Shown here piece after piece: positions 1 to 64,000 of a stretch of DNA of 64,000 nt. The stretch spans positions 124,001 to 188,000 of the forward strand of contig NZ_JACJPL010000001.1 of NCBI RefSeq assembly GCF_014696065.1, in the 5' to 3' direction. The first letter of the stretch is position 1, and the number at the start of each line of letters is the position of its first letter. Made by a program: the position numbers and the translations under genes. The stretch comes from Leptolyngbya sp. FACHB-261. Its GTDB lineage: Bacteria; Cyanobacteriota; Cyanobacteriia; FACHB-261. Below the pieces are notes generated by a model. That model ran no database searches, was not told the origin of the DNA, and saw nothing but the letters and a program-made list of their open reading frames with translations.

Positions 1-283
1 CCGCGCATCTGCCAATATTAGGCACGCTGAAAACAATGCGACTGCTGCTGGGATTTAATGCCTCAGCTCGTCGGTGTTGCTGTGCCGCTGGTCTTAAATG
101 TATCGCTACCCTAACTGACAACGGCCCAGACAAACGTGTGCTGGGATACGAATCACCTTAGACCGTGTATTCTTCCTGAAATTTTGTTCAGTTTTGCCTA
201 GAATGCTTGAAGTTTTGACCTGAATTCTGACCTGAATTCCGACCTGAATCTTGGGGCTCAGCTTCGCTCCAATTGCGAGCGTT
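1..283. other. Left-edge non-coding stretch
   Basis: No gene is recognised here. One plus-strand frame stays open from the left edge to about position 163, but its translation is arginine- and cysteine-rich and matches nothing I know, so it may be chance or the tail of a gene outside the window. The stretch lies downstream of the minus-strand gene that follows. It contains the short tandem repeat listed separately. Confidence 0.4.
217..252. repeat. Three tandem copies of a 12-bp unit
   Basis: The 12-bp word gacctgaattct is repeated head to tail three times (217-228, 229-240, 241-252) with one to two changes in the later copies. It sits just past the stop of the gene at 284. It looks like replication-slippage microsatellite DNA; no function is evident. 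Confidence 0.8.
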
Positions 284-751
284 TTAGAACAACGAACGAC
301 AAAAGGCTGGTTCAAATTCGGGCAGATAATCTGCACAGACAGAGCTTTCCACCGCCTTACCTTCCCAAAGCTCATGGATGGTTTTGGCAGAGGTACCAAC
401 CAGGCGGGCTAGAACTTCAGCTGGGATCTCAGTGACGGTAACTGAACCAAAGAAGGCTTCAAAGCTATCGATGAGTTGTTGAGCCCGTAATCTCGGCTGT
501 TGGCGATTGGTGATTTTTTGCAGCCAATGCAACCATTGAATGCGCCGGCTGTAAGCGGCTTGCCGCTCCTGCCTAGACTCCAGGTAGATTAGCTGGGGGT
601 CATTGATTAGCAACACTTGATTGACCCCTTGATCCAAAAAACCACCGAGCGCTGCACCAGGACCGGCAAACTCAGCATGATGCTGCTTACAAAGAATGAC
701 GCCACTGCGACGCTGTGGACTGACAGCGATGAGACGATCTAGATTCAGCAC
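284..751 (-). CDS. Conserved-looking protein of unknown function
   Basis: This frame encodes 155 residues from a GTG at 751. I do not recognise the family. The protein looks soluble, with a cluster KQHHAEFAGPG near residue 25, a basic helical middle (about 60-95), and a segment near residue 105-130 resembling a small helix-turn-helix (EVLARLVGTSAKTIHELW). There is no signal peptide or membrane segment. In a neighbouring frame, an ATG at 825 opens a short stretch reading MQRVRTLVVDKPRELL that would continue naturally into this protein if one base were shifted around 763-775. The true N-terminus may therefore be longer and the gene frameshifted. It lies downstream of and co-directional with the pst operon. 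Confidence 0.55.
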   Translation of the reverse strand: MLNLDRLIAVSPQRRSGVILCKQHHAEFAGPGAALGGFLDQGVNQVLLINDPQLIYLESRQERQAAYSRRIQWLHWLQKITNRQQPRLRAQQLIDSFEAFFGSVTVTEIPAEVLARLVGTSAKTIHELWEGKAVESSVCADYLPEFEPAFCRSLF

Positions 752-1012
752 AACTGACGCGTCTAGGGAGATGACCTGAGCAGCTCCCGTGGCTTATCAA
801 CCACCAGGGTTCGAACTCGTTGCATTTGCTACAAGGTTCTGTAGGAGCCCTAACCGCATCCTAGACGTGAGCTGCTAGCTTGCAAAGCCTGAGATCAGCG
901 ATTTGTCTGAATTCACATACTGCTTATATCCGTCTAAACTCTTTGTAAAGCAAGCTTAACCTAGCAACCCTCGAACTCTATAAGGTGCTTTAAAATACAA
1001 AGTGGTCAGTAC

Positions 1013-1786
1013 TCAACCGAAACGGCCACTGACGTAGTCTCGCGTCCGCTGATGGCTTGGGGCCTCAAAGATGCGCTGGGTAGGGCCGTATTCAACCAAT
1101 TGACCAGCACCCGCCTCACCCGCTTTCATGTCGACACTAAAGAAGCCAGTCTGTTGCGCAACCCGAGCCGCCTGTTGCAGGTTATGGGTCACAATCACAA
1201 TCGTCAGATGCTCCTGAAGCTGCTTGATCAGCTCCTCAATTTTGAGCGTCGCAATCGGGTCGAGAGCCGAGCAGGGCTCATCCATCAGCAACACTTTGGG
1301 AGAGACGGCAAGCGAACGAGCGATGCAGAGACGCTGTTGCTGTCCGCCTGATAAACCCAAGGCCGACTGATGCAGCTTGTGCTTGACCTCATCCCAAAGA
1401 GCAGCCTGGACCAGCGAGGTCTCAATAATGTCGTCGAGCTTGGCGCGACGGCTAGCCCCATTCAGTCGTGGTCCGTAGGCGATGTTGTCATAGATGCTCA
1501 TTGGGAAGGGATTGGGCTTTTGAAAGACCATGCCAATCTGAATGCGCAACTGTTGCAGGTTGACCCGCGGCGAATAAATATCTTGGCCGAGGAACTCAAC
1601 TTTGCCCTGCACCCGCATCGGTGAGTCCAATTCACCAATGCGATTGAGCGACTTGAGGAAGGTCGATTTACCGCAGCCGGAAGGACCAATCAAAGCCGTG
1701 ACTTGGCGCCTCTGGATCTCCATGTTGACCCCGGTCACCGCCAGCTTTTTGCCGTAATAGATGTCTAAATTCTTTGCGCTTAACAT
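1013..1786 (-). CDS. pstB: Phosphate ABC transporter ATPase PstB
   Basis: This is the ATP-hydrolysing subunit of the high-affinity phosphate importer PstSCAB, acting at the inner face of the plasma membrane. At 257 residues it has the usual length. The Walker A motif GPSGCGKST is at residues 34-42, the Q-loop follows [11 protein letters not shown] near 85-95, the ABC signature LSGGQQQR is at 145-152 and Walker B LLMDEP at 166-171. The motif spacing and the [11 protein letters not shown] segment are typical of PstB rather than other ABC ATPases. It is the last gene of a pstS-C-A-B operon, only 6 bp after pstA. Confidence 0.96.
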
Positions 1787-1792
1787 GCCGGT

Positions 1793-2704
1793 TTACCTCC
1801 TGCTTGCGGCCATAGGATTACGAGCAGCCACACGGGAGAGCACGCTAGTAAACAGCACCAAACCAACCAGCAATAGAGAGGCGGTCCAGAGCAGTTCGGT
1901 GCGGTTCGGGTCTGGGTCGTTGTAGAAGTTGAAGATCAGCACAGATAGTGAGGCAGTCGGACTGAACAAACCGTCCGTCCACTGGTCAGTAAACAGCGCG
2001 GTAAACAACAGTGGCGCAGTCTCCCCTGCAGCCCGGGCCACAGCTAACAGGACACCTGTGACGATGCCTGGTAGCGCCGTTGCCACCACGACTTGCGTTG
2101 TCGTTTGAAACTGGGTCGCTCCCAGAGCTACCGCAGCTTGGCGCAAAGAGTCTGGCACCAATTTCAGCGCTTCCTCGGTGGCTCTCACCACAATCGGTAG
2201 CATCAGCACCGCTAGTGCCACACTGCCCGCGAAGGCAGAGAACGTCTTTGAGGTATAGACAATCACGGCGTAAGCAAACACACCCATCACAATCGAGGGC
2301 ACGCCGCTCAAAATGTTGGTAGCAAAACGAATCCAGGCGGCAAGCCAGGTGCCTCGACCAAACTCTGAGATGTAGACCGCCGCCATAATGCCAACCGGCA
2401 CACTTAGTAGGGAGGCGATCCCGACCATCAGTAAAGTTCCCTGAATGGCATTGCCAAAGCCGTTCGGCTGATCAGTGATTCCGGGTGGAGCCGGTAGGGC
2501 GGTAAACGCTTCCAGGCTCAAGTTGGGCAGCCCTCGACGTAAAACCTCAAACAGTACGGCCAGCAAAGGCAACAGCGCCAGGGCCAAAAATAAGAAGGCA
2601 AGGACCGTCATGATCCGGTTAAAAAGGACGCGGCCTAACGGCAGGGGCTGAGTGAGGATCTCACTCCCCGACTTACTGTCATCGATCAGGTTAGGGGATT
2701 GCAT
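1793..2704 (-). CDS. pstA: Phosphate ABC transporter permease PstA
   Basis: PstA is one of two membrane permeases forming the phosphate channel. The 303-residue protein has about six hydrophobic helices, the first at residues 31-55, and a cytoplasmic EAA-type loop that contacts PstB (PDSLRQAAVALGATQFQTT, near 185-203). The order after pstC and before pstB matches the usual pst operon. The 20 or so residues before the first helix are hydrophilic and cytosolic. The start at 2704 is 49 bp after the pstC stop. Confidence 0.95.
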   Translation of the reverse strand: MQSPNLIDDSKSGSEILTQPLPLGRVLFNRIMTVLAFLFLALALLPLLAVLFEVLRRGLPNLSLEAFTALPAPPGITDQPNGFGNAIQGTLLMVGIASLLSVPVGIMAAVYISEFGRGTWLAAWIRFATNILSGVPSIVMGVFAYAVIVYTSKTFSAFAGSVALAVLMLPIVVRATEEALKLVPDSLRQAAVALGATQFQTTTQVVVATALPGIVTGVLLAVARAAGETAPLLFTALFTDQWTDGLFSPTASLSVLIFNFYNDPDPNRTELLWTASLLLVGLVLFTSVLSRVAARNPMAASRR

Positions 2705-2753
2705 TGATTCTTTGCTCTCTAGGCTCTCTAGACACTTGGTCTAACCAGCCTGC

Positions 2754-3713
2754 TCAGGTTCGTTCTAATTGGATCGTGCGCACTAGCAATTCGGCAATGA
2801 TGTTCACCAACAAGGTCAAGCCAAATAAAACCAGTGCCGCGTACATCAGGGCTCCAATGTGAAGCGGCTCGACGGCCTCTCCAAACTGCGTTGCCAACAG
2901 CGAGGCGATCGTTTGGGACAGATCCAAAATACTGGGGCTGATCACAGGATTGTTGCCAATCACCATAGTCACGGCCATTGTTTCCCCCAAAGCTCGGCCT
3001 AAGCCCAGCATAGTTGCCCCGAGAATGCCCGAAGCGCCTGACGGTAAAAGCACTCTAAAGATGGTCTCCCAACGGGTCGCGCCCAAAGCCATTGATGCAC
3101 TGCGAAATTCTGATGGTAAGACCAACAGCACATCGCGAGAAATCGCAGCAATCGTCGGCAAAATCATAATCGCCAGCACGATTCCCGCCGTCATCAAGCC
3201 AAAGCCGGAAGCAGGTGTACTGAACAGGGGAAACCAACCGAGCTTCTCATTCAACCAGGTTTGAAACGGCAGCAAGAGTGGAATCAGCACGTTGACGCCC
3301 CAGAGGCCATAGATCACGCTGGGCACCGCCGCCAATAGCTCGACCATGAAAGACAAGGGAGTCCGTACGGCCCGTGGCAGAAAGTCTTCGGTGAGCACAA
3401 TTGCTACGCCAATACTGACCGGCACCGCCAAGACTAGGGCAATCAAAGAGCTGACCAAGGTGCCATAGGCCAGGGGCAAAACGCCAAATTTGAGATCCAG
3501 AACGTCCCAGTCAGCCGAGGTCAGAAAGCCCAAGCCAAACGCCTGAATGGCAGGCATTGCCCGACTACCAATCACCCCCGCCGTCACCAGCAAGACCCCC
3601 ACGACAAGCAACGCAAACAGCGCCGTCAGTGAGACAAAGAGTCGGTCCAGGATTCTTCGCAACGAACCGCTAGTGCCAAACTGCACTGGCGCCGACATCG
3701 CTCCCTCTGTCAT
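2754..3713 (-). CDS. pstC: Phosphate ABC transporter permease PstC
   Basis: PstC is the partner permease of PstA. The protein has 319 residues and about six transmembrane segments beginning near residue 27. The EAA-type coupling loop PSEFRSASMALGATRWETIF lies about two thirds of the way along, and the segment GRALGETMAVTMVIGN near residue 240 is characteristic of PstC. An internal Met at residue 6 is an alternative start. It is separated from pstS by about 165 bp containing a hairpin. Confidence 0.95.
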   Translation of the reverse strand: MTEGAMSAPVQFGTSGSLRRILDRLFVSLTALFALLVVGVLLVTAGVIGSRAMPAIQAFGLGFLTSADWDVLDLKFGVLPLAYGTLVSSLIALVLAVPVSIGVAIVLTEDFLPRAVRTPLSFMVELLAAVPSVIYGLWGVNVLIPLLLPFQTWLNEKLGWFPLFSTPASGFGLMTAGIVLAIMILPTIAAISRDVLLVLPSEFRSASMALGATRWETIFRVLLPSGASGILGATMLGLGRALGETMAVTMVIGNNPVISPSILDLSQTIASLLATQFGEAVEPLHIGALMYAALVLFGLTLLVNIIAELLVRTIQLERT

Positions 3714-3831
3714 AGGTTGACTACCTGTCTGTTCTGTATTCAGTGAAACTGTATTTAGTGAAAGACTCAGTGAAAAAGTCTGCTCTTATGCTGAGAACCG
3801 CCAACCATAAGCACCTTCTACCAGAAGTTAA

Positions 3832-3861
3832 AGGGGCAACAACTCACTGAATCGTGCCCCT
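3832..3861 (-). terminator. Hairpin between pstS and pstC
   Basis: Read on the minus strand, the perfect 7-bp stem aggggca / tgcccct encloses a 16-nt loop and is followed by TTTAACTT. It lies 18 nt past the pstS stop. In pst operons such a structure usually trims downstream transcription or protects the pstS message, so that the binding protein is made in excess over PstCAB. That role is inferred here from position only. Confidence 0.55.
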
Positions 3862-3879
3862 ATCTTACGAGTTGATGCC

Positions 3880-4932
3880 TTAGTTCCCGACCGAGATCGA
3901 GTCAGCGGTTTGAATCACCCGTTGTCTCACGGCGCTGGGCACTGTCACGTATTGCAACTGCGGCGCAGTCTGCTGTCCTTGGTTCATGGCATAGCGCACC
4001 AGAGCCTTGATAGCGTTGGCTTTATCAGCACTGGGATATTTACGATAGACCAGCAACCAGGTGTAGCCCACAATCGGATAAGCCTCAGCGCCAGCAGGAT
4101 CTGGTGCAGCTGCCCGGAAGTCAGCGGGCAAGGTGACACTATCTAGACCGGTATCAAATGTCTGCAGCGAAGGCGTAATGTAGCGTCCGGCCTTGTTCTG
4201 CAAGACTGCAGAGGGCAAGTTGTTCTGACGAGCGTAAGCATACTCGACATAGCCAACCGAGTAAGGCGTACGGCGAACGGTAGCGGCAACCCCAGGATTA
4301 CCCTGACCCCTCAACGTGCCCTGAATCCAGCGGGGCGTCGTGCTCGCGCCCACCCGGCCTCTGAAATAGGGATCAACAGCTGCTAGATGGGTCGAGAAAA
4401 TAAAGCTGGTGCCGCTGGAATCAGCGCGAACCACAGTCCGAATCGGTTGATTGGGCAGGTTGACACCGGGGTTGGTAGAGGCAATCTTGGCATCATTCCA
4501 ACGTGTGATTTGGCCTGTGAAGATGTCGCTGTAGGCATCACGAGACAGGCGTAAGGGCTGGCTCACCCCAGGCAAGTTATAGGTGACCACGACACCGCCA
4601 CCGGCCATCGGTAGCGCATGGACGCCGCGACCCACTCGCTGAATTTGCGCACTGGTCATAATCGCGTCGCTGCCCGCAAAGTCAACGGTGCCCGCGATCA
4701 GTTGGTTGATGCCACCCCCACTGCCAATGGCTTGGTAGTTAACCCGCGCACCACTGGACCGTCCAAACTCGGAGAACCATCGCTGATAGAGCGGCTGGGG
4801 GAAAGTCGCACCAGCACCATTTAACGTAGTACCGCGTTGGGCAACAGCTCCTAGGGTTGGAGCTAGAGCCGCTGTCAGACCAACTAGTGAACCCAACAGG
4901 ACGCGTCGGGTAATCCGTCTAGACTTAAACAT
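3880..4932 (-). CDS. pstS: Periplasmic phosphate-binding protein PstS
   Basis: PstS captures phosphate in the periplasm and delivers it to PstCA. I place the start at the Met at 4932 (350 residues) rather than at the longest open frame (5025). This choice puts GAGGAA about 10 nt upstream and leaves a clean export signal: SRRITRRVLLGSL then a hydrophobic stretch ending AVAQ near residue 32. The twin arginines suggest, but do not prove, Tat export. Binding-site segments typical of PstS are visible: GAGATFPQPLYQRW, GSGGGINQ, FAGSDA and the RADSSGTSFIF loop. It is first in the operon and probably phosphate-regulated. Confidence 0.95.
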   Translation of the reverse strand: MFKSRRITRRVLLGSLVGLTAALAPTLGAVAQRGTTLNGAGATFPQPLYQRWFSEFGRSSGARVNYQAIGSGGGINQLIAGTVDFAGSDAIMTSAQIQRVGRGVHALPMAGGGVVVTYNLPGVSQPLRLSRDAYSDIFTGQITRWNDAKIASTNPGVNLPNQPIRTVVRADSSGTSFIFSTHLAAVDPYFRGRVGASTTPRWIQGTLRGQGNPGVAATVRRTPYSVGYVEYAYARQNNLPSAVLQNKAGRYITPSLQTFDTGLDSVTLPADFRAAAPDPAGAEAYPIVGYTWLLVYRKYPSADKANAIKALVRYAMNQGQQTAPQLQYVTVPSAVRQRVIQTADSISVGN

Positions 4933-5032
4933 TTTGCTTGCGTTCCTCAACTCTAGCCTCATTAATGCTCCGCCCAGTACATAACGACCGAGACGAACAA
5001 CTGAGAACTGCATATCAGTTCTCACGCTAGAG

Positions 5033-5054
5033 TTACTTCATTAAGTGAAGGTAA
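5033..5054 (-). promoter_or_regulatory. Inverted repeat upstream of pstS
   Basis: An imperfect inverted repeat (ttacttca / tgaaggtaa around ttaag) lies about 100-120 bp upstream of the chosen pstS start. Phosphate operons are normally controlled by PhoB/SphR, whose cyanobacterial sites are short direct repeats with TTAAC cores. This element has a TTAAG core but does not clearly match that pattern. It is recorded as a candidate operator only. Confidence 0.25.
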
Positions 5055-5179
5055 TGAGCAAATTAATATGAGGCCATCAGCAGGCTAAGAATACTAATAT
5101 TGACTCTATTTTTGTGACAGCTTGCTCAGAATTAGCGCTTCAGCTCAGCTAGATGAGTTCTCTCAACTAACCGCAACCA

Positions 5180-6439
5180 ATGTCTAGTTCTCGCTTACAG
5201 CCCATCCTGCCTAACTTGGAGCCTTGTTCAATGTTTCCATTCGCTCTTGGCTTGTATCTAACTCAAAGCCCGACGGTGGCAGGCTTGGTGGTCTGGAGCG
5301 TGATGGCGACTGACTCCTTGATTCCAGCGATGGCAACGAGCCCAGCATTAGTGGGTCGATTACCAGTCGACTTAGGAATGGCTAACAAGTTGCAAACTGG
5401 ATTGCAGGTAACCCTTGACAATCAACTGATCAAGGCCGGAGCGACAGTGGCGATTATCAACAGCGATGGCAGGGTTTGGCTAGGAGCCGCAGGTCTGTCT
5501 GACCTGGCAATGAAAACTCGCATGCAGCCCCAAGACCGCCTTCAAGTTGCCAGCATCACTAAAACCTTTGTTGCCACCGTGGTACTGCAATTGGTGCAAG
5601 AAGGCAAACTCCGGTTAGACGACCCTATTAACCGATGGCTGCCAACACCACTGGTTAATGACCTTCCTTATGGTCACCAAATCACAATCCGTCAGCTTCT
5701 CAACCACACGAGTGGCATTCATGACTACACTGACCCAGACACAGTTTTTGGCAAAAACTTAGTCCCCAATTCTCGTAAGTCCTGGCAGCCCCAAAACCTA
5801 TTGACCCCAATTAAGGGTCTGAACCCTTATTTTGCACCGGGTACAGTAGGGAAGTGGCGTTACTCCAATAGCAATTACATTCTGCTCGGTCTGGTTGTAG
5901 AAGCGATCACGAGTTCCACCCTTGAAACAGAGATCCGCAGACGAGTTTTAGAGCCTTTGAAGTTAGGCGATACTTTTTTCGGTAATGCAGAAGTTATTCC
6001 AGGTCGATTAGCGCGTGGCTACTGGGACATCGAACAGCAAGGTGGCCCCACTGATTTGTCTGATGTCAATCTGTCTGCTTACTGGGCTTCGGGAGCAATG
6101 GTTTCAACGGCTGCGGACTTAGTTCGGTTTACTGAAGCATTATTTGGCGGGGAATTACTCAAGCCTGACCTGTTAGCCCAAATGACCACATTTGTAGATA
6201 CCCATGAGGGGGGCGGCTATGGCTTGGGAGTCAGTGCGATCGATACCCCTTGGGGCAAAGCTTGGGGACATGCAGGCAGCCTGTTCGGCTATGAGGCTCT
6301 GATGTTATACCTGCCCGACCGTCGAGTTACAGCAGTGGTATTGCTCAATCAGCGTGAGTTGCTTAGTAGCCCTACAATCGACATCTTGGATGCGAGCCTC
6401 AGAATTGTATTGGATCCACATTTATCTCTAGAGCCCTAA
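5180..6439 (+). CDS. Serine hydrolase of the beta-lactamase / D,D-peptidase family
   Basis: The 419-residue protein carries the serine penicillin-recognition motifs: SxxK as S125-I-T-K128, a YxN-type triad in WRYSNSNYILL near residue 228, and HAG (GHAGSLFGYE) near residue 374. These mark the class C beta-lactamase, D-aminopeptidase and esterase group (beta-lactamase domain, Pfam PF00144). The N-terminus has a hydrophobic segment, and an internal Met at 5231 would give a better signal peptide, so export is likely. The exact substrate (peptidoglycan peptide, ester or beta-lactam) cannot be told. It is a single-gene unit divergent from pstS and convergent with the next gene. Confidence 0.85.
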   Translation: MSSSRLQPILPNLEPCSMFPFALGLYLTQSPTVAGLVVWSVMATDSLIPAMATSPALVGRLPVDLGMANKLQTGLQVTLDNQLIKAGATVAIINSDGRVWLGAAGLSDLAMKTRMQPQDRLQVASITKTFVATVVLQLVQEGKLRLDDPINRWLPTPLVNDLPYGHQITIRQLLNHTSGIHDYTDPDTVFGKNLVPNSRKSWQPQNLLTPIKGLNPYFAPGTVGKWRYSNSNYILLGLVVEAITSSTLETEIRRRVLEPLKLGDTFFGNAEVIPGRLARGYWDIEQQGGPTDLSDVNLSAYWASGAMVSTAADLVRFTEALFGGELLKPDLLAQMTTFVDTHEGGGYGLGVSAIDTPWGKAWGHAGSLFGYEALMLYLPDRRVTAVVLLNQRELLSSPTIDILDASLRIVLDPHLSLEP

Positions 6440-6467
6440 TAGCCTCCTAATAATTAAGCAAAATAGT

Positions 6468-7289
6468 TCAAACTAACTGATCTAGAGCTTGATCCAAGCC
6501 ACAAAGAGGCAGTGAAGCAAACTCAGGACTAGTAACTAACGAGAGGTCATGCTCTACCGGATAAGAGAGATTGGCTTCAGCGCGAGTCTTCGTCGCCAGT
6601 AGGTCTAAGGGCATACCTAACCGCTCGGCAAAGCCAGCTGCGATTTGCATCCGGTTAACTCGCTGCGGCCCTGCTAAATGCAAGAGGCCTGCTCGCGGTT
6701 GTTGTAGGCACTGAGCCAGGGCACGAACAGCATCCGCGACCAACAGAGGCGTGCGAAATTGGTCACTAAAAATTGTGGTTGTACGCCCCGCCTGCCATTC
6801 GCTCTCCAGCCAACTCAAAAAGCCCCAGCCTCGCCGTAATAGTAAGCTCAGCCGCACAATTGTTGCTTGTGGATAAACAGCTAGCAACTGTTGCTCAGCC
6901 GTCCACTTGGTCTGGCCATAAACTGTGCGTGGTGCTGGCTGGTCAGTGGTTCGATACTGCCCCTGCTCACCATCGAACACCATGTCAGTTGAGGTGAAAA
7001 TTAGCGGAATCTGCTGCTCACAGGCATAACGCCCCAACACAGCAGTAGCTTCGACATTAGTGCGGTAAGCCAAATCAGGCTGTCGTTGACAGTCAGCCAC
7101 GCGGGACAGCGCAGCCGCATGCACAATCGCATCGAAGGGCCTTAAAGCCATGAGGTGATCTATCAGCCTTAGCGCTGTCAAATCGACCTCGGCACGACTG
7201 AGCGCGACCAACTCGTCCTCAGCCTGAGGCCATTGCTCGATCAGAGCACTGCCCAGCATGCCAGTGGCGCCCGTAATCAAAATACGCAT
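6468..7289 (-). CDS. RmlD-like NAD(P)-dependent sugar reductase
   Basis: This is a 273-residue extended short-chain dehydrogenase. The nucleotide-binding glycine motif GATGMLG is at residues 7-13. The active-site YxxxK is in TVYGQTKWTAE near residue 128, preceded by the TSTD segment (IPLIFTSTDMVFDG). The order and length match the RmlD/dTDP-4-dehydrorhamnose reductase family and SDR relatives that act on nucleotide sugars. No other rhamnose genes are nearby, so the actual substrate is open. The gene converges on the serine hydrolase with a 28-bp gap. Confidence 0.75.
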   Translation of the reverse strand: MRILITGATGMLGSALIEQWPQAEDELVALSRAEVDLTALRLIDHLMALRPFDAIVHAAALSRVADCQRQPDLAYRTNVEATAVLGRYACEQQIPLIFTSTDMVFDGEQGQYRTTDQPAPRTVYGQTKWTAEQQLLAVYPQATIVRLSLLLRRGWGFLSWLESEWQAGRTTTIFSDQFRTPLLVADAVRALAQCLQQPRAGLLHLAGPQRVNRMQIAAGFAERLGMPLDLLATKTRAEANLSYPVEHDLSLVTSPEFASLPLCGLDQALDQLV

Positions 7290-7389
7290 TTTCCGGGATT
7301 AGGTTCCAAGCGTTACGGATTCAGGTTAGGTGGTCAGAATAAGCAAGGCAGAGTTTCGCCCCGAGCCTGCCAAAAAGAGGATAAAACAA

Positions 7390-7644
7390 ATGGTCTGGCA
7401 ACTATTGACTTGGCCTGCTGATGGCTTGATGTGGCTAGCCGAACAGATTCAGGAGCGGGCCGAATCCCAGCTGGATCAAAAAGCTAATCTGCAAAAGGAA
7501 CTCACTGCCGTTCAGATCCAGTTCGACCTAGGTGATCTTGGCGAAGAAGAGTTCGCTGCTCGCGAAGAGGAACTACTCTTAGCACTTGATGCCATTGCCC
7601 AAGCCGAGCAAGAAGCACTGGCTCTAGAAATTCAAGCTGAATAG
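7390..7644 (+). CDS. GvpG-like small protein (orphan gas-vesicle family member)
   Basis: From an ATG at 7390 preceded by AGAGGA, this encodes 84 residues. It begins with an amphipathic segment (MVWQLLTWPADGLMWLAEQI), followed by a long charged coiled coil rich in Glu. That layout is the signature of gas vesicle protein GvpG, which starts with a short hydrophobic motif, then W-x-A/G-E-Q-I and an acidic helix. GvpG helps assemble gas vesicles. No other gvp gene is in the window, so this is an orphan copy that may have another role. The longer frame from 7330 lacks a good ribosome site. Confidence 0.7.
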   Translation: MVWQLLTWPADGLMWLAEQIQERAESQLDQKANLQKELTAVQIQFDLGDLGEEEFAAREEELLLALDAIAQAEQEALALEIQAE

Positions 7645-7680
7645 TCAAACTAGGCAGCCTTGCGTGCATATAGCCTTGGC

Positions 7681-8064
7681 CTAGCACACCTCTGGAAGAG
7701 AGCGCAGGCACAACCCCAAATCGCCCAGCTTCTCCCACAACTGCTCAGAGGTGTAAGGCTTGGCCAGCCAGTCGCAGTCTAGCCAGCAGATGCCCAACTC
7801 CTCCAGAAACTGAGGCTGAATAGCCGAGACAAACAGAATTGGTAACTGCACAGGGCGCTGCCGCAGGTGGCGGTACAGTTCCAGCCCGGACATCACTGGC
7901 ATAGCGATGTCACTAATCACAAGATCAGGTCGAAAGCTAGGCAGTCTTTGCAACGCTTCCTGACCGTTGTTCACACATTGCCACTGGCACTCTAGATGCT
8001 TAAGGCTTGCCTCTAGGCACAGCCGGTGTGTATAGCTGTCTTCGACCACCAAAATTCGGTGCAT
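7681..8064 (-). CDS. Single-domain response regulator (CheY-like)
   Basis: The 127 residues form one receiver domain and nothing else. Acidic residues at the start (VVEDS, 7-10), the phospho-acceptor Asp at residue 52 (LVISDIAMPVMSG) and the conserved Lys in WLAKPY near residue 102 are all present. With no output domain it probably works by protein contact, in a phosphorelay or motility-type pathway. No kinase is adjacent; the kinases in the window are more than 20 kb away. Cysteines are unusually frequent for this fold. Confidence 0.9.
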   Translation of the reverse strand: MHRILVVEDSYTHRLCLEASLKHLECQWQCVNNGQEALQRLPSFRPDLVISDIAMPVMSGLELYRHLRQRPVQLPILFVSAIQPQFLEELGICWLDCDWLAKPYTSEQLWEKLGDLGLCLRSLPEVC

Positions 8065-8364
8065 GGGTGTTGACCAACAAGCAGATTCCGAAGGTACGTC
8101 TACACCCTTTTATAAATCTACATGGATACCCCGCTTCTGACCTGCCCTTAGACGGAAGGCCATGAGGCAAGGCTTTACAGCCTAAACCCGTAGAGCTTCG
8201 CAGTCAAAACGGATACACAAACCAAGAATAGTCTTCCCCAGATCTCATCCATCGCGTAGCATCATAGGACACCTATTTGCAAGTTGCCATCTTGGGAAAA
8301 ACCATGTGGGCAAAACTGAACAGGGGTGAAAGTTTTTTGCTTTGAGGTTGCAAAGAGCAGGCGT

Positions 8365-9519
8365 ATGGACGACAAACTGATGTTGATGATTCCCGGTCCC
8401 ACACCGGTGCCAGAGCAGGCGTTGTTGGCTTTAGCCAAACACCCTATTGGTCACCGCAGTGGCGAGTTTTCCAAAGTGATGGCCGAGGTCACCGAGGGGC
8501 TCAAGTGGCTACACCAGACCCAAAACGACGTGCTGGTATTGACTGCCAGTGGTACGGGGGCCTTGGAGGCCGGCATTATCAACTTCTTAAGTCCGGGGGA
8601 CCGAGTGCTCTGCGGAGCCAACGGCAAGTTCGGTGAGCGCTGGGTTGAAGTGTGCACCGCTTACGGCATTCAAGTTGAAACGATCTCTGCTCCTTGGGGC
8701 CAAGCCCTAGATCCAGAAGCCTTCCGGCTTCAGCTGGAGGCAGACACCGCGAAGGAAATCAAGGCGGTGATTATCACCCACAGCGAAACTTCTACGGGTG
8801 TGGTCAATGACCTGGAAACGATCAACCGCCATGTCAAAGCGCACGGTCAAGCACTGATCATCGTGGATGCTGTGACCAGCCTCGGTGCTATGAATGTACC
8901 AGTGGATGCCTGGGACCTCGATGTCGTAGGGTCAGGTTCTCAGAAGGGCTACATGATTCCGCCTGGACTGGGGTTTGTTTCGGTGAGCCCTAAGGCCTGG
9001 GAGGCGTATAAGACGGCAAAGTGCCCTCGCTACTATCTGGACCTGGGCAAATATCGCAAAGACGCGGCCAAGAACAGCACCCCTTACACCACACCTGTGA
9101 ACCTGGTGATCGCGCTACAAACCACCCTACGCATGATGCGGGAAGAGGGACTGGAGCAGATTTTCGCTCGCCACAGCCGTCATCGGGCCGCTACTCGGGC
9201 AGCGATTAAAGCCTTGAACTTAGGGTTACTAGCAGATGACGCTAGCGCGGCCTACTCGATTACTGCTGTGCAACCACCTGAGGGCCTGGATGCTGAAAAA
9301 ATCCGCTCTGTGCTCAAGAAGCAGTTCAGCATCGTCATGGCAGGCGGGCAGGATCACCTCAAGGGCAAGATTTTTCGGATCGGTCACCTGGGCTTTGTGA
9401 GCGACCGAGATATTCTAACGGCGATCTCAGCTCTCGAAGCAACCCTACGTGAACTCGGTTATGAAGGGGCAGTGCCCGGTGCTGGTGTGGCGGCAGCTGT
9501 ACGGGTGCTAGCCAGCTAA
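8365..9519 (+). CDS. Alanine/serine-glyoxylate-type aminotransferase
   Basis: This is a fold-type I, PLP-dependent class V aminotransferase of 384 residues. The start at 8365 (MDDKLMLMIPGPTPVPE) is the usual family start. The frame continues upstream to 8326, but those residues look unrelated. The PLP-binding lysine is K194 in GSGSQKGYMIPPG, after the Asp of IIVDAVTSLG. In cyanobacteria this family is often labelled a soluble hydrogenase 42-kDa subunit, an old name that does not describe its activity. A role in photorespiratory glycine/serine metabolism is likely. A perfect hairpin follows the gene. Confidence 0.88.
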   Translation: MDDKLMLMIPGPTPVPEQALLALAKHPIGHRSGEFSKVMAEVTEGLKWLHQTQNDVLVLTASGTGALEAGIINFLSPGDRVLCGANGKFGERWVEVCTAYGIQVETISAPWGQALDPEAFRLQLEADTAKEIKAVIITHSETSTGVVNDLETINRHVKAHGQALIIVDAVTSLGAMNVPVDAWDLDVVGSGSQKGYMIPPGLGFVSVSPKAWEAYKTAKCPRYYLDLGKYRKDAAKNSTPYTTPVNLVIALQTTLRMMREEGLEQIFARHSRHRAATRAAIKALNLGLLADDASAAYSITAVQPPEGLDAEKIRSVLKKQFSIVMAGGQDHLKGKIFRIGHLGFVSDRDILTAISALEATLRELGYEGAVPGAGVAAAVRVLAS

Positions 9520-9572
9520 GTAGCTTTATTGCTTCAGCTCAGGCTAGCTGAAGTTCAGATCAAGAAGCTCAA

Positions 9573-9609
9573 ATCAAGAAGAGCAGGTCACGAACCTGCT
9601 CTTCTTGAT
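9573..9609. terminator. Perfect 16-bp stem-loop after the aminotransferase
   Basis: Positions 9573-9588 and 9594-9609 are exact reverse complements around a 5-nt loop. The stem contains agagcaggt. It lies between the plus-strand aminotransferase and the minus-strand DUF2949 gene, so it can end transcription from both sides. There is no long T run, so release efficiency is uncertain. Confidence 0.75.
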
Positions 9610-9726
9610 GCCTATTCTCTTGTGAATTGATCCTTGTTGGAATTTTCATAGGTCCCAGGTACTTCGGCAGCCGGAGCACATGCAACGTTTCTCAGGCGAT
9701 GCAACAGTGGCAAGCGGAAATCTAAG

Positions 9727-9933
9727 CTAACCCTCGAGCCAATCGAAAATGCGCTCCAGTTGCTCTAGAGTGACCAGACCGTACTGCCACAAAATCATCG
9801 GCAGAGGACCAGGGTCTTGCTCACGACGACGCATCGCCATAGCAATTGAGTTAGAGGAAAGCGATAATTCTTCCTGGAGGAAGCGGATAAGTTGAGAGGT
9901 ACTTCTACTGAGTTCCATAAGTTCGGAGGTCAT
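9727..9933 (-). CDS. DUF2949 family protein
   Basis: This 68-residue soluble protein matches what I know of DUF2949, a family almost confined to cyanobacteria: LIRFLQEELSLSSNSIAMA, then RRREQDPGPLPMILWQYGLVTLEQLERIFDWLE. The family is often found as small proteins of unknown role. A role in nitrogen stress or thylakoid function is not established here. It has its own promoter region of about 500 bp shared with ruvB downstream on the same strand. Confidence 0.85.
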   Translation of the reverse strand: MTSELMELSRSTSQLIRFLQEELSLSSNSIAMAMRRREQDPGPLPMILWQYGLVTLEQLERIFDWLEG

Positions 9934-10437
9934 TCTTAAAAAGGGAATAGAAGAGATTTGATATGAACAGTTGAACAGATAGCTAGCTAAATCCTCATCC
10001 GAGGGTTCACGGTCTCTGAGAAGCGTTTATAAAACAACCCAGTTTTTTTACGGAACTCACAATGGCTAAGTCAGGCAGAATGCGCTCACCGGACCTATGG
10101 CTATAAACCCGGTCCGAGGCCCCAAACCCGACTTCTCAGGTGATGATCTGGAAGCTTGAAGTCAGGATAGGGTTGATCCCCGAGATCAACCTTGTATCTT
10201 AAGGGAGAGATCGCCGGATCCTGAAAGCTAGAGTTTGAGGGGTTTTAAGAGTCTGTGAACTTGCCAGTGAACTTTCGGTAAAACTAGCAAAGTAATCAGA
10301 AATCGCGTTCCCAGGCTGCCAAGCGAACTAGTTCTGCCTAGCTCTTCGCTAAACCCTCGCCAAACTATAGCCTAAAAGCAGGCTAAAGGCTTAGGGAAAG
10401 AGGGAAAGCTTGATTAAACCCTAACCGACAGAATTCT
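9934..10437. other. Intergenic stretch with weak hairpins
   Basis: No gene was found in this 504-bp gap between two minus-strand genes. It holds a short inverted repeat, ggttgatc / gatcaacc (about 10173-10193), and a looser cggacc / ggtccg pair near 10090-10117. Both could form hairpins and mark the end of the ruvB transcript. No known RNA family is recognised. Confidence 0.5.
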
Positions 10438-11544
10438 CTACAGAGTCAGCTGACGCTCAGGTGGCTCAAATCCTAGGTGATGCCAAGCTGCAGCTGTTGC
10501 AGTTCGGCCACGGGGAGTTCGGTTAAGGTAGCCAATTTGCAGTAGATAGGGCTCGTAAACCTCTTCTATCGTCTGAGGGTCCTCGCCAGTAGCCGCAGCT
10601 AGAGTATCGAGGCCAACTGGACCACCATGAAAGGTTTCAATAATGACGCTTAGTAACTTGCGGTCTGTCCAATCCAGCCCGAGCGGATCGACATCGAACA
10701 GCTCCAATGCGTCACTGGCGACCTGTTCAGTAATCAGACCAGTAGTTTTCACTTCGGCGTAATCTCGCACCCGTTTTAGAAGACGGTTGGCGATGCGAGG
10801 GGTACCCCGTGCTCGTCGAGCTACTTCGGCAGCTCCCTCAAGGTCAATAGTCACGTTGAGCAGTCGGGCAGTCCGTTGCACAATCTCGGTCAGTTCATCA
10901 ACCTCGTAGAAGCGCAGACGATGAATGATGCCGAAGCGCCCCCGCAAGGGTGAGGTGAGCGCACCTACCCGCGTAGTCGCCCCAATCAGCGTGAAGCGGG
11001 CAATCGGAACACTGCGAATACGAGCGCTTTGCCCCTTGCCGATCGTGATGTCGAGCCGGAAATCCTCCATCGCTGGGTAAAGGATCTCTTCAGTCACTCG
11101 TGGCAAGCGGTGAATCTCGTCGATGAAGAGAATGTCGCCTGGGGTTAAACTCACCAGCAACCCGGCAATATCTCGGGGGCGTTCTAGAGCCGGAGCGGTG
11201 GTGATTTTGATAGCAACTCCCATCTCCTGCGCCAAGATCGTGCTGATCGTGGTTTTACCCAAACCAGGTGGGCCATAGAACAAAAGGTGGTCTAAGGCTT
11301 CCCCGCGCGAACGGGCTGCCTGCATAGTGATCTTCAGGACTTCTTTGACGTCCTTTTGACCAATGTAATCCTCTAGCCGCTGGGGGCGTAGGCTCTCTTC
11401 CTGAGGATTGTCGCTGCGCTCATCAGCTGCTGCCGTGGGCAGTAGCAGGTCAGCCCCCTTCGCCTTCAGCGACGGAATGGTAGCTGGCTCTGAGGAGGGT
11501 CGCTCAGGGTCGGGGGCCTTGGACTGAGAGGAAATAATTGCCAT
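10438..11544 (-). CDS. ruvB: Holliday junction branch-migration motor RuvB
   Basis: RuvB is the hexameric AAA+ motor that drives branch migration with RuvA during recombination repair. The 368 residues include Walker [10 protein letters not shown] at 91-99, Walker B/DEIHR ([10 protein letters not shown], near 140-147), sensor segment [19 protein letters not shown], and the C-terminal winged helix ending [16 protein letters not shown]. The first 45 residues are a cyanobacterial-style, low-conservation extension. No ruvA or ruvC is in the window; a RuvX-type resolvase is encoded 6 kb away. Confidence 0.96.
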
Positions 11545-11694
11545 GATTCCCCAAAGTTTAGCAACTCCAAGCTAGATAGTACAGCTGTTCTCTTAGTCTC
11601 TTGCCCTAGTAATCTCTTGACCTAGCAGCGTCCAGTGCTTCAAGACCTCCGTTGGGGAACTACTAGGGGCGATGGGCTGGCAGAGGCATGAGTT

Positions 11695-13230
11695 GTGTTA
11701 GCAAGAGTTTGGAGCGCTTTGCTGGTTGGCATTCAGGCAGTGCAAGTCGGGGTTGAAGTGGACGTCTCCGGGGGCTTGCCTGGTATTGCAGTGGTGGGGT
11801 TACCAGACGCTGCTATTCAGGAATCCAAAGAGCGAGTCAAAGCAGCGCTGAAGAACTCCGGCTTTGCCTTTCCGATGCGCCGAGTCGTGATTAATCTAAC
11901 ACCAGCCGATTTGCGCAAAGAAGGTCCTTGCTTCGATCTGCCGATCAGCGTTGGTATCTTGGCTGCATCCGAGCAAGCTGATCCACGCTTGTTGGAACAG
12001 TACCTTTTCTTGGGTGAGGTGTCATTAGACGGCAGTCTGCGACCGGTTACAGGAGTGTTGCCAGTAGCCGCTGCTGCTCAACGTTTAGGCTTCAAGGGGC
12101 TCGTAGTCCCTCTTGATAATGTCGCGGAGGCAGCAATTGTCCAGGGACTGAGGGTATATGGCTTGCGCTCTCTGGCAGAAGTGAGCGAATTTCTAAGTGC
12201 ACCTGAGCACTTCACTCCGCATCAGCTTTCTGCGAAGCATCCTGACCCGGCAGCTGCCCCTTACGCACCCGATCTAAAAGATGTCAAAGGCCAACAACAT
12301 GCCAGACGCGCCTTAGAAATTGCCGCAGCAGGCGGACACAACCTGATCTTTGTAGGACCACCGGGCAGTGGCAAAACGCTCCTTTCCCAACGCTTGCCCA
12401 GCATTTTGCCGCCTCTGTCATTAGATGAGGCACTGTCAGTGACCCAGATCTACTCAGTGGCAGGCTTGCTCCGCGATCGTGGCAGCCTAGTCAATGAGCG
12501 CCCTTTTCGCAGCCCGCATCACTCAGCCTCAGGAGCAGCTTTGGTGGGCGGTGGCAGTTTTCCGAGACCGGGTGAAATCTCCCTGGCCCATAATGGTGTG
12601 CTTTTTTTAGATGAATTAACCGAGTTCAAACGGGATGTGCTGGAGTTTCTACGCCAGCCACTTGAAGAAGGCCAGGTTACGATTTCACGGGCTCGACAGT
12701 CCGTGGTGTTTCCTGCTCAATTCACCTTGGTTGCTAGCACCAATCCCTGTCAGTGCGGTTACTATAGCGACCCCATCCAATCCTGTACTTGCACTGCACG
12801 ACAGCGAGAGCAATATTGGGCGAGGCTCTCCGGCCCCTTGATGGATCGGATTGATTTACAAGTCCAAGTCAGTCGTCTCAAGCCCGAGGAAATCACCAGC
12901 CAATGCGAGGGCGAGCCGTCCCAAAGCGTTAGGGTGCGCGTACAGCAGGCCCGGGACCGTCAGCAGACTCGATTTGAGGTTGAGCCTGGATTGCGTTGCA
13001 ATTCCCAGATGCAGACCCGCCATCTCCGCCAGTTTTGCACTATAGACGACACCTCTCGCACCCTACTAGAGGCTGCCATTCGTCGGTTGGGACTGTCGGC
13101 ACGGGCAACAGACCGGGTGCTCAAAGTCAGCCGCACCATTGCCGATCTGGCTGGGGATGAAATCCTGAAAGCTCACCATTTGGCTGAAGCTATTCAATAT
13201 CGCACTCTGGATCGCGCTGTGAGTTCTTGA
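11695..13230 (+). CDS. comM: ComM/YifB-family AAA+ ATPase
   Basis: The 511-residue protein has the ComM layout. An N-terminal Lon-protease-like domain (about 1-165) is followed by a magnesium-chelatase-type AAA+ core with Walker A GPPGSGKT at 221-228 and Walker B (VLFLDELTEF). A short zinc-finger-like cysteine cluster (NPCQCGYYSDPIQSCTC) and a C-terminal helical domain complete it. ComM is a hexameric helicase promoting branch migration during natural transformation. Its position divergent from ruvB suggests a recombination pair. Translation probably begins at GTG 11695. Confidence 0.92.
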   Translation: MLARVWSALLVGIQAVQVGVEVDVSGGLPGIAVVGLPDAAIQESKERVKAALKNSGFAFPMRRVVINLTPADLRKEGPCFDLPISVGILAASEQADPRLLEQYLFLGEVSLDGSLRPVTGVLPVAAAAQRLGFKGLVVPLDNVAEAAIVQGLRVYGLRSLAEVSEFLSAPEHFTPHQLSAKHPDPAAAPYAPDLKDVKGQQHARRALEIAAAGGHNLIFVGPPGSGKTLLSQRLPSILPPLSLDEALSVTQIYSVAGLLRDRGSLVNERPFRSPHHSASGAALVGGGSFPRPGEISLAHNGVLFLDELTEFKRDVLEFLRQPLEEGQVTISRARQSVVFPAQFTLVASTNPCQCGYYSDPIQSCTCTARQREQYWARLSGPLMDRIDLQVQVSRLKPEEITSQCEGEPSQSVRVRVQQARDRQQTRFEVEPGLRCNSQMQTRHLRQFCTIDDTSRTLLEAAIRRLGLSARATDRVLKVSRTIADLAGDEILKAHHLAEAIQYRTLDRAVSS

Positions 13231-13546
13231 GATCAGCAATAGGCAAGCCAGCAGTTGGTGCTCAGCAACCGCAGTTGGTTTAGGAGCGCAATGTCGTAGA
13301 GCGCCTGTATCAAAACAATATTTAAAAATATTAAAGTATTGTTTAGGCTTAGCAAAGCAAAACCTGCTCTTGCAAAATGTGTCTGGTATGACAGCGAATC
13401 AAGCCACTTCAAACTTATGCTGCTTTTTCTAATAAGATTCTGTCAAATTGACTTGAGTTATCAAGACTTATAGCATTGTCTCGATTAAACTTGCTTAGGA
13501 AAAAGCCAAGAGGGCAGTTGCCTGGACCAGTAGGGACATTGGGTGA
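13231..13546. other. AT-rich intergenic stretch
   Basis: No gene. Positions 13312-13343 form an imperfect AT-rich stem-loop (aaacaatattt / aagtattgttt) just past comM and could serve as its terminator. The remainder is the leader region of the next plus-strand gene. Confidence 0.5.
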
Positions 13547-14524
13547 ATGGCTAGAAGGGCAGCGTGGACAGGCGATTTGCAAGGTTTAAGCCAGCAATAT
13601 CAACGAACAAAGGCGTTTTTTTGGTTGAGCCTATCCGTTTTTGGCTGCTTCCTCAGCGCTTGTAGCGATACTGAGATTGCTCAAAAAGCAGTTCGGACTG
13701 AGCAGGGGACCCAACCCCAAATTGCCATTCCGGAGGAGGTCCCTAAACCTCAGCCACTACCCGTACCTACCCAAGCCAGTAAGGCGAGGGACTTAGGCGA
13801 CTTCAAGCTCGTTTATGCCTCAGTTGAGAAACCTGAGTATCAAAACCTGGAGCAAGTATTTAAGACATCAGGACAAATCGACTCTCTAGTTGCAGGTCTA
13901 AACAAGACATTGGCCCTGCCAACTGACATTACAATCCGCATGACTGATGGCTCTAATTGCTCAAAATCAGGCACTCATTATCGGTTGAGCCAAAAAGAAA
14001 TTGTCCTCTGTTATCAAGATGCCAGCCGATATGCACAAGAGTTTTCTAAGCACCTGAAATCAGAAGCAGAGATCGCAACCGCCGTCCTTGATGTCAGTAG
14101 TTGGGATCTGTTGCACGAGACGGGGCACGCGCTGATTTCGGTCCTACAGCTGCCAATCACAGGCAGAGAAGAAGATGTTGCTGACGAAATCGCAACTCTG
14201 AAATTGATAGAAGCTGGCAACGGCTGGGACCAAGCTGCGATGAATGCAGCCAAAGAATTTGCCTATACAGCCCAACAGCAATCGTCAACGAAAGAGCTTT
14301 GGGATGTGCATGCCCTGGATCAACAAAGATCCTACAACATCCTTTGTTTTGTCTATGGTAGCAACCCTAAGAAACACGCATCGTTGGTTCAAAAAGGAAC
14401 ATTACCTGAGGCCAGGGCCAACACTTGCGTTGATGAGTACGCTCAGAAAACAGCAAGTTGGAATACATTGTTGTCTGCCTATCTCAAAAATCAAGCTAGG
14501 CCGATCACGACTCCTAAATCCTAG
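13547..14524 (+). CDS. Putative secreted lipoprotein metallopeptidase (DUF4344-like)
   Basis: A basic N-terminus and hydrophobic segment (about 20-36) lead to a lipobox FLSAC with Cys at residue 39, so the 325-residue protein is probably a lipoprotein anchored outside the cytoplasm. The zinc-peptidase signature HExxH is present as HETGH at residues 190-194, followed about 18 residues later by EEDVADEIAT, a plausible third-ligand helix. This arrangement fits DUF4344 putative metallopeptidases. Two cysteine pairs, near residues 133-148 and 266-302, may form disulfides. The substrate is unknown. Confidence 0.75.
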   Translation: MARRAAWTGDLQGLSQQYQRTKAFFWLSLSVFGCFLSACSDTEIAQKAVRTEQGTQPQIAIPEEVPKPQPLPVPTQASKARDLGDFKLVYASVEKPEYQNLEQVFKTSGQIDSLVAGLNKTLALPTDITIRMTDGSNCSKSGTHYRLSQKEIVLCYQDASRYAQEFSKHLKSEAEIATAVLDVSSWDLLHETGHALISVLQLPITGREEDVADEIATLKLIEAGNGWDQAAMNAAKEFAYTAQQQSSTKELWDVHALDQQRSYNILCFVYGSNPKKHASLVQKGTLPEARANTCVDEYAQKTASWNTLLSAYLKNQARPITTPKS

Positions 14525-14560
14525 TTCTAAGCACAATAAAGTGACTGTTCCTTGACCGCC

Positions 14561-15103
14561 ATGCAGGTAGAAATCACCACCTGGTACCTGGAAATGCTGG
14601 CGGCATCTGAGTTGCGTCCTGCACTAACTGCTAAGGATAAGCTCAGTGTCATGCAGGCTGAGGTGCCGCTACCAGAACTGAATCGCTTCTTCTACACAGC
14701 AATCGGAGGAGATTGGTACTGGCTGGACCGACTGAGCTGGACCTACCAACGCTGGTTAGATTATCTGAGTCGCCCCGAAGTACAGACTTGGGTTGCTTAC
14801 CTGTCTGGAACACCAGCTGGCTACATCGAATTGGAAGCTCAGCCCAATCACAATGTTGAGATCGCCTACTTTGGCATTCTGAAACCCTTTGTCGGCCAGC
14901 GGATCGGGGGTCATCTGCTCAGCATTGGTATTCAGCAAGCTTGGGCAATGGGAGCCAAGCGTTTGTGGGTCCACACTTGTAGCCTGGATGGTCCTCACGC
15001 GCTGAGAAACTACCAGGCTCGTGGGTTTCGGCTTTATCAAGAGAAAGTCTGGGCAGAGGATATTCCTGAAAAAGCTCCAGGTCCCTGGCCCGGAGCTTAC
15101 TAA
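14561..15103 (+). CDS. GNAT N-acetyltransferase
   Basis: A 180-residue GCN5-related acetyltransferase. The acetyl-CoA loop is recognisable in YFGILKPFVGQRIGGHLLSIG, the Q/R-x-x-G-x-G/A motif, followed by the final helix ALRNYQARGFRLYQEK. The substrate is unknown. I prefer the ATG at 14561 over the TTG at 14552, although neither has a clear ribosome site. It begins a run of closely spaced plus-strand genes reaching to 20344. Confidence 0.85.
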   Translation: MQVEITTWYLEMLAASELRPALTAKDKLSVMQAEVPLPELNRFFYTAIGGDWYWLDRLSWTYQRWLDYLSRPEVQTWVAYLSGTPAGYIELEAQPNHNVEIAYFGILKPFVGQRIGGHLLSIGIQQAWAMGAKRLWVHTCSLDGPHALRNYQARGFRLYQEKVWAEDIPEKAPGPWPGAY

Positions 15104-15187
15104 ACAGTAGGGTCTATCAGCAGGTATCTCTGCCGAATACTCACGCCCACGTAATAAGATGATGGCTCGATGTAGCACATAGGGCAC

Positions 15188-16363
15188 ATGGCAGGGTTTC
15201 TCGCGATTATTTTGGTGGGATTGGCGCTGGCGCTGCTGCTATTTGAGCTTCAGTACCGGCAGCGACAAGGCAATCAGCTAGAACTTGATACAGGGGACTG
15301 GACCTTCGAGCAGATGCAGCCCGAGCGTTATCGGCTCAATGGCCTGTTTACGGCTTACAACCGGACCCGCAAGCTGGAATTAATGCTGCCTCAGGTTTGG
15401 GCCGAGGCAACCCTGCTGTCTACCACCAGTTTGGATGGGATTAGCTACAAGCTTTGGGTTACGCCAGAGCATGCTACGGCAGAGGCGCGTCCAGACGGCT
15501 ACTGGTTCGGCTACATCATCAAAGCTCAGGCCACAACCCGGTTGCGGGTTGATCTAGAGATCCAAGGCCAAGACCTGAGCCAGCTTGATTCTGCCTGGGT
15601 TCGTGTGCACTACGTGGTTTACGGCCCTGAAGGGCGTATCTCCAAAACTCGCCATACAGTTGTGCCTCTCAAGTTTCCTAAGCCTCAAGAGGCTCCAGCC
15701 TGGCGCGAGACCAGTGCCGGGTCCGTCCTGCCCATCCGCACCCACCTGCTCACCCCCCTGGACACACCGGTTAATATCATTCAGCGCTATGTCAAACCCT
15801 ATGCCCAAGCTGGGGATGTCATCACTTTTGGCGAGACGCCGATCGCGATCATGCAAAGGCGCTGGCGACACCCGGAAGAGGTCCGTCCAGGCTGGTTAGC
15901 GCGCCGAATTTGCTACTATTTCCTGCCCACTTCGAGCTTAGCGACTGCCTGTGGCATGCAAACACTGGTCGATGTCTCGGGAGCTTGGCGAGTACTTTGG
16001 GCTTTTGTGGCGGGGGCCTTTGCTAAAAAGTTTTTGGGCAAGCCGGGTATGTTTTACCAGTTAGCAGGGGAACAGGCTCCCCTTATTGATGATGTCACCG
16101 GCACACTCCCTCCTTACGACCAGTTCATTGTGTTGGGACCGGACCAACCCGATGCATTGGTCGACCAGGTCAAGACCGAGACTGGTTTGGAGGCTGCTAT
16201 TGTCGATGTCAACGATCTGAAAGCAGTTAAGATATTGGCAGCAACGTCTGGTGTTTCCAGATCTCTGTTGACCCAGGCGCTGATCGATAACCCAGCTGGC
16301 AACGCCGCTGAGCAGACGCCTATCGTCCTGATTAGACCCAAGACCGAAAGCTCAGGAGCCTGA
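15188..16363 (+). CDS. CofE-like (F420-0:gamma-glutamyl ligase-like) membrane-anchored protein
   Basis: The 391-residue protein starts with a strong membrane segment (about 2-20), then a beta-rich domain (35-165) and a C-terminal domain from about 190. The C-terminal part (LDTPVNIIQRYVKPYAQAGDVITFGETPIAIMQ and following) resembles cyanobacterial proteins usually labelled F420-0:gamma-glutamyl ligase. Cyanobacteria use F420-like deazaflavins in photolyases, but this label rests on distant similarity, and a ligase activity is not shown. It is 84 bp after one GNAT gene and 26 bp before another. Confidence 0.6.
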   Translation: MAGFLAIILVGLALALLLFELQYRQRQGNQLELDTGDWTFEQMQPERYRLNGLFTAYNRTRKLELMLPQVWAEATLLSTTSLDGISYKLWVTPEHATAEARPDGYWFGYIIKAQATTRLRVDLEIQGQDLSQLDSAWVRVHYVVYGPEGRISKTRHTVVPLKFPKPQEAPAWRETSAGSVLPIRTHLLTPLDTPVNIIQRYVKPYAQAGDVITFGETPIAIMQRRWRHPEEVRPGWLARRICYYFLPTSSLATACGMQTLVDVSGAWRVLWAFVAGAFAKKFLGKPGMFYQLAGEQAPLIDDVTGTLPPYDQFIVLGPDQPDALVDQVKTETGLEAAIVDVNDLKAVKILAATSGVSRSLLTQALIDNPAGNAAEQTPIVLIRPKTESSGA

Positions 16364-16389
16364 GCGGTGCCCTCATCCCCCGCGACACC

Positions 16390-17598
16390 ATGACCCAGAC
16401 CTTGCCACCTGAAGCTGAATCACCCAAAGTCGAAGTTGTGGTGCGTCCTGTGCAACACCGGGATTTGGAAGCCGTCGAACGCTTGCTCCTGGAAGCATTT
16501 GAGACAGACTATCAACGGCGCTCCATCGACTTTAGCCGTCAGTTGCGTCGGGTTCGACGTTGGTTTGCACCGCTCAAAGTGTTGAGCTGGTTGCCAGGGC
16601 GCTTTCAGCATTTCTTCTGCACTCAAGTTGCTGAGCAGGCTGGGCAAATCGTTGGGGTTATTCAGGTTTCACCGTTTAACCGCAGCCACAGCACTTGGCG
16701 GGTTGATCATGTTGCCGTGGATGTTCTATCGAGAGGCAAGGGCATTGGCAGCCGTTTGTTGCGCCACTGCTTCGAGAACTTTTGGCAAGCGCGGACCTGG
16801 TTGTTAGAGGTTGAGGTCAACAACAAGTCAGCGATGAGCCTCTACCGTGAAAACGGCTTTCAACCTTTGGCTCAGATTACCTACTGGTCACTATCCCCGG
16901 AATTGCAGGAGGAGTTGCGGCAGCATCAGCCCGATTTGCCGAACCTGCTACCCGTTAGCAACGCGGATGCACAGCTGCTGCATCAGCTTGATACAGCGGC
17001 CATGCCACCTCTAGTGCGCCAAGTTTATGACCGCCACATCGACGACTTCAAGCTCAGCCTGATTAGTTTAGTGCTGGAACTGGCGCGGCAATTAGTCAGC
17101 CGCACTGCGATTGTCAGTGGCTATATCTACGAGCCTCAGCGGAAGGCTGCGATTGGGCATTTTCATCTGCGTCTATCGCGCAATGGGACCCAGCCGCACA
17201 TGGCCCAAATGACGGTTCACCCAGCCTATACCTGGTTGTACCCAGAGTTAGTGGCACAGATGGCGCAGATTACAGCAGGGTTGCCACCGCAACAGTTACA
17301 ACTCGCCTCTACAGACTATCAACCTGAACGGGAAGCCTACTTAGAGCGAGTTCAAGCGGACCGGGTCGAGCACACGCTGCTGATGTCTCGCTCAGTCTGG
17401 CACAAAGTCCGCGAGTGGAAGCCCGCAGCCCTTGAAGGCTTGCAGTTGGCTAGCGTGATTCCTGGATTCCAACCTGCCCACAAGCCTGTGCCAGGTCGGA
17501 TTGAAGCAGAGCCAGCCGTTCAGCCAGTTCCCCTCAAGCTGAAAGTTCATCCCCGTAACTCCAAGGGGGATGGCCCCTCCCAAAGTCCAGCGAGTTAA
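16390..17598 (+). CDS. GNAT acetyltransferase with C-terminal second domain
   Basis: The first 165 residues form a GNAT domain: VRPVQHRDLEAVERLLLEAF, the CoA loop HVAVDVLSRGKGIGSRLLRHC, then NNKSAMSLYRENGFQPL. This last block resembles the RimI-type acetyltransferases. Residues 180-360 look like a second, degenerate GNAT fold (KLSLISLVLELARQ... GYIYEPQRKAAIGHFHLRLS), making a two-domain protein of 402 residues. The substrate is unknown. The C-terminus is proline-rich. It ends 6 bp before ruvX. Confidence 0.8.
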   Translation: MTQTLPPEAESPKVEVVVRPVQHRDLEAVERLLLEAFETDYQRRSIDFSRQLRRVRRWFAPLKVLSWLPGRFQHFFCTQVAEQAGQIVGVIQVSPFNRSHSTWRVDHVAVDVLSRGKGIGSRLLRHCFENFWQARTWLLEVEVNNKSAMSLYRENGFQPLAQITYWSLSPELQEELRQHQPDLPNLLPVSNADAQLLHQLDTAAMPPLVRQVYDRHIDDFKLSLISLVLELARQLVSRTAIVSGYIYEPQRKAAIGHFHLRLSRNGTQPHMAQMTVHPAYTWLYPELVAQMAQITAGLPPQQLQLASTDYQPEREAYLERVQADRVEHTLLMSRSVWHKVREWKPAALEGLQLASVIPGFQPAHKPVPGRIEAEPAVQPVPLKLKVHPRNSKGDGPSQSPAS

Positions 17599-17604
17599 GC
17601 ACCC

Positions 17605-18048
17605 GTGGTTTCTGCCTTGGGCTTGGATATCGGACGAAAGCGAATCGGCGTGGCTGGTTGCGATCGCACCGGCCTCATTGCCCATGGCTTGATGACTCTT
17701 GAGCGGCGCTCCTGGGCTCAGGATGTGGCTCAGCTGCAAGCGCTGGTGAAAGAGCGGCAAGTCGAAGTGCTAGTTGTGGGCTTGCCGTACCAAATGGATG
17801 GCTCCTTAGGTTTTCAGGCGCGGCAAGTGCAAAAGATTGCCCGAGGACTGTCTCAAGCGTTGGCTCTACCATTGGAATATGTGGATGAGCGGTTGACCTC
17901 TTTTCAGGCTGAGCAGTTGCTATTGGCAGAAAATCGGTCACCTTCGCGCAATCGAGGCTTAATTGACCGTAAGGCAGCGTGCCTGATTCTGCAACAATGG
18001 TTAGACCAGCGCCGTTTGCAAGCAGGAGAGGAGAGTCGCAATCCATGA
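17605..18048 (+). CDS. ruvX: RuvX/YqgF-family RNase H-fold nuclease
   Basis: RuvX (YqgF) is a small RNase H-fold nuclease linked to pre-16S rRNA maturation and, by older proposals, Holliday junction resolution. The 147 residues include the opening ALGLDIGRKRIGVAG with catalytic Asp8, a middle VEVLVVGLPYQMDGSLG, the LEYVDERLTSFQAE acidic strand, and DRKAACLILQQWLD at the end, which supplies the last acidic residue. Initiation is at GTG 17605. Its stop overlaps the next start in an ATGA junction, so translation is probably coupled. Confidence 0.93.
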   Translation: MVSALGLDIGRKRIGVAGCDRTGLIAHGLMTLERRSWAQDVAQLQALVKERQVEVLVVGLPYQMDGSLGFQARQVQKIARGLSQALALPLEYVDERLTSFQAEQLLLAENRSPSRNRGLIDRKAACLILQQWLDQRRLQAGEESRNP

Positions 18049-18623
18049 CCGATCCAGTCAAGGTGGACGGGGATGATATGTCCGATGAGACCATCCTGTA
18101 CCTGAAGGACGAAGCCGGACTATCGTTGCCCTGCTATGTCGAGCGCGCCTTTGAGATTGACGGCGACGACTACGTTCTGCTCCAGCCCGTTGACTATCCA
18201 GTCCAGATCTTTGCCTGGGAAGCAACTGATGAAGATGAAAACACTCTGGCGGATCTTGAAGATGATGAATTAGCAGAGGTGTTCCCTACGGCCCAAGCGG
18301 TTTTGGCTGAGCAAAACCTGACGCTCAAGCGAACCGCTCACACCTTAACCGTTGATGGGGATATCGCCGAGCCTGAAGAGGAAGATATCTTTTCTATAGA
18401 AACCGACGAGGACAGCGATGTCGAAGGTGAGTTTCAGAAACTAGCTAGCTTCTTTCATGAGGAACAGGAATACGCAGTTTTCACTGCGCTTTCCCCACTG
18501 CTGTTCTTTGCTCGTCTAAAGAACGCTACTCAGGTAGACTTGCTCTCGCCTGAGGAGTTCCAGAAGATTCAGCCGATGCTGGCCATGATTGAAGACAGCC
18601 TGTTTGATGACGAGGACGAATAG
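18045..18623 (+). CDS. DUF3727 family protein
   Basis: This acidic 192-residue protein starts at the ATG overlapping the ruvX stop, with AGGAGAGGAG just upstream. Residues 13-70 (ETILYLKDEAGLSLPCYVERAFEIDGDDYVLLQPVDYPVQIF) resemble the DUF1292-type fold, and the whole fits cyanobacterial DUF3727. Firmicutes carry a DUF1292 protein beside yrrK (ruvX) and the mltG homologue yrrL, so the neighbourhood is conserved across phyla. Its function is unknown. The C-terminus is very acidic (SLFDDEDE). Confidence 0.82.
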   Translation: MTDPVKVDGDDMSDETILYLKDEAGLSLPCYVERAFEIDGDDYVLLQPVDYPVQIFAWEATDEDENTLADLEDDELAEVFPTAQAVLAEQNLTLKRTAHTLTVDGDIAEPEEEDIFSIETDEDSDVEGEFQKLASFFHEEQEYAVFTALSPLLFFARLKNATQVDLLSPEEFQKIQPMLAMIEDSLFDDEDE

Positions 18624-18633
18624 TCGGTAGTCC

Positions 18634-19785
18634 TTGATCAGGTCTCTAGCCCCAGCGTCTGCCGTGAGTGTCTCTAGAGTCAAAACAGGTCCCTTTTTCC
18701 GGTTCCGTTGGTTCTTCTATGGGCTGCTGTTGCCCGCAACCCTGCTATTTAGTAGTTGGCAGGGTTGGCTTTGGTGGTCGTGGGCTACGGCTCCAGCACA
18801 AAGTAGTGCTGCCTCCCCCGTGCGTTTTCAGGTCCCACCAGGATCAGGTACAGCAGCAGTCGGCAGGCAACTGGCAGCCACTGGGGTCATTCGCTCTCAA
18901 CTAGCTTGGGATCTGTGGCTGCGCCTATTGGCGCTGCGGCAGCCCTCGGGCAGCATCCAAGCAGGCGTATATGACCTGTCACCCACCGCACCCTTGTCTG
19001 ATGTAGCTGCCAAGCTCTGGCAAGGAGAGGTCGTACCCAACGAGTTCACCGTGCCTGAAGGTTGGTCAGTTCGGCAGATGGCCGAGTCTTTTCAGGCACA
19101 GGGTTATTTCTCACAGGAGGCTTTTCTAGACGTTGCCCTTAGTCCGCCGACACCAGAACTTTATGCTGCCTATCCTTGGCTGCCCGAAGGGCTAGATCGG
19201 CTAGAGGGCTTTCTTTACCCAGACACCTATCAGGTGTCTGGAGAAGTAACCCCTGAAGGCGTGGTTCGCCAAATGTTGGACCGCTTTGCTCAGGTTGGCT
19301 TGCCGTTGTATCAAAAGTACACGCAGGCGCAGGGCTCTGAAGCCATGTCTCTGCGGGATTGGGTGACACTGGCGAGCATTGTTGAAAAAGAAGCTGTGGT
19401 GCCCGAGGAGCGATCAGTGATCGCTGGCGTCTTCCATAATCGTCTGGTGCAAGGCATGACGTTGGGAGCTGATCCAACTGTGGAGTACGGGTTCTCAGTG
19501 CGCCAAACGCCCGATAAACCTCTAACCTTGGAACAGGTGCAAACTGCCAATCCCTACAATACCTATCTGAATGTAGGGCTGCCGCCGACCCCGATTGCTA
19601 GCCCTGGACTACCTAGTCTGGAAGCCACACTTTATCCACAGGCTACAGAGTACCTGTATTTTGTGGCCCGCTATGATGGCACCCATGTCTTTAGTCGTAC
19701 CTTGCAAGAGCATGAAGCGGCTCAGATCGCTATTCGTACGGCTCAAGACCGCAAACCGACATCGGTTCCGCCTAAGCGCCCTTAG
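18634..19785 (+). CDS. mltG: Endolytic murein transglycosylase MltG
   Basis: MltG cleaves nascent peptidoglycan strands at the outer face of the plasma membrane and sets glycan chain length. After a basic N-terminus, a single membrane helix lies at about 30-50 and the YceG domain fills the rest of the 383 residues. The catalytic segment SIVEKEAVVPEE with Glu at 251 and 253 and the GVFHNRL motif are intact, as is the C-terminal NPYNTYLNVGLPPTPIASPG. The start is uncertain: TTG at 18634 or GTG at 18664. Confidence 0.93.
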   Translation: MIRSLAPASAVSVSRVKTGPFFRFRWFFYGLLLPATLLFSSWQGWLWWSWATAPAQSSAASPVRFQVPPGSGTAAVGRQLAATGVIRSQLAWDLWLRLLALRQPSGSIQAGVYDLSPTAPLSDVAAKLWQGEVVPNEFTVPEGWSVRQMAESFQAQGYFSQEAFLDVALSPPTPELYAAYPWLPEGLDRLEGFLYPDTYQVSGEVTPEGVVRQMLDRFAQVGLPLYQKYTQAQGSEAMSLRDWVTLASIVEKEAVVPEERSVIAGVFHNRLVQGMTLGADPTVEYGFSVRQTPDKPLTLEQVQTANPYNTYLNVGLPPTPIASPGLPSLEATLYPQATEYLYFVARYDGTHVFSRTLQEHEAAQIAIRTAQDRKPTSVPPKRP

Positions 19786-19813
19786 AGAGCTTGCTTTGAG
19801 TTTCCTTTCGTGA

Positions 19814-20344
19814 ATGTCTATGGCTGCTGTTTCCGCCTCTTGGCGTGATTTGATCAAACCGGACTTAGTTCTGGGAGGGACAGTTCTAGATCTGACACCA
19901 GAGCTCCTGCATCGCCATCGGTTAGCAGGGATGGTTTTGGACGTTGATGACACGCTCGTGCCCATGTCATCGTCCGAGGTGACTGCCGAACTGGGAGAGT
20001 GGCTTGCTCAAACCCGGCAACTGACTACCCTCTGGCTGGTGAGTAATAATCCCAGCTCAAACCGCATTGGTCGCATTGCCGCAGCACTCGATCTGCCTTA
20101 TATCCACGGAGCGGGTAAACCCTCTCGACGCAAGTTACGACAGGCGGTTGGCGCAATGAACCTGCCCCCCCATCAAGTCGCAATGGTTGGCGATCGTTTG
20201 TTTACCGATGTGCTTGCTGGCAACCGCCTGGGCTTGTTCACTATTTTGGTAGAGCCAGTGGTGTCACCAACCTCTTTGCTAGGTAAGCACACCCTACGCA
20301 GCCTGGAAATCTGGCTGTCGCAAGCGATCAACCGACCAGCTTAA
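19814..20344 (+). CDS. YqeG-family HAD phosphatase
   Basis: This 176-residue HAD-superfamily (subfamily IIIA) protein has the nucleophile motif DVDDTL at 43-48, the VSNN motif II and the K-PSRR...MVGDRLFTDVLAGNRLG motif III/IV. That pattern and length match YqeG, which resembles phosphatidylglycerophosphate phosphatases. In Bacillus it sits with ribosome-assembly genes. It ends the plus-strand gene run and is followed by a 361-bp gap. Confidence 0.9.
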   Translation: MSMAAVSASWRDLIKPDLVLGGTVLDLTPELLHRHRLAGMVLDVDDTLVPMSSSEVTAELGEWLAQTRQLTTLWLVSNNPSSNRIGRIAAALDLPYIHGAGKPSRRKLRQAVGAMNLPPHQVAMVGDRLFTDVLAGNRLGLFTILVEPVVSPTSLLGKHTLRSLEIWLSQAINRPA

Positions 20345-20705
20345 CTTTTGGGCTCAAGCGCTAGATTCGAACTATACGATCCTTCATAAATCTCCAGGAA
20401 GCTAGAAGAAAAATATAAAGAAAAGATTATGCAAGTAAGGATTCTCGGACAACTCTGGCATTCTAGATTTAGATCAACGGGGGTCAGCCTAGATAAAGAC
20501 CTTCAACATAAATCCGCTATAAATACGGCAGGGAGTGTTGGGTTCCACACAAAGGGGAGCTTGGCACTCTTTGTCATGTTTGGATGATTAATTAGTTTGA
20601 GTCTCAGGCAATTGGCTATTGCTGCCCTAACCCTGTTTACAAAAAAACTAGAAGCGGTCGCCAACCCAGTTCTTTAAGTGCATTTGCTATCTTCAGTGGC
20701 TTGTC
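20345..20705. other. Intergenic stretch before proB
   Basis: No gene in these 361 bp. The DNA is AT-richer than its surroundings around 20390-20440. It probably carries the proB promoter, but no box is convincing enough to list, and no terminator hairpin was seen. Confidence 0.4.
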
Positions 20706-21827
20706 ATGAGTCTGACTTTGGTTGTCAAAATTGGTACCTCTAGCCTGACTCAGCCCGATACAGGTGACTTGTCACTGTCCAATTTAGCCCGGCTGGTCGA
20801 GGTGCTCACCCAACTGCGTCGTAGTGGGCACCGGGTCGTTTTGGTCTCTTCCGGCGCAGTGGGGGTAGGCTGCGCGCGGTTGGGGTTGCTAGAGCGCCCA
20901 CGCACTATTGCCATGAAGCAAGCCGTAGCGGCTGTGGGACAGGGCCGCCTGATGCGGGTCTACGATGACCTGTTCACCATCCTGCGCCAGCCTATTGCTC
21001 AGGTATTGCTGACGCGAGCTGACTTGATTCAACGCAGCCGTTATGTCAACGCTTCTAATACCTTTCATGAGTTACTGCGTTTAGGCGTGATTCCAGTTGT
21101 CAATGAGAACGACACAGTAGCGGTAGATGAGCTGAAGTTTGGCGATAACGACACACTTTCGGCGCTGGTCGCCAGCTTGATCGAAGCAGATTGGCTATTT
21201 TTGCTTACGGATGTCGACCGGCTCTATTCTGCTGATCCTCGCAGCAACCCCGATGCTCGACCAATCACCTTAGTCAGCCGCATGGACGAACTCAAGGAGT
21301 TCAAAGTGGAGGCTGGCGGTCAGGGAACGCGCTGGGGCACAGGGGGAATGGCGACCAAAATTGCAGCCGCCCGCATTGCGACAACCGCGGGGGTGCGTAC
21401 CGCGATTACCGAAGGTCACAAGCCTGAGAACATTCAACAAATCCTAGCCGGTGAACCATTAGGCACCCAATTTGCTCCCCAACCTAAAGCATTTAACTCC
21501 CGTAAACGTTGGATTGTTCACGGGCTGGTTCCGGTTGGCAAGTTGCTCCTCGATGCAGGGGCCGTCCGGGCAGTGCGAGATCTGGGTAAGTCACTGTTAG
21601 CGGCAGGCGTCATCAAAGTCACAGGCAACTTTCGTAGCCATGAGGCGGTACAACTGTGTGATGAGCAGGGGTGCGAAATTGCGCGCGGCCTGGTGAACTA
21701 CACCAGTGAAGAGCTACAGAAAATCTTGGGCCGCCATTCCGATGAAATTCCAGAACTGTTGGGCTACGCGGGGGAGGAAACAGTAGTACATCGCGATAAT
21801 TTAGTTGTAAGCACCGTCAGCTCCTAA
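20706..21827 (+). CDS. proB: Glutamate 5-kinase ProB
   Basis: ProB phosphorylates glutamate in the first step of proline synthesis. The 373 residues consist of an amino-acid kinase domain ([10 protein letters not shown] at 7-16; [12 protein letters not shown] near 45; [27 protein letters not shown] near 131; [15 protein letters not shown]) and a C-terminal PUA domain from about 275 ([24 protein letters not shown]). All active-site segments are intact. The other proline-related enzymes of the window (agrE, putA) are 36 kb away. Confidence 0.96.
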
Positions 21828-21926
21828 AGCTTGTTTGGAGCCAGATTTCGTTTTCGTAACTCAATCAAGCTTCTAGTTGGAGCCTGGCAATTAGTTGGGC
21901 CTAGTAAGAAGATAGCCAACGTAATC

Positions 21927-22544
21927 TCAAATGCCATGCTCAAAAATTGCCAGGAGGCCGAACAAGATAAACAGACCCCCACCACAGAAGAGAATCACAC
22001 GCTCGGAAATACGACCAGCAACCCACTTGCCACCTAACACGGCTAAACCAGAGCAAAAGCCATGACCGAAAATTGCCCCTGCCGCCACCCCCACTGGATT
22101 ATGGGCAGCCGCAAGAGCAACCGTGGCAATTTGGGTGCGATCTCCCCATTCCGCTAGAAAAATCAGGACAAAAGACTCTAGAAGCGGTGCAAGCCAAGCA
22201 ATTTTAGGTAAGCGGTTTTCTAGAGCTTGAACTTCTTCTAGATCTTCGGCCTCCAAGTGGGCTGCGATATTAGGCTGCATCTGGGCTGCCTGAACTAACA
22301 GCAAACCGCCGAAGCCCAAGAACAGTGCAACGATCCCCCAATGCACTACAGCCGCAGGCAGCAAATCGAGAAATTGCCCTGCCACCGCTGCGATCACAGT
22401 CTGCACAGCCAGCGCCAATATCACTCCGGCAAATACCAGCCAGCGTGGATAGCGCATGGCAAGTAGCATCGCCAGCAGAAACGACTTATCCCCCAGTTCT
22501 GAAACCAGGATTAGTAACAGCGCGTTGGTAAAGCCTTCAAGCAT
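21927..22544 (-). CDS. Gdt1/UPF0016 (Mnx-type) manganese exporter
   Basis: This 205-residue membrane protein has about six helices in two inverted repeats. Each repeat carries the family motif E-x-G-D-K/R-S/T: ELGDKS at 16-21 and EWGDRT at 132-137. Members move Mn2+ (and Ca2+) out of the cytosol; the Synechocystis Mnx protein does so at the thylakoid. The acidic loop between the repeats (about 96-112) is typical. The 5' leader carries a yybP-ykoY riboswitch, which independently supports manganese export. It converges on proB. Confidence 0.93.
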   Translation of the reverse strand: MLEGFTNALLLILVSELGDKSFLLAMLLAMRYPRWLVFAGVILALAVQTVIAAVAGQFLDLLPAAVVHWGIVALFLGFGGLLLVQAAQMQPNIAAHLEAEDLEEVQALENRLPKIAWLAPLLESFVLIFLAEWGDRTQIATVALAAAHNPVGVAAGAIFGHGFCSGLAVLGGKWVAGRISERVILFCGGGLFILFGLLAIFEHGI

Positions 22545-22547
22545 CAG

Positions 22548-22583
22548 GTTCTCCTAGGGGCGGCATCATGCCCGTTGGAGAAC
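22548..22583 (-). promoter_or_regulatory. Hairpin covering the ribosome site of the Mn exporter gene
   Basis: On the minus strand GTTCTCC (22583-22577) pairs exactly with GGAGAAC (22554-22548), which is the ribosome-binding site of the exporter gene. The overlapping CAACGGG (22577-22571) can instead pair with CCCGTTG at 22625-22619, next to the aptamer. These alternatives suggest that the riboswitch controls translation by hiding or freeing the ribosome site. The pairing is seen; the switching is inferred. Confidence 0.6.
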
Positions 22584-22630
22584 TGGCTCCGTCAATCAAG
22601 ACTTCACCAAGTTCAACACAACGGGTGTGA

Positions 22631-22772
22631 ACTCAGTGAAGGTCTCGCTTGCGAAGCTGAGCCTAAGCTCGATTCGTCATCAGGACCAGGCGTTTAAGCC
22701 AGCATGTTGATCCAGATGGGCCAGCTAGCGTAGAGCTAAGTCTGGCAGCTACTCCCCTTCATGGCTGTGAGT
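22631..22772 (-). promoter_or_regulatory. yybP-ykoY manganese riboswitch
   Basis: Read on the minus strand, the leader contains GGGGAGTAGC (22757-22748) and, about 100 nt later, GCGAGACCTTCA (22648-22637). These are the two near-invariant loops of the yybP-ykoY Mn2+ aptamer. TGAAGG beside the first loop pairs with CCTTCA of the second, and ACTCA / TGAGT extends the closing helix, as expected for P1. The riboswitch turns on Mn2+ exporters when manganese is high. It is followed at once by a UPF0016 exporter gene, a standard pairing. Confidence 0.88.
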
Positions 22773-22931
22773 ATACTACTTGGCTTAGATTCTGTCGATT
22801 GCAGTTGCCACTCTTTCAAGCTCTGCTGACATGACCTAGAGATAGGCAGGTACCGGTCAGGTCTTTAGCCAGTTATGTGAGCGTTGCCCGAGGGAACGAT
22901 ACAAGCATCAGGGTTTAAGAACTAGGGTGCA

Positions 22932-24245
22932 ATGGAACTAGACATCGTACGGCTATTTGAGGCATGCAATCCCAGCAAGACGCTTATGGCTGAGCGGGAG
23001 GAAGATCGCCAATACTACATCGACTTTTCGCCCGTGCGCGGCGGCAAAATTATCAGGACTTTAGGCCGGACCGTCACCCTCTCTCCAGATAAGCCTACCT
23101 GCCAGCTTTTCACCGGTCACATCGGTTGTGGTAAATCAACCGAATTGTTTCGACTCAAAGCAGAATTAGAGAAGCAAGGTTTCCATGTCGTCTATTTTGA
23201 GTCCAACGAGGACCTAGATATGGGCGACATCGATATCACCGATATTTTGCTAGCCATTGCCCGCCAAGTCAGCGAGAGTTTAGAAACGCTCAAAATTAGG
23301 CTGCGTCCCAAATATTTCAGCAATCTTTTTGAAGAAGTTGCTGATTTCTTGAGAACACCTCTCGATTTAAATGCAGAGGCAGAACTGTCGTTGGGCATCG
23401 CCAAAATCACGGCTAAGACGAAAGATAGCCCTAAGCTTCGTAACCAGCTCCGGCAATACTTAGAGCCAAGAACGAAAGGCATCCTCACTTCAATTAATGA
23501 AGAACTCTTAGGCCATGCCAATCAGGAATTGCGACGCCAAGGCAAAAAGGGTCTAGTTGTCATTGTTGATAATTTAGATCGGGTTGATGTCCGTCCAATG
23601 GCTTCTGGTCGAACACAACCAGAGTATTTATTTGTCGATCGGGGTGAACAACTGGGCAAGTTGAATTGCCACGTGGTTTACACCATTCCACTAGTGCTCA
23701 TTTTCTCCAACGAACTAGGGGTTATTCAGAACCGCTTTAGCGGCGTCACTCCTGTAGTTCTACCTATGGTGCCGGTTCAGTTTCGCGATGGACGCGAATG
23801 CCAGGAAGGCATGGGACTGCTGCGGCAGATGGTTTTATCTAGGGCTTTCCCTCGGGTTGATGCTGGAGAGCGGCTCTCGCTATGCACCGAGTTATTTGAT
23901 AGTGCAGAAACTCTAGATCGGCTCTGCCGAGTAAGCGGTGGTCATGTGCGCAATTTACTAGGGTTGCTGTACGGTTGCATTCAACAGGAAGATCCTCCCA
24001 TTTCTCGCACCGTGTTAGAGGAAGTGATTCGTGCTGATCGAGACAATCGCACAGCCTCAGTCATGGATGACGAATGGGAACTGTTGCGGCAGGTGGTGCA
24101 GCAACAGAGTGTGGCCGGCGAGGCTGGACACGAACGGCTGTTGCGTAGCATGTTCGTGTTTGAGTACCGGGATGATCAAGGTCGCTGGTTTGGGGTTAAT
24201 CCGATTCTGGCTGAGTCCAATCGGTTTAAATTTTGCCTGAATTAA
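22932..24245 (+). CDS. P-loop ATPase (KAP/AAA-like), partner of the STAND-WD40 gene
   Basis: This 437-residue soluble ATPase has Walker A GHIGCGKST at 62-70 and Walker B VVIVDNLDRVD at 209-219. The D-N-L-D-R core is typical of KAP-type NTPases. A middle segment (120-200) is helical and the C-terminal third resembles the winged-helix region of STAND proteins. No membrane helices or nuclease motif are visible. Its stop is one base before the start of the next gene, so the two are surely co-expressed. The function is unknown; a sensor or regulator role is inferred only from the partner. Confidence 0.75.
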   Translation: MELDIVRLFEACNPSKTLMAEREEDRQYYIDFSPVRGGKIIRTLGRTVTLSPDKPTCQLFTGHIGCGKSTELFRLKAELEKQGFHVVYFESNEDLDMGDIDITDILLAIARQVSESLETLKIRLRPKYFSNLFEEVADFLRTPLDLNAEAELSLGIAKITAKTKDSPKLRNQLRQYLEPRTKGILTSINEELLGHANQELRRQGKKGLVVIVDNLDRVDVRPMASGRTQPEYLFVDRGEQLGKLNCHVVYTIPLVLIFSNELGVIQNRFSGVTPVVLPMVPVQFRDGRECQEGMGLLRQMVLSRAFPRVDAGERLSLCTELFDSAETLDRLCRVSGGHVRNLLGLLYGCIQQEDPPISRTVLEEVIRADRDNRTASVMDDEWELLRQVVQQQSVAGEAGHERLLRSMFVFEYRDDQGRWFGVNPILAESNRFKFCLN

Positions 24246-24246
24246 T

Positions 24247-27200
24247 ATGGCTGAACTAAGCCGCTCTGAAGCCATTCTGGCCCGTAACGAACAGTCGCTA
24301 AAGACGCTCATTCGTTCGATCCGGCTGTCTCAAGGTCGATTTGCGCTTATTTTAGTCCGCTGCAACTACAGCAACCTGCGGCAGAAGCTCATGGAGCGCC
24401 TGCACCAGATGTGCCCAGTGGCAATTCAAGAAATCACTCTCAGTGCGCCAACCCAAACTCTTTTCACAACTGTCCGCTCAGCCGTCGGTTCGCAGCAGCC
24501 TCCGGCTGTAGTGGTGTTGGGTTTAGAGTCGGCGATCGGTCAAGATCCTGCACCAGCAGTATTGTTATCGACCAATCAAGTGCGCGATGAATTTCGTCGC
24601 CATTTTCAGTTTCCTCTGGTCCTCTGGCTCAATGATGATGGTCTCAAAAAGCTGATTAAGTGTGCCCCTGATTTCAATAGCTGGGCGGCTCCTCCTATTG
24701 AATTTCTGGCCTCAGCCGAAGAGCTGATTACTGGCCTCCGTAACAACGCCGATCAACTATTCACCAAGATTCTCACAGCAGGTTCAGGCAGATTCGTTCA
24801 AGATTCGGCCCTGGAAATCGAAGCAGGTTCACGTCGCCGCTTTGAATTAGAAACGGCTTTGAACGATTTGCGCCAGTGGGGAGAGACTCTAGAGCCAGAA
24901 TTGGAAGCCAGCCTCCAATTTGTCTTAGGGCGAGATGCTTATGCAGAAGCCCGTATGGAGGAGGCGCGGCAATCCTACGAGCGCAGCTTAGCATTCTGGC
25001 AACACAGTCGTTACTTGGAACGACAGGGCGTCCTGCTATTTTATTTAGGTCTGTGGTGGCTGAAGCACGCTGATTTACATCGATCTGAACAACGCTCAGC
25101 TTGGAGGGCTGCGCAGAAGTATTGCCAGCGCTGTGTTGCAGTTTTTCAAAGAGCAAAGCGTCCTGACTTAGTTGCTAAATTCGTTAACGGCTTAGGCGAA
25201 GTTCTGCAATATTTGGGCAACTGGAACGAGCTAGAAGCTCTGACTACCCAAGCTCTAACTTTGCATGAACTCTATCGAGATTGGCCTAGGCTAGCGCAGG
25301 ATTACGGCTTCCTCGCGGAGATTGCCTTGGTGCGTTCGGCCTGGATGGAGGCCAAGCTCTACGCCGAAAAGTCATTGCAGATTTTGGCCGAAGCAGAGCA
25401 GGCTGAGCCAGCCGACAGCACTTATAGTACTCCTGAACATCAAGCAGCGGAGCTCGCTTGGGCTCGGCAATATCGGCAAGGGTTATATCGACTTTTATTG
25501 GCTAGAGCCCAGGAGCAATTTGGACAGCTTACAGAAGCTGAGACGAATTTAAAAATAGCGCAGGCAGAGACACAGCATCAATACAATCCACCGCTTTACA
25601 TTCGCATTCTGGAGATGCTGCGCTCGCTCCATTTTGAGCAAGGACAATATTTTGAAGCCTTTCAACTTCGGCAAGAGCAGCGCTCGATTGAGCAGCAATA
25701 CGGCTTTCGTGCTTTTGTGGGTGCTGGGCAGCTTCAGCCCAATCGCCAAAAGCTGGATCCAGCCCTTCCCGGCACGAGTCTTACCAATCAAGAAATTGCT
25801 GCCTCTGGCCGCACTCAAGATGTTAATCGCCTGATTGAGCGTATTGGACGCAATGACTTTTCCATCACCGTCATCCACGGGGAATCGGGCGTGGGTAAAA
25901 GCTCAATTGTTAACGCAGGACTAGCGCCAGTACTCCGTCAGGGGGCGATTAATGGCCGCGATGTACGTCCCGTCGTGCTGAGGAGCTACACGGACTGGAA
26001 AGGTTTACTGGGCGATTTGCTGCATGTGGAGCAAGAACCCCCAGTGCAAGAACCCTCATCGTCAAGAGCGCCTACCTCTAAAGCGACAATGCTTCTCAAG
26101 CAACTCGGTCAGAATGGCGAGCAAAACCTGCTTACTGTTCTGATTTTTGATCAGTTTGAAGAATTTTTCTTTATTCGCAATACACCTGCTCAGCGTCATG
26201 AATTTGTTAGTTTTTTAAGCGCTTGCCTTAAAATTCCATTTGTCAAAATCATTTTCTCATTGCGCGAAGATTACCTGCATTATTTGTTGGAATTCGAACG
26301 CAATAGTGGCTTGCAGGAAATTGATATTCTAAGTCGTCAAAACCGCTATCCGTTAGGCAACTTCTCACCCGATGATGCCCGTTCGGTCATTGAGAACCTG
26401 GCTCAACGAGCTCAGTTTTATTTGGAGCCAGCACTAGTCGATGAATTGGTGTGGGATTTAGCAGGTGACTTAGGTTCGGTTCGCCCAATTGAGTTACAAA
26501 TTGTTGGCGCTCAATTACAGGCTGAGAATATTGTTACCTTGGCCCAGTATCGGCGGCTCGGTCCTAAACAGAAACTAGTAGAGCGCTCACTACGGGAAAT
26601 TGTTCAAGCCTGTGGCCCTCGTAGCCAGTTTGCGGCGCAACAGGTGCTGTTATCGCTGACTAATGCCAATGGCACCCGCCCACCCAAAACCCGCGAGCAA
26701 TTAGCGGATGAGCTGGCTTCAGAAGCAGACCAACTCGATTTAATTCTGGAAATTCTAGTGGGCTCTGGCCTCATTTTCCTACTGCCTGAGGTCCCAACTG
26801 ATCGCTACCAACTCGTGCATGACTACTTAGTCCCTGTGATCCGGCGACAAGGAGAGGCAGGCTCTCTAACCGCGATGGTGGAACTGCGCAAGAAAGAGAG
26901 TGAAACGCTAATTTCCAGCGCCAAGGCCCTGTTTCAGGCCAACAAACAGCTGGAAGCGCTCCTAGCAGCCGTTAAGGCAGCACACCAGGTACGCTGGCTT
27001 ACTGAAATGCGGACCAATATCCCTAGCTCCACGCTGGGTGCATTACAGCAGATTGTGTATGAGACTCAGGAGCGCAATCGCTTAGAAGACCATAGCAGCG
27101 CAGTTTGGGCGGTGAGCTTCAGTCCTAACGGTCAACTACTCGCCTCCGCCAGTTGGGACTCAACGTTGAAGCTTTGGGGAATGGATGGCGCCCTTATATG

Positions 27201-28890
27201 CACGCTGACAGGGCATACGGACCGTGTGTACGACGTGTGCTTCAGCCCCAATGGAGAGTTATTGGCCTCGGCCAGTTGGGACAAAACCATCAAGCTCTGG
27301 AAACTCGATGGCACTTTACTGCAAACACTCAGCGGTCATGGCAGCTATATCAACAGTCTGAGTTTCAGCCCAGACGGTGAGTTGCTAGCCTCGGCTAGTT
27401 GGGACAAAACCATCAAGCTCTGGAAACTGGACGGTAGCTTACTCAACTCCATCAGCGGTCATGCAGATGGAGTTCGCTGTGTCTGCTTTAGCCCAGATGG
27501 TCAAACCCTGGCTTCCGCAAGTGCTGACCGAACGGTGAAACTCTGGAACTTAGATGGTCGCTTGCTACGCACCTTTAATGGGCACACAGACCGAGTCTAC
27601 AGTGTTAGCTTCAGCCCAGATGGCCAAACCCTGGCTTCCGCAAGTCGAGATCGAACGGTGAAGCTCTGGACCTTAAAGGGTGAATTGCTACGTACCCTCG
27701 ATAGCCACGGCGGCGGTGTCAATAGTGTGGGCTTTAGCCCCAACGGTCAAATGATTGCTTCCGCCAGTGCTGATGGGTCAGTGAAGCTTTGGAGTTATGG
27801 CGGTAGCCTGCTGAACAGCTTCAATGGACACGGCGGCTGGGTTACAGACGTTAGCTTCAGTTCTAGCCGCCCAATTCTGGCCTCCGCCTGCGACGATGCC
27901 AGCATCAAGCTCTGGAGCTTAGATGGACCTTTGGTGCAGACCTTCGAAGAACACGAAGACAGCGTTTGGACAGTAGGTTTCAGCCCAGATGGTCAACTGC
28001 TCGCTTCGGCGGGAGCGGAGGGCACCGTTCAGCTATGGGGCACCGAGGGCCAGTTGATCAATACCCTGATAGGACATCACGGCGAAATTGCGGAAGTGAG
28101 CTTTAGCCCAGATGGTCATCAGTTAGCTTCGGCAGGGGCAGACAGCACTATCAAGCTATGGTCTACAGAGGGTCATCTTCTTAGAACATTGACAGACCAT
28201 TATGGTTGGGTACACAGCATCAGCTTTAGCCCGGACGGAGAGCTGTTGGCTTCTGGTGGTGACGATAAAACCATTCGGATCTGGAGCGCTGAGGGAAACC
28301 TGCTCCAGGTTCTTAAAGGTCATCAGAGTTGGGTACACAGCGTCAAGTTCAGCCCAGATGGAGAGTTTTTGGCCTCAGCTAGTGCGGATCGAACCATCAA
28401 GCTGTGGCGACTAGATGGCCAACTGCTGCGGACCCTCAAAGGTCACCAGAGTTGGGTCCATAGTATTAGCTTTAGTCCAGATGGTGAACTCCTCGCTTCG
28501 GCCAGTGCTGATGGCAGCGTGAAGCTTTGGTCGGTGGAGGGGCAGTTGCTGAAAACCTTCAAGGGAAACAGCCAACGAGTTTTAGCGGTCAGTTTCAATC
28601 CCAACGGCAAAACGTTAGCTTCTGCAGGTGTTGACAAAACTGTTCGCTTGTGGACTTTGGAGGGCACTCTACTGAAAACGCTCACCGGCCATAACCATTG
28701 GGTGACTGGGCTGAGTTTTAGTCCTGATGGTGCCCAGATTGCTTCAGCTAGCGCGGACCACAGCATTAAGTTGTGGAATGCAGAGACGCTGGATTTTGGT
28801 GGACTGTTGAGCCGAGGGTGTAGCCATCTACGGGACTATCTGAGGACTCATCCCAAAGTCAGTACTGATGATCGCCAGCTGTGTAATTGA
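24247..28890 (+). CDS. STAND NTPase with TPR and 14 WD40 repeats
   Basis: This is a 1547-residue signalling protein. Residues 1-190 look like a degenerate P-loop domain without Walker A. Residues 200-500 are TPR-like helices. The nSTAND1-type NTPase follows with Walker A GESGVGKSS at 545-553 and Walker B VLIFDQFEEF around D635. Residues 948-1521 are 14 tandem WD40 repeats of exactly 41 residues, which would fold as two seven-bladed propellers. STAND proteins oligomerise when the sensor part binds its ligand, in signalling or in defence. No caspase, nuclease or TIR effector is fused, so the effector, if any, is the upstream ATPase or an unlinked protein. Confidence 0.85.
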   Translation: MAELSRSEAILARNEQSLKTLIRSIRLSQGRFALILVRCNYSNLRQKLMERLHQMCPVAIQEITLSAPTQTLFTTVRSAVGSQQPPAVVVLGLESAIGQDPAPAVLLSTNQVRDEFRRHFQFPLVLWLNDDGLKKLIKCAPDFNSWAAPPIEFLASAEELITGLRNNADQLFTKILTAGSGRFVQDSALEIEAGSRRRFELETALNDLRQWGETLEPELEASLQFVLGRDAYAEARMEEARQSYERSLAFWQHSRYLERQGVLLFYLGLWWLKHADLHRSEQRSAWRAAQKYCQRCVAVFQRAKRPDLVAKFVNGLGEVLQYLGNWNELEALTTQALTLHELYRDWPRLAQDYGFLAEIALVRSAWMEAKLYAEKSLQILAEAEQAEPADSTYSTPEHQAAELAWARQYRQGLYRLLLARAQEQFGQLTEAETNLKIAQAETQHQYNPPLYIRILEMLRSLHFEQGQYFEAFQLRQEQRSIEQQYGFRAFVGAGQLQPNRQKLDPALPGTSLTNQEIAASGRTQDVNRLIERIGRNDFSITVIHGESGVGKSSIVNAGLAPVLRQGAINGRDVRPVVLRSYTDWKGLLGDLLHVEQEPPVQEPSSSRAPTSKATMLLKQLGQNGEQNLLTVLIFDQFEEFFFIRNTPAQRHEFVSFLSACLKIPFVKIIFSLREDYLHYLLEFERNSGLQEIDILSRQNRYPLGNFSPDDARSVIENLAQRAQFYLEPALVDELVWDLAGDLGSVRPIELQIVGAQLQAENIVTLAQYRRLGPKQKLVERSLREIVQACGPRSQFAAQQVLLSLTNANGTRPPKTREQLADELASEADQLDLILEILVGSGLIFLLPEVPTDRYQLVHDYLVPVIRRQGEAGSLTAMVELRKKESETLISSAKALFQANKQLEALLAAVKAAHQVRWLTEMRTNIPSSTLGALQQIVYETQERNRLEDHSSAVWAVSFSPNGQLLASASWDSTLKLWGMDGALICTLTGHTDRVYDVCFSPNGELLASASWDKTIKLWKLDGTLLQTLSGHGSYINSLSFSPDGELLASASWDKTIKLWKLDGSLLNSISGHADGVRCVCFSPDGQTLASASADRTVKLWNLDGRLLRTFNGHTDRVYSVSFSPDGQTLASASRDRTVKLWTLKGELLRTLDSHGGGVNSVGFSPNGQMIASASADGSVKLWSYGGSLLNSFNGHGGWVTDVSFSSSRPILASACDDASIKLWSLDGPLVQTFEEHEDSVWTVGFSPDGQLLASAGAEGTVQLWGTEGQLINTLIGHHGEIAEVSFSPDGHQLASAGADSTIKLWSTEGHLLRTLTDHYGWVHSISFSPDGELLASGGDDKTIRIWSAEGNLLQVLKGHQSWVHSVKFSPDGEFLASASADRTIKLWRLDGQLLRTLKGHQSWVHSISFSPDGELLASASADGSVKLWSVEGQLLKTFKGNSQRVLAVSFNPNGKTLASAGVDKTVRLWTLEGTLLKTLTGHNHWVTGLSFSPDGAQIASASADHSIKLWNAETLDFGGLLSRGCSHLRDYLRTHPKVSTDDRQLCN
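27088..28809 (+). repeat. 14 tandem 123-bp WD40-coding repeats
   Basis: Each unit encodes 41 residues of the form (G)H-x5-V-x-x-V-x-FSPDG-x-x-LASAS-x-D-x-T-x-KLW-x-x-x-G-x-LL-x-T. There is no length variation across 14 copies. Neighbouring copies 2/3 and 4/5 are nearly identical at DNA level over some 45-50 bases, indicating recent duplication or gene conversion. Copy 7 has the most altered core (FSSSRPILASACDD). Confidence 0.95.
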
Positions 28891-29036
28891 TGTCATTGGT
28901 CTTAGTACCACTGGCATTGGTGTCATTACCTGTGCAGTTGAATTACGGACTTGGACAGAATCGATGTTTGTAAAGCTGCTCTGTTGTCAATGTACTGGTC
29001 GCCCCTTAGGGGAAGTGATTAGGATGGATCTGACTC

Positions 29037-29624
29037 ATGCCTGAGAGAAGCCAGCCCATGCCCCCTGAGTCTTTTGTGGCTGTTCAGCCAACCTTTGACC
29101 AGATCGAACAAGAACTGGGAGCAGGCATGGTTCCCCGGATCTTTCGGCTCCTGGAGTCCCAACCGGACTTACTTAACCATCTTTGGGGCCAGTTCCGAAC
29201 GGTGGTGTTGCAAGGACACTTGCCTAGGGTGCTCAAGGAAATGGTGGGTTTGGTTGTGGCGAACGCCACCCATTGTGAATATGTACGGGTTGTCCATCTG
29301 CACAGCCTGACCCTGCAAGGAGTTGACCAGCAGGCACTTCAAGCGGTTAGCCAAGGTAACTACGAAGCCTATGGCATTAGCCGCATGGCTCGGGGTGCGC
29401 TCAACTTCGCCTCAACCGCCGTGGCCACTCGTGCTGCCTACGCCAACCCAACCGAGGGAAACTCAGGGCCAAGCTGGGAGCAGTTGCGTACCTCAACAGC
29501 TCAGGCTTTGGCTAGTATTGGCTTAGAGGCCGAGGAGCAGCTTGAACTCGTGGCCACCGTGGCCCTGTTTGAGCAAATTTGTACAGTTGCCAATCTCTTG
29601 TCACTAGATCCTAGTCAGCCCTGA
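29037..29624 (+). CDS. AhpD/carboxymuconolactone decarboxylase-like protein
   Basis: The 195-residue helical protein contains the AhpD-type core: LPRVLKEMVGLVVANATHCEYVRVVHLHSL. AhpD peroxidases use C-x-x-C plus His. Here only the first Cys (C80) remains, the second position is Val83, and His87 is kept. It is therefore probably not a classical disulfide reductase and may bind or decarboxylate a different substrate. GGA-type ribosome signal precedes the ATG at 29037. It stands between the STAND gene and the sensor kinase, on the same strand. Confidence 0.7.
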   Translation: MPERSQPMPPESFVAVQPTFDQIEQELGAGMVPRIFRLLESQPDLLNHLWGQFRTVVLQGHLPRVLKEMVGLVVANATHCEYVRVVHLHSLTLQGVDQQALQAVSQGNYEAYGISRMARGALNFASTAVATRAAYANPTEGNSGPSWEQLRTSTAQALASIGLEAEEQLELVATVALFEQICTVANLLSLDPSQP

Positions 29625-29693
29625 GGGGAAAACCTGCTTTCCAGCAGTTGTGAGTAGGACACTCTTCCAAAGCCAGCTCGAGCCTAGACCTCT

Positions 29694-31658
29694 GTGGATC
29701 CGTCGCCTAATGCTTCTATAACCGGGGAATCGCTCTGGTTGCTTGCAGAGTTAGCAGGCGAATTCAGTACGGCAGTTGATCTTGAGGGCTTGCAACAAAT
29801 CCTTAGCCGTAAATTGCGCTGGCTCTTCGATTTCGACCGTTGCACATTAGCGATTCGAGTTGAGCCAGACGATGATCGCTATTGGTTGGTGGATGTTACT
29901 GGGCCAGAACAATTCAAGCAAAAACCGGCACAAAGATTGCTGATGGACGCTGGTTGGCCAGGCCAGGTTTTTCGAGAAGCAAAGCCTTATTTCGTAACTG
30001 ATGTAAAAAACCTGCCACTAGAGCAAACCCCAATAGCAACAACTGACAACGGTATCTGTGATGATGCCCGTTCGCTCATGTTGCTGCCGCTCTGCTTTGG
30101 CAATCAAATAATTGGCAGCTTAAACTTTAGCTCTAAAACGGCTCATGCCTATTCGATAATTTGGCGCAATCTTGCCAGTTTACTAGTCGCTCAGCTTGCA
30201 GGCCAGTTGGGCTCTATTTTGGCCCATGAACGGACTAGCACAGCGCTCTATGCCTTGCAACAGTTTCAGCTTCAGGTACAACAACAGACAGAGCGAGAAC
30301 GCTTGTTGGGAGGGATTGCTCTGCGCATTCGGCAATCCTTGGAGCTTAGCGAAATCCTCAAAGCGATTGTGCGTGAAGTCCGCCAGTTTCTCAATACTGA
30401 CCGGGTAGTCATTTACCAGTTCAACCAAGATTGGGAAGGACAAGTCATTGTTGAGGAAGTCATGAGCCCTTGGCCTTCAACCCTTGGTGATACTGGTCAA
30501 GACAATTGCTTCAGCCAAGAGTACGCCCATCTATACGCTAGTGGACGCGTGCGTGCCATCTCTGATATTGATGCGGCTGGCTTAGATACCTGCCATGTGA
30601 AGTTTTTGCGTAGCCTGAAGGTCCGGGCTAACTTAATTGTGCCAATCTTGATCGGCTCTCGCCTCTGGGGCCTCTTGGTCGCTCATGAGTGCAGTGCTGC
30701 TCGGCTTTGGCAGGACTCAGAAATTGACTTGCTACAACGTTTGGCCGATCACATTGGCATTGCCATTAGTCAGGCTGAACTTCATGCGCAAATTCAAGCT
30801 TCAGCAGCACAATTCCAGGGTCAGGCAGAAAGATTGCGAGCGACACTAGAGGAGTTGCAGGCAGCTCAGACGCAGCTTATCCAGAGCGAAAAAATGTCAA
30901 GTCTGGGACAGATGGTAGCGGGGGTAGCCCATGAAATCAACAATCCGATTAACTTCATCCATGCCAATTTGCCCCACGCGCAGGAGTACGTTGAGATCCT
31001 AGAGCAAGTTATTGCTACCTATGCTGCTCGCAGTCCGGAGCCGCCAGCAGAAATCGTTCGATTAAATAACGAGTTTGAGCTAGATTACATTCGCCAAGAC
31101 TTTCCCAAACTGCTGAAATCAATGCGGGAAGGAACAGAACGAGTGCGGGATATTGTGCGCACCTTACGCAACTTCTCCCGTCTGGATCAGGCTCAGCGTA
31201 AATCAGTCGATCTGCATGAAGGTTTAGAGAGTAGTCTGCTGCTGCTGCAATACCGCTTCAAACCGAGCGTTAAATTGACGCGCCGTTACAGCGCTTTGCC
31301 ACTGGTCGAATGCTACGCCGGTCAGATCAACCAGGTCTTTATGAACTTGTTGAGCAATGCCCTTGATGCAAGTGTTGATGCAGGTGCTGATTCGGTCGAG
31401 CTAACCGTTACAACCCTATGGAGCGAGCCGGATTGGGTTAGCATTGCCATTCGCGATAATGGTCCTGGTATTCCAGCTGCCATTCGCGATCGCATTTTCG
31501 ATCCCTTTTTCACCACGAAGGAAGTCGGCAAGGGCACCGGGCTTGGCCTATCAATCTGTTACAAAATTGTTGTCGAGGAACACAAAGGAAGAATCGAGTG
31601 CTTCAGTGAGCCGGGAAAGGGCACTGAATTCCGCATTCATTTGCCATTGCGCGCTTGA
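29694..31658 (+). CDS. GAF-GAF histidine kinase, predicted DXCF cyanobacteriochrome
   Basis: The 654-residue soluble sensor kinase starts at GTG 29694. GAF1 spans about 20-175 and GAF2 about 215-365, followed by a coiled coil, HisKA with H413 ([11 protein letters not shown]) and an HATPase domain ([23 protein letters not shown]). GAF2 has the bilin-attachment pair C300-H301 in [21 protein letters not shown], and an upstream D270-N-C272-F. The 28-residue gap between the cysteines equals that of TePixJ (Cys494/Cys522). It should therefore bind a bilin and sense blue to green light. No cognate response regulator is adjacent. GAF1 lacks the Cys-His pair. Confidence 0.85.
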
Positions 31659-31713
31659 GTGTCGCTTCTAACAAGTCTCTTTCTAACAAGCTCCTATTGA
31701 AGCTCAGCGAAAG

Positions 31714-32481
31714 CTAAACTGGTGCATGCTCAAGCTGGCAGTAGGGCAAGCTGTAGCTTAGGGGTAGCTCTAAAGCATGTTGATCTAAAAATTCTGAGTT
31801 GCTGAGCACTTGCTCGGTTGGACCGTCAAAAACAATCTGACCATGGCTTAAAACAACAGTGCGTTCGCACAGCTCAAGTGCTAGATCAAGATCGTGAGTT
31901 GCAATAAGTTTGGTCTGGGGCAAGGTTTCAACTAGCTGAATTAAGCGGCGACGAGAGCGGGGGTCCAATTGTGCGGAGGGTTCATCAAAGACCAGAACCT
32001 GAGGCTGCATGGCCAGTACCCCAGCAATTGCCACTCGTTTTTTCTCACCGCCCGATAAATTGTTGGCATTGCGTTGGGCATAATCACTGGGGCTAAGGCC
32101 GACATCGACCAGAGCATGGGTGACGCGATGTTCTAATTCATTGCCCCTCAAGCCCTGATTCATAGGACCAAAAGCAACGTCATCCCAAACGGTTGGCATG
32201 AACAATTGGTCGTCTGGATTCTGAAATACTAAACCAACAAAATTGCGGATGTGTTGCAGATTTTGAGGTTCGATTGGCCATTCACCAACGACTACAGAAC
32301 CGAACTGGGGGGTCAAAATGCCGTTGAAATGTAACAGCAACGTCGATTTACCAGAGCCATTGGCACCCACTAGGGCAATCGTTTCACCAGCCCGAACCTC
32401 TAAATCTACACCTCGCAAGGCTTGAGTACCGTCCGTGTAAATGTAACTTAGCTGCTGAATTGAAATCGGATTGTGATGCAT
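31714..32481 (-). CDS. cbiO: Nickel/cobalt ECF transporter ATPase CbiO/NikO
   Basis: This is the ATPase of an energy-coupling-factor importer for Ni2+ or Co2+. The 255 residues carry Walker A GANGSGKST at 39-47, a Q-loop GLVFQNPDDQLF, signature LSGGEKKRVAIAGVLA and Walker B VLVFDEPSAQLD. The QNPDDQ motif is typical of ECF A-components. It is the last gene of the cbiM-N-Q-O operon, 23 bp after cbiQ. Confidence 0.93.
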   Translation of the reverse strand: MHHNPISIQQLSYIYTDGTQALRGVDLEVRAGETIALVGANGSGKSTLLLHFNGILTPQFGSVVVGEWPIEPQNLQHIRNFVGLVFQNPDDQLFMPTVWDDVAFGPMNQGLRGNELEHRVTHALVDVGLSPSDYAQRNANNLSGGEKKRVAIAGVLAMQPQVLVFDEPSAQLDPRSRRRLIQLVETLPQTKLIATHDLDLALELCERTVVLSHGQIVFDGPTEQVLSNSEFLDQHALELPLSYSLPYCQLEHAPV

Positions 32482-32504
32482 GAACGGAATAATTACAGAG
32501 ATCG

Positions 32505-33281
32505 CTAGAGCAGATAAACACTCTGTCCCAGCAGAGTCAGGACAGCTACCAGGGTTAGCGCTAGAACATCACGCCGTCCACCTTTAGGCAGCTCACGTAT
32601 TGGCGGTAGCCCCTGATATCCCCGCGACTTCATCGCCTGATAAACCCGTTCTCCTCGCTGAAAAGAGCGGATAAACAGAATTCCGATCATGTTGCCAAGC
32701 ACTTGGCGTTGCCAGCGACCGTTGCCGGAAAAATTGCGAGAAGTTGCAGCCCGTCGCATGCAACTGACCTCCTCAAGAATGACCGCAATATAGCGGTACA
32801 TAGACTCGAGAATTGCCACCAATAACTTCGGTGTGCGAAGGGAAACTAGGGCATGCAGCAAGGCTGGGACTGAGGTGGTGAGAATCAGCAAGTTGAGCGT
32901 CAGCAGGGACAGCAAGGCCTTGAGCGTCACACTCCCCAGTACCTCCAGCCCCTCGGTCGTAATTTGCAGCCAGCCCCACTGCCAGATCACATCACCACCC
33001 TCTCTAAACAGAGTGCTGAGCAGCAAAACGCTGACGAACACAGACTCCATCGCTACCCGCCGCAGCAAGACAGGTAAGGTAATCCGGCTGGACAGAATCA
33101 TTCCTATTAGGCCCAAACCATAAATTGCCCAAGTCCACCACCGCCCATTGGGCGTGAGGGCGATGGCAAAGACCATCAATAAGGCACATAACAACCGGGT
33201 GCGGGGCGCGAGTGATTGCCAGGGGGCTCGCTGATGACTATCTACGTCAAGACGAAACGCGCCGATATGTAGAAGCAGCAT
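32505..33281 (-). CDS. cbiQ: ECF transporter transmembrane T-component CbiQ
   Basis: The 258-residue membrane protein has about five helices. The two coupling motifs that contact CbiO are visible in SMYRYIAVILEEVSCMRRAATSRN and RSFQRGERVYQAMKSRGYQG (near residue 210), including the A-x-x-x-RG signature of T-components. It follows the cbiN-like gene by 25 bp. Confidence 0.9.
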   Translation of the reverse strand: MLLLHIGAFRLDVDSHQRAPWQSLAPRTRLLCALLMVFAIALTPNGRWWTWAIYGLGLIGMILSSRITLPVLLRRVAMESVFVSVLLLSTLFREGGDVIWQWGWLQITTEGLEVLGSVTLKALLSLLTLNLLILTTSVPALLHALVSLRTPKLLVAILESMYRYIAVILEEVSCMRRAATSRNFSGNGRWQRQVLGNMIGILFIRSFQRGERVYQAMKSRGYQGLPPIRELPKGGRRDVLALTLVAVLTLLGQSVYLL

Positions 33282-33306
33282 CAGATCGAATCGCCACCTA
33301 AGCTAC

Positions 33307-33645
33307 TCATGGCAAATCGCTAGAAGAGTCAGACTTACGCGCGACTAGCTTGCCCAATCCCCAGGCCAAGCCGAAGGTCAACAGAGTACCCACAAAGCCA
33401 GCTAGGGGAGTTGCCACACTTTCAGGCACGCCCTTAACGGCATAACCGTCAAAGATGCTAGCGAAGGGAAGCTTCTGAGCCGGGGGTTCAGCAGCCTCAC
33501 GCTGATCAAAACCTAGATCTCCAGCGACACGGTTGAGACCATCTGGATCAGAGCTGGCAAACGGGGAGAGAAAAAGGGCAATCAGCAAAGCGGTGCCCAA
33601 ACCAGCCAAAACAAAATTACGGTTTCTCTGAGAGTTGTTGTCCAT
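33307..33645 (-). CDS. cbiN: CbiN/PDGLE-domain subunit of the metal transporter
   Basis: The 112-residue protein has a hydrophobic helix at the N-terminus (about 11-28) and another near 82-103, with an intervening loop that opens with the SSDPDGLNRVAGDLGF segment. This is the PDGLE domain found with CbiM/NikM transporters, where it plays the role of CbiN. Gene order supports the assignment. It is 37 bp downstream of cbiM. Confidence 0.85.
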   Translation of the reverse strand: MDNNSQRNRNFVLAGLGTALLIALFLSPFASSDPDGLNRVAGDLGFDQREAAEPPAQKLPFASIFDGYAVKGVPESVATPLAGFVGTLLTFGLAWGLGKLVARKSDSSSDLP

Positions 33646-33682
33646 AGGGTCTCAATGGCAGGATGAAACATTGGCAAAAGGC

Positions 33683-34447
33683 TTAGCGGGCAACAGGCGG
33701 ACGAGAGAATGGTGCCAGGGATTTACGCGGTGGATCAAAAATCAAATCAGGCCGGGAACGCCAGACGAAACTGAGTGCCACTACTGTAATCAGCGCCTCG
33801 CCTATACCGATTAGTACATGCCAAAAGGTCATCGCGCTTAGAGCCACCACCAACGGAACTGTTCCTGACACCGCTAGTTGAAATGCGACAATAACTGCGC
33901 CAACGACAACACTAACCCAGGCAGCCACTGCCGCACCGATTTGTGCGCTGCGCAGATTATCACGTCCTAAAACATAGCGAATGCTCTTGTAGATGTAGTA
34001 ACCCCCAAAGGTACCAACCAACCCCATGACGAAAATGTTTGCCCCTAAAACAGTGAGGCCCCCATCTTGGAAAAAGATACTCTGAACGATGAATACAGCA
34101 GTTACAGCCAAGGAACCGGCCCACGGCCCCAAAAAGGCCCCCGCCAGGGTGCCACCAACCAGATGACCGGAGGTGCCACCGGGAATCGGAAAGTTGATCA
34201 TCTGAGCCGCAAAAATGAAGGCTGCACAGACTCCTATTAGGGGAACTGTACGCTCCTGAAGTTCTGTCTGTACCCGATTAAGGGCCAATGCCAGAAACCC
34301 AATGGTCACGACCCAAAACACCAGGCTGACTGGCAAACTCAGGAAGCCATCTGGGATGTGCAATGCCAATCGGGGCTGGATGCTCCAGGCTAAATAGTTG
34401 GAAAACATAGGGCTGGATAGAGGGCCAGATAAAACTGCTGAGATCAC
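33683..34447 (-). CDS. cbiM: Nickel/cobalt-binding substrate subunit CbiM
   Basis: CbiM is the substrate-specific membrane subunit. Its signature HIPDGFLS normally follows the initiator Met; here it is preceded by 29 residues with a hydrophobic stretch ending QPRLA. If that is a cleaved signal, the mature protein would begin L-H30, keeping His at position 2, as needed for the N-terminal metal site. The remaining 225 residues give about six to seven helices with INFPIPGGTSGHLVGGTL. No cobalamin riboswitch was found upstream, so nickel or cobalt cannot be decided. Confidence 0.9.
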   Translation of the reverse strand: MISAVLSGPLSSPMFSNYLAWSIQPRLALHIPDGFLSLPVSLVFWVVTIGFLALALNRVQTELQERTVPLIGVCAAFIFAAQMINFPIPGGTSGHLVGGTLAGAFLGPWAGSLAVTAVFIVQSIFFQDGGLTVLGANIFVMGLVGTFGGYYIYKSIRYVLGRDNLRSAQIGAAVAAWVSVVVGAVIVAFQLAVSGTVPLVVALSAMTFWHVLIGIGEALITVVALSFVWRSRPDLIFDPPRKSLAPFSRPPVAR

Positions 34448-34854
34448 AAGTGGACACCCCTGTTACTAGGTGCTAGTCGGTATGAACCGTTCGAAGTTCT
34501 GATTTCAAAACCTCATCTCAAGCATGATTGCTGACATTTTTTGAAAAACAGAAAACTTCAGACTTTTATCCAAATGTCTTGTGCCTTTGTGACTAGCAAA
34601 ACTATCATCAGGCTGAATTTATCGAGGTAGCTCAGGAGCATTGTTACCACGAATATTTCAGTTCTGAAATCCCCCCTAGGGGCACCGAACCCGCTACGTT
34701 CTCTCGCGTTTGCACCTAGATCTTGGCGTTTTATTGGCGATCTACAGTTGTTGATTGCCCTGCTCAGGTTGCCGCTAGCCAGATAAACTGACGAGAGAAA
34801 CCTTGATAGGCCCTGCTGTGGGGCAAGAACTAGGAGCGACCGGGAGAGAGCACC
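34448..34854. other. Divergent promoter region between cbiM and proS
   Basis: These 407 bp hold no gene. I looked for a B12-box and other metal-riboswitch motifs on the minus strand and saw none. A run of six T then GAAAAACAG near 34537-34550 is the only notable texture. Both flanking genes must be driven from here. Confidence 0.45.
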
Positions 34855-36660
34855 ATGCGACTGTCACAGATGTTGTTTGTCACCCTGCGGGAAAACCCGG
34901 CAGATGCCGAGATCCCCAGCCATAAGCTCCTGGTTCGCGCTGGTTACATCCGCCGCGTTGGCAGCGGTCTCTACGCCTACTTGCCCTTGATGTGGCGAGT
35001 CCTAAACAAAGTGTCCCAGGTCGTGCGCTCGGAGATGAATGCTGCCGGGGCTCAAGAATGCCTGCTGCCGCAACTTCAACCCTCGGAGCTGTGGAAGGAG
35101 TCCGGACGTTGGGACACCTACACGGCAGAAGGCATTATGTTCGCGCTAGAAGACCGCCAGGGGCGTGAAGTCTGCCTCGGCCCGACTCATGAAGAAGTAA
35201 TCACGGCAATCGCGCGGGACATGGTCCGCTCCTACCGCCAGCTGCCGCTGAATCTCTATCAGCTTCAGTCCAAGTTTAGAGATGAGATCCGGCCTCGCTT
35301 TGGCCTGATGCGCGGGCGGGAGTTCATCATGAAAGATGCTTACTCGTTCGATGCCGACGAGGCAGGTCTCAGGAAAAGTTATCAGGCGATGTATACCGCC
35401 TACTGCAATATCTTTCAGCGCTGCGGGCTAAAGTATCGGGCTGTGGAGGCCGATGCCGGGGCGATCGGCGGTGCTAAGAGTGCCTCTCAGGAGTTCATGA
35501 TCCTGGCAGAAGCCGGCGAAGACGAGGTGCTCTACACCGATGATGGCCAGTATGCAGCCAATGTAGAAAAAGCCGTCTCGCTGCCCCCCAAAGCGGCGCC
35601 CTCTCCTTTTAAGGAGTTCAAGAAGCTTGCCTGCCCAGATACACCCACGGTTGACCGCATGTGCACCTTCCTGGGTTGCGAGGCGACCAACATCGTCAAG
35701 AACGTTTTGTATCAGGCTGTTTACGACAATGGCACGATGGTTGCCGTCCTCGTCAGTATTCGCGGCGATCAGGATGTCAACGAGGTCAAGTTGCACAACG
35801 AACTGACCAACCTGGCAGCAGACTACCAGGCCAGCAAGGTGCTGAAGCTGGACGTAGCTGATTCTGAGAAGTGGGGGGTTGCGCCTCTCCCGTTGGGCTA
35901 CATCGCACCGGACTTGCCTGATGCAGCGCTGGCTGGAGCCAAGGGGCTAGTGCCCAAGTTCTTGCGGCTAGCGGATAAGACCGCCACCGAAACCCAGGGT
36001 TTTTCCACCGGTGCTAACGAGACGGGCTATCACGTGGTCGGCGCCAATTGGGGGGCTCAATATCCAACCCCTGGACGCATCGTGGATGTGCGCAAAGCCC
36101 GTCCTGGAGACCGGGCCATCCATGATCCCAGCCAGACCTTGAAGAGTGCTCGGGGCATTGAGGTCGGGCACATCTTTCAATTAGGGGTCGAATTCTCGGT
36201 GCCGATGGGCGCAACCTTCACCGACGAAACTGGGGACGTCAAGCCCCTATTCATGGGCTGCTACGGGGTAGGCGTGTCCCGTGTGGCCCAAGCAGCAGTC
36301 GAGCAGTCTTATGATGCCAACGGCATTATTTGGCCAGTGGCGATTGCCCCTTACCAGGTGATCGTGGTGATTCCCAACCTCAAGGACACTGAGCAAGTCG
36401 AGGCTGCCACCCAGCTCTACCAGGACTTAAACGCTGCTGGGGTCGAAACTCTGCTCGATGATCGCGAAGAGCGGGCCGGGGTCAAATTCAAAGATGCCGA
36501 TCTGATTGGTATTCCCTTCCGGGTCGTGACTGGGCGCTCACTGAAACAGGGCAAGGTAGAAGTTGTCAAACGGGCAACAGCTGAGTCAACAGAATTGCCC
36601 CTGACTGAAGTTGTGGCAACACTCCAGAGCTGGATCGGTGACGCGATTGCGCAGGCATAG
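34855..36660 (+). CDS. proS: Prolyl-tRNA synthetase
   Basis: ProS charges tRNA-Pro. The 601-residue protein is the bacterial long form: class II catalytic core with motif 2 [25 protein letters not shown], the YbaK-type editing insertion (about 225-390), motif 3 [19 protein letters not shown], and a C-terminal anticodon-binding domain from about 500. The editing domain normally clears mischarged Ala. CGGGAGAGAG precedes the ATG as ribosome site. Confidence 0.97.
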
Positions 36661-36665
36661 ACGCA

Positions 36666-36718
36666 ATGACCCAGATATGACCAGACATGACCCAGATATC
36701 ACTCACAGATATCACTCA
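36666..36718. repeat. Overlapping short tandem repeats after proS
   Basis: The 13-bp word atgacccagatat occurs at 36666-36678 and 36687-36699. A 13-bp word cagatatcactca then appears twice in direct tandem (36693-36705, 36706-36718). The array fills the short gap between proS and the next gene. It is probably slippage DNA without a defined role. Confidence 0.75.
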
Positions 36719-36760
36719 GACAGATAGACATCCAACGAATCGGTGCCGAAAGGAAACTAG

Positions 36761-37579
36761 ATGGAGTTGATTGCTCTCATTCTCTCAGGGCTATTCAGCC
36801 TCGCGGGTAGTGGCGGCCTCGTGGCAGAACGCCTCAGCCAGAGTTTGCTGCGCGATCAAATTCAAAGCGCAGACAAGCTAGAAGTGCGCATCGACAACAG
36901 GCCAAATTACCAAATTTTGCAGGGCCACGTTGACCGGCTGCGCGTGGCAGGGCGAGGAGTGGTGCTGCGTCCGACCCGTCGGGATAATGGGGCAACTCTG
37001 CGGCTGCAAGCGGTGGATCTAGAAACTGACCCCATCGACTTGAACCCTAGTAGCTTGCAGTTGCGTCGGCCTCTAGGTGCAGCAGTGCGGTTGGTGTTGC
37101 GAGCGGAAGATCTCAACCAGGCATTGCAATCACCCGCCGCCCAATGCCAATTGCAGCGGCTAGGCCGAGGCTTAGGGCCTGGATATACGCTGAGCGAACC
37201 TCAGGTTGAGTTCTTGAGTAATGGCCGTATTCGCCTGCGGGGCAGTTTACGACGTGGCAACCAGGACCCTAACGCTCTGACCGCAGTCTTTGAAGCCGCC
37301 CCTCAAGTGCAGCAGGGAGCTCGGCTGCTGCTCAACCAGCCCAGCCTGACCCTCAATGGGCAGCCTGTTCCCTTAGCTTTCTACCAACGCTTGTTGGACG
37401 GCTTGAGCCAAGAGTATGACCTGCGACGGTTCCAGAGCCAAGGGATCACCGCTAGAGTTCTGCAACTCAACAGCACGCCTGGAGAGCTAGAACTAGTCGC
37501 CTATGTACGCACAAATCAACTTCCTGCAAGGTCAGGGCGGCGGTCTCGACGGGTGGTTGGAGAAACGGAACGGCCCTGA
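36761..37579 (+). CDS. DUF2993 family secreted/lipid-associated protein
   Basis: The 272-residue protein starts with a hydrophobic segment (about 1-22) and then reads as one beta-rich domain (LEVRIDNRPNYQILQGHVDRLRVAGRGV), as in DUF2993 (LmeA-like) proteins. Family members act at the cell envelope. The C-terminus is arginine-rich. AAAGGAAAC precedes the ATG. It may form a unit with proS. Confidence 0.8.
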   Translation: MELIALILSGLFSLAGSGGLVAERLSQSLLRDQIQSADKLEVRIDNRPNYQILQGHVDRLRVAGRGVVLRPTRRDNGATLRLQAVDLETDPIDLNPSSLQLRRPLGAAVRLVLRAEDLNQALQSPAAQCQLQRLGRGLGPGYTLSEPQVEFLSNGRIRLRGSLRRGNQDPNALTAVFEAAPQVQQGARLLLNQPSLTLNGQPVPLAFYQRLLDGLSQEYDLRRFQSQGITARVLQLNSTPGELELVAYVRTNQLPARSGRRSRRVVGETERP

Positions 37580-37664
37580 GTGCTCTAATCAAAGGCGCTA
37601 ATTCAAGAACTGAGCCCAAGCCGCATCTCGAAAAAAGCTTGAGCCCAAAAACTTGAATTATTAA

Positions 37665-37883
37665 CTAGCGTAGAGTCAGAGTCTTAGAGGGGGCAGGGGA
37701 GCTGGCGAGAGCTTGTTGTTCTAGGAGTTGTTGCTCCAAAGAGTGGATATCAGCACTGATCCCAGAGAGTTTGAATTGCAGGCCAGCGCGCATCTCCCGC
37801 AGAAACTTGAGCTTGCGCTCTAGCAGGGCTGCGCGAGATTCGGCTTCAGGTGCGTTGTAGTCTCTGAAGATATAAGGAATCAT
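37665..37883 (-). CDS. Small coiled-coil protein of unknown function
   Basis: I place the start at the ATG at 37883 (72 residues; GAGG sits 7 nt upstream) rather than the 79-residue frame. After the opening MIPYIFRDYNAP comes one long amphipathic helix (about 15-60), probably a coiled coil. I do not recognise the family. It has no export or membrane features. It lies convergent to DUF2993 and is separated from the regulator upstream by 220 bp. Confidence 0.5.
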   Translation of the reverse strand: MIPYIFRDYNAPEAESRAALLERKLKFLREMRAGLQFKLSGISADIHSLEQQLLEQQALASSPAPSKTLTLR

Positions 37884-38101
37884 GTTGTGCCTCAGCAGAA
37901 TCAAAGTCTTTAACCGCCAATAACCTCACACCTCAAGGTCACTTAAGGTTTGATTCTGATCAGACTACCGTGGGTATTCAAATTTCGGTTCCATCCGGAG
38001 GCTCATTTTTGCAAGCAACCGTTCTGCAAACGACCGTAGCTTTAAGCCACTAGCCCTTCTATACAATTTTTTATGAAGATAATTTACAGAAGGGCTAGCA
38101 G

Positions 38102-38662
38102 CTATTCCTCAAGACAACGCTCTTTGGATAGGGCACTTTTCATGTGTTTCTTCACTGTGTTTAGGCTGATGTATAGCTCCTCCGCAATCTGTCTATAGGT
38201 TTTGCCTGCCTTTGCTTGAGACCAGACTTCTGCTTCACGGGGAGTGAAGCCATAGTCTGGTCGGACAGCCCGAATAACCTCAGCATCAAGCGGAACGCTA
38301 CTTTCTAGAATGACTAGAACGTGTTGCCCTTTGTGACCTTGAGTCGGGTTTTGAGAATGGGCTGAAGCGACTTCAAGCCAGCGCGCTGTGATACGGACAG
38401 TAACTTTTTGGTCTGGAGAAATGCTGTAATCGACAATGACTCGCTTGCCAGGAGAGTCCGCCTGAGCCCGAATCAAGCATTCACAGGCATACCACACGAG
38501 CTTGGGAATTGAGGGCGTATGGGGATCATTAGAAGCCAGTTGCTGGCAGATGTTATGGGCCTGACGATTGCTGTAAACCAGATGGTTATCTGGCGTAATG
38601 ATTAAAACTCCATGGCCAAATTCTTCGAGAATTGCCTGATAGAGCAATTGGTCTAAATCCAT
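38102..38662 (-). CDS. PAS-LuxR transcriptional regulator
   Basis: This 186-residue regulator has an N-terminal PAS-like domain (ILEEFGHGVLIITPDNHLVYSNRQAH at 11-36) and a C-terminal LuxR-type helix-turn-helix (FTPREAEVWSQAKAGKTYRQIAEELYISLNTVKKHMKSAL, about 138-180). PAS domains bind small ligands, haem or light-sensing cofactors, or act as dimer interfaces, and no cofactor residue can be identified here. There is no receiver domain. Its target genes are unknown. The 1.3 kb gap upstream may contain its operator. Confidence 0.85.
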   Translation of the reverse strand: MDLDQLLYQAILEEFGHGVLIITPDNHLVYSNRQAHNICQQLASNDPHTPSIPKLVWYACECLIRAQADSPGKRVIVDYSISPDQKVTVRITARWLEVASAHSQNPTQGHKGQHVLVILESSVPLDAEVIRAVRPDYGFTPREAEVWSQAKAGKTYRQIAEELYISLNTVKKHMKSALSKERCLEE

Positions 38663-39971
38663 AGAAGTGATGACCCTTCGGCAGAGGTAGTTTTATGAAT
38701 TCGCGATCTACTAACAGACGCAGATATTCCGGAACGACCAGCCCACTAAAGAAGAAAGAGGAGAGCAGCGAAGCTGTTTGCCTTATAGACGAGTAGCTTC
38801 GATACAGTACGGATATGGGGACACGAGAGAAGCAACTCTGAGATTGCTAAGCCCTCGGCTCAAGCAAGGCATCAAACAATAAAAATGTGGGGCGTGTTAG
38901 AGCTTCATGTATTAGGCTTCCGGCGATCCAAATCACAATCCGGAAGATTTTCGCAAGCTTAAAAAGCATTAACGCTCTTACAAAGCTAGTCTCTGTATTT
39001 AATTCTGTGAACTCAGCTTCTAGCGTTCATGAGCACTGGACTAGTTGCTCACTGCTCTAGCAGAGCTTGACTCTAAAGTAAACAAATAGACATCTGTGAC
39101 TAAGACTACCTTTCGTAGTGCGATTCAATACATTCCTCTTCAATCTAAATCGAACTACTTCACTATCCGGTAGGTTTCTACTCGTTCAGGTGTTTTCAAT
39201 GACGCTTACTCTGTGATCTGCGCCACTTCATTGACTTCTATTGTCCAGAAAGTTGTCGTCAACACTTAAGCTTGTATCGACAGTGAGAGAACTAACAAGG
39301 CACCTAAAGCATTAAACTCCTAACCAGATCAAGCAATGGATTGTCCTCACTCAGTCGAGTGATTTTAGAGGTGTACTGCAAAAATATAAATACAGACTAG
39401 TTAGCGTTACCACTCATCCTTTTGATATTGACCAACTTTTGCTAATGGTTGACAAGCAGCTACAGTCACTCATTCCAAACTGGTACAAGTATTCGCGTGC
39501 AATGAGCGGTTTATGGACGAGAGTAAGTAGAGTAGTAGGTGCAAGGCCACAACATAGAATTGCTGTAGACACTCCTCAATAAGCAAGGATATATTTACGA
39601 AGACAAAGGCTAGGGTATGCTAGTTGCCCAGAGAGAATAGAGTTTAGCCAATACAACCTAATACATAAATTAGTGTCTGGGAATACATCGGGATTGCCCA
39701 AATTGCACAGCCCAGAAAATAAAGCAGAAAAAGGGTACCCAGCAAGGGTACTGCCGGATAGGACTGCTACCCGATCAACGCTGAGGTTCTCAACTTGTCG
39801 GTTCTGCACAAAATTTACAACTGCTATTGCACCTAGCTCTTGCCACAGGCTTTTGCCGGAGGCTGTCCAACTCACCGTGCCCGTGGTTCCAGCCAGGACA
39901 GCATTGAAGTTCTTGCATCAGGCTGCTCAGAGCTTGATCCAGTCAGTCGGTCAGCCTCCCAGGAGCAGTCC
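38663..39971. other. 1.3 kb stretch without a convincing gene
   Basis: This is the largest gene-free span in the window. Two overlapping open frames of about 100 codons on opposite strands (around 39576-39975) have no recognisable protein and no good ribosome site. No tRNA, tmRNA, RNase P or SRP RNA signature was seen. It contains a gggtaccc palindrome near 39735. It could be a degraded gene, a long regulatory region or hold an unknown small RNA. Confidence 0.5.
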
Positions 39972-41015
39972 TTAGCAGGCCTGCAATTGCGAGTCCACCA
40001 TCGTGGGCACCTTTTGCCAAACCCGACCGTCGAGCGCCATCTGCTCGATACGACTGGCGAGGCGCAGAGCTTTGAGCGCTTGTTCGCCACCCACTGAGGG
40101 CTGTTCGCCGCCACGCACACAGTTAACAAAGTGCTCAAGCTCTGCGTGCAGGGGCTCAATGTTACTGGTGTAGACCTTTTCGATTAACCCATCCTGACGG
40201 TAGAGAACTTGACCGTAATCTGTTGTGGAATTAGCAATAGTCTGGCGGTGGATCAGAATTTCGTTGTTGAGAAAATCTGCCTCAGTCAGTGAGTTCTTGC
40301 AGTGGGCGGCAATCCGACGCAGTTTGCGATGAGTGACCTTGCTGGCCGTCAAGGTGGCAACTACGCCATTGACGAACACAAAGGTCGCAGTCACGTAGTC
40401 CAGGTAGCCCGAATCAGAAGCGCGGCTGCCACTGGCGGTCAGGCTGCTAACGCTCACGGGTACCAGTTCCAACAACAGATCGATGTCATGGATCATCAAG
40501 TCGAACACTACCGAGACATCGTTGGCCCGGTGGGAGTAGGGGCTCATGCGGTGCGCTTCCAGAGCCAGCAGTTCTTCGTGCTTGAGCACTTTGCTCAGCT
40601 CGGCAAAGGCTGGGTTAAATCGCTCGATGTGGCCGACTTGAAGAATACGGTTGCACTCAGCCGCCGCGTTAACCAGGGATTCAGCCTCATTGAGGGTCGC
40701 CGCAATCGGCTTCTCAATCAGGACATGTACCCCTGCCTGGAGACAGGTCATGCCTACGTCGTAATGCAAGCGGGTGGGAACCGCAATGCAAACGGCATCT
40801 ACATGGGCTAACAGGTCGTGGTAGTCCTCAAAAAAACGGACCCGGTACTTACTCGCAGTATCCAGGCCCCGCTCCACGTTGACGTCTGAAATTCCCACCA
40901 GTTCGACATCTTTAAGAAGGCTGAGCACCCGCGCATGGTGCTGCCCCATATTGCCAACTCCGATCACTCCAATCCGAATCGGCTCAACCTGAGCACGAGA
41001 CATGAAGGCGTTCAT
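39972..41015 (-). CDS. Gfo/Idh/MocA-family oxidoreductase
   Basis: This is a 347-residue NAD(P)-dependent oxidoreductase. It opens with a Rossmann motif GVIGVGNMGQHHARVL and has the E-K-P segment (VHVLIEKPIAATLNEAE) that contributes to the active site, then a C-terminal beta-sheet domain (DLMIHDIDLLLEL). The family acts on sugars and related molecules, and cyanobacterial relatives are varied. The substrate cannot be told. Starts at 41003 or 41048 are also possible. It is divergent from pyrE. Confidence 0.85.
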   Translation of the reverse strand: MNAFMSRAQVEPIRIGVIGVGNMGQHHARVLSLLKDVELVGISDVNVERGLDTASKYRVRFFEDYHDLLAHVDAVCIAVPTRLHYDVGMTCLQAGVHVLIEKPIAATLNEAESLVNAAAECNRILQVGHIERFNPAFAELSKVLKHEELLALEAHRMSPYSHRANDVSVVFDLMIHDIDLLLELVPVSVSSLTASGSRASDSGYLDYVTATFVFVNGVVATLTASKVTHRKLRRIAAHCKNSLTEADFLNNEILIHRQTIANSTTDYGQVLYRQDGLIEKVYTSNIEPLHAELEHFVNCVRGGEQPSVGGEQALKALRLASRIEQMALDGRVWQKVPTMVDSQLQAC

Positions 41016-41283
41016 ACTTCTCACACCATGAACTTTTAATGCGCACACTTCAAAAGACTACCGCAAATCCCTGTTGACGGCGGGTAGGAGCCTTTGGAGG
41101 TCGTCAAGGCTACAGGACGTGCCCAGGCATGGCAGCAAGAAACGGACATAGGTTGTGACTCTGGGGTTGTGACTCTGGACTGCGCTGCTGTACCCAACCT
41201 GACGTCAGGGAAAGACGATTCGTGCCCAAAGGGGCCTAGATGTCTTAAGCTAACGGTCTGTGTGTTGCCCTTTGGAGCCCGCC

Positions 41284-41877
41284 ATGTTTGACCTAGGGTT
41301 TGACCTGAGCACTGCCCGTGCCGAGTTACTGGATTTAGTTGTGACACGGGCCTATCGGGAAGGTGATTTCACCCTGTCCTCTGGACAAAAGAGCAGCTAC
41401 TACGTCAATTGCAAAGAAGTCACCCTTCACCCACAGGGGGCACTGCGCACAGGGCAGGTGTTGCGCTCAATGTTAAAACCAGAAGCGGAAGCAGTAGCGG
41501 GTTTAACCTTAGGTGCTGATCCAATCGTGACTGCGGTGAGTGTGGTTTCTGCCAGTTCTGAGCGACCAGTGAGCGCTCTGATCGTGCGCAAAGAGCCTAA
41601 AGGTCACGGCACCCAGGCTTGGATTGAAGGTCCGCAATTACCTCCCGGTACGCAAGTGGCTGTGCTGGAGGATGTAGTCACCACTGGCCAATCGGCGCTC
41701 AAAGCCGTAGAGCGTCTGCGAGCCGCAGGTTATCAGGTTCAGCAAGTCTTGACACTGCTAGACCGTCTACAGGGAGGGGCCGAACTCTACGCCGCGCAAG
41801 GTCTACAATTTGCTGCAGCCTTCACCATCAATGATTTGCAAGCACGGGTTCGGCAGCAAGCCGGTCAGCATTCATAA
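41284..41877 (+). CDS. pyrE: Orotate phosphoribosyltransferase
   Basis: PyrE transfers a phosphoribosyl group to orotate in pyrimidine synthesis. The start MFDLGFDLSTAR at 41284 gives 197 residues and removes an unlikely MCCPLEPA extension. The PRPP motif VAVLEDVVTTGQS (near residues 127-139), and the orotate/PRPP contacts in FTLSSGQKSSYYVNCK, are conserved. The protein is a single domain, not the fused UMP synthase. Confidence 0.95.
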   Translation: MFDLGFDLSTARAELLDLVVTRAYREGDFTLSSGQKSSYYVNCKEVTLHPQGALRTGQVLRSMLKPEAEAVAGLTLGADPIVTAVSVVSASSERPVSALIVRKEPKGHGTQAWIEGPQLPPGTQVAVLEDVVTTGQSALKAVERLRAAGYQVQQVLTLLDRLQGGAELYAAQGLQFAAAFTINDLQARVRQQAGQHS

Positions 41878-41899
41878 GTTGAGCAATAGTTGAGCAAGA

Positions 41900-41959
41900 C
41901 TTGACACTCTTTTCTTGACACTCTTTTAAAGAGCACAAACTAATAAAGAGCACAAACTA
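41900..41959. repeat. Paired tandem repeats after pyrE
   Basis: A 14-bp word cttgacactctttt is duplicated in tandem (41900-41913, 41914-41927). It is followed by two copies of taaagagcacaaacta (41927-41942, 41944-41959). The words contain complementary ctctttt / aaagag, so hairpins can form between them. The element lies between the convergent pyrE and hybrid kinase genes and may terminate both. Confidence 0.75.
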
Positions 41960-41983
41960 AGAGCGCAGCACATCCGGTTGGGC

Positions 41984-44596
41984 TTATTCTCCCGCACGCT
42001 CCTTTTGCAAGGCAGCTCTGACTCTGTCATACTCGTTATCTAACTGCGGCTCCCGCTCAGCAGCACCCTCTAGCGACCCGGCGTAACCTATGACTTCCAG
42101 TTCCTCGCAAAGCTGGCATAGGGCTTGCGCTCCGAAATTGACACTAGCTGATTTCAGAGCATGGGCCGATTGATGCAGTCCGTCGGCATCCGCCTGGGCG
42201 ATAGCAGCATGAATTGCCTCAAGTAACTTTGGTGTATGACTCAAATAAACCGCAATCAGCTCAGCCAGTAGGCCCGAGCCACGCTCGCGACCCGCTAACC
42301 AGGTCTCTCGTAACAGTCTGAGATCAATCGCTGGTGCTGTTACGACTGGCTCTATGTCTACGGCCGTTGATGCAGCTGCAAGGGGCAGGACAGTAGCCTG
42401 GGATTGGGTGAGAACTTGGGCCAGACCTTCGAGCCGAACCGGTTTACTGATGAAATCATCCATGCCGGCTTTCAAGCATTCCTTGCGGTCGTTCTCCATG
42501 GCGCTAGCAGTCATGGCAACGATGCGGGGACGGGAATCTGGCGGCCATTCCTGACAAATGCGACGGGTGGCTGTCAGGCCGTCCATTTCCGGCATGTACA
42601 TATCCATCAGCACCAAGTCATAAGGTCGATCATGCAGCGCTTGCAGCACCTCTAGACCATTGGAGGCCAAGTCTGCCTCATAGCCTAAGCGTGCCAAGAG
42701 ATGCATTGTGACCTTCTGATTAACGGCATTATCTTCAGCCAGCAAAATCCGTAGGGGAGCCCGCTCAGCCTGGGGTAATGATTGGGAGTTGACCTGGGTC
42801 TGACTAGCAGCAATCGCAGTAGACCAAGCTTTGATCGTGAACGAAAAGGTTGAGCCATGACCGAGTTGGCTCTCAACCCAAATCCGTCCTCCCATGCACT
42901 CGCTTAACCGCTTGCTGATCATCAAGCCCAGGCCGGTCCCGCCGTAGCGGTTGCTAATCGAAGCATCCACTTGGCTGAAGGACTTGAAGAGGCGGTCCAT
43001 GCGCTCGGCAGGAATGCCAATGCCTGTATCCTGAACCGCAAAGCAGATCTCGTATTGAGTGGAGTCTGAGTCTCCTGCACTGGCTGCGGGCAAGGCTTGG
43101 GCACTCACTGAAATCACCACTTTGCCGCGCTCGGTGAACTTGATGGCATTTCCCAACAAATTCACCAAGATCTGGCGCAGGCGAGCGCTGTCCCCCACAA
43201 TCGCAATGGGGGTCGAGGGAGCCAGCACAGCAGAAAGCGCCACTCCCTTGGCAGCCGCTTGCGGCGATAACAGAGCCAGGGCTCCTTCAACACAAGGGCG
43301 CAATTCAAAAGGCTGCTCTGCTAACTCCAAGCGCCCAGATTCAATTTTTGAAAAATCAAGAATGTCATTAATCAGGGCAAGCAGTGCATCACCACTACTG
43401 CGGATCGTCTCTACATAGTCTCGCTGTTGAGGCGTTAGTTCCGTTTCCAGCAGCAGGTCCGTTAAGCCGATTACGCCATTCATGGGCGTCCGAATCTCGT
43501 GGCTCATGGTTGCCAGGAACTCGCTCTCCGCTTGCAACAGCGCATCGGATCGGACCCGGTCAGATAGAATCACCGCCCCTGTCGTCAAACTGAACAAAAC
43601 CAGAGGGGCAGCAATTGGCAGCCAGTAACCCGATACAAACAACAGCAAACCGAAGCTGCCCCAACCGCAACAGAGCCCCAGCCAGGTGAGCAGTTGTCGC
43701 CGCACCGGCCAGCGGGTCAGCAGAGCGCTCAAGCCCGGTCCCCCCAAAAGCAGCACTGGCAACAGCCAGAGATCGCTTGGCACTTGCAGAAAGTTTTGCC
43801 GTAGCAAATTATTGATCACCGCGGCGTGCAGATAGACACCGCTGGCAGGCGGCGTGGCATTGAAAGGGGTCGGCATCGAATCGATACCCACAGCCGTTAC
43901 CCCGACCAGAACCATCTTGCCCTGAAAACGTTCGGCTGGAATTTTGCCGCGAATGACATCAATAAAGGAATACTGGGTCATTCGCTGCGCCGGACCCGGC
44001 CAATTCACCCACAGCTTGTGCTGGAGGTTGGGCATGGGAACTGGGTCTTGAATTAGCCCATAGGCCTGGGTTGCGACAATCGCTAGCGCCGGGATGCCCT
44101 GAACCGATGGCTCCACGCTCCGAGTCAGACCATCGCTGTCCTGCTGCTTGCGAATATGTCCCTCACCCAGTTCTGCCGCTTGTAGTTGGGGATTCGGCCG
44201 CAAGGGAGCGCCAATGTTGTCCCAGGCATGGGCCAGCACAACTTGACCTTGGCGTTCCATCGCTGTGGCTAATGCCGCATCTTCTGGGCTGGGCTCTGCC
44301 AGCAGCAAATCGAAGGCGACGACGCTAGGCTGCGCCTTGGCTAGAACGTTCAGCAGCTCGGTATAACGCTGACGGGGCCAGGGAAAATAACCCGCTTCGC
44401 GCAGGCTAGTCTCATCAATCGCCACCAACACAACCCGGTCATCCCAGGCGATCGGCCCGCGCAGGCGAAACAGGGCATTGTAGCTGAGCTGCTCCAAAGG
44501 TTGCCAGGCACCTAGCTTCAGCAGGGCAGCAACTGCCAGGGCGGTGAATCCTCCCGGTAGGATGCGCCAACCTAACTCACGGAACTGCCAGTTCAT
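41984..44596 (-). CDS. CHASE2 hybrid histidine kinase with receiver and Hpt domains
   Basis: The 870 residues form a full phosphorelay: an extracytoplasmic CHASE2 sensor (about 30-280), a cluster of membrane helices (about 281-350), HisKA with H366 ([15 protein letters not shown]), an HATPase, a receiver with D665 ([13 protein letters not shown]) and an Hpt with H812 ([12 protein letters not shown]). CHASE2 senses unknown external signals. Its start overlaps the upstream FecR gene by 20 bp, so the two are translationally linked. The final output protein is not in this operon. Confidence 0.93.
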
Positions 44597-45449
44597 AGAC
44601 TTGTTGTTTACCCAGTGGTGTAGTCACAACTGCCCGGACGCGCCGATCAGCAGGCAGAGGCAGCCTGACCTCGAACCGTCCATTCTGGTCAACGTCTTGG
44701 GGCACATCGGCAACGGTTAGCAAATTAACCGGGTCAACTTGACCAATGATGTGAGCGGTCTGAGGAGCTTCTGCCGTGAGCAGTTGCAAGGCTAGGCGCG
44801 TATCGTTCCGCAAGGGGACAGGGGGCGAGGGGGGTTCTCCAGGCACAATCGAACTTTGAAAGCCAGCAGTGACCGGCACCGATTGGCCCTGAGCCGCTGC
44901 GACCACGCTGCCTTCTAAGGTTGCGACCCCGGTTTTGCCACTGGGCTGCACACTAACGCCAAACACCGTTCCTCGGACCCCGCTTAAGCCAGCGGGGGTT
45001 AGAACCTCTAGTCTCGAATTTGGGTTGGTGAACGGGCGCAGCCGTAGCCGGGCTTGTCCAGTTGTGACCTGAAGCCGTGTAATCCGCCCACCAGAGGCTA
45101 ACGCGGTGAGTTGCTGAACCTGTAGCCGAGTGCGCTCAGAAACATCAATTGAGCCGATGCCAGTGTCCACTGCTAACGTCGCACTGGATTGGTTGCCGGT
45201 CTCTAGTACATCACCGACCGCTTGCAGGCGAGTGCCAACTCCAGCTCTTTGCGTCGCCTGAGCTCGACGATAAGTGACATTGCCGACGGCCTGACGAACT
45301 TCCAGCCAGCGGTTGACGCGGACCTGCAAAGGCTGAGCCATTGTCTCGTGTGTGAGGCTGTACAGGCCCAATGCAGGAAGTAGAAGCCCCAGGGTCCAAA
45401 GTTTGTTCAGCCAATGTTTGTTCTGATGCCTTGCCTGGTGTTTCATCAT
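44577..45449 (-). CDS. Exported FecR-domain protein
   Basis: The 290 residues start with a signal segment (about 15-38) and contain a FecR domain ([19 protein letters not shown] ... [23 protein letters not shown] ... [24 protein letters not shown]). A C-terminal region from about 200 is beta-rich with [19 protein letters not shown]. FecR domains often sit with CHASE2 sensors in cyanobacteria, where the pair may sense the cell surface. It follows SPOR by a 4-bp overlap and runs into the kinase. Confidence 0.85.
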
Positions 45450-45850
45450 CTGGCCGAGCGAACTGGTCTGTAAGCTACGCGGGCATCAAACCCACGGTCT
45501 CGTAGCTGGTGACTCAACGATTCTGCTGAGCCACGATTAGCGAAAGCACCTGCCTGGACATAGCGACCGAGCCGCGAGTTGGATAGAAAGGCGGTTGGGA
45601 TGTACCGCTGAAGCCGGTCAAGGATCTGAGAGTTGCCTGGCACTACAACAACGTAGGGAGTGTCCCGGGTTTGCCCCAAGAGGACGGTGCCTTGCCTCTG
45701 ACTGGGAGGAGGATTGGAGATGGGGGGTGGCAGCTGAGCGAGGAGCGGTTGACCCAGCAGTTGACCCAGCATCAGAAGCGGTATCAGAGCTGTAAATGAA
45801 TGCACAACCATAAGCGGTAGGAAGTAGGGGCTTTGCCACTGCGTTGGCAC
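45446..45850 (-). CDS. Exported SPOR-like protein
   Basis: The 134-residue protein has a long hydrophobic export or anchor segment (about 10-38) and a C-terminal SPOR-like half with LGRYVQAGAFANRGSAESLSHQLRDRGFDARVAYRP. SPOR domains bind denuded peptidoglycan at division sites. It is the first gene of the SPOR-FecR-CHASE2 operon. An internal Met at residue 14 would give a shorter, cleaner signal peptide. Confidence 0.8.
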   Translation of the reverse strand: MPTQWQSPYFLPLMVVHSFTALIPLLMLGQLLGQPLLAQLPPPISNPPPSQRQGTVLLGQTRDTPYVVVVPGNSQILDRLQRYIPTAFLSNSRLGRYVQAGAFANRGSAESLSHQLRDRGFDARVAYRPVRSAR

Positions 45851-46303
45851 TGAGCCAAGAGTTCCCCAATTGTGAGTTGATGTAGGGTTTATCCAGGTTC
45901 AGCTATTAGATCTGTTCAGTGGTCTTCTAGAGACCAGGTTTAAACAGGTCAATCATGACCGCAAGACCAGCAAGGCTCGTTCGCAGTGTGCTTCATGATA
46001 GCGCTGGCCAGTCTGGAACTCTATAGAAGTTTGTCTTGCCCAATTGCAAGATTTTAAAACTCAGCTGAGCAGATCAGCGCGCTCTTGATCAGCGTAAGGC
46101 AAATAGCTGAGTAGGCAAGATCAATAGCTGAGTCGCTAACGCGTGATGAGCACAGAGCAGCAAAAAGATTGCAACATTACACACAGTGCTTTTGAGTTGC
46201 ATCGTTTGATTTCTGGATAACTTGTACGCAGCGAAATTTCTGATTTTCTAGATAGCCTGCGGCATAGCTATTGGTGATTCTTTGAGCTCCTGAATCTCGC
46301 TCT
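45851..46303. other. Intergenic stretch without a gene
   Basis: No gene in these 453 bp, which must contain the SPOR-FecR-kinase operon promoter. A short duplicated word, aatagctgagt, appears near 46105 and 46123. Nothing else is recognised. Confidence 0.5.
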
Positions 46304-47428
46304 CTAGTACAGCTCATATTTCATTAACTGGCAGGGCAAAGAGCCGTTGTACACTGCAAATCGCTGTGATGATTTCAGCCCAATCGATTGAGATAGTTCC
46401 TTGTTGCCACTCAGCACAAAAGCAGTCCAGCCCTTGAAGCGTTGTTTCAGAACGTCGCCTAAAAGTTTGTAGAATCCCGCCAGGTTGCTATCTCGTCCCA
46501 ACCGTTCCCCATAAGGTGGATTGCAGAACAGAACGCCGCTGTTTGCAGGGGCTACAACTTCGGCAAGGTCTATCTGTGAGAACCAGACGTGATCTGAGAC
46601 CCCGCACTTTTCGGCATTGGTGATCGCCTGATCGATTACGGCTTCATCACCGTCACTTCCCCAAATGGGCGCGGGAAGGGTATCTCGTTGGTTGGCCTCC
46701 GCTTCTTGGATTAGTTGTTCTAAAAGGGACGAGTCAAAGCCGGGCCAAGTTTCAAATCCAAAGCGCTCTCGAAACAGTCCTGGTGCGATGTTAAGTGCCT
46801 TTAAGCTGGCCTCTAGAGGTAAGGTACCAGAACCACAGAGCGGATCGTAAAACATCTGCTCTGGTTGCCAACCCGAAAGTTGGATGAGAGCAGCCGCTAA
46901 AGACTCTTTCAGAGGAGCTGCACCAACAGCAGGACGGTAGCCTCGACGGTGCAAACTGTTGCCAGAACTGTCGAGGCTGACGGTACAAAGATCGCGATCA
47001 ATATGAACATTGATCTGCACGTCTGGTTCTTGAGTCTCTACATCTGAACGCTCGCCAAAGTTTTCCTGCTGCTGGTCAACAATTGCATTTTTGACTTGGA
47101 GCGCTGTGAAATGAGTGTGGTTGAGCTGCTCATTTTTGCCGGTGGCATTCACTGCCAAGGTTAGGTCTGGTGTCAGGTATTTTGACCAATCAAGGGTCTG
47201 GATACCGCGATAGAGATCCTTGGCATCGTGGCAAGGAAACTCGTGCAGCTTCATTAGAATTCGGAACGGCAGCCTAGCCCACAAGTTGACGCGATAGAGC
47301 AGGGTGAGATCACCCTCAAAGGCAGCTCCACAAAAGCCTGGTTCTACAGAATGAGCGCCCAGTTGCTCTAATTCCTGAGCCGCGAGCGCTTCTAATCCCC
47401 GAGCAACCGTTGCAAAATACTGACCCAT
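46304..47428 (-). CDS. THUMP-domain RNA (guanine-N2) methyltransferase
   Basis: The 374-residue protein has an N-terminal ferredoxin-like/THUMP region (about 1-155) and a SAM-dependent methyltransferase domain with DPLCGSGTLPLEA (motif I, near residue 197) and the catalytic N303-P-P-Y306 in LFCNPPYGERLG. This layout is the RlmL/YpsC-type 23S rRNA m2G methyltransferase family. The short length lacks the RlmK half of the E. coli RlmKL fusion. No operon partners. Confidence 0.9.
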   Translation of the reverse strand: MGQYFATVARGLEALAAQELEQLGAHSVEPGFCGAAFEGDLTLLYRVNLWARLPFRILMKLHEFPCHDAKDLYRGIQTLDWSKYLTPDLTLAVNATGKNEQLNHTHFTALQVKNAIVDQQQENFGERSDVETQEPDVQINVHIDRDLCTVSLDSSGNSLHRRGYRPAVGAAPLKESLAAALIQLSGWQPEQMFYDPLCGSGTLPLEASLKALNIAPGLFRERFGFETWPGFDSSLLEQLIQEAEANQRDTLPAPIWGSDGDEAVIDQAITNAEKCGVSDHVWFSQIDLAEVVAPANSGVLFCNPPYGERLGRDSNLAGFYKLLGDVLKQRFKGWTAFVLSGNKELSQSIGLKSSQRFAVYNGSLPCQLMKYELY

Positions 47429-47569
47429 ATCTGAAGTGTACTGTCCTCGGTGAGTGATGAATCGGCATAAAGGTGCAGTTGAGTGGATCTAAGCCAGCTT
47501 CGCATCTGCGTTAGGGGCATTCGGCAGTTCGCTCAGCCGAATTTCTAGATATGAAGTACATATAGCGTT

Positions 47570-47655
47570 ATTTATTCTAAATAGCCAACCAAATATAGTT
47601 TTCAAGCTCAGATTTAGCTTGTTGGCAAAAGATAGGACTGCAAGTTTTTACGCTT
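47570..47655 (-). pseudogene. Relic of a second Uma2 gene (C-terminal fragment)
   Basis: About 80 bp are roughly 85% identical to the 3' end of the Uma2-like gene at 48275, with the same orientation. Translated on the minus strand in the matching frame it reads LSFANKLNLSLKTIFGWLF, equivalent to SFANELNLNLETVFGWFLE in the larger copy. No start or other part remains. It implies that a second copy once stood here before decay. Confidence 0.8.
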
Positions 47656-48167
47656 CAATAGCTGCCGTCATCCTTAACTTCCCAATGCAAAAGCCTGGGT
47701 AGTTGTGTTACATCCAAGGCATAATTTCCAGTCCACAGGACAATCTCTAACAACAGTAGATTTTGAATCCAGGGCAACTCATCACCGAGATTCAGCCAGG
47801 TTAAGCCCTCATATAGCTGCCAAACGCGGTAAGGCAGGTATATGTATGGCACCATGACGAACACGACGGAGCGAAACTGACGAAGCGATAGACTTTCGCA
47901 GAGAATTTGCAGCACCAGCAGCACGAAGTACGACACCAGCACCAGCGCTACGCTGGAATAGCCTTGCCAAATGCTCCAAACAAGCCCCACTAGTGGCAAT
48001 CCTATTCCCCCAATTTGCATAGTCAAGAACCAGACTTTGAACCAGTCTGGTAAGGGTTGCGGCAGGTCATAAGGTTTGGCATTTCTCCAGGTCCAACCTA
48101 CTACTACTAGAAATAACGTAGCAGTCACAACAAAAAGGATGTTTTCGTAGAGAAGATTGAGAGGCAT
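47655..48167 (-). CDS. Polytopic membrane protein of unknown function
   Basis: The 170-residue protein has about four to five strongly hydrophobic helices (8-24, 43-65, 70-90, 98-118, 132-152) and few polar groups. I do not recognise the family, though similar small proteins occur in cyanobacteria. It lies between two Uma2 relics that share sequence, so the duplicated ends may have flanked it. The ATG is at 48167. Confidence 0.6.
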   Translation of the reverse strand: MPLNLLYENILFVVTATLFLVVVGWTWRNAKPYDLPQPLPDWFKVWFLTMQIGGIGLPLVGLVWSIWQGYSSVALVLVSYFVLLVLQILCESLSLRQFRSVVFVMVPYIYLPYRVWQLYEGLTWLNLGDELPWIQNLLLLEIVLWTGNYALDVTQLPRLLHWEVKDDGSY

Positions 48168-48274
48168 TGTACAGGAGAATGAATTTTCTCCTCATTCTAC
48201 ATATTTTGCAGCGATGGGAATGATCGCTGTACCCTTTCAGCCGAGTTTTCGGATGTGCAGCACGTATAATGCTT

Positions 48275-48727
48275 TTATTCTAAAAACCAACCAAATACAG
48301 TTTCCAAGTTCAGATTTAGCTCGTTGGCAAAGGAAGGAACTGGAAGTTTTTGCCCTGGCTCGTCAAATACTTCTGGTTGCTGCTTGGGAAGATAAACGAA
48401 CACAGTTTGCTCATTTGGATCAATCAGCCAACCCATCTGAGTTCCATAGTTGAGACAGTGCAAGATATTCTTAGTTACTTTTGTTTGACTCTGGTCGAGT
48501 GACAAAATCTCGATGGTCCAGTCAGGAGTAATTAAAAAGGTATTGGCAATCTCGCCGTTGGTATCCCGTGGAATTCTAGCCCAAGTAAACACAGATATAT
48601 CTGGAACGGTTGATCGTCCGCCAAAAGTGCAACGCAGCCCTGAAAATGCCCGTGCAATCTGTTTAGGTTTAAGGATTACATTAATGGCAGTAGAGAACTC
48701 AGTCCGAATTGTGCTGTGCTTACCCAT
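48275..48727 (-). pseudogene. 5'-truncated Uma2 (DUF820) family nuclease gene
   Basis: The 150 residues match the C-terminal three quarters of Uma2 proteins, which have a PD-(D/E)xK restriction-like fold: VPDISVFTWARIP, then DWTIEILSLDQSQTKVTKNILHCLNYGTQMGWLIDPNEQTVFVY. The usual N-terminus of about 40 residues is missing. A TGA stop sits directly before the Met at 48727, and no family N-terminus is found upstream. The nuclease core remains partly intact, but I judge the gene inactive. Uma2 families are abundant in cyanobacteria. Confidence 0.65.
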
Positions 48728-48849
48728 TCACTTTATGGTGGTAGCCACGTGCAGATGAGCGTAGCAAAGCCTTGTTGCCTAAGCAAGTTCTTTCGCTCGT
48801 AGTGACTGCCTAGTTAGGGTACTTCTTATTCTTCTTGAGCTGTACTTGA

Positions 48850-50379
48850 TCAACTGCTTTGCTGCTCTTCCGGCAAGGCTTGGGGCAAAGCTGGAAGCAA
48901 TAATTCCTTCCAGCTGATAGCTGGGAGTGGAACCTCAGCCATACGAAGCTCGAAATCCAAAAGTGATGTCCGACCAGGCAGATTCTCCACCGCTTCGGAG
49001 ACGAGTTCGCGGGCCTGCTCCTCATGTCCCTCACGGCGGTGCATCTCCGCAGAGAAGAGAGTTAACGCCACTTCCAACGTAGCCCCCACTTCCAATCCGT
49101 TTTTGGTGTAGCGCTGCTTGAAGTAGTCGCAACGCAACGTCTCAAACTCTTCAAGCGTCCACTCCGGCTTGTTATCTCTGAGCACGTGGAACAGCATACT
49201 CTCGATAGAGGGGGAAGCGAAGTCCCCAATATACTTGTCGAAAAATTGTTTGTAGTCGGGTTGATGATACGTAGGTGAAAAGTAGTGATGAAAGAGAAAA
49301 TAGAGGGTTAGCAGAGGTAGGCGCTGCTCAGCTCTGGCAAGACTTGGCACCAACGTTTCGACTTTCTTGACTAAGGGTCGAACGTCAATAGGCACTACTG
49401 TGGTGAAAGGTTTACTGGTCAGGGTAGGGGTGACCTCTTGTAAAAAGCCGCCGAGATAACGACGTGCACTTTTATGGTCGTAGCTCGAACTCCGATTACC
49501 CCAGACCGTGAATGCCAGCGGCGCCCGAAAAGTGTTGGGCAGCTCTTTACGATAGTCAAGCGTTTCGCGCTCGCATTTTGGCGCACGAGCAACGAACTCA
49601 CTGATGATGTGTCGTGCGATGCGGGCTAGGCCGTGAAACGTAAGAGTCGGCTTGCCCTCGACCCGAACGGTATCGACCTTTGATGGAACACCTGTGATAT
49701 AACGTGGCAGTTCCAGAAGCCTATGCACATATTTGGAGCGGAACACGTAAGCCTGCTCTAAGGCTTTGGGCAAGTCACTACGGCGCACAGGTGAGGGCTC
49801 TCCAACAGCCTCTTCGCGAAAGAACGAAGGACTCAAATGCTCCAATGCGAACTCGCGATACCGCCTTGCTAATGCGAGATGTTCATGGGCGAGTAACACG
49901 TTGCGAACGTCTGCAGCGACGTCGGTACTAGCTCTGTCGAGTACTCTGTCAAGCGCAACACGTTTGCGCTGCTCGAAATCCTCCCAGGTCGGAGTGAAAG
50001 CGTCGAAGTCTTGACCGAGCGACTCAATGGAGGCCACGAGCAGCGCATAAGCAAGGTCTAAATCGTCAGCGATGCGATGTAAGCCATTAACATAACGGCG
50101 CACAGCGCGCATGACTGCTTTATAGGTGTGGCGATCCAGACTGACAAGGTCGCTGACGAACTTCAGCAAGCGTGCTCCGTCACTGTCTTGAGGCTCAATA
50201 CGTGGCTCGAAGACACGAGCGACGTACATCTTGGGTGGATGTGGCACTCCTAAAGCGGCGTGTTGATCACGCGTTAATCGGCGTGTCCGCTCAAGATCGG
50301 ACGTACAAGTGATGTTTAGGGCAAACGCAGCGACAGCGGCGAAATCTTGAACCAAGTAGTCAGCACCAACGCTGATCAA
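48850..50379 (-). CDS. HEPN-like protein (main part), downstream of an apparent frameshift
   Basis: The frame encodes 509 residues from a TTG at 50379. R214-x4-H219 (RSKYVH) is the HEPN R-x4-6-H motif, placed after a long helical region as in Apea-like HEPN proteins, and may be an RNase active site. The rest is mostly helical with no membrane segment. The protein begins without a proper N-terminus, and the preceding gene ends four bases into it. Adding one T to the five-T run at 50380-50384 fuses the two frames as GTKSF-LISVGADYLVQDF. I judge this an originally single protein of about 630 residues. Confidence 0.7.
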   Translation of the reverse strand: MISVGADYLVQDFAAVAAFALNITCTSDLERTRRLTRDQHAALGVPHPPKMYVARVFEPRIEPQDSDGARLLKFVSDLVSLDRHTYKAVMRAVRRYVNGLHRIADDLDLAYALLVASIESLGQDFDAFTPTWEDFEQRKRVALDRVLDRASTDVAADVRNVLLAHEHLALARRYREFALEHLSPSFFREEAVGEPSPVRRSDLPKALEQAYVFRSKYVHRLLELPRYITGVPSKVDTVRVEGKPTLTFHGLARIARHIISEFVARAPKCERETLDYRKELPNTFRAPLAFTVWGNRSSSYDHKSARRYLGGFLQEVTPTLTSKPFTTVVPIDVRPLVKKVETLVPSLARAEQRLPLLTLYFLFHHYFSPTYHQPDYKQFFDKYIGDFASPSIESMLFHVLRDNKPEWTLEEFETLRCDYFKQRYTKNGLEVGATLEVALTLFSAEMHRREGHEEQARELVSEAVENLPGRTSLLDFELRMAEVPLPAISWKELLLPALPQALPEEQQSS

Positions 50380-50738
50380 AAACTCTTGGTGCCATCAGGG
50401 CGAATCGCTTCCAGTTTCTCCTCTACCTCATAAAGCCACGGAAATACTTCGCCGGAAGGCTGCAAGATAGTTGTTGACATCAATGACCCAGCAGACGTCT
50501 CAAATGATGTCGGTAAGAGCGTTCCTCCATCAGACGTTTCAACCATGTGTTGTGACGGCGCATAGTTTCTATAGAGAACTGCACGATGACGCGTCACGTG
50601 GAGATTGTTGCTCGTGAAAAACTTGCCGGTGATGATCTGGAGCATAATACGCTTTAGTCGGATTGCACGACTTCTGGCTACCCGCTCAGAAAAGCGCTTC
50701 GCCTTCTTGTAAACGTCCCGTGCCCGTGCAGCAAACAC
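50376..50738 (-). CDS. N-terminal part of the split HEPN-like protein
   Basis: From a GTG at 50738 this encodes 120 residues, ending LEAIRPDGTKSF. It reads as a basic N-terminal helical region (about 1-36), then a beta-rich part, with no family of its own. Its stop overlaps the next gene's TTG in a TTGA junction. The two products are probably the two pieces of one gene. A genuine small upstream gene, programmed frameshift or sequencing error remain possible. Confidence 0.6.
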   Translation of the reverse strand: MFAARARDVYKKAKRFSERVARSRAIRLKRIMLQIITGKFFTSNNLHVTRHRAVLYRNYAPSQHMVETSDGGTLLPTSFETSAGSLMSTTILQPSGEVFPWLYEVEEKLEAIRPDGTKSF

Positions 50739-51021
50739 AGCACTACAACAATGTACCCAATTTGAATTCTCCGTATATTACCCTCAGTAAAGTGGATGGG
50801 TTAAAGGTTTCAGCATATCTCTAGGCGAAAGGCTAGGAGTGTAAAGAGACAGCTTTCTTCTACCTGTTAAGGAAGCGGCAAGCTAGACGGCAACCCCTAG
50901 TAAAAAGAACCATAATCGAGCAGGCTTCTCTAAAAAGGTGCATACCGGTAGGAGCCTGCTAGTTTCAGGGCTACGGGAGCACGGATAGAACAGCTACTTT
51001 GCAGTCACAACGACTGGACTA

Positions 51022-51170
51022 ACTGACGTAGGGACAGAAGGAGTTGACGTTACTTCCACACTTGCTGTCGTAAGGACACAAACTTATGTCCTTACTCCCG
51101 AACTTGTTGACGTTACTCCCAAACTTGTTGTCCTTACTTACGAACTTGTGGAAGTAACGTCAGCGGAAAT
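51022..51170. repeat. Array of about 21-bp degenerate repeats with inverted ends
   Basis: About six to seven units of roughly 21 bp follow one another, for example ttgacgttactcccaaactt (51107-51126). They alternate between a gacgttact core and a gtccttact core and share an aacttg tail. A perfect 16-bp inverted pair (tgacgttacttccaca at 51045-51060, tgtggaagtaacgtca at 51147-51162) brackets most of it, and a 9-bp inverted pair gtaaggaca / tgtccttac lies inside (51070-51095). A plus frame stays open through it but has no start codon. Confidence 0.8.
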
Positions 51171-51345
51171 TTTAGTTGATCTTTAATTTTGTTTACCTTT
51201 GTCATGGAGATTAGGTCAGGCTCTTGCTCCACTCGCCTCAGAAAATCCACTGAACTCTGATGCAAGTTTTCATTTGCTCACAAATTACGCTTGCCAAACC
51301 CTGAGCTTTGCCCTATTGTTTCTGTTCAGTCCAGTCTTGAAGCGC

Positions 51346-51538
51346 CGCCGAGGGTTGTTAGCGTCAACCCTGGGCGACTGACCTCTAGGTTGGTGTTTGC
51401 CAACCCAAAGGCTACGACGGAGTTTAGCACTGCGTCGCGGTTCACCCCATTCAAGCGGGTCAGGTGGGGACCTAAGAGAGGGAGCGAAGGGGCAATCTTC
51501 ACTGGTTGCCCCTCAAAACCTATTGAGGATTTCCCTCC
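51346..51538 (+). promoter_or_regulatory. Structured leader RNA of the small gene (candidate riboregulator)
   Basis: Five stems are readable in under 200 nt: cgcc-agggttg / caaccct-ggcg (51346-51376), ggttgg / ccaacc (51388-51405), cgacg / cgtcg (51415-51437), ggt-cccc / gggg-acc (about 51439-51472) and aggggcaa / ttgcccct (51488-51513). The last stem competes with cctcaa / ttgagg (51511-51528), whose second arm includes the ribosome site. Mutually exclusive stems at a ribosome site are typical of riboswitches and attenuators. No known family fits securely. Confidence 0.55.
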
Positions 51539-51760
51539 ATGACTCAACTGTCTACTCCCGCATTTAGCGACAGCGATCTAAATATTCTGAAGGTCTTAAT
51601 GCAGCGCTATAGCCTGTCTACCCTCGTCGCGGCTCTGAGTCGGATTTGCTTCTGGCAAGCAGAGCAAGCCGCAAGCCAACAACAAAACCGAGAAACCATC
51701 CGCGAATGGCGCGAGGATGCCAGCATCTTGAACAAAACCGTCGTTCAGCTCAATCACTAA
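51539..51760 (+). CDS. Small protein of unknown function
   Basis: The 73-residue product reads as mostly helical (SDLNILKVLMQRYSLSTLVAALSRICFWQAEQAASQQQ) followed by TIREWREDASILNKTVVQLNH. It is soluble and carries a single Cys. Tryptophans are placed periodically. I do not recognise a family. GAGGA precedes the ATG by about ten bases but can be hidden in a hairpin. A strong terminator follows directly, so this is a compact single-gene unit. Confidence 0.6.
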   Translation: MTQLSTPAFSDSDLNILKVLMQRYSLSTLVAALSRICFWQAEQAASQQQNRETIREWREDASILNKTVVQLNH

Positions 51761-51777
51761 CCACAGAAACTACAACA

Positions 51778-51833
51778 AGCCCCCCAACCTCCGATCATGA
51801 GCTTCGCTCAGAACAATCGGGAGCCAGGGGGCT
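51778..51833. terminator. Long hairpin between small gene and DUF3386
   Basis: agccccc (51778) pairs with gggggct (ending 51833), ccgat with atcgg, and an inner tgagc-ttc-gctca hairpin caps the stem. This long interrupted stem lies between two convergent genes and can terminate both. Confidence 0.75.
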
Positions 51834-51873
51834 AGATCCACAACTTAAACCAGGACTTTAGAGAACCAGAATT

Positions 51874-52536
51874 TTAGAGCAACTGCAAGTTCGAGAAATT
51901 GAACTCCGTGGTGCTCTGGTTGCCCTTCTCATTCACATTGATAATTTGCTGCTTCATCAAGTAGTACTCGCCCACCTTCTCGTAGGCTTCCTCAAACTTC
52001 ATCTGGCGGACAATATCATGCGTTTTCGGATTGCGGAAAACAGCCGTATATTCCTTAGAAATATAGCCTTCGCCCGTATCCTGAGACGCCAGGTGATTGA
52101 TCACGAAAGCCATCGGCCCCATGACCCGACTCACCATCGAAATCTCCTTGCCCCGAACCTTATAGTTAGAGCCCATCGCATCACCCGACACCAGAATCTC
52201 AACCGCTCCAGTATTGTCGGTCTCGCCTAGATTAAAGCTGTTCTTGCCATGCGCCACATCAAAGACATTGCGCTTACGGTGCGTGACAATATCGCGTAGT
52301 TGCGTGTAAACCGACTCCTGGACTTTCTCGTCCTCAAAGCCGCTCACTTCCACGCTGTAATTGGCGTTGATTTGCACCTGGCCCCGATACACCTCATCGC
52401 CCTGCTTAACTTCAATATCAGCGCGATAGCCAGGGAAATCTTGGTCCCAAGTGTAGCGATTTTCGTAGGCTGCGCGGAACAGCTCACGAGCACTTGTTGG
52501 TTCTGTGGTCTCTGTGGTCAGAGTTGACTCGGTCAA
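51874..52536 (-). CDS. DUF3386 family protein (cytosolic paralogue)
   Basis: The 220 residues form a beta-rich DUF3386 protein (SARELFRAAYENRYTWDQDFPGYRADIEV; MSRVMGPMAFVINHLASQDTGEGY; YEKVGEYYLMKQQI). This family is essentially cyanobacterial/plastid and of unknown function. It has no signal peptide, unlike its paralogue at 56291. Its start overlaps the stop of the AAA ATPase upstream by 4 bp, so they form an operon. Confidence 0.85.
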   Translation of the reverse strand: MTESTLTTETTEPTSARELFRAAYENRYTWDQDFPGYRADIEVKQGDEVYRGQVQINANYSVEVSGFEDEKVQESVYTQLRDIVTHRKRNVFDVAHGKNSFNLGETDNTGAVEILVSGDAMGSNYKVRGKEISMVSRVMGPMAFVINHLASQDTGEGYISKEYTAVFRNPKTHDIVRQMKFEEAYEKVGEYYLMKQQIINVNEKGNQSTTEFNFSNLQLL

Positions 52537-53879
52537 GGGGAGCTCTCCTGTTGCTGTCTTGCTTTTACTAGTTTACGAATTCTGGCTGGATAACCCGGTT
52601 TTTGAACCTCTCGCGCCAAGACCCGGAGCAGATGAGCCTTGCTCAGAGGTTGGCCTTCCCCCGCCGCTAGCAATGCCGCCTCATGCCCAAACCTGCGAAT
52701 CATGCCCCCTGACAACGGCAGCTGGGCCAGAAATTGCACAAACTCCGGGTCGCAGATTACGGCCCCCCCCTGCTGCCAAAGTTGCTGTCTCTGTAGAAGC
52801 GTGGGTTGGGCAAAGCTGATCGTGTAGTTCATCGACTGCCGCCAAGCCAAGGACAGACTCGCCAACGAGTGCACACTAAAAATGACCAGTCCCGGACCCA
52901 AGCTCGCTGCCCAGTTTGCTCCCAGCGGCTCCGTCAAATCAACCAGCTTAGAATCTCCTTTCCACAACCGCACCACAGAACCAAGCGCAGGTCGCTGAAG
53001 ATCGCTCAGCGTATGGCACACCACCAGCGGCAATTGCAGATCTGTGGCCAGAACACCTGCGGCCAAAGTCTTGCCCGTACCGCTTGGGCCAACAAACAAC
53101 GCCAAAGTTGGACCTGGCTCGCCAAGCTTAAGGGCACCCCGGACCCGCAGACAAATTTCCCGCAACTGGTCTTGAGTGCTGGTTGCAACCACCAGTTGGC
53201 TCCAACTCAAGGTCGGTGGCGGATCCAGCAAGGTCTGACCCAGCAACAGATCAGCAGCGGTGCGACTCAAGCGCAACGGCGAAACCAACAGTGAACTAGC
53301 CTCGCCAACCTCTATTAGACCCTCACGCAGCAAAGGCGAGGCACCACTGAGCAAGGCCCGTCCCTGCCGCCACTCCTCCTCAGAGCGACAGAACAACCGC
53401 AAGGCCAGATCTACCAGCGGTTGAGCACAAGTTTCATTTTGGAGATAGCTATAGAGGCGTTCATAACGGCGACTAAACTCTGGCGCCAGACACAGCAACG
53501 CCAGATTCTTCTCAAACACACTCAGTTTCAGCCGGTCCCGCAACTCTGGCAGCGCCAAGGCAATACCACGGCTACGACTCAGGCTGATCCGCTTATCCAG
53601 TAGGGTTTGAAATGTTTCTGACTCAACTTTCTTAGGCGTAGACTTGCGCAGGGGCAAGCCCTCTAAGTTGGCTCCATCGCCGCCCCGCTCTGCTGCCTCT
53701 GGGACCAAGATTAGTCCCTGCCACCAATGACTGCTGACTTTATCGGCACGGCCACGGGCAACTCGATCTACATTGCCAGTTTCCTTGCGTTGCCGAGCCA
53801 CAGCCGCCATTAAGAGCCTATCCAGCCAGCCCAGTTCGGCTTTGAGGTACGCCCAGTTGTCCGAAAACGGCTCAATCAA
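52533..53879 (-). CDS. AAA-family ATPase
   Basis: The 448-residue ATPase has an N-terminal helical domain (NWAYLKAELGWLDRLLMAAVARQRKETG), a linker, and a C-terminal AAA core with Walker A GPSGTGKT at 264-271. The Walker B region is weak; LVIFSVHSL may replace the usual DE. That absence could mean low hydrolysis. The N-terminal pattern resembles AAA ATPases of cyanobacterial contractile-injection loci, but no such genes are nearby. It is translationally coupled to DUF3386. Confidence 0.7.
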   Translation of the reverse strand: MIEPFSDNWAYLKAELGWLDRLLMAAVARQRKETGNVDRVARGRADKVSSHWWQGLILVPEAAERGGDGANLEGLPLRKSTPKKVESETFQTLLDKRISLSRSRGIALALPELRDRLKLSVFEKNLALLCLAPEFSRRYERLYSYLQNETCAQPLVDLALRLFCRSEEEWRQGRALLSGASPLLREGLIEVGEASSLLVSPLRLSRTAADLLLGQTLLDPPPTLSWSQLVVATSTQDQLREICLRVRGALKLGEPGPTLALFVGPSGTGKTLAAGVLATDLQLPLVVCHTLSDLQRPALGSVVRLWKGDSKLVDLTEPLGANWAASLGPGLVIFSVHSLASLSLAWRQSMNYTISFAQPTLLQRQQLWQQGGAVICDPEFVQFLAQLPLSGGMIRRFGHEAALLAAGEGQPLSKAHLLRVLAREVQKPGYPARIRKLVKARQQQESSP

Positions 53880-53983
53880 GTGTAAGAGAAGCTTATAGGA
53901 AGAAACAGAAACGAAGTTCTGACCTTATCCTAGCGCTCCGATCCCCGTAGCTTGAGTGACCAAAGGCACGACTACTCGCGGAG

Positions 53984-54319
53984 CTAATGATTACGCACTG
54001 CACCGATGACCTTTTCCAGCTCCCGCGCCCTAGCAATATCCTCTTCAACTAGATCCAAACCCTGATCGATTAGCTTTGGCAGCCCATCGTGCCGCAAGCT
54101 GTAGTAAGCATGATGCCCCTCCCGACGCACCTTAACCAATCCACTGTTCTTAAGCACAGAGAGTTGCTGAGAGACATAGGATTGGCTGAGTTCCAAGCTG
54201 GAGTGCAGCTCGGTTACGTCACGCTCAGCAGTTGCCAGCGCTTGCACAATCCGGATCCGGTTGGGGTGGGATAAGGCAGAAAACAGATCGGCCAGATTCT
54301 CAAGAACACGGCTCGGCAT
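53984..54319 (-). CDS. ArsR-family transcriptional repressor
   Basis: The 111-residue winged-helix protein has the ArsR recognition region ELSQSYVSQQLSVLKNSGLVKVRREGHHAYYSL (about 45-75). The usual metal ligands CxC of ArsR/SmtB are absent from the alpha-3 helix; only His residues remain nearby (HH in EGHHAYY). It may respond to a different metal, haem or a redox state. It is divergent from hemH, whose promoter is the obvious target. Confidence 0.85.
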   Translation of the reverse strand: MPSRVLENLADLFSALSHPNRIRIVQALATAERDVTELHSSLELSQSYVSQQLSVLKNSGLVKVRREGHHAYYSLRHDGLPKLIDQGLDLVEEDIARARELEKVIGAVRNH

Positions 54320-54644
54320 TTTTAAATCACTCCCTATCCTTCTTCGCGCAAACCAGTGGGTATTTTGAACCAGGTCTCTTCAGCTAGGTTTCCCAAGCTG
54401 CTTTGAACTAGCTAAGGTGAGCCGACGGTTGCAGTGTATCCTGTTTGTATTATATGAATATTCAGAGCTTTGCATATGGAATCCTGCCTTTTTTCAGCTT
54501 TTCTGCTGATTTCTTAGAATCTCAAGTTTTCTATAGGTTTTTCTCAGAAATGTATGATTTGGCCCCGCAAGATTGCTGCACCTTGCTGAGGCGGCAAACA
54601 CTTTGGTCATTTTTAGCTAATCTTAATAAGGAGTCACACAAACG
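54320..54644. other. Divergent promoter region of arsR-like gene and hemH
   Basis: No real gene in these 325 bp. A short open frame on the plus strand is not convincing. The region contains the palindrome TGAATATTCA listed separately and T-rich stretches. Confidence 0.6.
54455..54464. promoter_or_regulatory. Palindrome resembling an ArsR/SmtB operator
   Basis: TGAATATTCA is a perfect 10-bp palindrome within tatatgaatattcagagc. SmtB/ArsR operators contain TGAA-x-TTCA half-sites in AT-rich context. Its placement between a divergent ArsR-type gene and hemH makes it a plausible repressor site. Confidence 0.45.
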
Positions 54645-55835
54645 GTGGCGCAGGTCATGGGTCATGTCGGTGTTCTTTTACTTAACCTGGGTGGACCAGA
54701 CAGCCTGAGGGATGTTCAACCCTTCCTGTACAACCTGTTTGCCGATCCGGAAATTATTCGTCTGCCAGTGCCCGCTTTGCAAAAGCCCCTGGCCTGGTTG
54801 ATTTCCAATCTGCGTGCCCCGAAGTCGATTAAGAATTATGAGCTGATTGGCGGGGGTTCTCCCCTGCGCCGCATCACTGAGGAGCAAGCGGTTGCCCTGG
54901 AGATGGCTCTACAGCGACGTGGGCAGCCGGTTAAAACCTACATTGGCATGCGCTACTGGCATCCCTACACCGAGGAAGCCATGGCGCGGCTCAAGCGAGA
55001 TGGGGTTGAGCAGGTGGTAATATTGCCTCTCTATCCGCAGTTCTCGATCAGCACCAGCGGTTCTAGCTTCAAGCTGTTGGAGCAACTTTGGGCCTCTGAC
55101 TCGCAGCTCGCCAAGGTTGGGCACAGCGTTATTCGCTCCTGGTACGACCGGCCTGGCTACATCAACGTGATGGCGAAGATGATCGCCCGCGACTTGGCTA
55201 AGTTTCCGCAGCCCGAACGGGTTCAGATCTTTTTCAGCGCCCACGGCGTACCCCGCAGTTATGTAGAAGATGCTGGGGATCCCTATCAGCGAGAGATCGA
55301 AGCCTGTGTAGCTTTGATCATGCAAGCGCTGCGCCAGAACCATCAAGTTCAGAACCATCACACTCTGGCCTATCAAAGCCGGGTTGGCCCAATCGAATGG
55401 CTGCAACCCTACACCGAAGATGCCATTGAGGAACTTGGCAATCGGGGTGTGAAAGAGTTGCTAGTGGTGCCCATCAGCTTTATCTCTGAGCACATTGAGA
55501 CCCTGCAGGAGATCGACCTGGAGTATCGCGAAGTCGCTGAGCACGCAGGCATCGAGAACTTCCAACGGGTCAGCGCACTGAACACTGAGCCTGACTTTAT
55601 TGAGGACTTGGCCGACCTGGTGCTAGAGACGTTGCGCGAGCCGCCTCTAACCCTGGCAGCAGCGAATAAGGGTCCAGAGCAACCGGTGCTAGAGTACCAC
55701 GATGCCTGGAATTGGGGCTTCACAGCAGGAGCGGAAACCTGGAATGGCCGGTTTGCCATGGTGGGTTTTGTTGCAACTGCGCTGGTGGAAGTCGCCACAG
55801 GCCAGGGGTTCCTTCACTTCCTCGGTTTGATGTAA
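54645..55835 (+). CDS. hemH: Ferrochelatase with C-terminal CAB domain
   Basis: HemH inserts Fe2+ into protoporphyrin IX, the last step of haem synthesis. The 396-residue protein begins [25 protein letters not shown]; active-site H200 lies in [19 protein letters not shown], the Fe-binding region. Residues 355-396 form a linker and a chlorophyll-a/b-binding-like helix (364[19 protein letters not shown]), the feature unique to cyanobacterial and plastid ferrochelatase, thought to tie it to thylakoids and pigment balance. AAGGAG lies 12 nt before the GTG start. Confidence 0.96.
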
Positions 55836-55908
55836 AACTGCCCTGTCAAAGCTTAGGGTAGGCAAAGCTCCGAGCAAACAAGTTTCGAGCAAACGTAGTC
55901 AGGAGACA

Positions 55909-56127
55909 ATGATGGCTAGCACACAGAACCAAGGCAAGAGTGGTAACGCGGACCAGATCGTAGACGTGAAAGCACAACCAGTTCAAATCGAACCACAAAA
56001 GGAAACCCAAAAGTCTGACAGAGGAGCTCTCCAGTTGCGCAGCTTGCCGGAATATGTCCGCATTGAGCGCCCCATAGCTTCCAATGATCTGGGTGATGAC
56101 TCTAACCTGATGGGTTACCTCGATTAG
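55909..56127 (+). CDS. Small acidic/basic hypothetical protein
   Basis: The 72-residue product is hydrophilic and probably disordered for its first 40 residues (rich in Gln, Lys and Glu). The conserved-looking end reads LQLRSLPEYVRIERPIASNDLGDDSNLMGYLD. AGGAG precedes the ATG at a good distance and an excellent terminator follows, so this is a genuine gene. No function is known to me. Confidence 0.65.
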   Translation: MMASTQNQGKSGNADQIVDVKAQPVQIEPQKETQKSDRGALQLRSLPEYVRIERPIASNDLGDDSNLMGYLD

Positions 56128-56158
56128 GCTTCAGCCAAATACCTGAATAGAACTTGAG

Positions 56159-56186
56159 CAGAAGGTCACCTTAGGGTGGCCTTCTG
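56159..56186 (+). terminator. Intrinsic terminator
   Basis: A 12-bp stem (cagaaggtcacc / ggtggccttctg, one G-T pair) with a 4-nt loop is followed by acgtttt. It ends the small gene at 55909. Confidence 0.85.
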
Positions 56187-56290
56187 ACGTTTTGAGAAAG
56201 CACTTTGAGAGCATTTTGAGCGCGCACTTTGAAAAAGTGAGACCAGCGTTTACGCTCAGCATCGGCAGTGAGATGGAAGCAGCCTAGAGG

Positions 56291-57190
56291 ATGAGATCTC
56301 CACAATGGAGCCAAGCTCCTAAATCAAACCTGGCCTGCCAAAACATGCTGACCGTACAACGCCATTTACAGCCCCGTCTTCTGCGCTGGAGCCTGAGTTT
56401 GCTTTTGGCAACTTCTCTATGGTTTGGGGGACTGTTCGGGGGGTTATGCGGGGGGCTACCGGCAGCCTGGGCTCAATTGCCTGTCGAAATTCCTGAATCA
56501 GCTACCCCCACAGCGGCTCAAGACACCTCGGCTCGTGACCTATTTCGAGCTGCTTATGAAAACCGTTATACCTGGGATGAACAATTTCCGGGCTACAAAG
56601 CTGAGGTATCTCTGAAGTACGGTCAAGCGCTCTTTCACGGATTAGTTCAGGTCAATCCAGATCTCAGTGTTTTAGTCACCAACATCGAGAATGATACGGT
56701 GCGTCAGCTTGTCACTGAGCAATTACAAATGGAAGCGATCCATCGCAGGCGCGTACCCTTTGAGACGCTGCATGGAGAGCACAGTTTTCAGTTAGAAAAT
56801 GCTGGCGATTCTAAGACGGTAGAAATCCGCGAAATCGGCGATCCAGCTAATGCCCGCTACAAATTACAAGGGACTGAGATTGCCCAAGTTAACCGCGTGA
56901 TGGGCCAAGTCGCGGTCACTGTCGATACCTTGGGTTCAATCCAAACTCCAGAAGGCTATCTGGTGACTCATTACCAATCCAATTTCCGCGATGTCAAAAC
57001 GGATGTGCCCTTAGGAGAAGATGATGTCCAAGACTTTTATGAGAAAGTCGGCCAATATTATTTGCTCACTAACCGAACCATTCGGCGCTCAGAAGCCAGT
57101 CAGACAGCTTCCAGTTCGCGCCCTAGTTCGCAAAATGATATTTTGATTCGCTTCAATGACATACAGCCCTTGTCGGAAACTAGGGCCTAG
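56291..57190 (+). CDS. Exported DUF3386 paralogue
   Basis: At 299 residues it carries an N-terminal export signal (hydrophobic stretch about 34-52, ending AAWAQ) and then the same DUF3386 domain as the gene at 51874 (SARDLFRAAYENRYTWDEQFPGYKAEVSL). The conserved blocks VNRVMGQVAVTVD and YEKVGQYYLLTN correspond. A second start at 56345 would shorten the leader. The protein probably works outside the plasma membrane or in the thylakoid lumen, and its cytosolic paralogue may have an equivalent role inside. Confidence 0.8.
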   Translation: MRSPQWSQAPKSNLACQNMLTVQRHLQPRLLRWSLSLLLATSLWFGGLFGGLCGGLPAAWAQLPVEIPESATPTAAQDTSARDLFRAAYENRYTWDEQFPGYKAEVSLKYGQALFHGLVQVNPDLSVLVTNIENDTVRQLVTEQLQMEAIHRRRVPFETLHGEHSFQLENAGDSKTVEIREIGDPANARYKLQGTEIAQVNRVMGQVAVTVDTLGSIQTPEGYLVTHYQSNFRDVKTDVPLGEDDVQDFYEKVGQYYLLTNRTIRRSEASQTASSSRPSSQNDILIRFNDIQPLSETRA

Positions 57191-57292
57191 ATCAAAGCCA
57201 TAGATTGCAAACTGTAGAGAATCAACAGAACGATCAGCGTCACTGTTGCTCAATTTGAATTAAGCAGAATCCAACAGAATTAGCCATCAAAC

Positions 57293-57332
57293 AACGGCTG
57301 GAAGCTTTTGCTTAGCAATCGTTCCAGCCGTT
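57293..57332. terminator. 11-bp stem hairpin after the DUF3386 gene
   Basis: aacggctggaa (57293-57303) pairs exactly with ttccagccgtt (57322-57332). The 18-nt loop is long. It sits between convergent genes and could stop both. Confidence 0.65.
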
Positions 57333-57386
57333 AGAATTTGGTTGAGATTTCAGAGCTTTAACTACAGCTCAGCAAGCGAACTGAGT

Positions 57387-57662
57387 TTAAACTTCCTGCT
57401 CTTCCCCATAGCGCACAGGAGTTTTGGTTTCTTCCAGGACTAATCGACAGTTCGGATTGCCTTTGAGTAGCGTGACCTGTAACCCCTCCATCAGCAGAGC
57501 CGGCAGCGACATAGCGGCGACGAGCTTGCGAAGCGGATCAGGCAAGAAAATCACAGCAAGACAAATCACGAAGGTCCCGACCGCCGCCAGCCAGCGAGTA
57601 TTTCGTTGGATGCGGTAGCCACGGATCACTGCGTGCAGGTCTTTGATGTCACCGTCTCTCAT
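57387..57662 (-). CDS. Small two-helix membrane protein
   Basis: The 91-residue product has two hydrophobic stretches (about 22-42 and 45-65, including LPDPLRKLVAAMSLPALL) and a polar tail. AAGGAG sits just before the ATG at 57662. I do not recognise the family. It is divergent from the short secreted peptide gene at 57911. Confidence 0.6.
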   Translation of the reverse strand: MRDGDIKDLHAVIRGYRIQRNTRWLAAVGTFVICLAVIFLPDPLRKLVAAMSLPALLMEGLQVTLLKGNPNCRLVLEETKTPVRYGEEQEV

Positions 57663-57824
57663 AGTTCTCCTTGTGTCGACCAGGGGACCTGATGGGCATT
57701 AATAGCAACCCCCCCTAGGGGTGTAGAAAGAACCATACGGCCCCAAGACGATCTCTTTGCAGAGTTCTCATAAAACTTCACGTTCAGACACCATGCAGGC
57801 AGCATTTCTACCTTTTCATACTGT

Positions 57825-57853
57825 TTGACTTCTGACAGTACAAGCGATAGGAT
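57825..57853 (+). promoter_or_regulatory. Sigma-70-type promoter of the peptide gene
   Basis: A -35 TTGACT (57825-57830) and a -10 TAGGAT (57848-57853) are separated by exactly 17 bp. They precede the ribosome site at 57901 by about 50 bp. The fit to consensus is good. Confidence 0.65.
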
Positions 57854-57910
57854 AGGTCTAGACGGTAAGAATCCAAACAGTCTAAGCCTGGTATAAACCC
57901 AGGAGGTCTT

Positions 57911-58051
57911 ATGAACTCCTCTTTAAGAAAGCTCACGCTAGTCACTTTGTTTGTCCTGTCCCTGGCCTCAGCCGCTAGTGCCACCGTGCCAGAGGGTATT
58001 CGCACTGGGCCAACTATCCCTGCGCCTGTTTTAGAGCCCGCGAACCGTTAG
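57911..58051 (+). CDS. Secreted micropeptide (46 residues)
   Basis: AGGAGGT lies 3 nt before the ATG at 57911, one of the strongest ribosome sites of the window. The 46-residue product has a basic start (MNSSLRK), a hydrophobic core and a signal-cleavage motif AASA near residue 24. A 22-residue mature peptide, VPEGIRTGPTIPAPVLEPANR after Thr, would remain, rich in proline. There is a matching promoter upstream. I do not know the family; a secreted signalling or bacteriocin-like peptide is possible but not shown. Confidence 0.6.
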   Translation: MNSSLRKLTLVTLFVLSLASAASATVPEGIRTGPTIPAPVLEPANR

Positions 58052-58096
58052 CCCAAATGCCCAAGTCCCAAAGATAGATGAGGGCGCGAGTGAGGT

Positions 58097-60199
58097 TTAG
58101 ACCATCACATAGGCATCGACCAGCTTGCGCAACTGCTGCACTAGCAGACTCAGGAACAAACCAACATCGGTGACCACACCAACCGATTCCACAGAGCCAC
58201 GGTCAGCCAGCTTAGTGACAACAGCAGGGTTGATATCGACGCAGACCATCTTGACGCCAGCGGGGGTCATGTTGCCTACGCCAATCGAGTGCAGCATCGA
58301 AGACAGCATCAGGATCATGTCTGCGCCTTCGATCAGACGAGCGTAGTCAGCCTGAGCCTTGAGCAGGTCCATCTCGGTATCAGGCAGGGGACCATCATCG
58401 CGGATCGAACCAGCCAGGGAGAAGGGAATATTGTGCTTTACGCATTCGTAGAAAATGCCGGACTTGAGGATGCCCCTCTCCACGGCCTGGGCAATGTTGC
58501 CACAGCCTCGGATCGTGTTGATCGCTTTGAGGTGGTGGCGATGGCCGCCACGCACACTCACCCCCCGTTGCATATCCATGCCGAGAGAGGTGCCCATCAA
58601 GGCTTGCTCAATGTCGTGAACAGCGATAGCGTTGCCGCCCAACAACGCTTGCACATAGCCCTCCCGAACTAAAGAGGCTAGGTGCGTGACACCACCCGTG
58701 TGCACAACCACCGGGCCGGCGGTGACTACGACTTTGCCACCCTGGTCACGGATGCGACGCAGTTCCCAAGCGATCTGCTCGACCACCAATTCCACCCGGC
58801 GCTCGCTGGATACGCCGGAACCCATAAAGGTAAATTCCTGGCTCTTGCCATCACGGGATTCTGGTTTGCGAACGGTACGGATGCCATCCACACCGCAGAT
58901 TACCTGCTCGCCAACTTCGAGATCACGCAGCAATTTGCAGTGCGCCACGGATCCCTGAGCAGTACGGCTCACCACAATCGCGCCGTCCATGCGTTGCCCT
59001 TGAACTTTCACCCACTCACGCTCAACCCGAACCTCGGTGGGGTAGATCGTAGTGACGTAGAAGTCCTCAGGTGCCACCCCAGCTTGGGTGACCACTTCCA
59101 GATTGATGTCGCAGACCTCGCGCTCTGGCAGCACTGCGCCCAGGTCGATGAGCTGGCTCATCAGGCGCTCCATCACATCATGGTCGGGCGCTGACACCTT
59201 AATTTGGGCTAAGGAAGTGCTCTGGCGCTGCTCGCCCAGATTGAAGTTAAGTACCTGGAAGCTACCGCCCCCTTCCACAATCAAATCCAGGGCCTTGCTG
59301 ATCAGGCCAGAGTCCAACAGATGGCCTTTCAGTTCAATCGTACGGGCCTCCACTGCCGCCATGGCACGGGCTTCGGCGCGAACTGGCTCGGTCACGCGCA
59401 AGGTCAGACATTTGGCGGCACCCCCGGCCTTGAGAAACTCGGTCAGCGGCGTTTCGACAACCTCGAAGCCCGCTTCTACCAAACGAGCCTTCAGTTCCTC
59501 GCTAACTTTGTTTACAATAATCATCTGCCCAACATTGACGGCGTTGCAGGCGAAGTTCACAGCATCCGGCTCGTCAATAGCAATGCGCTTTTCAGGTGCC
59601 ACACGCATCTCGATTAAACGGTTGGTGTAGGCGTCAAAGGCAGGTGGATAGTAGAGCAGATAGCCACCGGTAAGCGGACAGAAGCAGGTATCCAGGTGGT
59701 AAAAGCGCTCATCAACCAGACGCAGAGAAACCACTTCGATATCCAGCCATTTCGCCAGATAGGGATGGGAGTCTAGCTCCGAGCGGAAGCCGTAACCTGC
59801 CCAGAGCCAACGCCCTTCCCGGTCTAGTAGGGCATCCCCCGCGCCTTCAAAAGGCAGTTCCAAGGGCAACTCGTGAACCCTATAACCAGACTCGTTGAAC
59901 CACTGCTTGAAATAAGGTTCTTCACCTTGACGCTCCTTATGGAAAAAGCGGCTGAGTACCACGTTGTCGCCCAGCACTAAGCCAGCATTGGCAGTAAATA
60001 CCATATCGGGCCAGCCCTTCTCAGGTGTGACCAAATCGACTAAGGCACGGTCTTTGAGAACGTGGTAGAGCCCTTGCCACTGCTCAACCGCCCGCTCCTG
60101 CGAGGACTTGTGAACGTTCCCCTCCATCCAGGGATTGATTACATAGTCCACGTCGTAGTGGTCAGGCGCGCACATCAGAAAACGGATCTGGGAAGTCAT
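58097..60199 (-). CDS. agrE: Arginine dihydrolase / ornithine cyclodeaminase AgrE (ArgZ)
   Basis: AgrE/ArgZ converts arginine to ornithine, CO2 and ammonia and, through its C-terminal domain, ornithine to proline. I start it at the ATG at 60199 (MTSQIRFLMCAPDHY), giving 700 residues, as in known members (about 700). Catalytic residues of the dihydrolase domain match the AgrE numbering: N71 (FTANAG), H168 (FYHLD) and C264 (AAKCLTLR). The C-terminal half is the NAD-binding LOR/SDH-type ornithine cyclodeaminase domain. It lies 170 bp after putA on the same strand. Confidence 0.95.
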   Translation of the reverse strand: MTSQIRFLMCAPDHYDVDYVINPWMEGNVHKSSQERAVEQWQGLYHVLKDRALVDLVTPEKGWPDMVFTANAGLVLGDNVVLSRFFHKERQGEEPYFKQWFNESGYRVHELPLELPFEGAGDALLDREGRWLWAGYGFRSELDSHPYLAKWLDIEVVSLRLVDERFYHLDTCFCPLTGGYLLYYPPAFDAYTNRLIEMRVAPEKRIAIDEPDAVNFACNAVNVGQMIIVNKVSEELKARLVEAGFEVVETPLTEFLKAGGAAKCLTLRVTEPVRAEARAMAAVEARTIELKGHLLDSGLISKALDLIVEGGGSFQVLNFNLGEQRQSTSLAQIKVSAPDHDVMERLMSQLIDLGAVLPEREVCDINLEVVTQAGVAPEDFYVTTIYPTEVRVEREWVKVQGQRMDGAIVVSRTAQGSVAHCKLLRDLEVGEQVICGVDGIRTVRKPESRDGKSQEFTFMGSGVSSERRVELVVEQIAWELRRIRDQGGKVVVTAGPVVVHTGGVTHLASLVREGYVQALLGGNAIAVHDIEQALMGTSLGMDMQRGVSVRGGHRHHLKAINTIRGCGNIAQAVERGILKSGIFYECVKHNIPFSLAGSIRDDGPLPDTEMDLLKAQADYARLIEGADMILMLSSMLHSIGVGNMTPAGVKMVCVDINPAVVTKLADRGSVESVGVVTDVGLFLSLLVQQLRKLVDAYVMV

Positions 60200-60369
60200 G
60201 GGAAGATGCCAACTCGATAGGTGAATTAGAGACGTAAATGGGGGTTGCTGGAGGACGAAATCGCAGTGCTGAGCTGAGACCTTAAAAGATTTCCACAAGT
60301 TCGCAACGCTTGTGGAAAAACTGTATACAGCAGCAAATGACTAACTCAGCAAAGCACTACCGAAAGGCA

Positions 60370-63339
60370 CTACTGATCTGCACCTTCAATCAGCGCAAAG
60401 CCTTGGCGCTGCGTGTTTTCGGTAATTGCTCGCGGTTCAAGAAATTGCAGGAGATAATCAGGGCCACCCGCCTTTGAGCCCACCCCCGAAAGTTTGAAGC
60501 CACCGAACGGTTGACGGTCCACCAAAGCCCCAGTAATACCTCGATTAATGTACAAATTGCCAACCTCAAACTCAGCACGAGCTCTGGCTATGTGCGACGG
60601 CGTGCGCGAGTACAAACCACCCGTGAGCCCATAGTCCGTGCCGTTAGCAATTTGCAGGGCCTCGTCAAAGCTGCTGGCTTTAATGACAGCTAGCACTGGC
60701 CCGAAAATTTCTTCTTGAGCCAGCATCGAGTCAGGTTTGACGCCCGTAAAAATCGTGGGTTTGACGAAGTAGCCAGTCTCAGGGACCGGCGCCTCCAGTA
60801 CGACTTCAGCTTCTAGGCGACCTTTAGAGATGTAGTCCTGAATGCGGGCTTGAGCTTCAGCGTCGATCACAGGTCCAACTTTGGTGCCTGCCTGATCTGC
60901 CGGACCCACATTTAGAGAACGGGTCGCTTCAACCAAACGAGTCACGAAGGCGTCGTAAACCGGCTCCAGCACAATGGCCCGGGAACAGGCTGAACATTTC
61001 TGACCGGCATAGCCGAAAGCCGATTGCACGACCCCGACCACTGCCTGATCCAGGTCAGCGCTTTCGTCGATGATGATCGCGTTTTTGCCACCCATCTCGG
61101 CGATCACTCGCTTGAGGTGCTTTTGGCCGGGTTGGAGCACCGCTGCATCAGCGTAAATCTGACAGCCCACCTTCTGCGAACCGGTAAATACAATCAGATG
61201 CACATCTGGATGCTTCACCAGGCGCGGTCCAATTTCTTCGCCGATCCCAGGTAGGAAATTGAACACGCCAGATGGAATGCCCGCCGCTTGCAGCACTTCA
61301 TTGAATTTGGCCGCAATCACGGAGGATTGTTCAGCTGGTTTGAACACGACCGTATTGCCCGCTGCTAGGGCTGCCACACACATGCCCACTGGAATTGCAA
61401 AGGGGAAGTTCCAAGGCGCGATGACCAGAGTGACGCCTCGGGGCTGATAGTGATACTCGTTGGTTTCACCGGGCACATTGCGGCTGCGTGGCGCTTGCAA
61501 GCGCTCCATCTCCTCACCGTAGAAGCGACAGAAGTCAATGGCTTCCGAAACATCGGCGTCCGCTTCGCGCAAGGGTTTGCCCACCTCCAGCACAATCCAA
61601 GCAGCAAGCTCCTGCCGACGCTGCTCCATCAGGTCAGCAGCTTTGCGCAGAATGTCCGCGCGCTGGGTGGCACTAGTTTGCTTCCAGGTCGTAAAGGCAG
61701 TCTTGGCTGCTTTCACGGCGGCTTCGGCCTGCTCCACACTGGCCAGACCCACTCTGCCCACGATTTCCTCTGGTTTGGAGGGGTTCACTGAGTCCAGATG
61801 GTCAGCCGTGGTCACAGCTGTGCCATTAATCCAGGGGTTGTAGGTCTGAGCTAAGCGGGCACGAACCTCTGCTAAAGCCTGCTCTGCCAGCTGACGCGGT
61901 TGGGCTTGAGAGAAATCCGAGTTAGCAGCGCCGTGAAAACCTACCACTTGCAAGCCGTGACCGTCAGTCTTTTCCATCACGGGAGGCTGGAGCAGTTCTT
62001 CGCTGGGGCGGCCTTCTTCCACACTGCGGCGCAAGAAAGAGTTATTGGCCGTGTTCTCCAGCAAGCGGCGGATTAGATAGCCCATACCGGGGATGAGCTC
62101 ACCGTAGGGGCAGTAGATGCGCACCCGCTGACCCATATCCACACAGGCTTTAGCGAACTTGTCGCCCATGCCGTAGAGCATTTGCAGCTCGTAGCGACGC
62201 TTGGGAATTTGCAGTTCTTGAGCTGTGGCAATAGCGACGGCCAAAGAACGCACGTTGTGGCTACCAATTGCGGCCCACAGATACTCATGGTTTTCCAATA
62301 AACGGCGGGTTAGCGCTTCGTAATTGGCATCGGTGGACGACTTCTGGTTGAACACCGGCTGCCACCAGCCGTTTTGATAGGCCTTGATCGTTTCCTGGTC
62401 CCAATAAGCGCCTTTGACCAAACGCACTGTGACCGGGTGCCCCCGTTCCTTAGCCCAGGTGATCAGGCCTTCTAAATCCTGCTGCGAGTCGCGCAGATAG
62501 CCCTGCAAGGTTAGGCCGACATCAGTGCGCGTACGAAACTCGTCTTCAAGCAGGACTGACTTGAGCGTGCTCAGGGTCAGGTCCTTGTGGGCGTACTGCT
62601 CCATATCGAAGTGGACAGCTGTGCCCAATTCTCTGGCCCGCCGCAACAAGATGCGGATCTTTTCACTGACTTTAGCGGCACTGCTGGCAGCGTCTAGCGC
62701 GTCAAACTGCGAATAGAAGGCGCTCAGCTTGACCGAAACTTGCACCAGAGGCAACGGCTCCCCATCCGCCTCGTCAATTTGCGGCACTCGCGACCAGGAT
62801 TTAGACGCTTGAGCGAGTTGCGCCATCAGATCGAGATAGCGATTGAGGTAGGACTCGGCCTCGACTTCGCTAATGACTGCTTCGCCCAGCAGATCCAGCG
62901 TGAAGGCCATGCGTTCTTTGCGCAACCGCTCAATGCTCTTGATTGCCTGTTGGATGTTGTCACCCGCAATATAGCGACGCGCCAGGGTTTCCACTGCAGT
63001 TGCCACAGTGGTCGCGGCGATTTGCCCGGTGGGCGAGTCGGGTTTGCTGAAATTGAGTAGGCCCTTGAGCCCTGGCACCTCCGCCTCACCCAGGTACTCC
63101 TGGAGATGACGGGCAATTTCTGCCTTACTGCGTAATGAGGGCAGGCCATCGACAAAGCGGAACAACTGTACCCGCAAACTATCGTTGCCCATCGCCCAGT
63201 TCATGAGCTTGTCATCCAAACGCATCTGGTCGCGGAGTGCTCCTAAGAAAGAACGCTCCCCCCGGGCCCCCTGCACCAAGATCGCCTGTGCGATCTCACG
63301 AGTTTTCAACTCGTAAGCACTGCCAACTTGCACAACCAC
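60370..63339 (-). CDS. putA: Bifunctional proline dehydrogenase / P5C dehydrogenase PutA
   Basis: PutA oxidises proline to glutamate in two steps. The 989-residue protein starts at GTG 63339 with AGGAG upstream. An FAD-dependent PRODH barrel fills about 30-460 (VSVKLSAFYSQFDAL; MEQYAHKDLTL; VRLVKGAYWDQE; GSHNVRSLA) and a P5C/aldehyde dehydrogenase domain follows (WNFPFAIPVG; VFTGSQKVG; AEMGGKNAIII; catalytic Cys in GQKCSACSR). The N-terminal DNA-binding domain of enteric PutA is absent, so it is an enzyme only. It is followed by agrE. Confidence 0.96.
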   Translation of the reverse strand: MVVQVGSAYELKTREIAQAILVQGARGERSFLGALRDQMRLDDKLMNWAMGNDSLRVQLFRFVDGLPSLRSKAEIARHLQEYLGEAEVPGLKGLLNFSKPDSPTGQIAATTVATAVETLARRYIAGDNIQQAIKSIERLRKERMAFTLDLLGEAVISEVEAESYLNRYLDLMAQLAQASKSWSRVPQIDEADGEPLPLVQVSVKLSAFYSQFDALDAASSAAKVSEKIRILLRRARELGTAVHFDMEQYAHKDLTLSTLKSVLLEDEFRTRTDVGLTLQGYLRDSQQDLEGLITWAKERGHPVTVRLVKGAYWDQETIKAYQNGWWQPVFNQKSSTDANYEALTRRLLENHEYLWAAIGSHNVRSLAVAIATAQELQIPKRRYELQMLYGMGDKFAKACVDMGQRVRIYCPYGELIPGMGYLIRRLLENTANNSFLRRSVEEGRPSEELLQPPVMEKTDGHGLQVVGFHGAANSDFSQAQPRQLAEQALAEVRARLAQTYNPWINGTAVTTADHLDSVNPSKPEEIVGRVGLASVEQAEAAVKAAKTAFTTWKQTSATQRADILRKAADLMEQRRQELAAWIVLEVGKPLREADADVSEAIDFCRFYGEEMERLQAPRSRNVPGETNEYHYQPRGVTLVIAPWNFPFAIPVGMCVAALAAGNTVVFKPAEQSSVIAAKFNEVLQAAGIPSGVFNFLPGIGEEIGPRLVKHPDVHLIVFTGSQKVGCQIYADAAVLQPGQKHLKRVIAEMGGKNAIIIDESADLDQAVVGVVQSAFGYAGQKCSACSRAIVLEPVYDAFVTRLVEATRSLNVGPADQAGTKVGPVIDAEAQARIQDYISKGRLEAEVVLEAPVPETGYFVKPTIFTGVKPDSMLAQEEIFGPVLAVIKASSFDEALQIANGTDYGLTGGLYSRTPSHIARARAEFEVGNLYINRGITGALVDRQPFGGFKLSGVGSKAGGPDYLLQFLEPRAITENTQRQGFALIEGADQ

Positions 63340-63876
63340 TTCAGGATGCTCCTCGTATCAAGCTTTAGGAACGGCTAATCGACCAGCAATCAAACTGGTT
63401 CAACTGCGGACCAGCTACGCATAACGCAGGGGACTAGCACGCCGCAGATAATTCCATTATCCTCCCTGTCTCCTGACTCGTTAGCACCCTGGAAACATTA
63501 AGTAAACCTTAAGAAGACGAGATTATCCGGGCGCTTTGTCTAAGCCAAAACTATGATTTCTCTAAGTAGCAGAGCTATTTAAGCGCTGGGATACTGGTAG
63601 TTTCAGCCTCCTTCTCTAGGTAGATCTATCTATATTTTAACAAAACTTAATGTTCGTCCGATAGGGTAGGCGTGAAAATGAGTGAGGTTTAGTAGTCTTG
63701 AATACAGTAAGTTTTAATGAGTGCTTTTGCTTAGACAACTTGAAACCTCAGTAAGGAATTCAGGGTTGAAGCTCAGCAAGCTCTCTTAGAGGCAGTGTGA
63801 GGTTAGAGGCCAACCTTAGGCCTTAAGTTCAGAATTCTCTGGCCAGGATTATCGAGATCGCGAGGGTTATCCAGAT
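63340..63876. other. Divergent promoter region upstream of putA
   Basis: No gene. These 537 bp carry the putA promoter and the start region of the gene at 63877. An AT-rich block near 63630-63660 (tttaacaaaacttaatg) is the only candidate regulatory texture. Confidence 0.4.
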
Positions 63877-64000
63877 ATGGTGCAGTCTTTCCAGTTCTCT
63901 CTGGCGACAATACAAGATGAGGCTCGGCATTTAGTGGATGCCGGTGTCCTCAATCCTCGGCAGCCGATTCACGTGCTGTGCCAGTATTTCCCGGCTCGAG
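63877..64000 (+). CDS. DUF4327-like protein, partial at the right edge
   Basis: From an ATG preceded by GAGGG the frame stays open to the end of the window: MVQSFQFSLATIQDEARHLV, then DAGVLNPRQPIHVLCQYFPAR. The spacing and QPI-x-x-LCQY-x-PAR resemble DUF4327, a small family largely of cyanobacteria, but only 41 residues are visible. Confidence 0.5.
   Translation, partial: MVQSFQFSLATIQDEARHLVDAGVLNPRQPIHVLCQYFPAR

Follow-up and report, generated by a model that had tools for sequence, protein, structure and literature searches.

The window analysed here, a stretch of 64,000 nucleotides from Leptolyngbya sp. FACHB-261, encodes a soluble kinase that we read as having two inputs: GAF2, a DXCF cyanobacteriochrome (CBCR) domain with a blue-absorbing dark state, and, in front of it, GAF1, a separate sensor linked to CMD/AhpD-like proteins. 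We put the probability of this reading at about 0.8. The gene product is very probably a known type of light-switched enzyme, a two-cysteine (DXCF) CBCR kinase, and the DXCF CBCR kinase itself is an ordinary member of its class; what is new here is a second sensor, apparently swapped in from a little-noticed CMD-GAF gene pair. A previous sequence-only reading of this DNA had predicted the photoreceptor and passed over GAF1.

Architecture of the kinase gene

The 654-aa protein is a soluble GAF-GAF-histidine kinase (Table 1). It has both the phospho-acceptor histidine and the HATPase_c boxes of a histidine kinase: HATPase_c is matched in Pfam with an E-value of 2.4e-29, and the boxes read AHEINNP with H413, DNGPGI at 588, FFTTK at 605 and GTGLGL at 614, while the HisKA match in Pfam covers the first helix only. 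The hydropathy maximum (1.7, averaged over 19 residues) falls within the GAF2 core, so that no transmembrane segment is indicated, and the earlier description of the kinase core as complete and soluble is borne out. Promoter and terminator scans returned numbers of sites at about the level of chance.

As for the surroundings, genes that look by eye like a cobalt/nickel uptake operon (CbiO, CbiQ, CbiN and CbiM) lie at 31714-34447 on the - strand, convergent with the kinase gene. Upstream of the CMD-kinase pair, the region 22932-28890 encodes an AAA ATPase and then an nSTAND protein of 1547 aa, in which about 14 WD40 repeats are present.

Table 1. Features of the kinase gene and of the gene upstream (positions in the window)
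Feature	Position	Strand	Basis and remarks
CMD/AhpD-like protein, 195 aa	29037..29624	+	69 bp upstream of kinase; Pfam CMD E 1.7e-7
GAF1-GAF2(DXCF CBCR)-histidine kinase	29694..31658	+	654 aa, GTG start; ORF and Pfam
GAF1, residues 33-169	29790..30200	+	Pfam GAF_2; appears non-bilin, related to CMD-linked GAFs
GAF2, residues 217-358, DXCF cyanobacteriochrome domain	30342..30767	+	Pfam GAF, PDB sequence and fold matches, tree
DNCF motif (270-273), second cysteine C272	30501..30512	+	
C300-H301, predicted canonical bilin attachment	30591..30596	+	
H413, predicted phospho-acceptor His in AHEINNP	30930..30932	+	HisKA match 404-429 and motif
HATPase_c, residues 544-653	31323..31652	+	Pfam

GAF2 groups with bilin-binding photoreceptor domains

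The photoreceptor assignment had been drawn from C300-H301 and an upstream D270-N-C272-F, from the distance of 28 residues between C272 and C300, as in TePixJ, and from CBCR-like motifs in the rest of GAF2; all of these are present in the translation of the 29694-31658 ORF. Compared by sequence with solved structures, GAF2 matched PPHK (E 4e-39), RcaE (3.4e-35) and TePixJ (3vv4; phmmer, 1.5e-34). The TePixJ alignment is gapless over 137 residues and sets DNCF against DPCF and CH against CH; the cysteine spacing equals that of Cys494 and Cys522 in TePixJ (PMC6955287). The TePixJ residues that contact the bilin or move with it include D492, C522, H523, Q526 and N535 (PMC6955287); at a constant offset of 222 they correspond to D270, C300, H301, F304 and N313, four being identical and Q526 being replaced by F304. 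An AlphaFold model, for which 40 locus sequences were used, reaches a mean pLDDT of 92, and its nearest PDB folds are PPHK, the miRFP670nano fluorescent proteins, TePixJ, AnPixJ and RcaE. The profile search that had been proposed as a check thus gave bilin-binding GAF domains as the best matches, in sequence and in fold, and nothing that places GAF2 outside the bilin clade.

A maximum-likelihood tree built from 69 GAF domains places GAF2 among bilin-binding CBCR domains, in a clade of 15 members (support 96/85) that all have a cysteine at position 272, the canonical cysteine being present in 13. The subclade of GAF2 differs from that of TePixJ, and its photocycle may therefore differ too. Two domains near this clade, L027 (GAF 1591-2025) and L075 (GAF 3367-3801), keep the DXCF cysteine and have lost the canonical one (EH and AH, respectively).

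The GAF2-kinase part is also found in kinases of similar length from four other genomes, with 60% identity over GAF2; over the kinase part, identity is 65% for L006 and 51% for L004. All relatives sampled lie outside the family and genus of the host. Both C272 and C300 are kept in the four full-length relatives, which argues for more than a chance motif. A contig profile search with the full-length alignment returned mostly kinase-domain matches and added few CBCR relatives. The host genome has one PcyA-family gene and one heme oxygenase, and 30 matches to the GAF2 domain at E 1e-5. Its closest paralogue in the host, L037:6705-9425 on contig 24, matches at about 61-63% over the CBCR GAF; this is a MHYT-PAS-GAF-kinase of membrane type that carries DDCF and CH.

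It is the motifs, the profile, fold and tree evidence, the cysteines kept in all four relatives and the presence of heme oxygenase and PcyA that together lead us to a DXCF CBCR kinase. GAF2 is a DXCF CBCR domain by its Asp-Xaa-Cys-Phe with second cysteine, by its canonical Cys-His and by its tree neighbours, and it is predicted to bind a bilin. No response regulator was recognised when the translations of the neighbouring ORFs in the window were read, in agreement with the earlier account, and none was found in the 16-kb regions around the four relatives, whose gene neighbourhoods differ from that of the window; the kinase is an orphan in the window and in these relatives.

GAF1 and the CMD-GAF gene pair

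GAF1 appears to be a separate, non-bilin sensor linked to CMD proteins, and its input is probably chemical. Its fold model resembles small-molecule GAFs, including the cAMP-bound 5w10, among PDB matches. The closest counterpart is the GAF of L124, a 456-aa kinase of genome G113, with 86/172 identical residues (50%), while the kinase part of L124 is unlike that of the window kinase (70/301). At E 1e-12 or better, GAF1 was found in three of 291 cyanobacterial genomes. The third of them, G093, encodes a kinase (L125:5737-7623) with a GAF1 homologue followed by a second GAF, which is weakly bilin-like (PPHK 9.5e-7), with CH aligned and DXCF absent; near L125, the opposite strand encodes a REC-like protein. 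The window kinase looks like a chimera in which a CMD-linked GAF has been added to a light-sensing kinase.

The CMD/AhpD-like gene is a probable operon partner of the kinase. In G113, the gene directly upstream of L124 encodes a counterpart of the 195-aa CMD/AhpD-like protein, with 59% identity. This AhpD-like subfamily occurs in 22 of the 390 cyanobacterial genomes that were sampled, and in 15 of these it adjoins, or is fused to, a GAF protein, mostly a cyclase: it stands directly beside a GAF-kinase in three genomes (the window's, G113 and G179) and directly beside a GAF-adenylate/guanylate cyclase in 11, and in G329 one reading frame encodes a GAF followed by the AhpD-like domain. This fusion (L171:1-1998) combines an AAA-like region with a GAF and with a CMD domain in which CxxC..H is retained (ECLYCVKAH). 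Six of the 15 positives come from genus g23, so that the positives span ten genera. In the seven other genomes, all of genus g54, no GAF neighbour of the AhpD-like gene was found. The arrangement of a CMD/AhpD-like gene immediately before a GAF-headed kinase or adenylate/guanylate cyclase recurs in cyanobacteria, in the window and at L124, L127, L135-L143, L149, L150, L166, L167 and L169. GAF1 and the GAFs of the cyclases are supported as homologues, though distant ones: identity is 25%, and the best whole-genome match of GAF1 is the CMD-adjacent GAF in three of the eight genomes tested (G179, G304 and G313). In the literature searched, no paper was found on a connection between carboxymuconolactone decarboxylase and cyanobacterial kinases or cyclases with GAF domains.

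The catalytic motif of AhpD is a CxxC pair followed by a His. The 195-aa protein reads HC80EYV83RVVH87, with a single cysteine, and its match to the NCBIfam AhpD domain is below the cut-off; moreover, both catalytic cysteines are gone in two aligned cyclase-linked copies. Such losses suggest that the AhpD-like protein is a regulator more than a peroxidase.

It is conceivable, at somewhat less than even odds, that the pairing is incidental and that GAF1 is unlinked to the upstream gene, merely a dimerisation or spacer domain. Indeed, in the four GAF2-kinase relatives the first GAF is unrelated and no CMD gene adjoins the kinase, and in the seven g54 genomes the CMD gene has no GAF gene next to it. 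Against this, 14 genomes from several families have a GAF-kinase or GAF-cyclase next to the AhpD-like gene, and in a fifteenth it is fused to a GAF. The similarity of GAF1 is also far higher to the L124 GAF, which is CMD-linked (z 70), than to the domain that comes first in the four relatives (z 3-6). We retain the view that GAF1 is probably a CMD-linked sensor. Rather speculatively, a catalytically degenerate AhpD-like protein and a GAF-headed kinase or cyclase may form a two-gene sensing module of cyanobacteria, whose GAF would in this lineage have been fused before a DXCF light-sensing kinase, so that one enzyme would combine blue light with a small-molecule signal, peroxide-related or other.

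Sub-class and colour

Two other CBCR sub-classes were ruled out. In the case of extended red/green (XRG) domains, WXDXXL is absent from GAF2 at the aligned position, C272 is present, and the tree separates GAF2 from the WXDXXL clade. Green/red domains of the RcaE/CcaS type have the triad E/L/K (RcaE E217, L249 and K261), and E, CL and K were found in all 15 sampled domains of this type; GAF2 has N271/H301/N313 instead, and the tree likewise speaks against this assignment.

Control by blue and green light had been predicted for the kinase. A blue-absorbing dark state is a good prediction for a DXCF domain. Blue/green is the usual pair of colours in such domains, yet published photoproducts of DXCF domains range from teal to orange (PMC6628166), which makes the photoproduct colour unpredictable and 'blue/green' a default expectation rather than a result. 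PCB-to-PVB isomerisation is typical of DXCF domains (PMC11284453).

The roles of the second cysteine do vary. The adduct of AM1_1186g2 forms in the photoproduct (PMC6628166), the second cysteine of AM1_6305g1 is dispensable for isomerisation (PMC11284453), and GAF2 is not in the TePixJ subclade; GAF2 might thus bind a bilin with C272 forming no C10 adduct, or forming it only in the photoproduct, and have a green, orange or red dark state. We consider this improbable, since AM1_1186g2 belongs to the XRG lineage and has its second cysteine at another position (PMC6628166), whereas in GAF2 position, spacing and motif are those of a typical DXCF domain and the RcaE-type triad is absent. That GAF2 has kept its cysteines and lost light sensing, leaving the kinase under the control of GAF1 only, is very improbable: the canonical cysteine is missing in some clade members (L027, L075), but the two cysteines are conserved, along with D270, H301 and N313, in this protein and its four full-length relatives, across two families.

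Proposed mechanism and significance

The sequence itself shows the order of the domains, the two cysteines with their conservation, the homology to bilin GAFs, the kinase motifs, the genes for bilin synthesis and the recurrence of the CMD-GAF pair. Taking GAF2 as a light sensor with a blue-absorbing dark state, we infer chromophore binding, colour, direction of kinase control, kinase target and GAF1 ligand along the following lines. Phycocyanobilin would be attached at C300 and possibly isomerised to phycoviolobilin, and C272 would add reversibly to C10 of the bilin to give the blue-absorbing dark state. Blue light would then cause C15=C16 isomerisation and release of C272, yielding a photoproduct that absorbs at longer wavelength (teal, green or orange). 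The change in GAF2 could be passed through the helix that follows it to the phospho-acceptor domain with H413, altering kinase activity, and the kinase would act on an unlinked response regulator. GAF1, in front, would be a sensor of its own that binds no bilin, is probably connected with the upstream AhpD-like protein and modulates the same kinase.

As a CBCR kinase, the protein extends the list of predicted blue-absorbing photoreceptors by one that has a compact, soluble kinase, a useful if ordinary addition. The recurring link between AhpD-like proteins and GAF signalling enzymes is the more useful part, as it gives GAF1 a testable partner and input; the kinase would be a natural example of an enzyme that takes in both light and chemical signals.

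Comparison with known systems

The GAF of TePixJ (PDB 4FOF, 4GLQ, 3VV4 and 6PRU), a blue/green DXCF CBCR, shares with GAF2 the DXCF and CH cysteines, 28 residues apart, the residues D492/C522/H523/N535 (D270/C300/H301/N313 here) and the fold (TM 0.85-0.91, target-normalised). It differs in overall sequence (about 39% identity), in its tree subclade, in Q526, which is F304 here, and in its chemotaxis-type output, as opposed to a histidine kinase. RcaE, a green/red CBCR (PDB 7CKV and 8K9O), likewise carries a CBCR GAF on a histidine kinase and has a similar QEYxxLYxxGRVRAI stretch; unlike GAF2, it has no second cysteine, and its CL and E/K triad residues are absent from the window protein.

The best match of GAF2 in both sequence and fold (TM 0.89) is PPHK of Leptolyngbya sp. 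JSC-1 (PDB 6OAP, 6OAQ and 6OB8). PPHK is also a dual-sensor CBCR histidine kinase, in which a second sensor precedes the CBCR GAF and both feed one kinase; it lacks the DXCF cysteine (DQYF). Its first sensor, a receiver, is a phosphorylation-responsive domain, whereas here it is a GAF. Finally, the CMD-GAF pairs (the L124 kinase and the cyclases L135-L141, L143, L149 and L150) have the AhpD-like gene directly upstream of a GAF-headed enzyme, as in the window, with a GAF that is strongly similar to GAF1 in L124 and weakly so in the cyclases; they differ in that in none of them does a CBCR GAF separate the linked GAF from the output domain.
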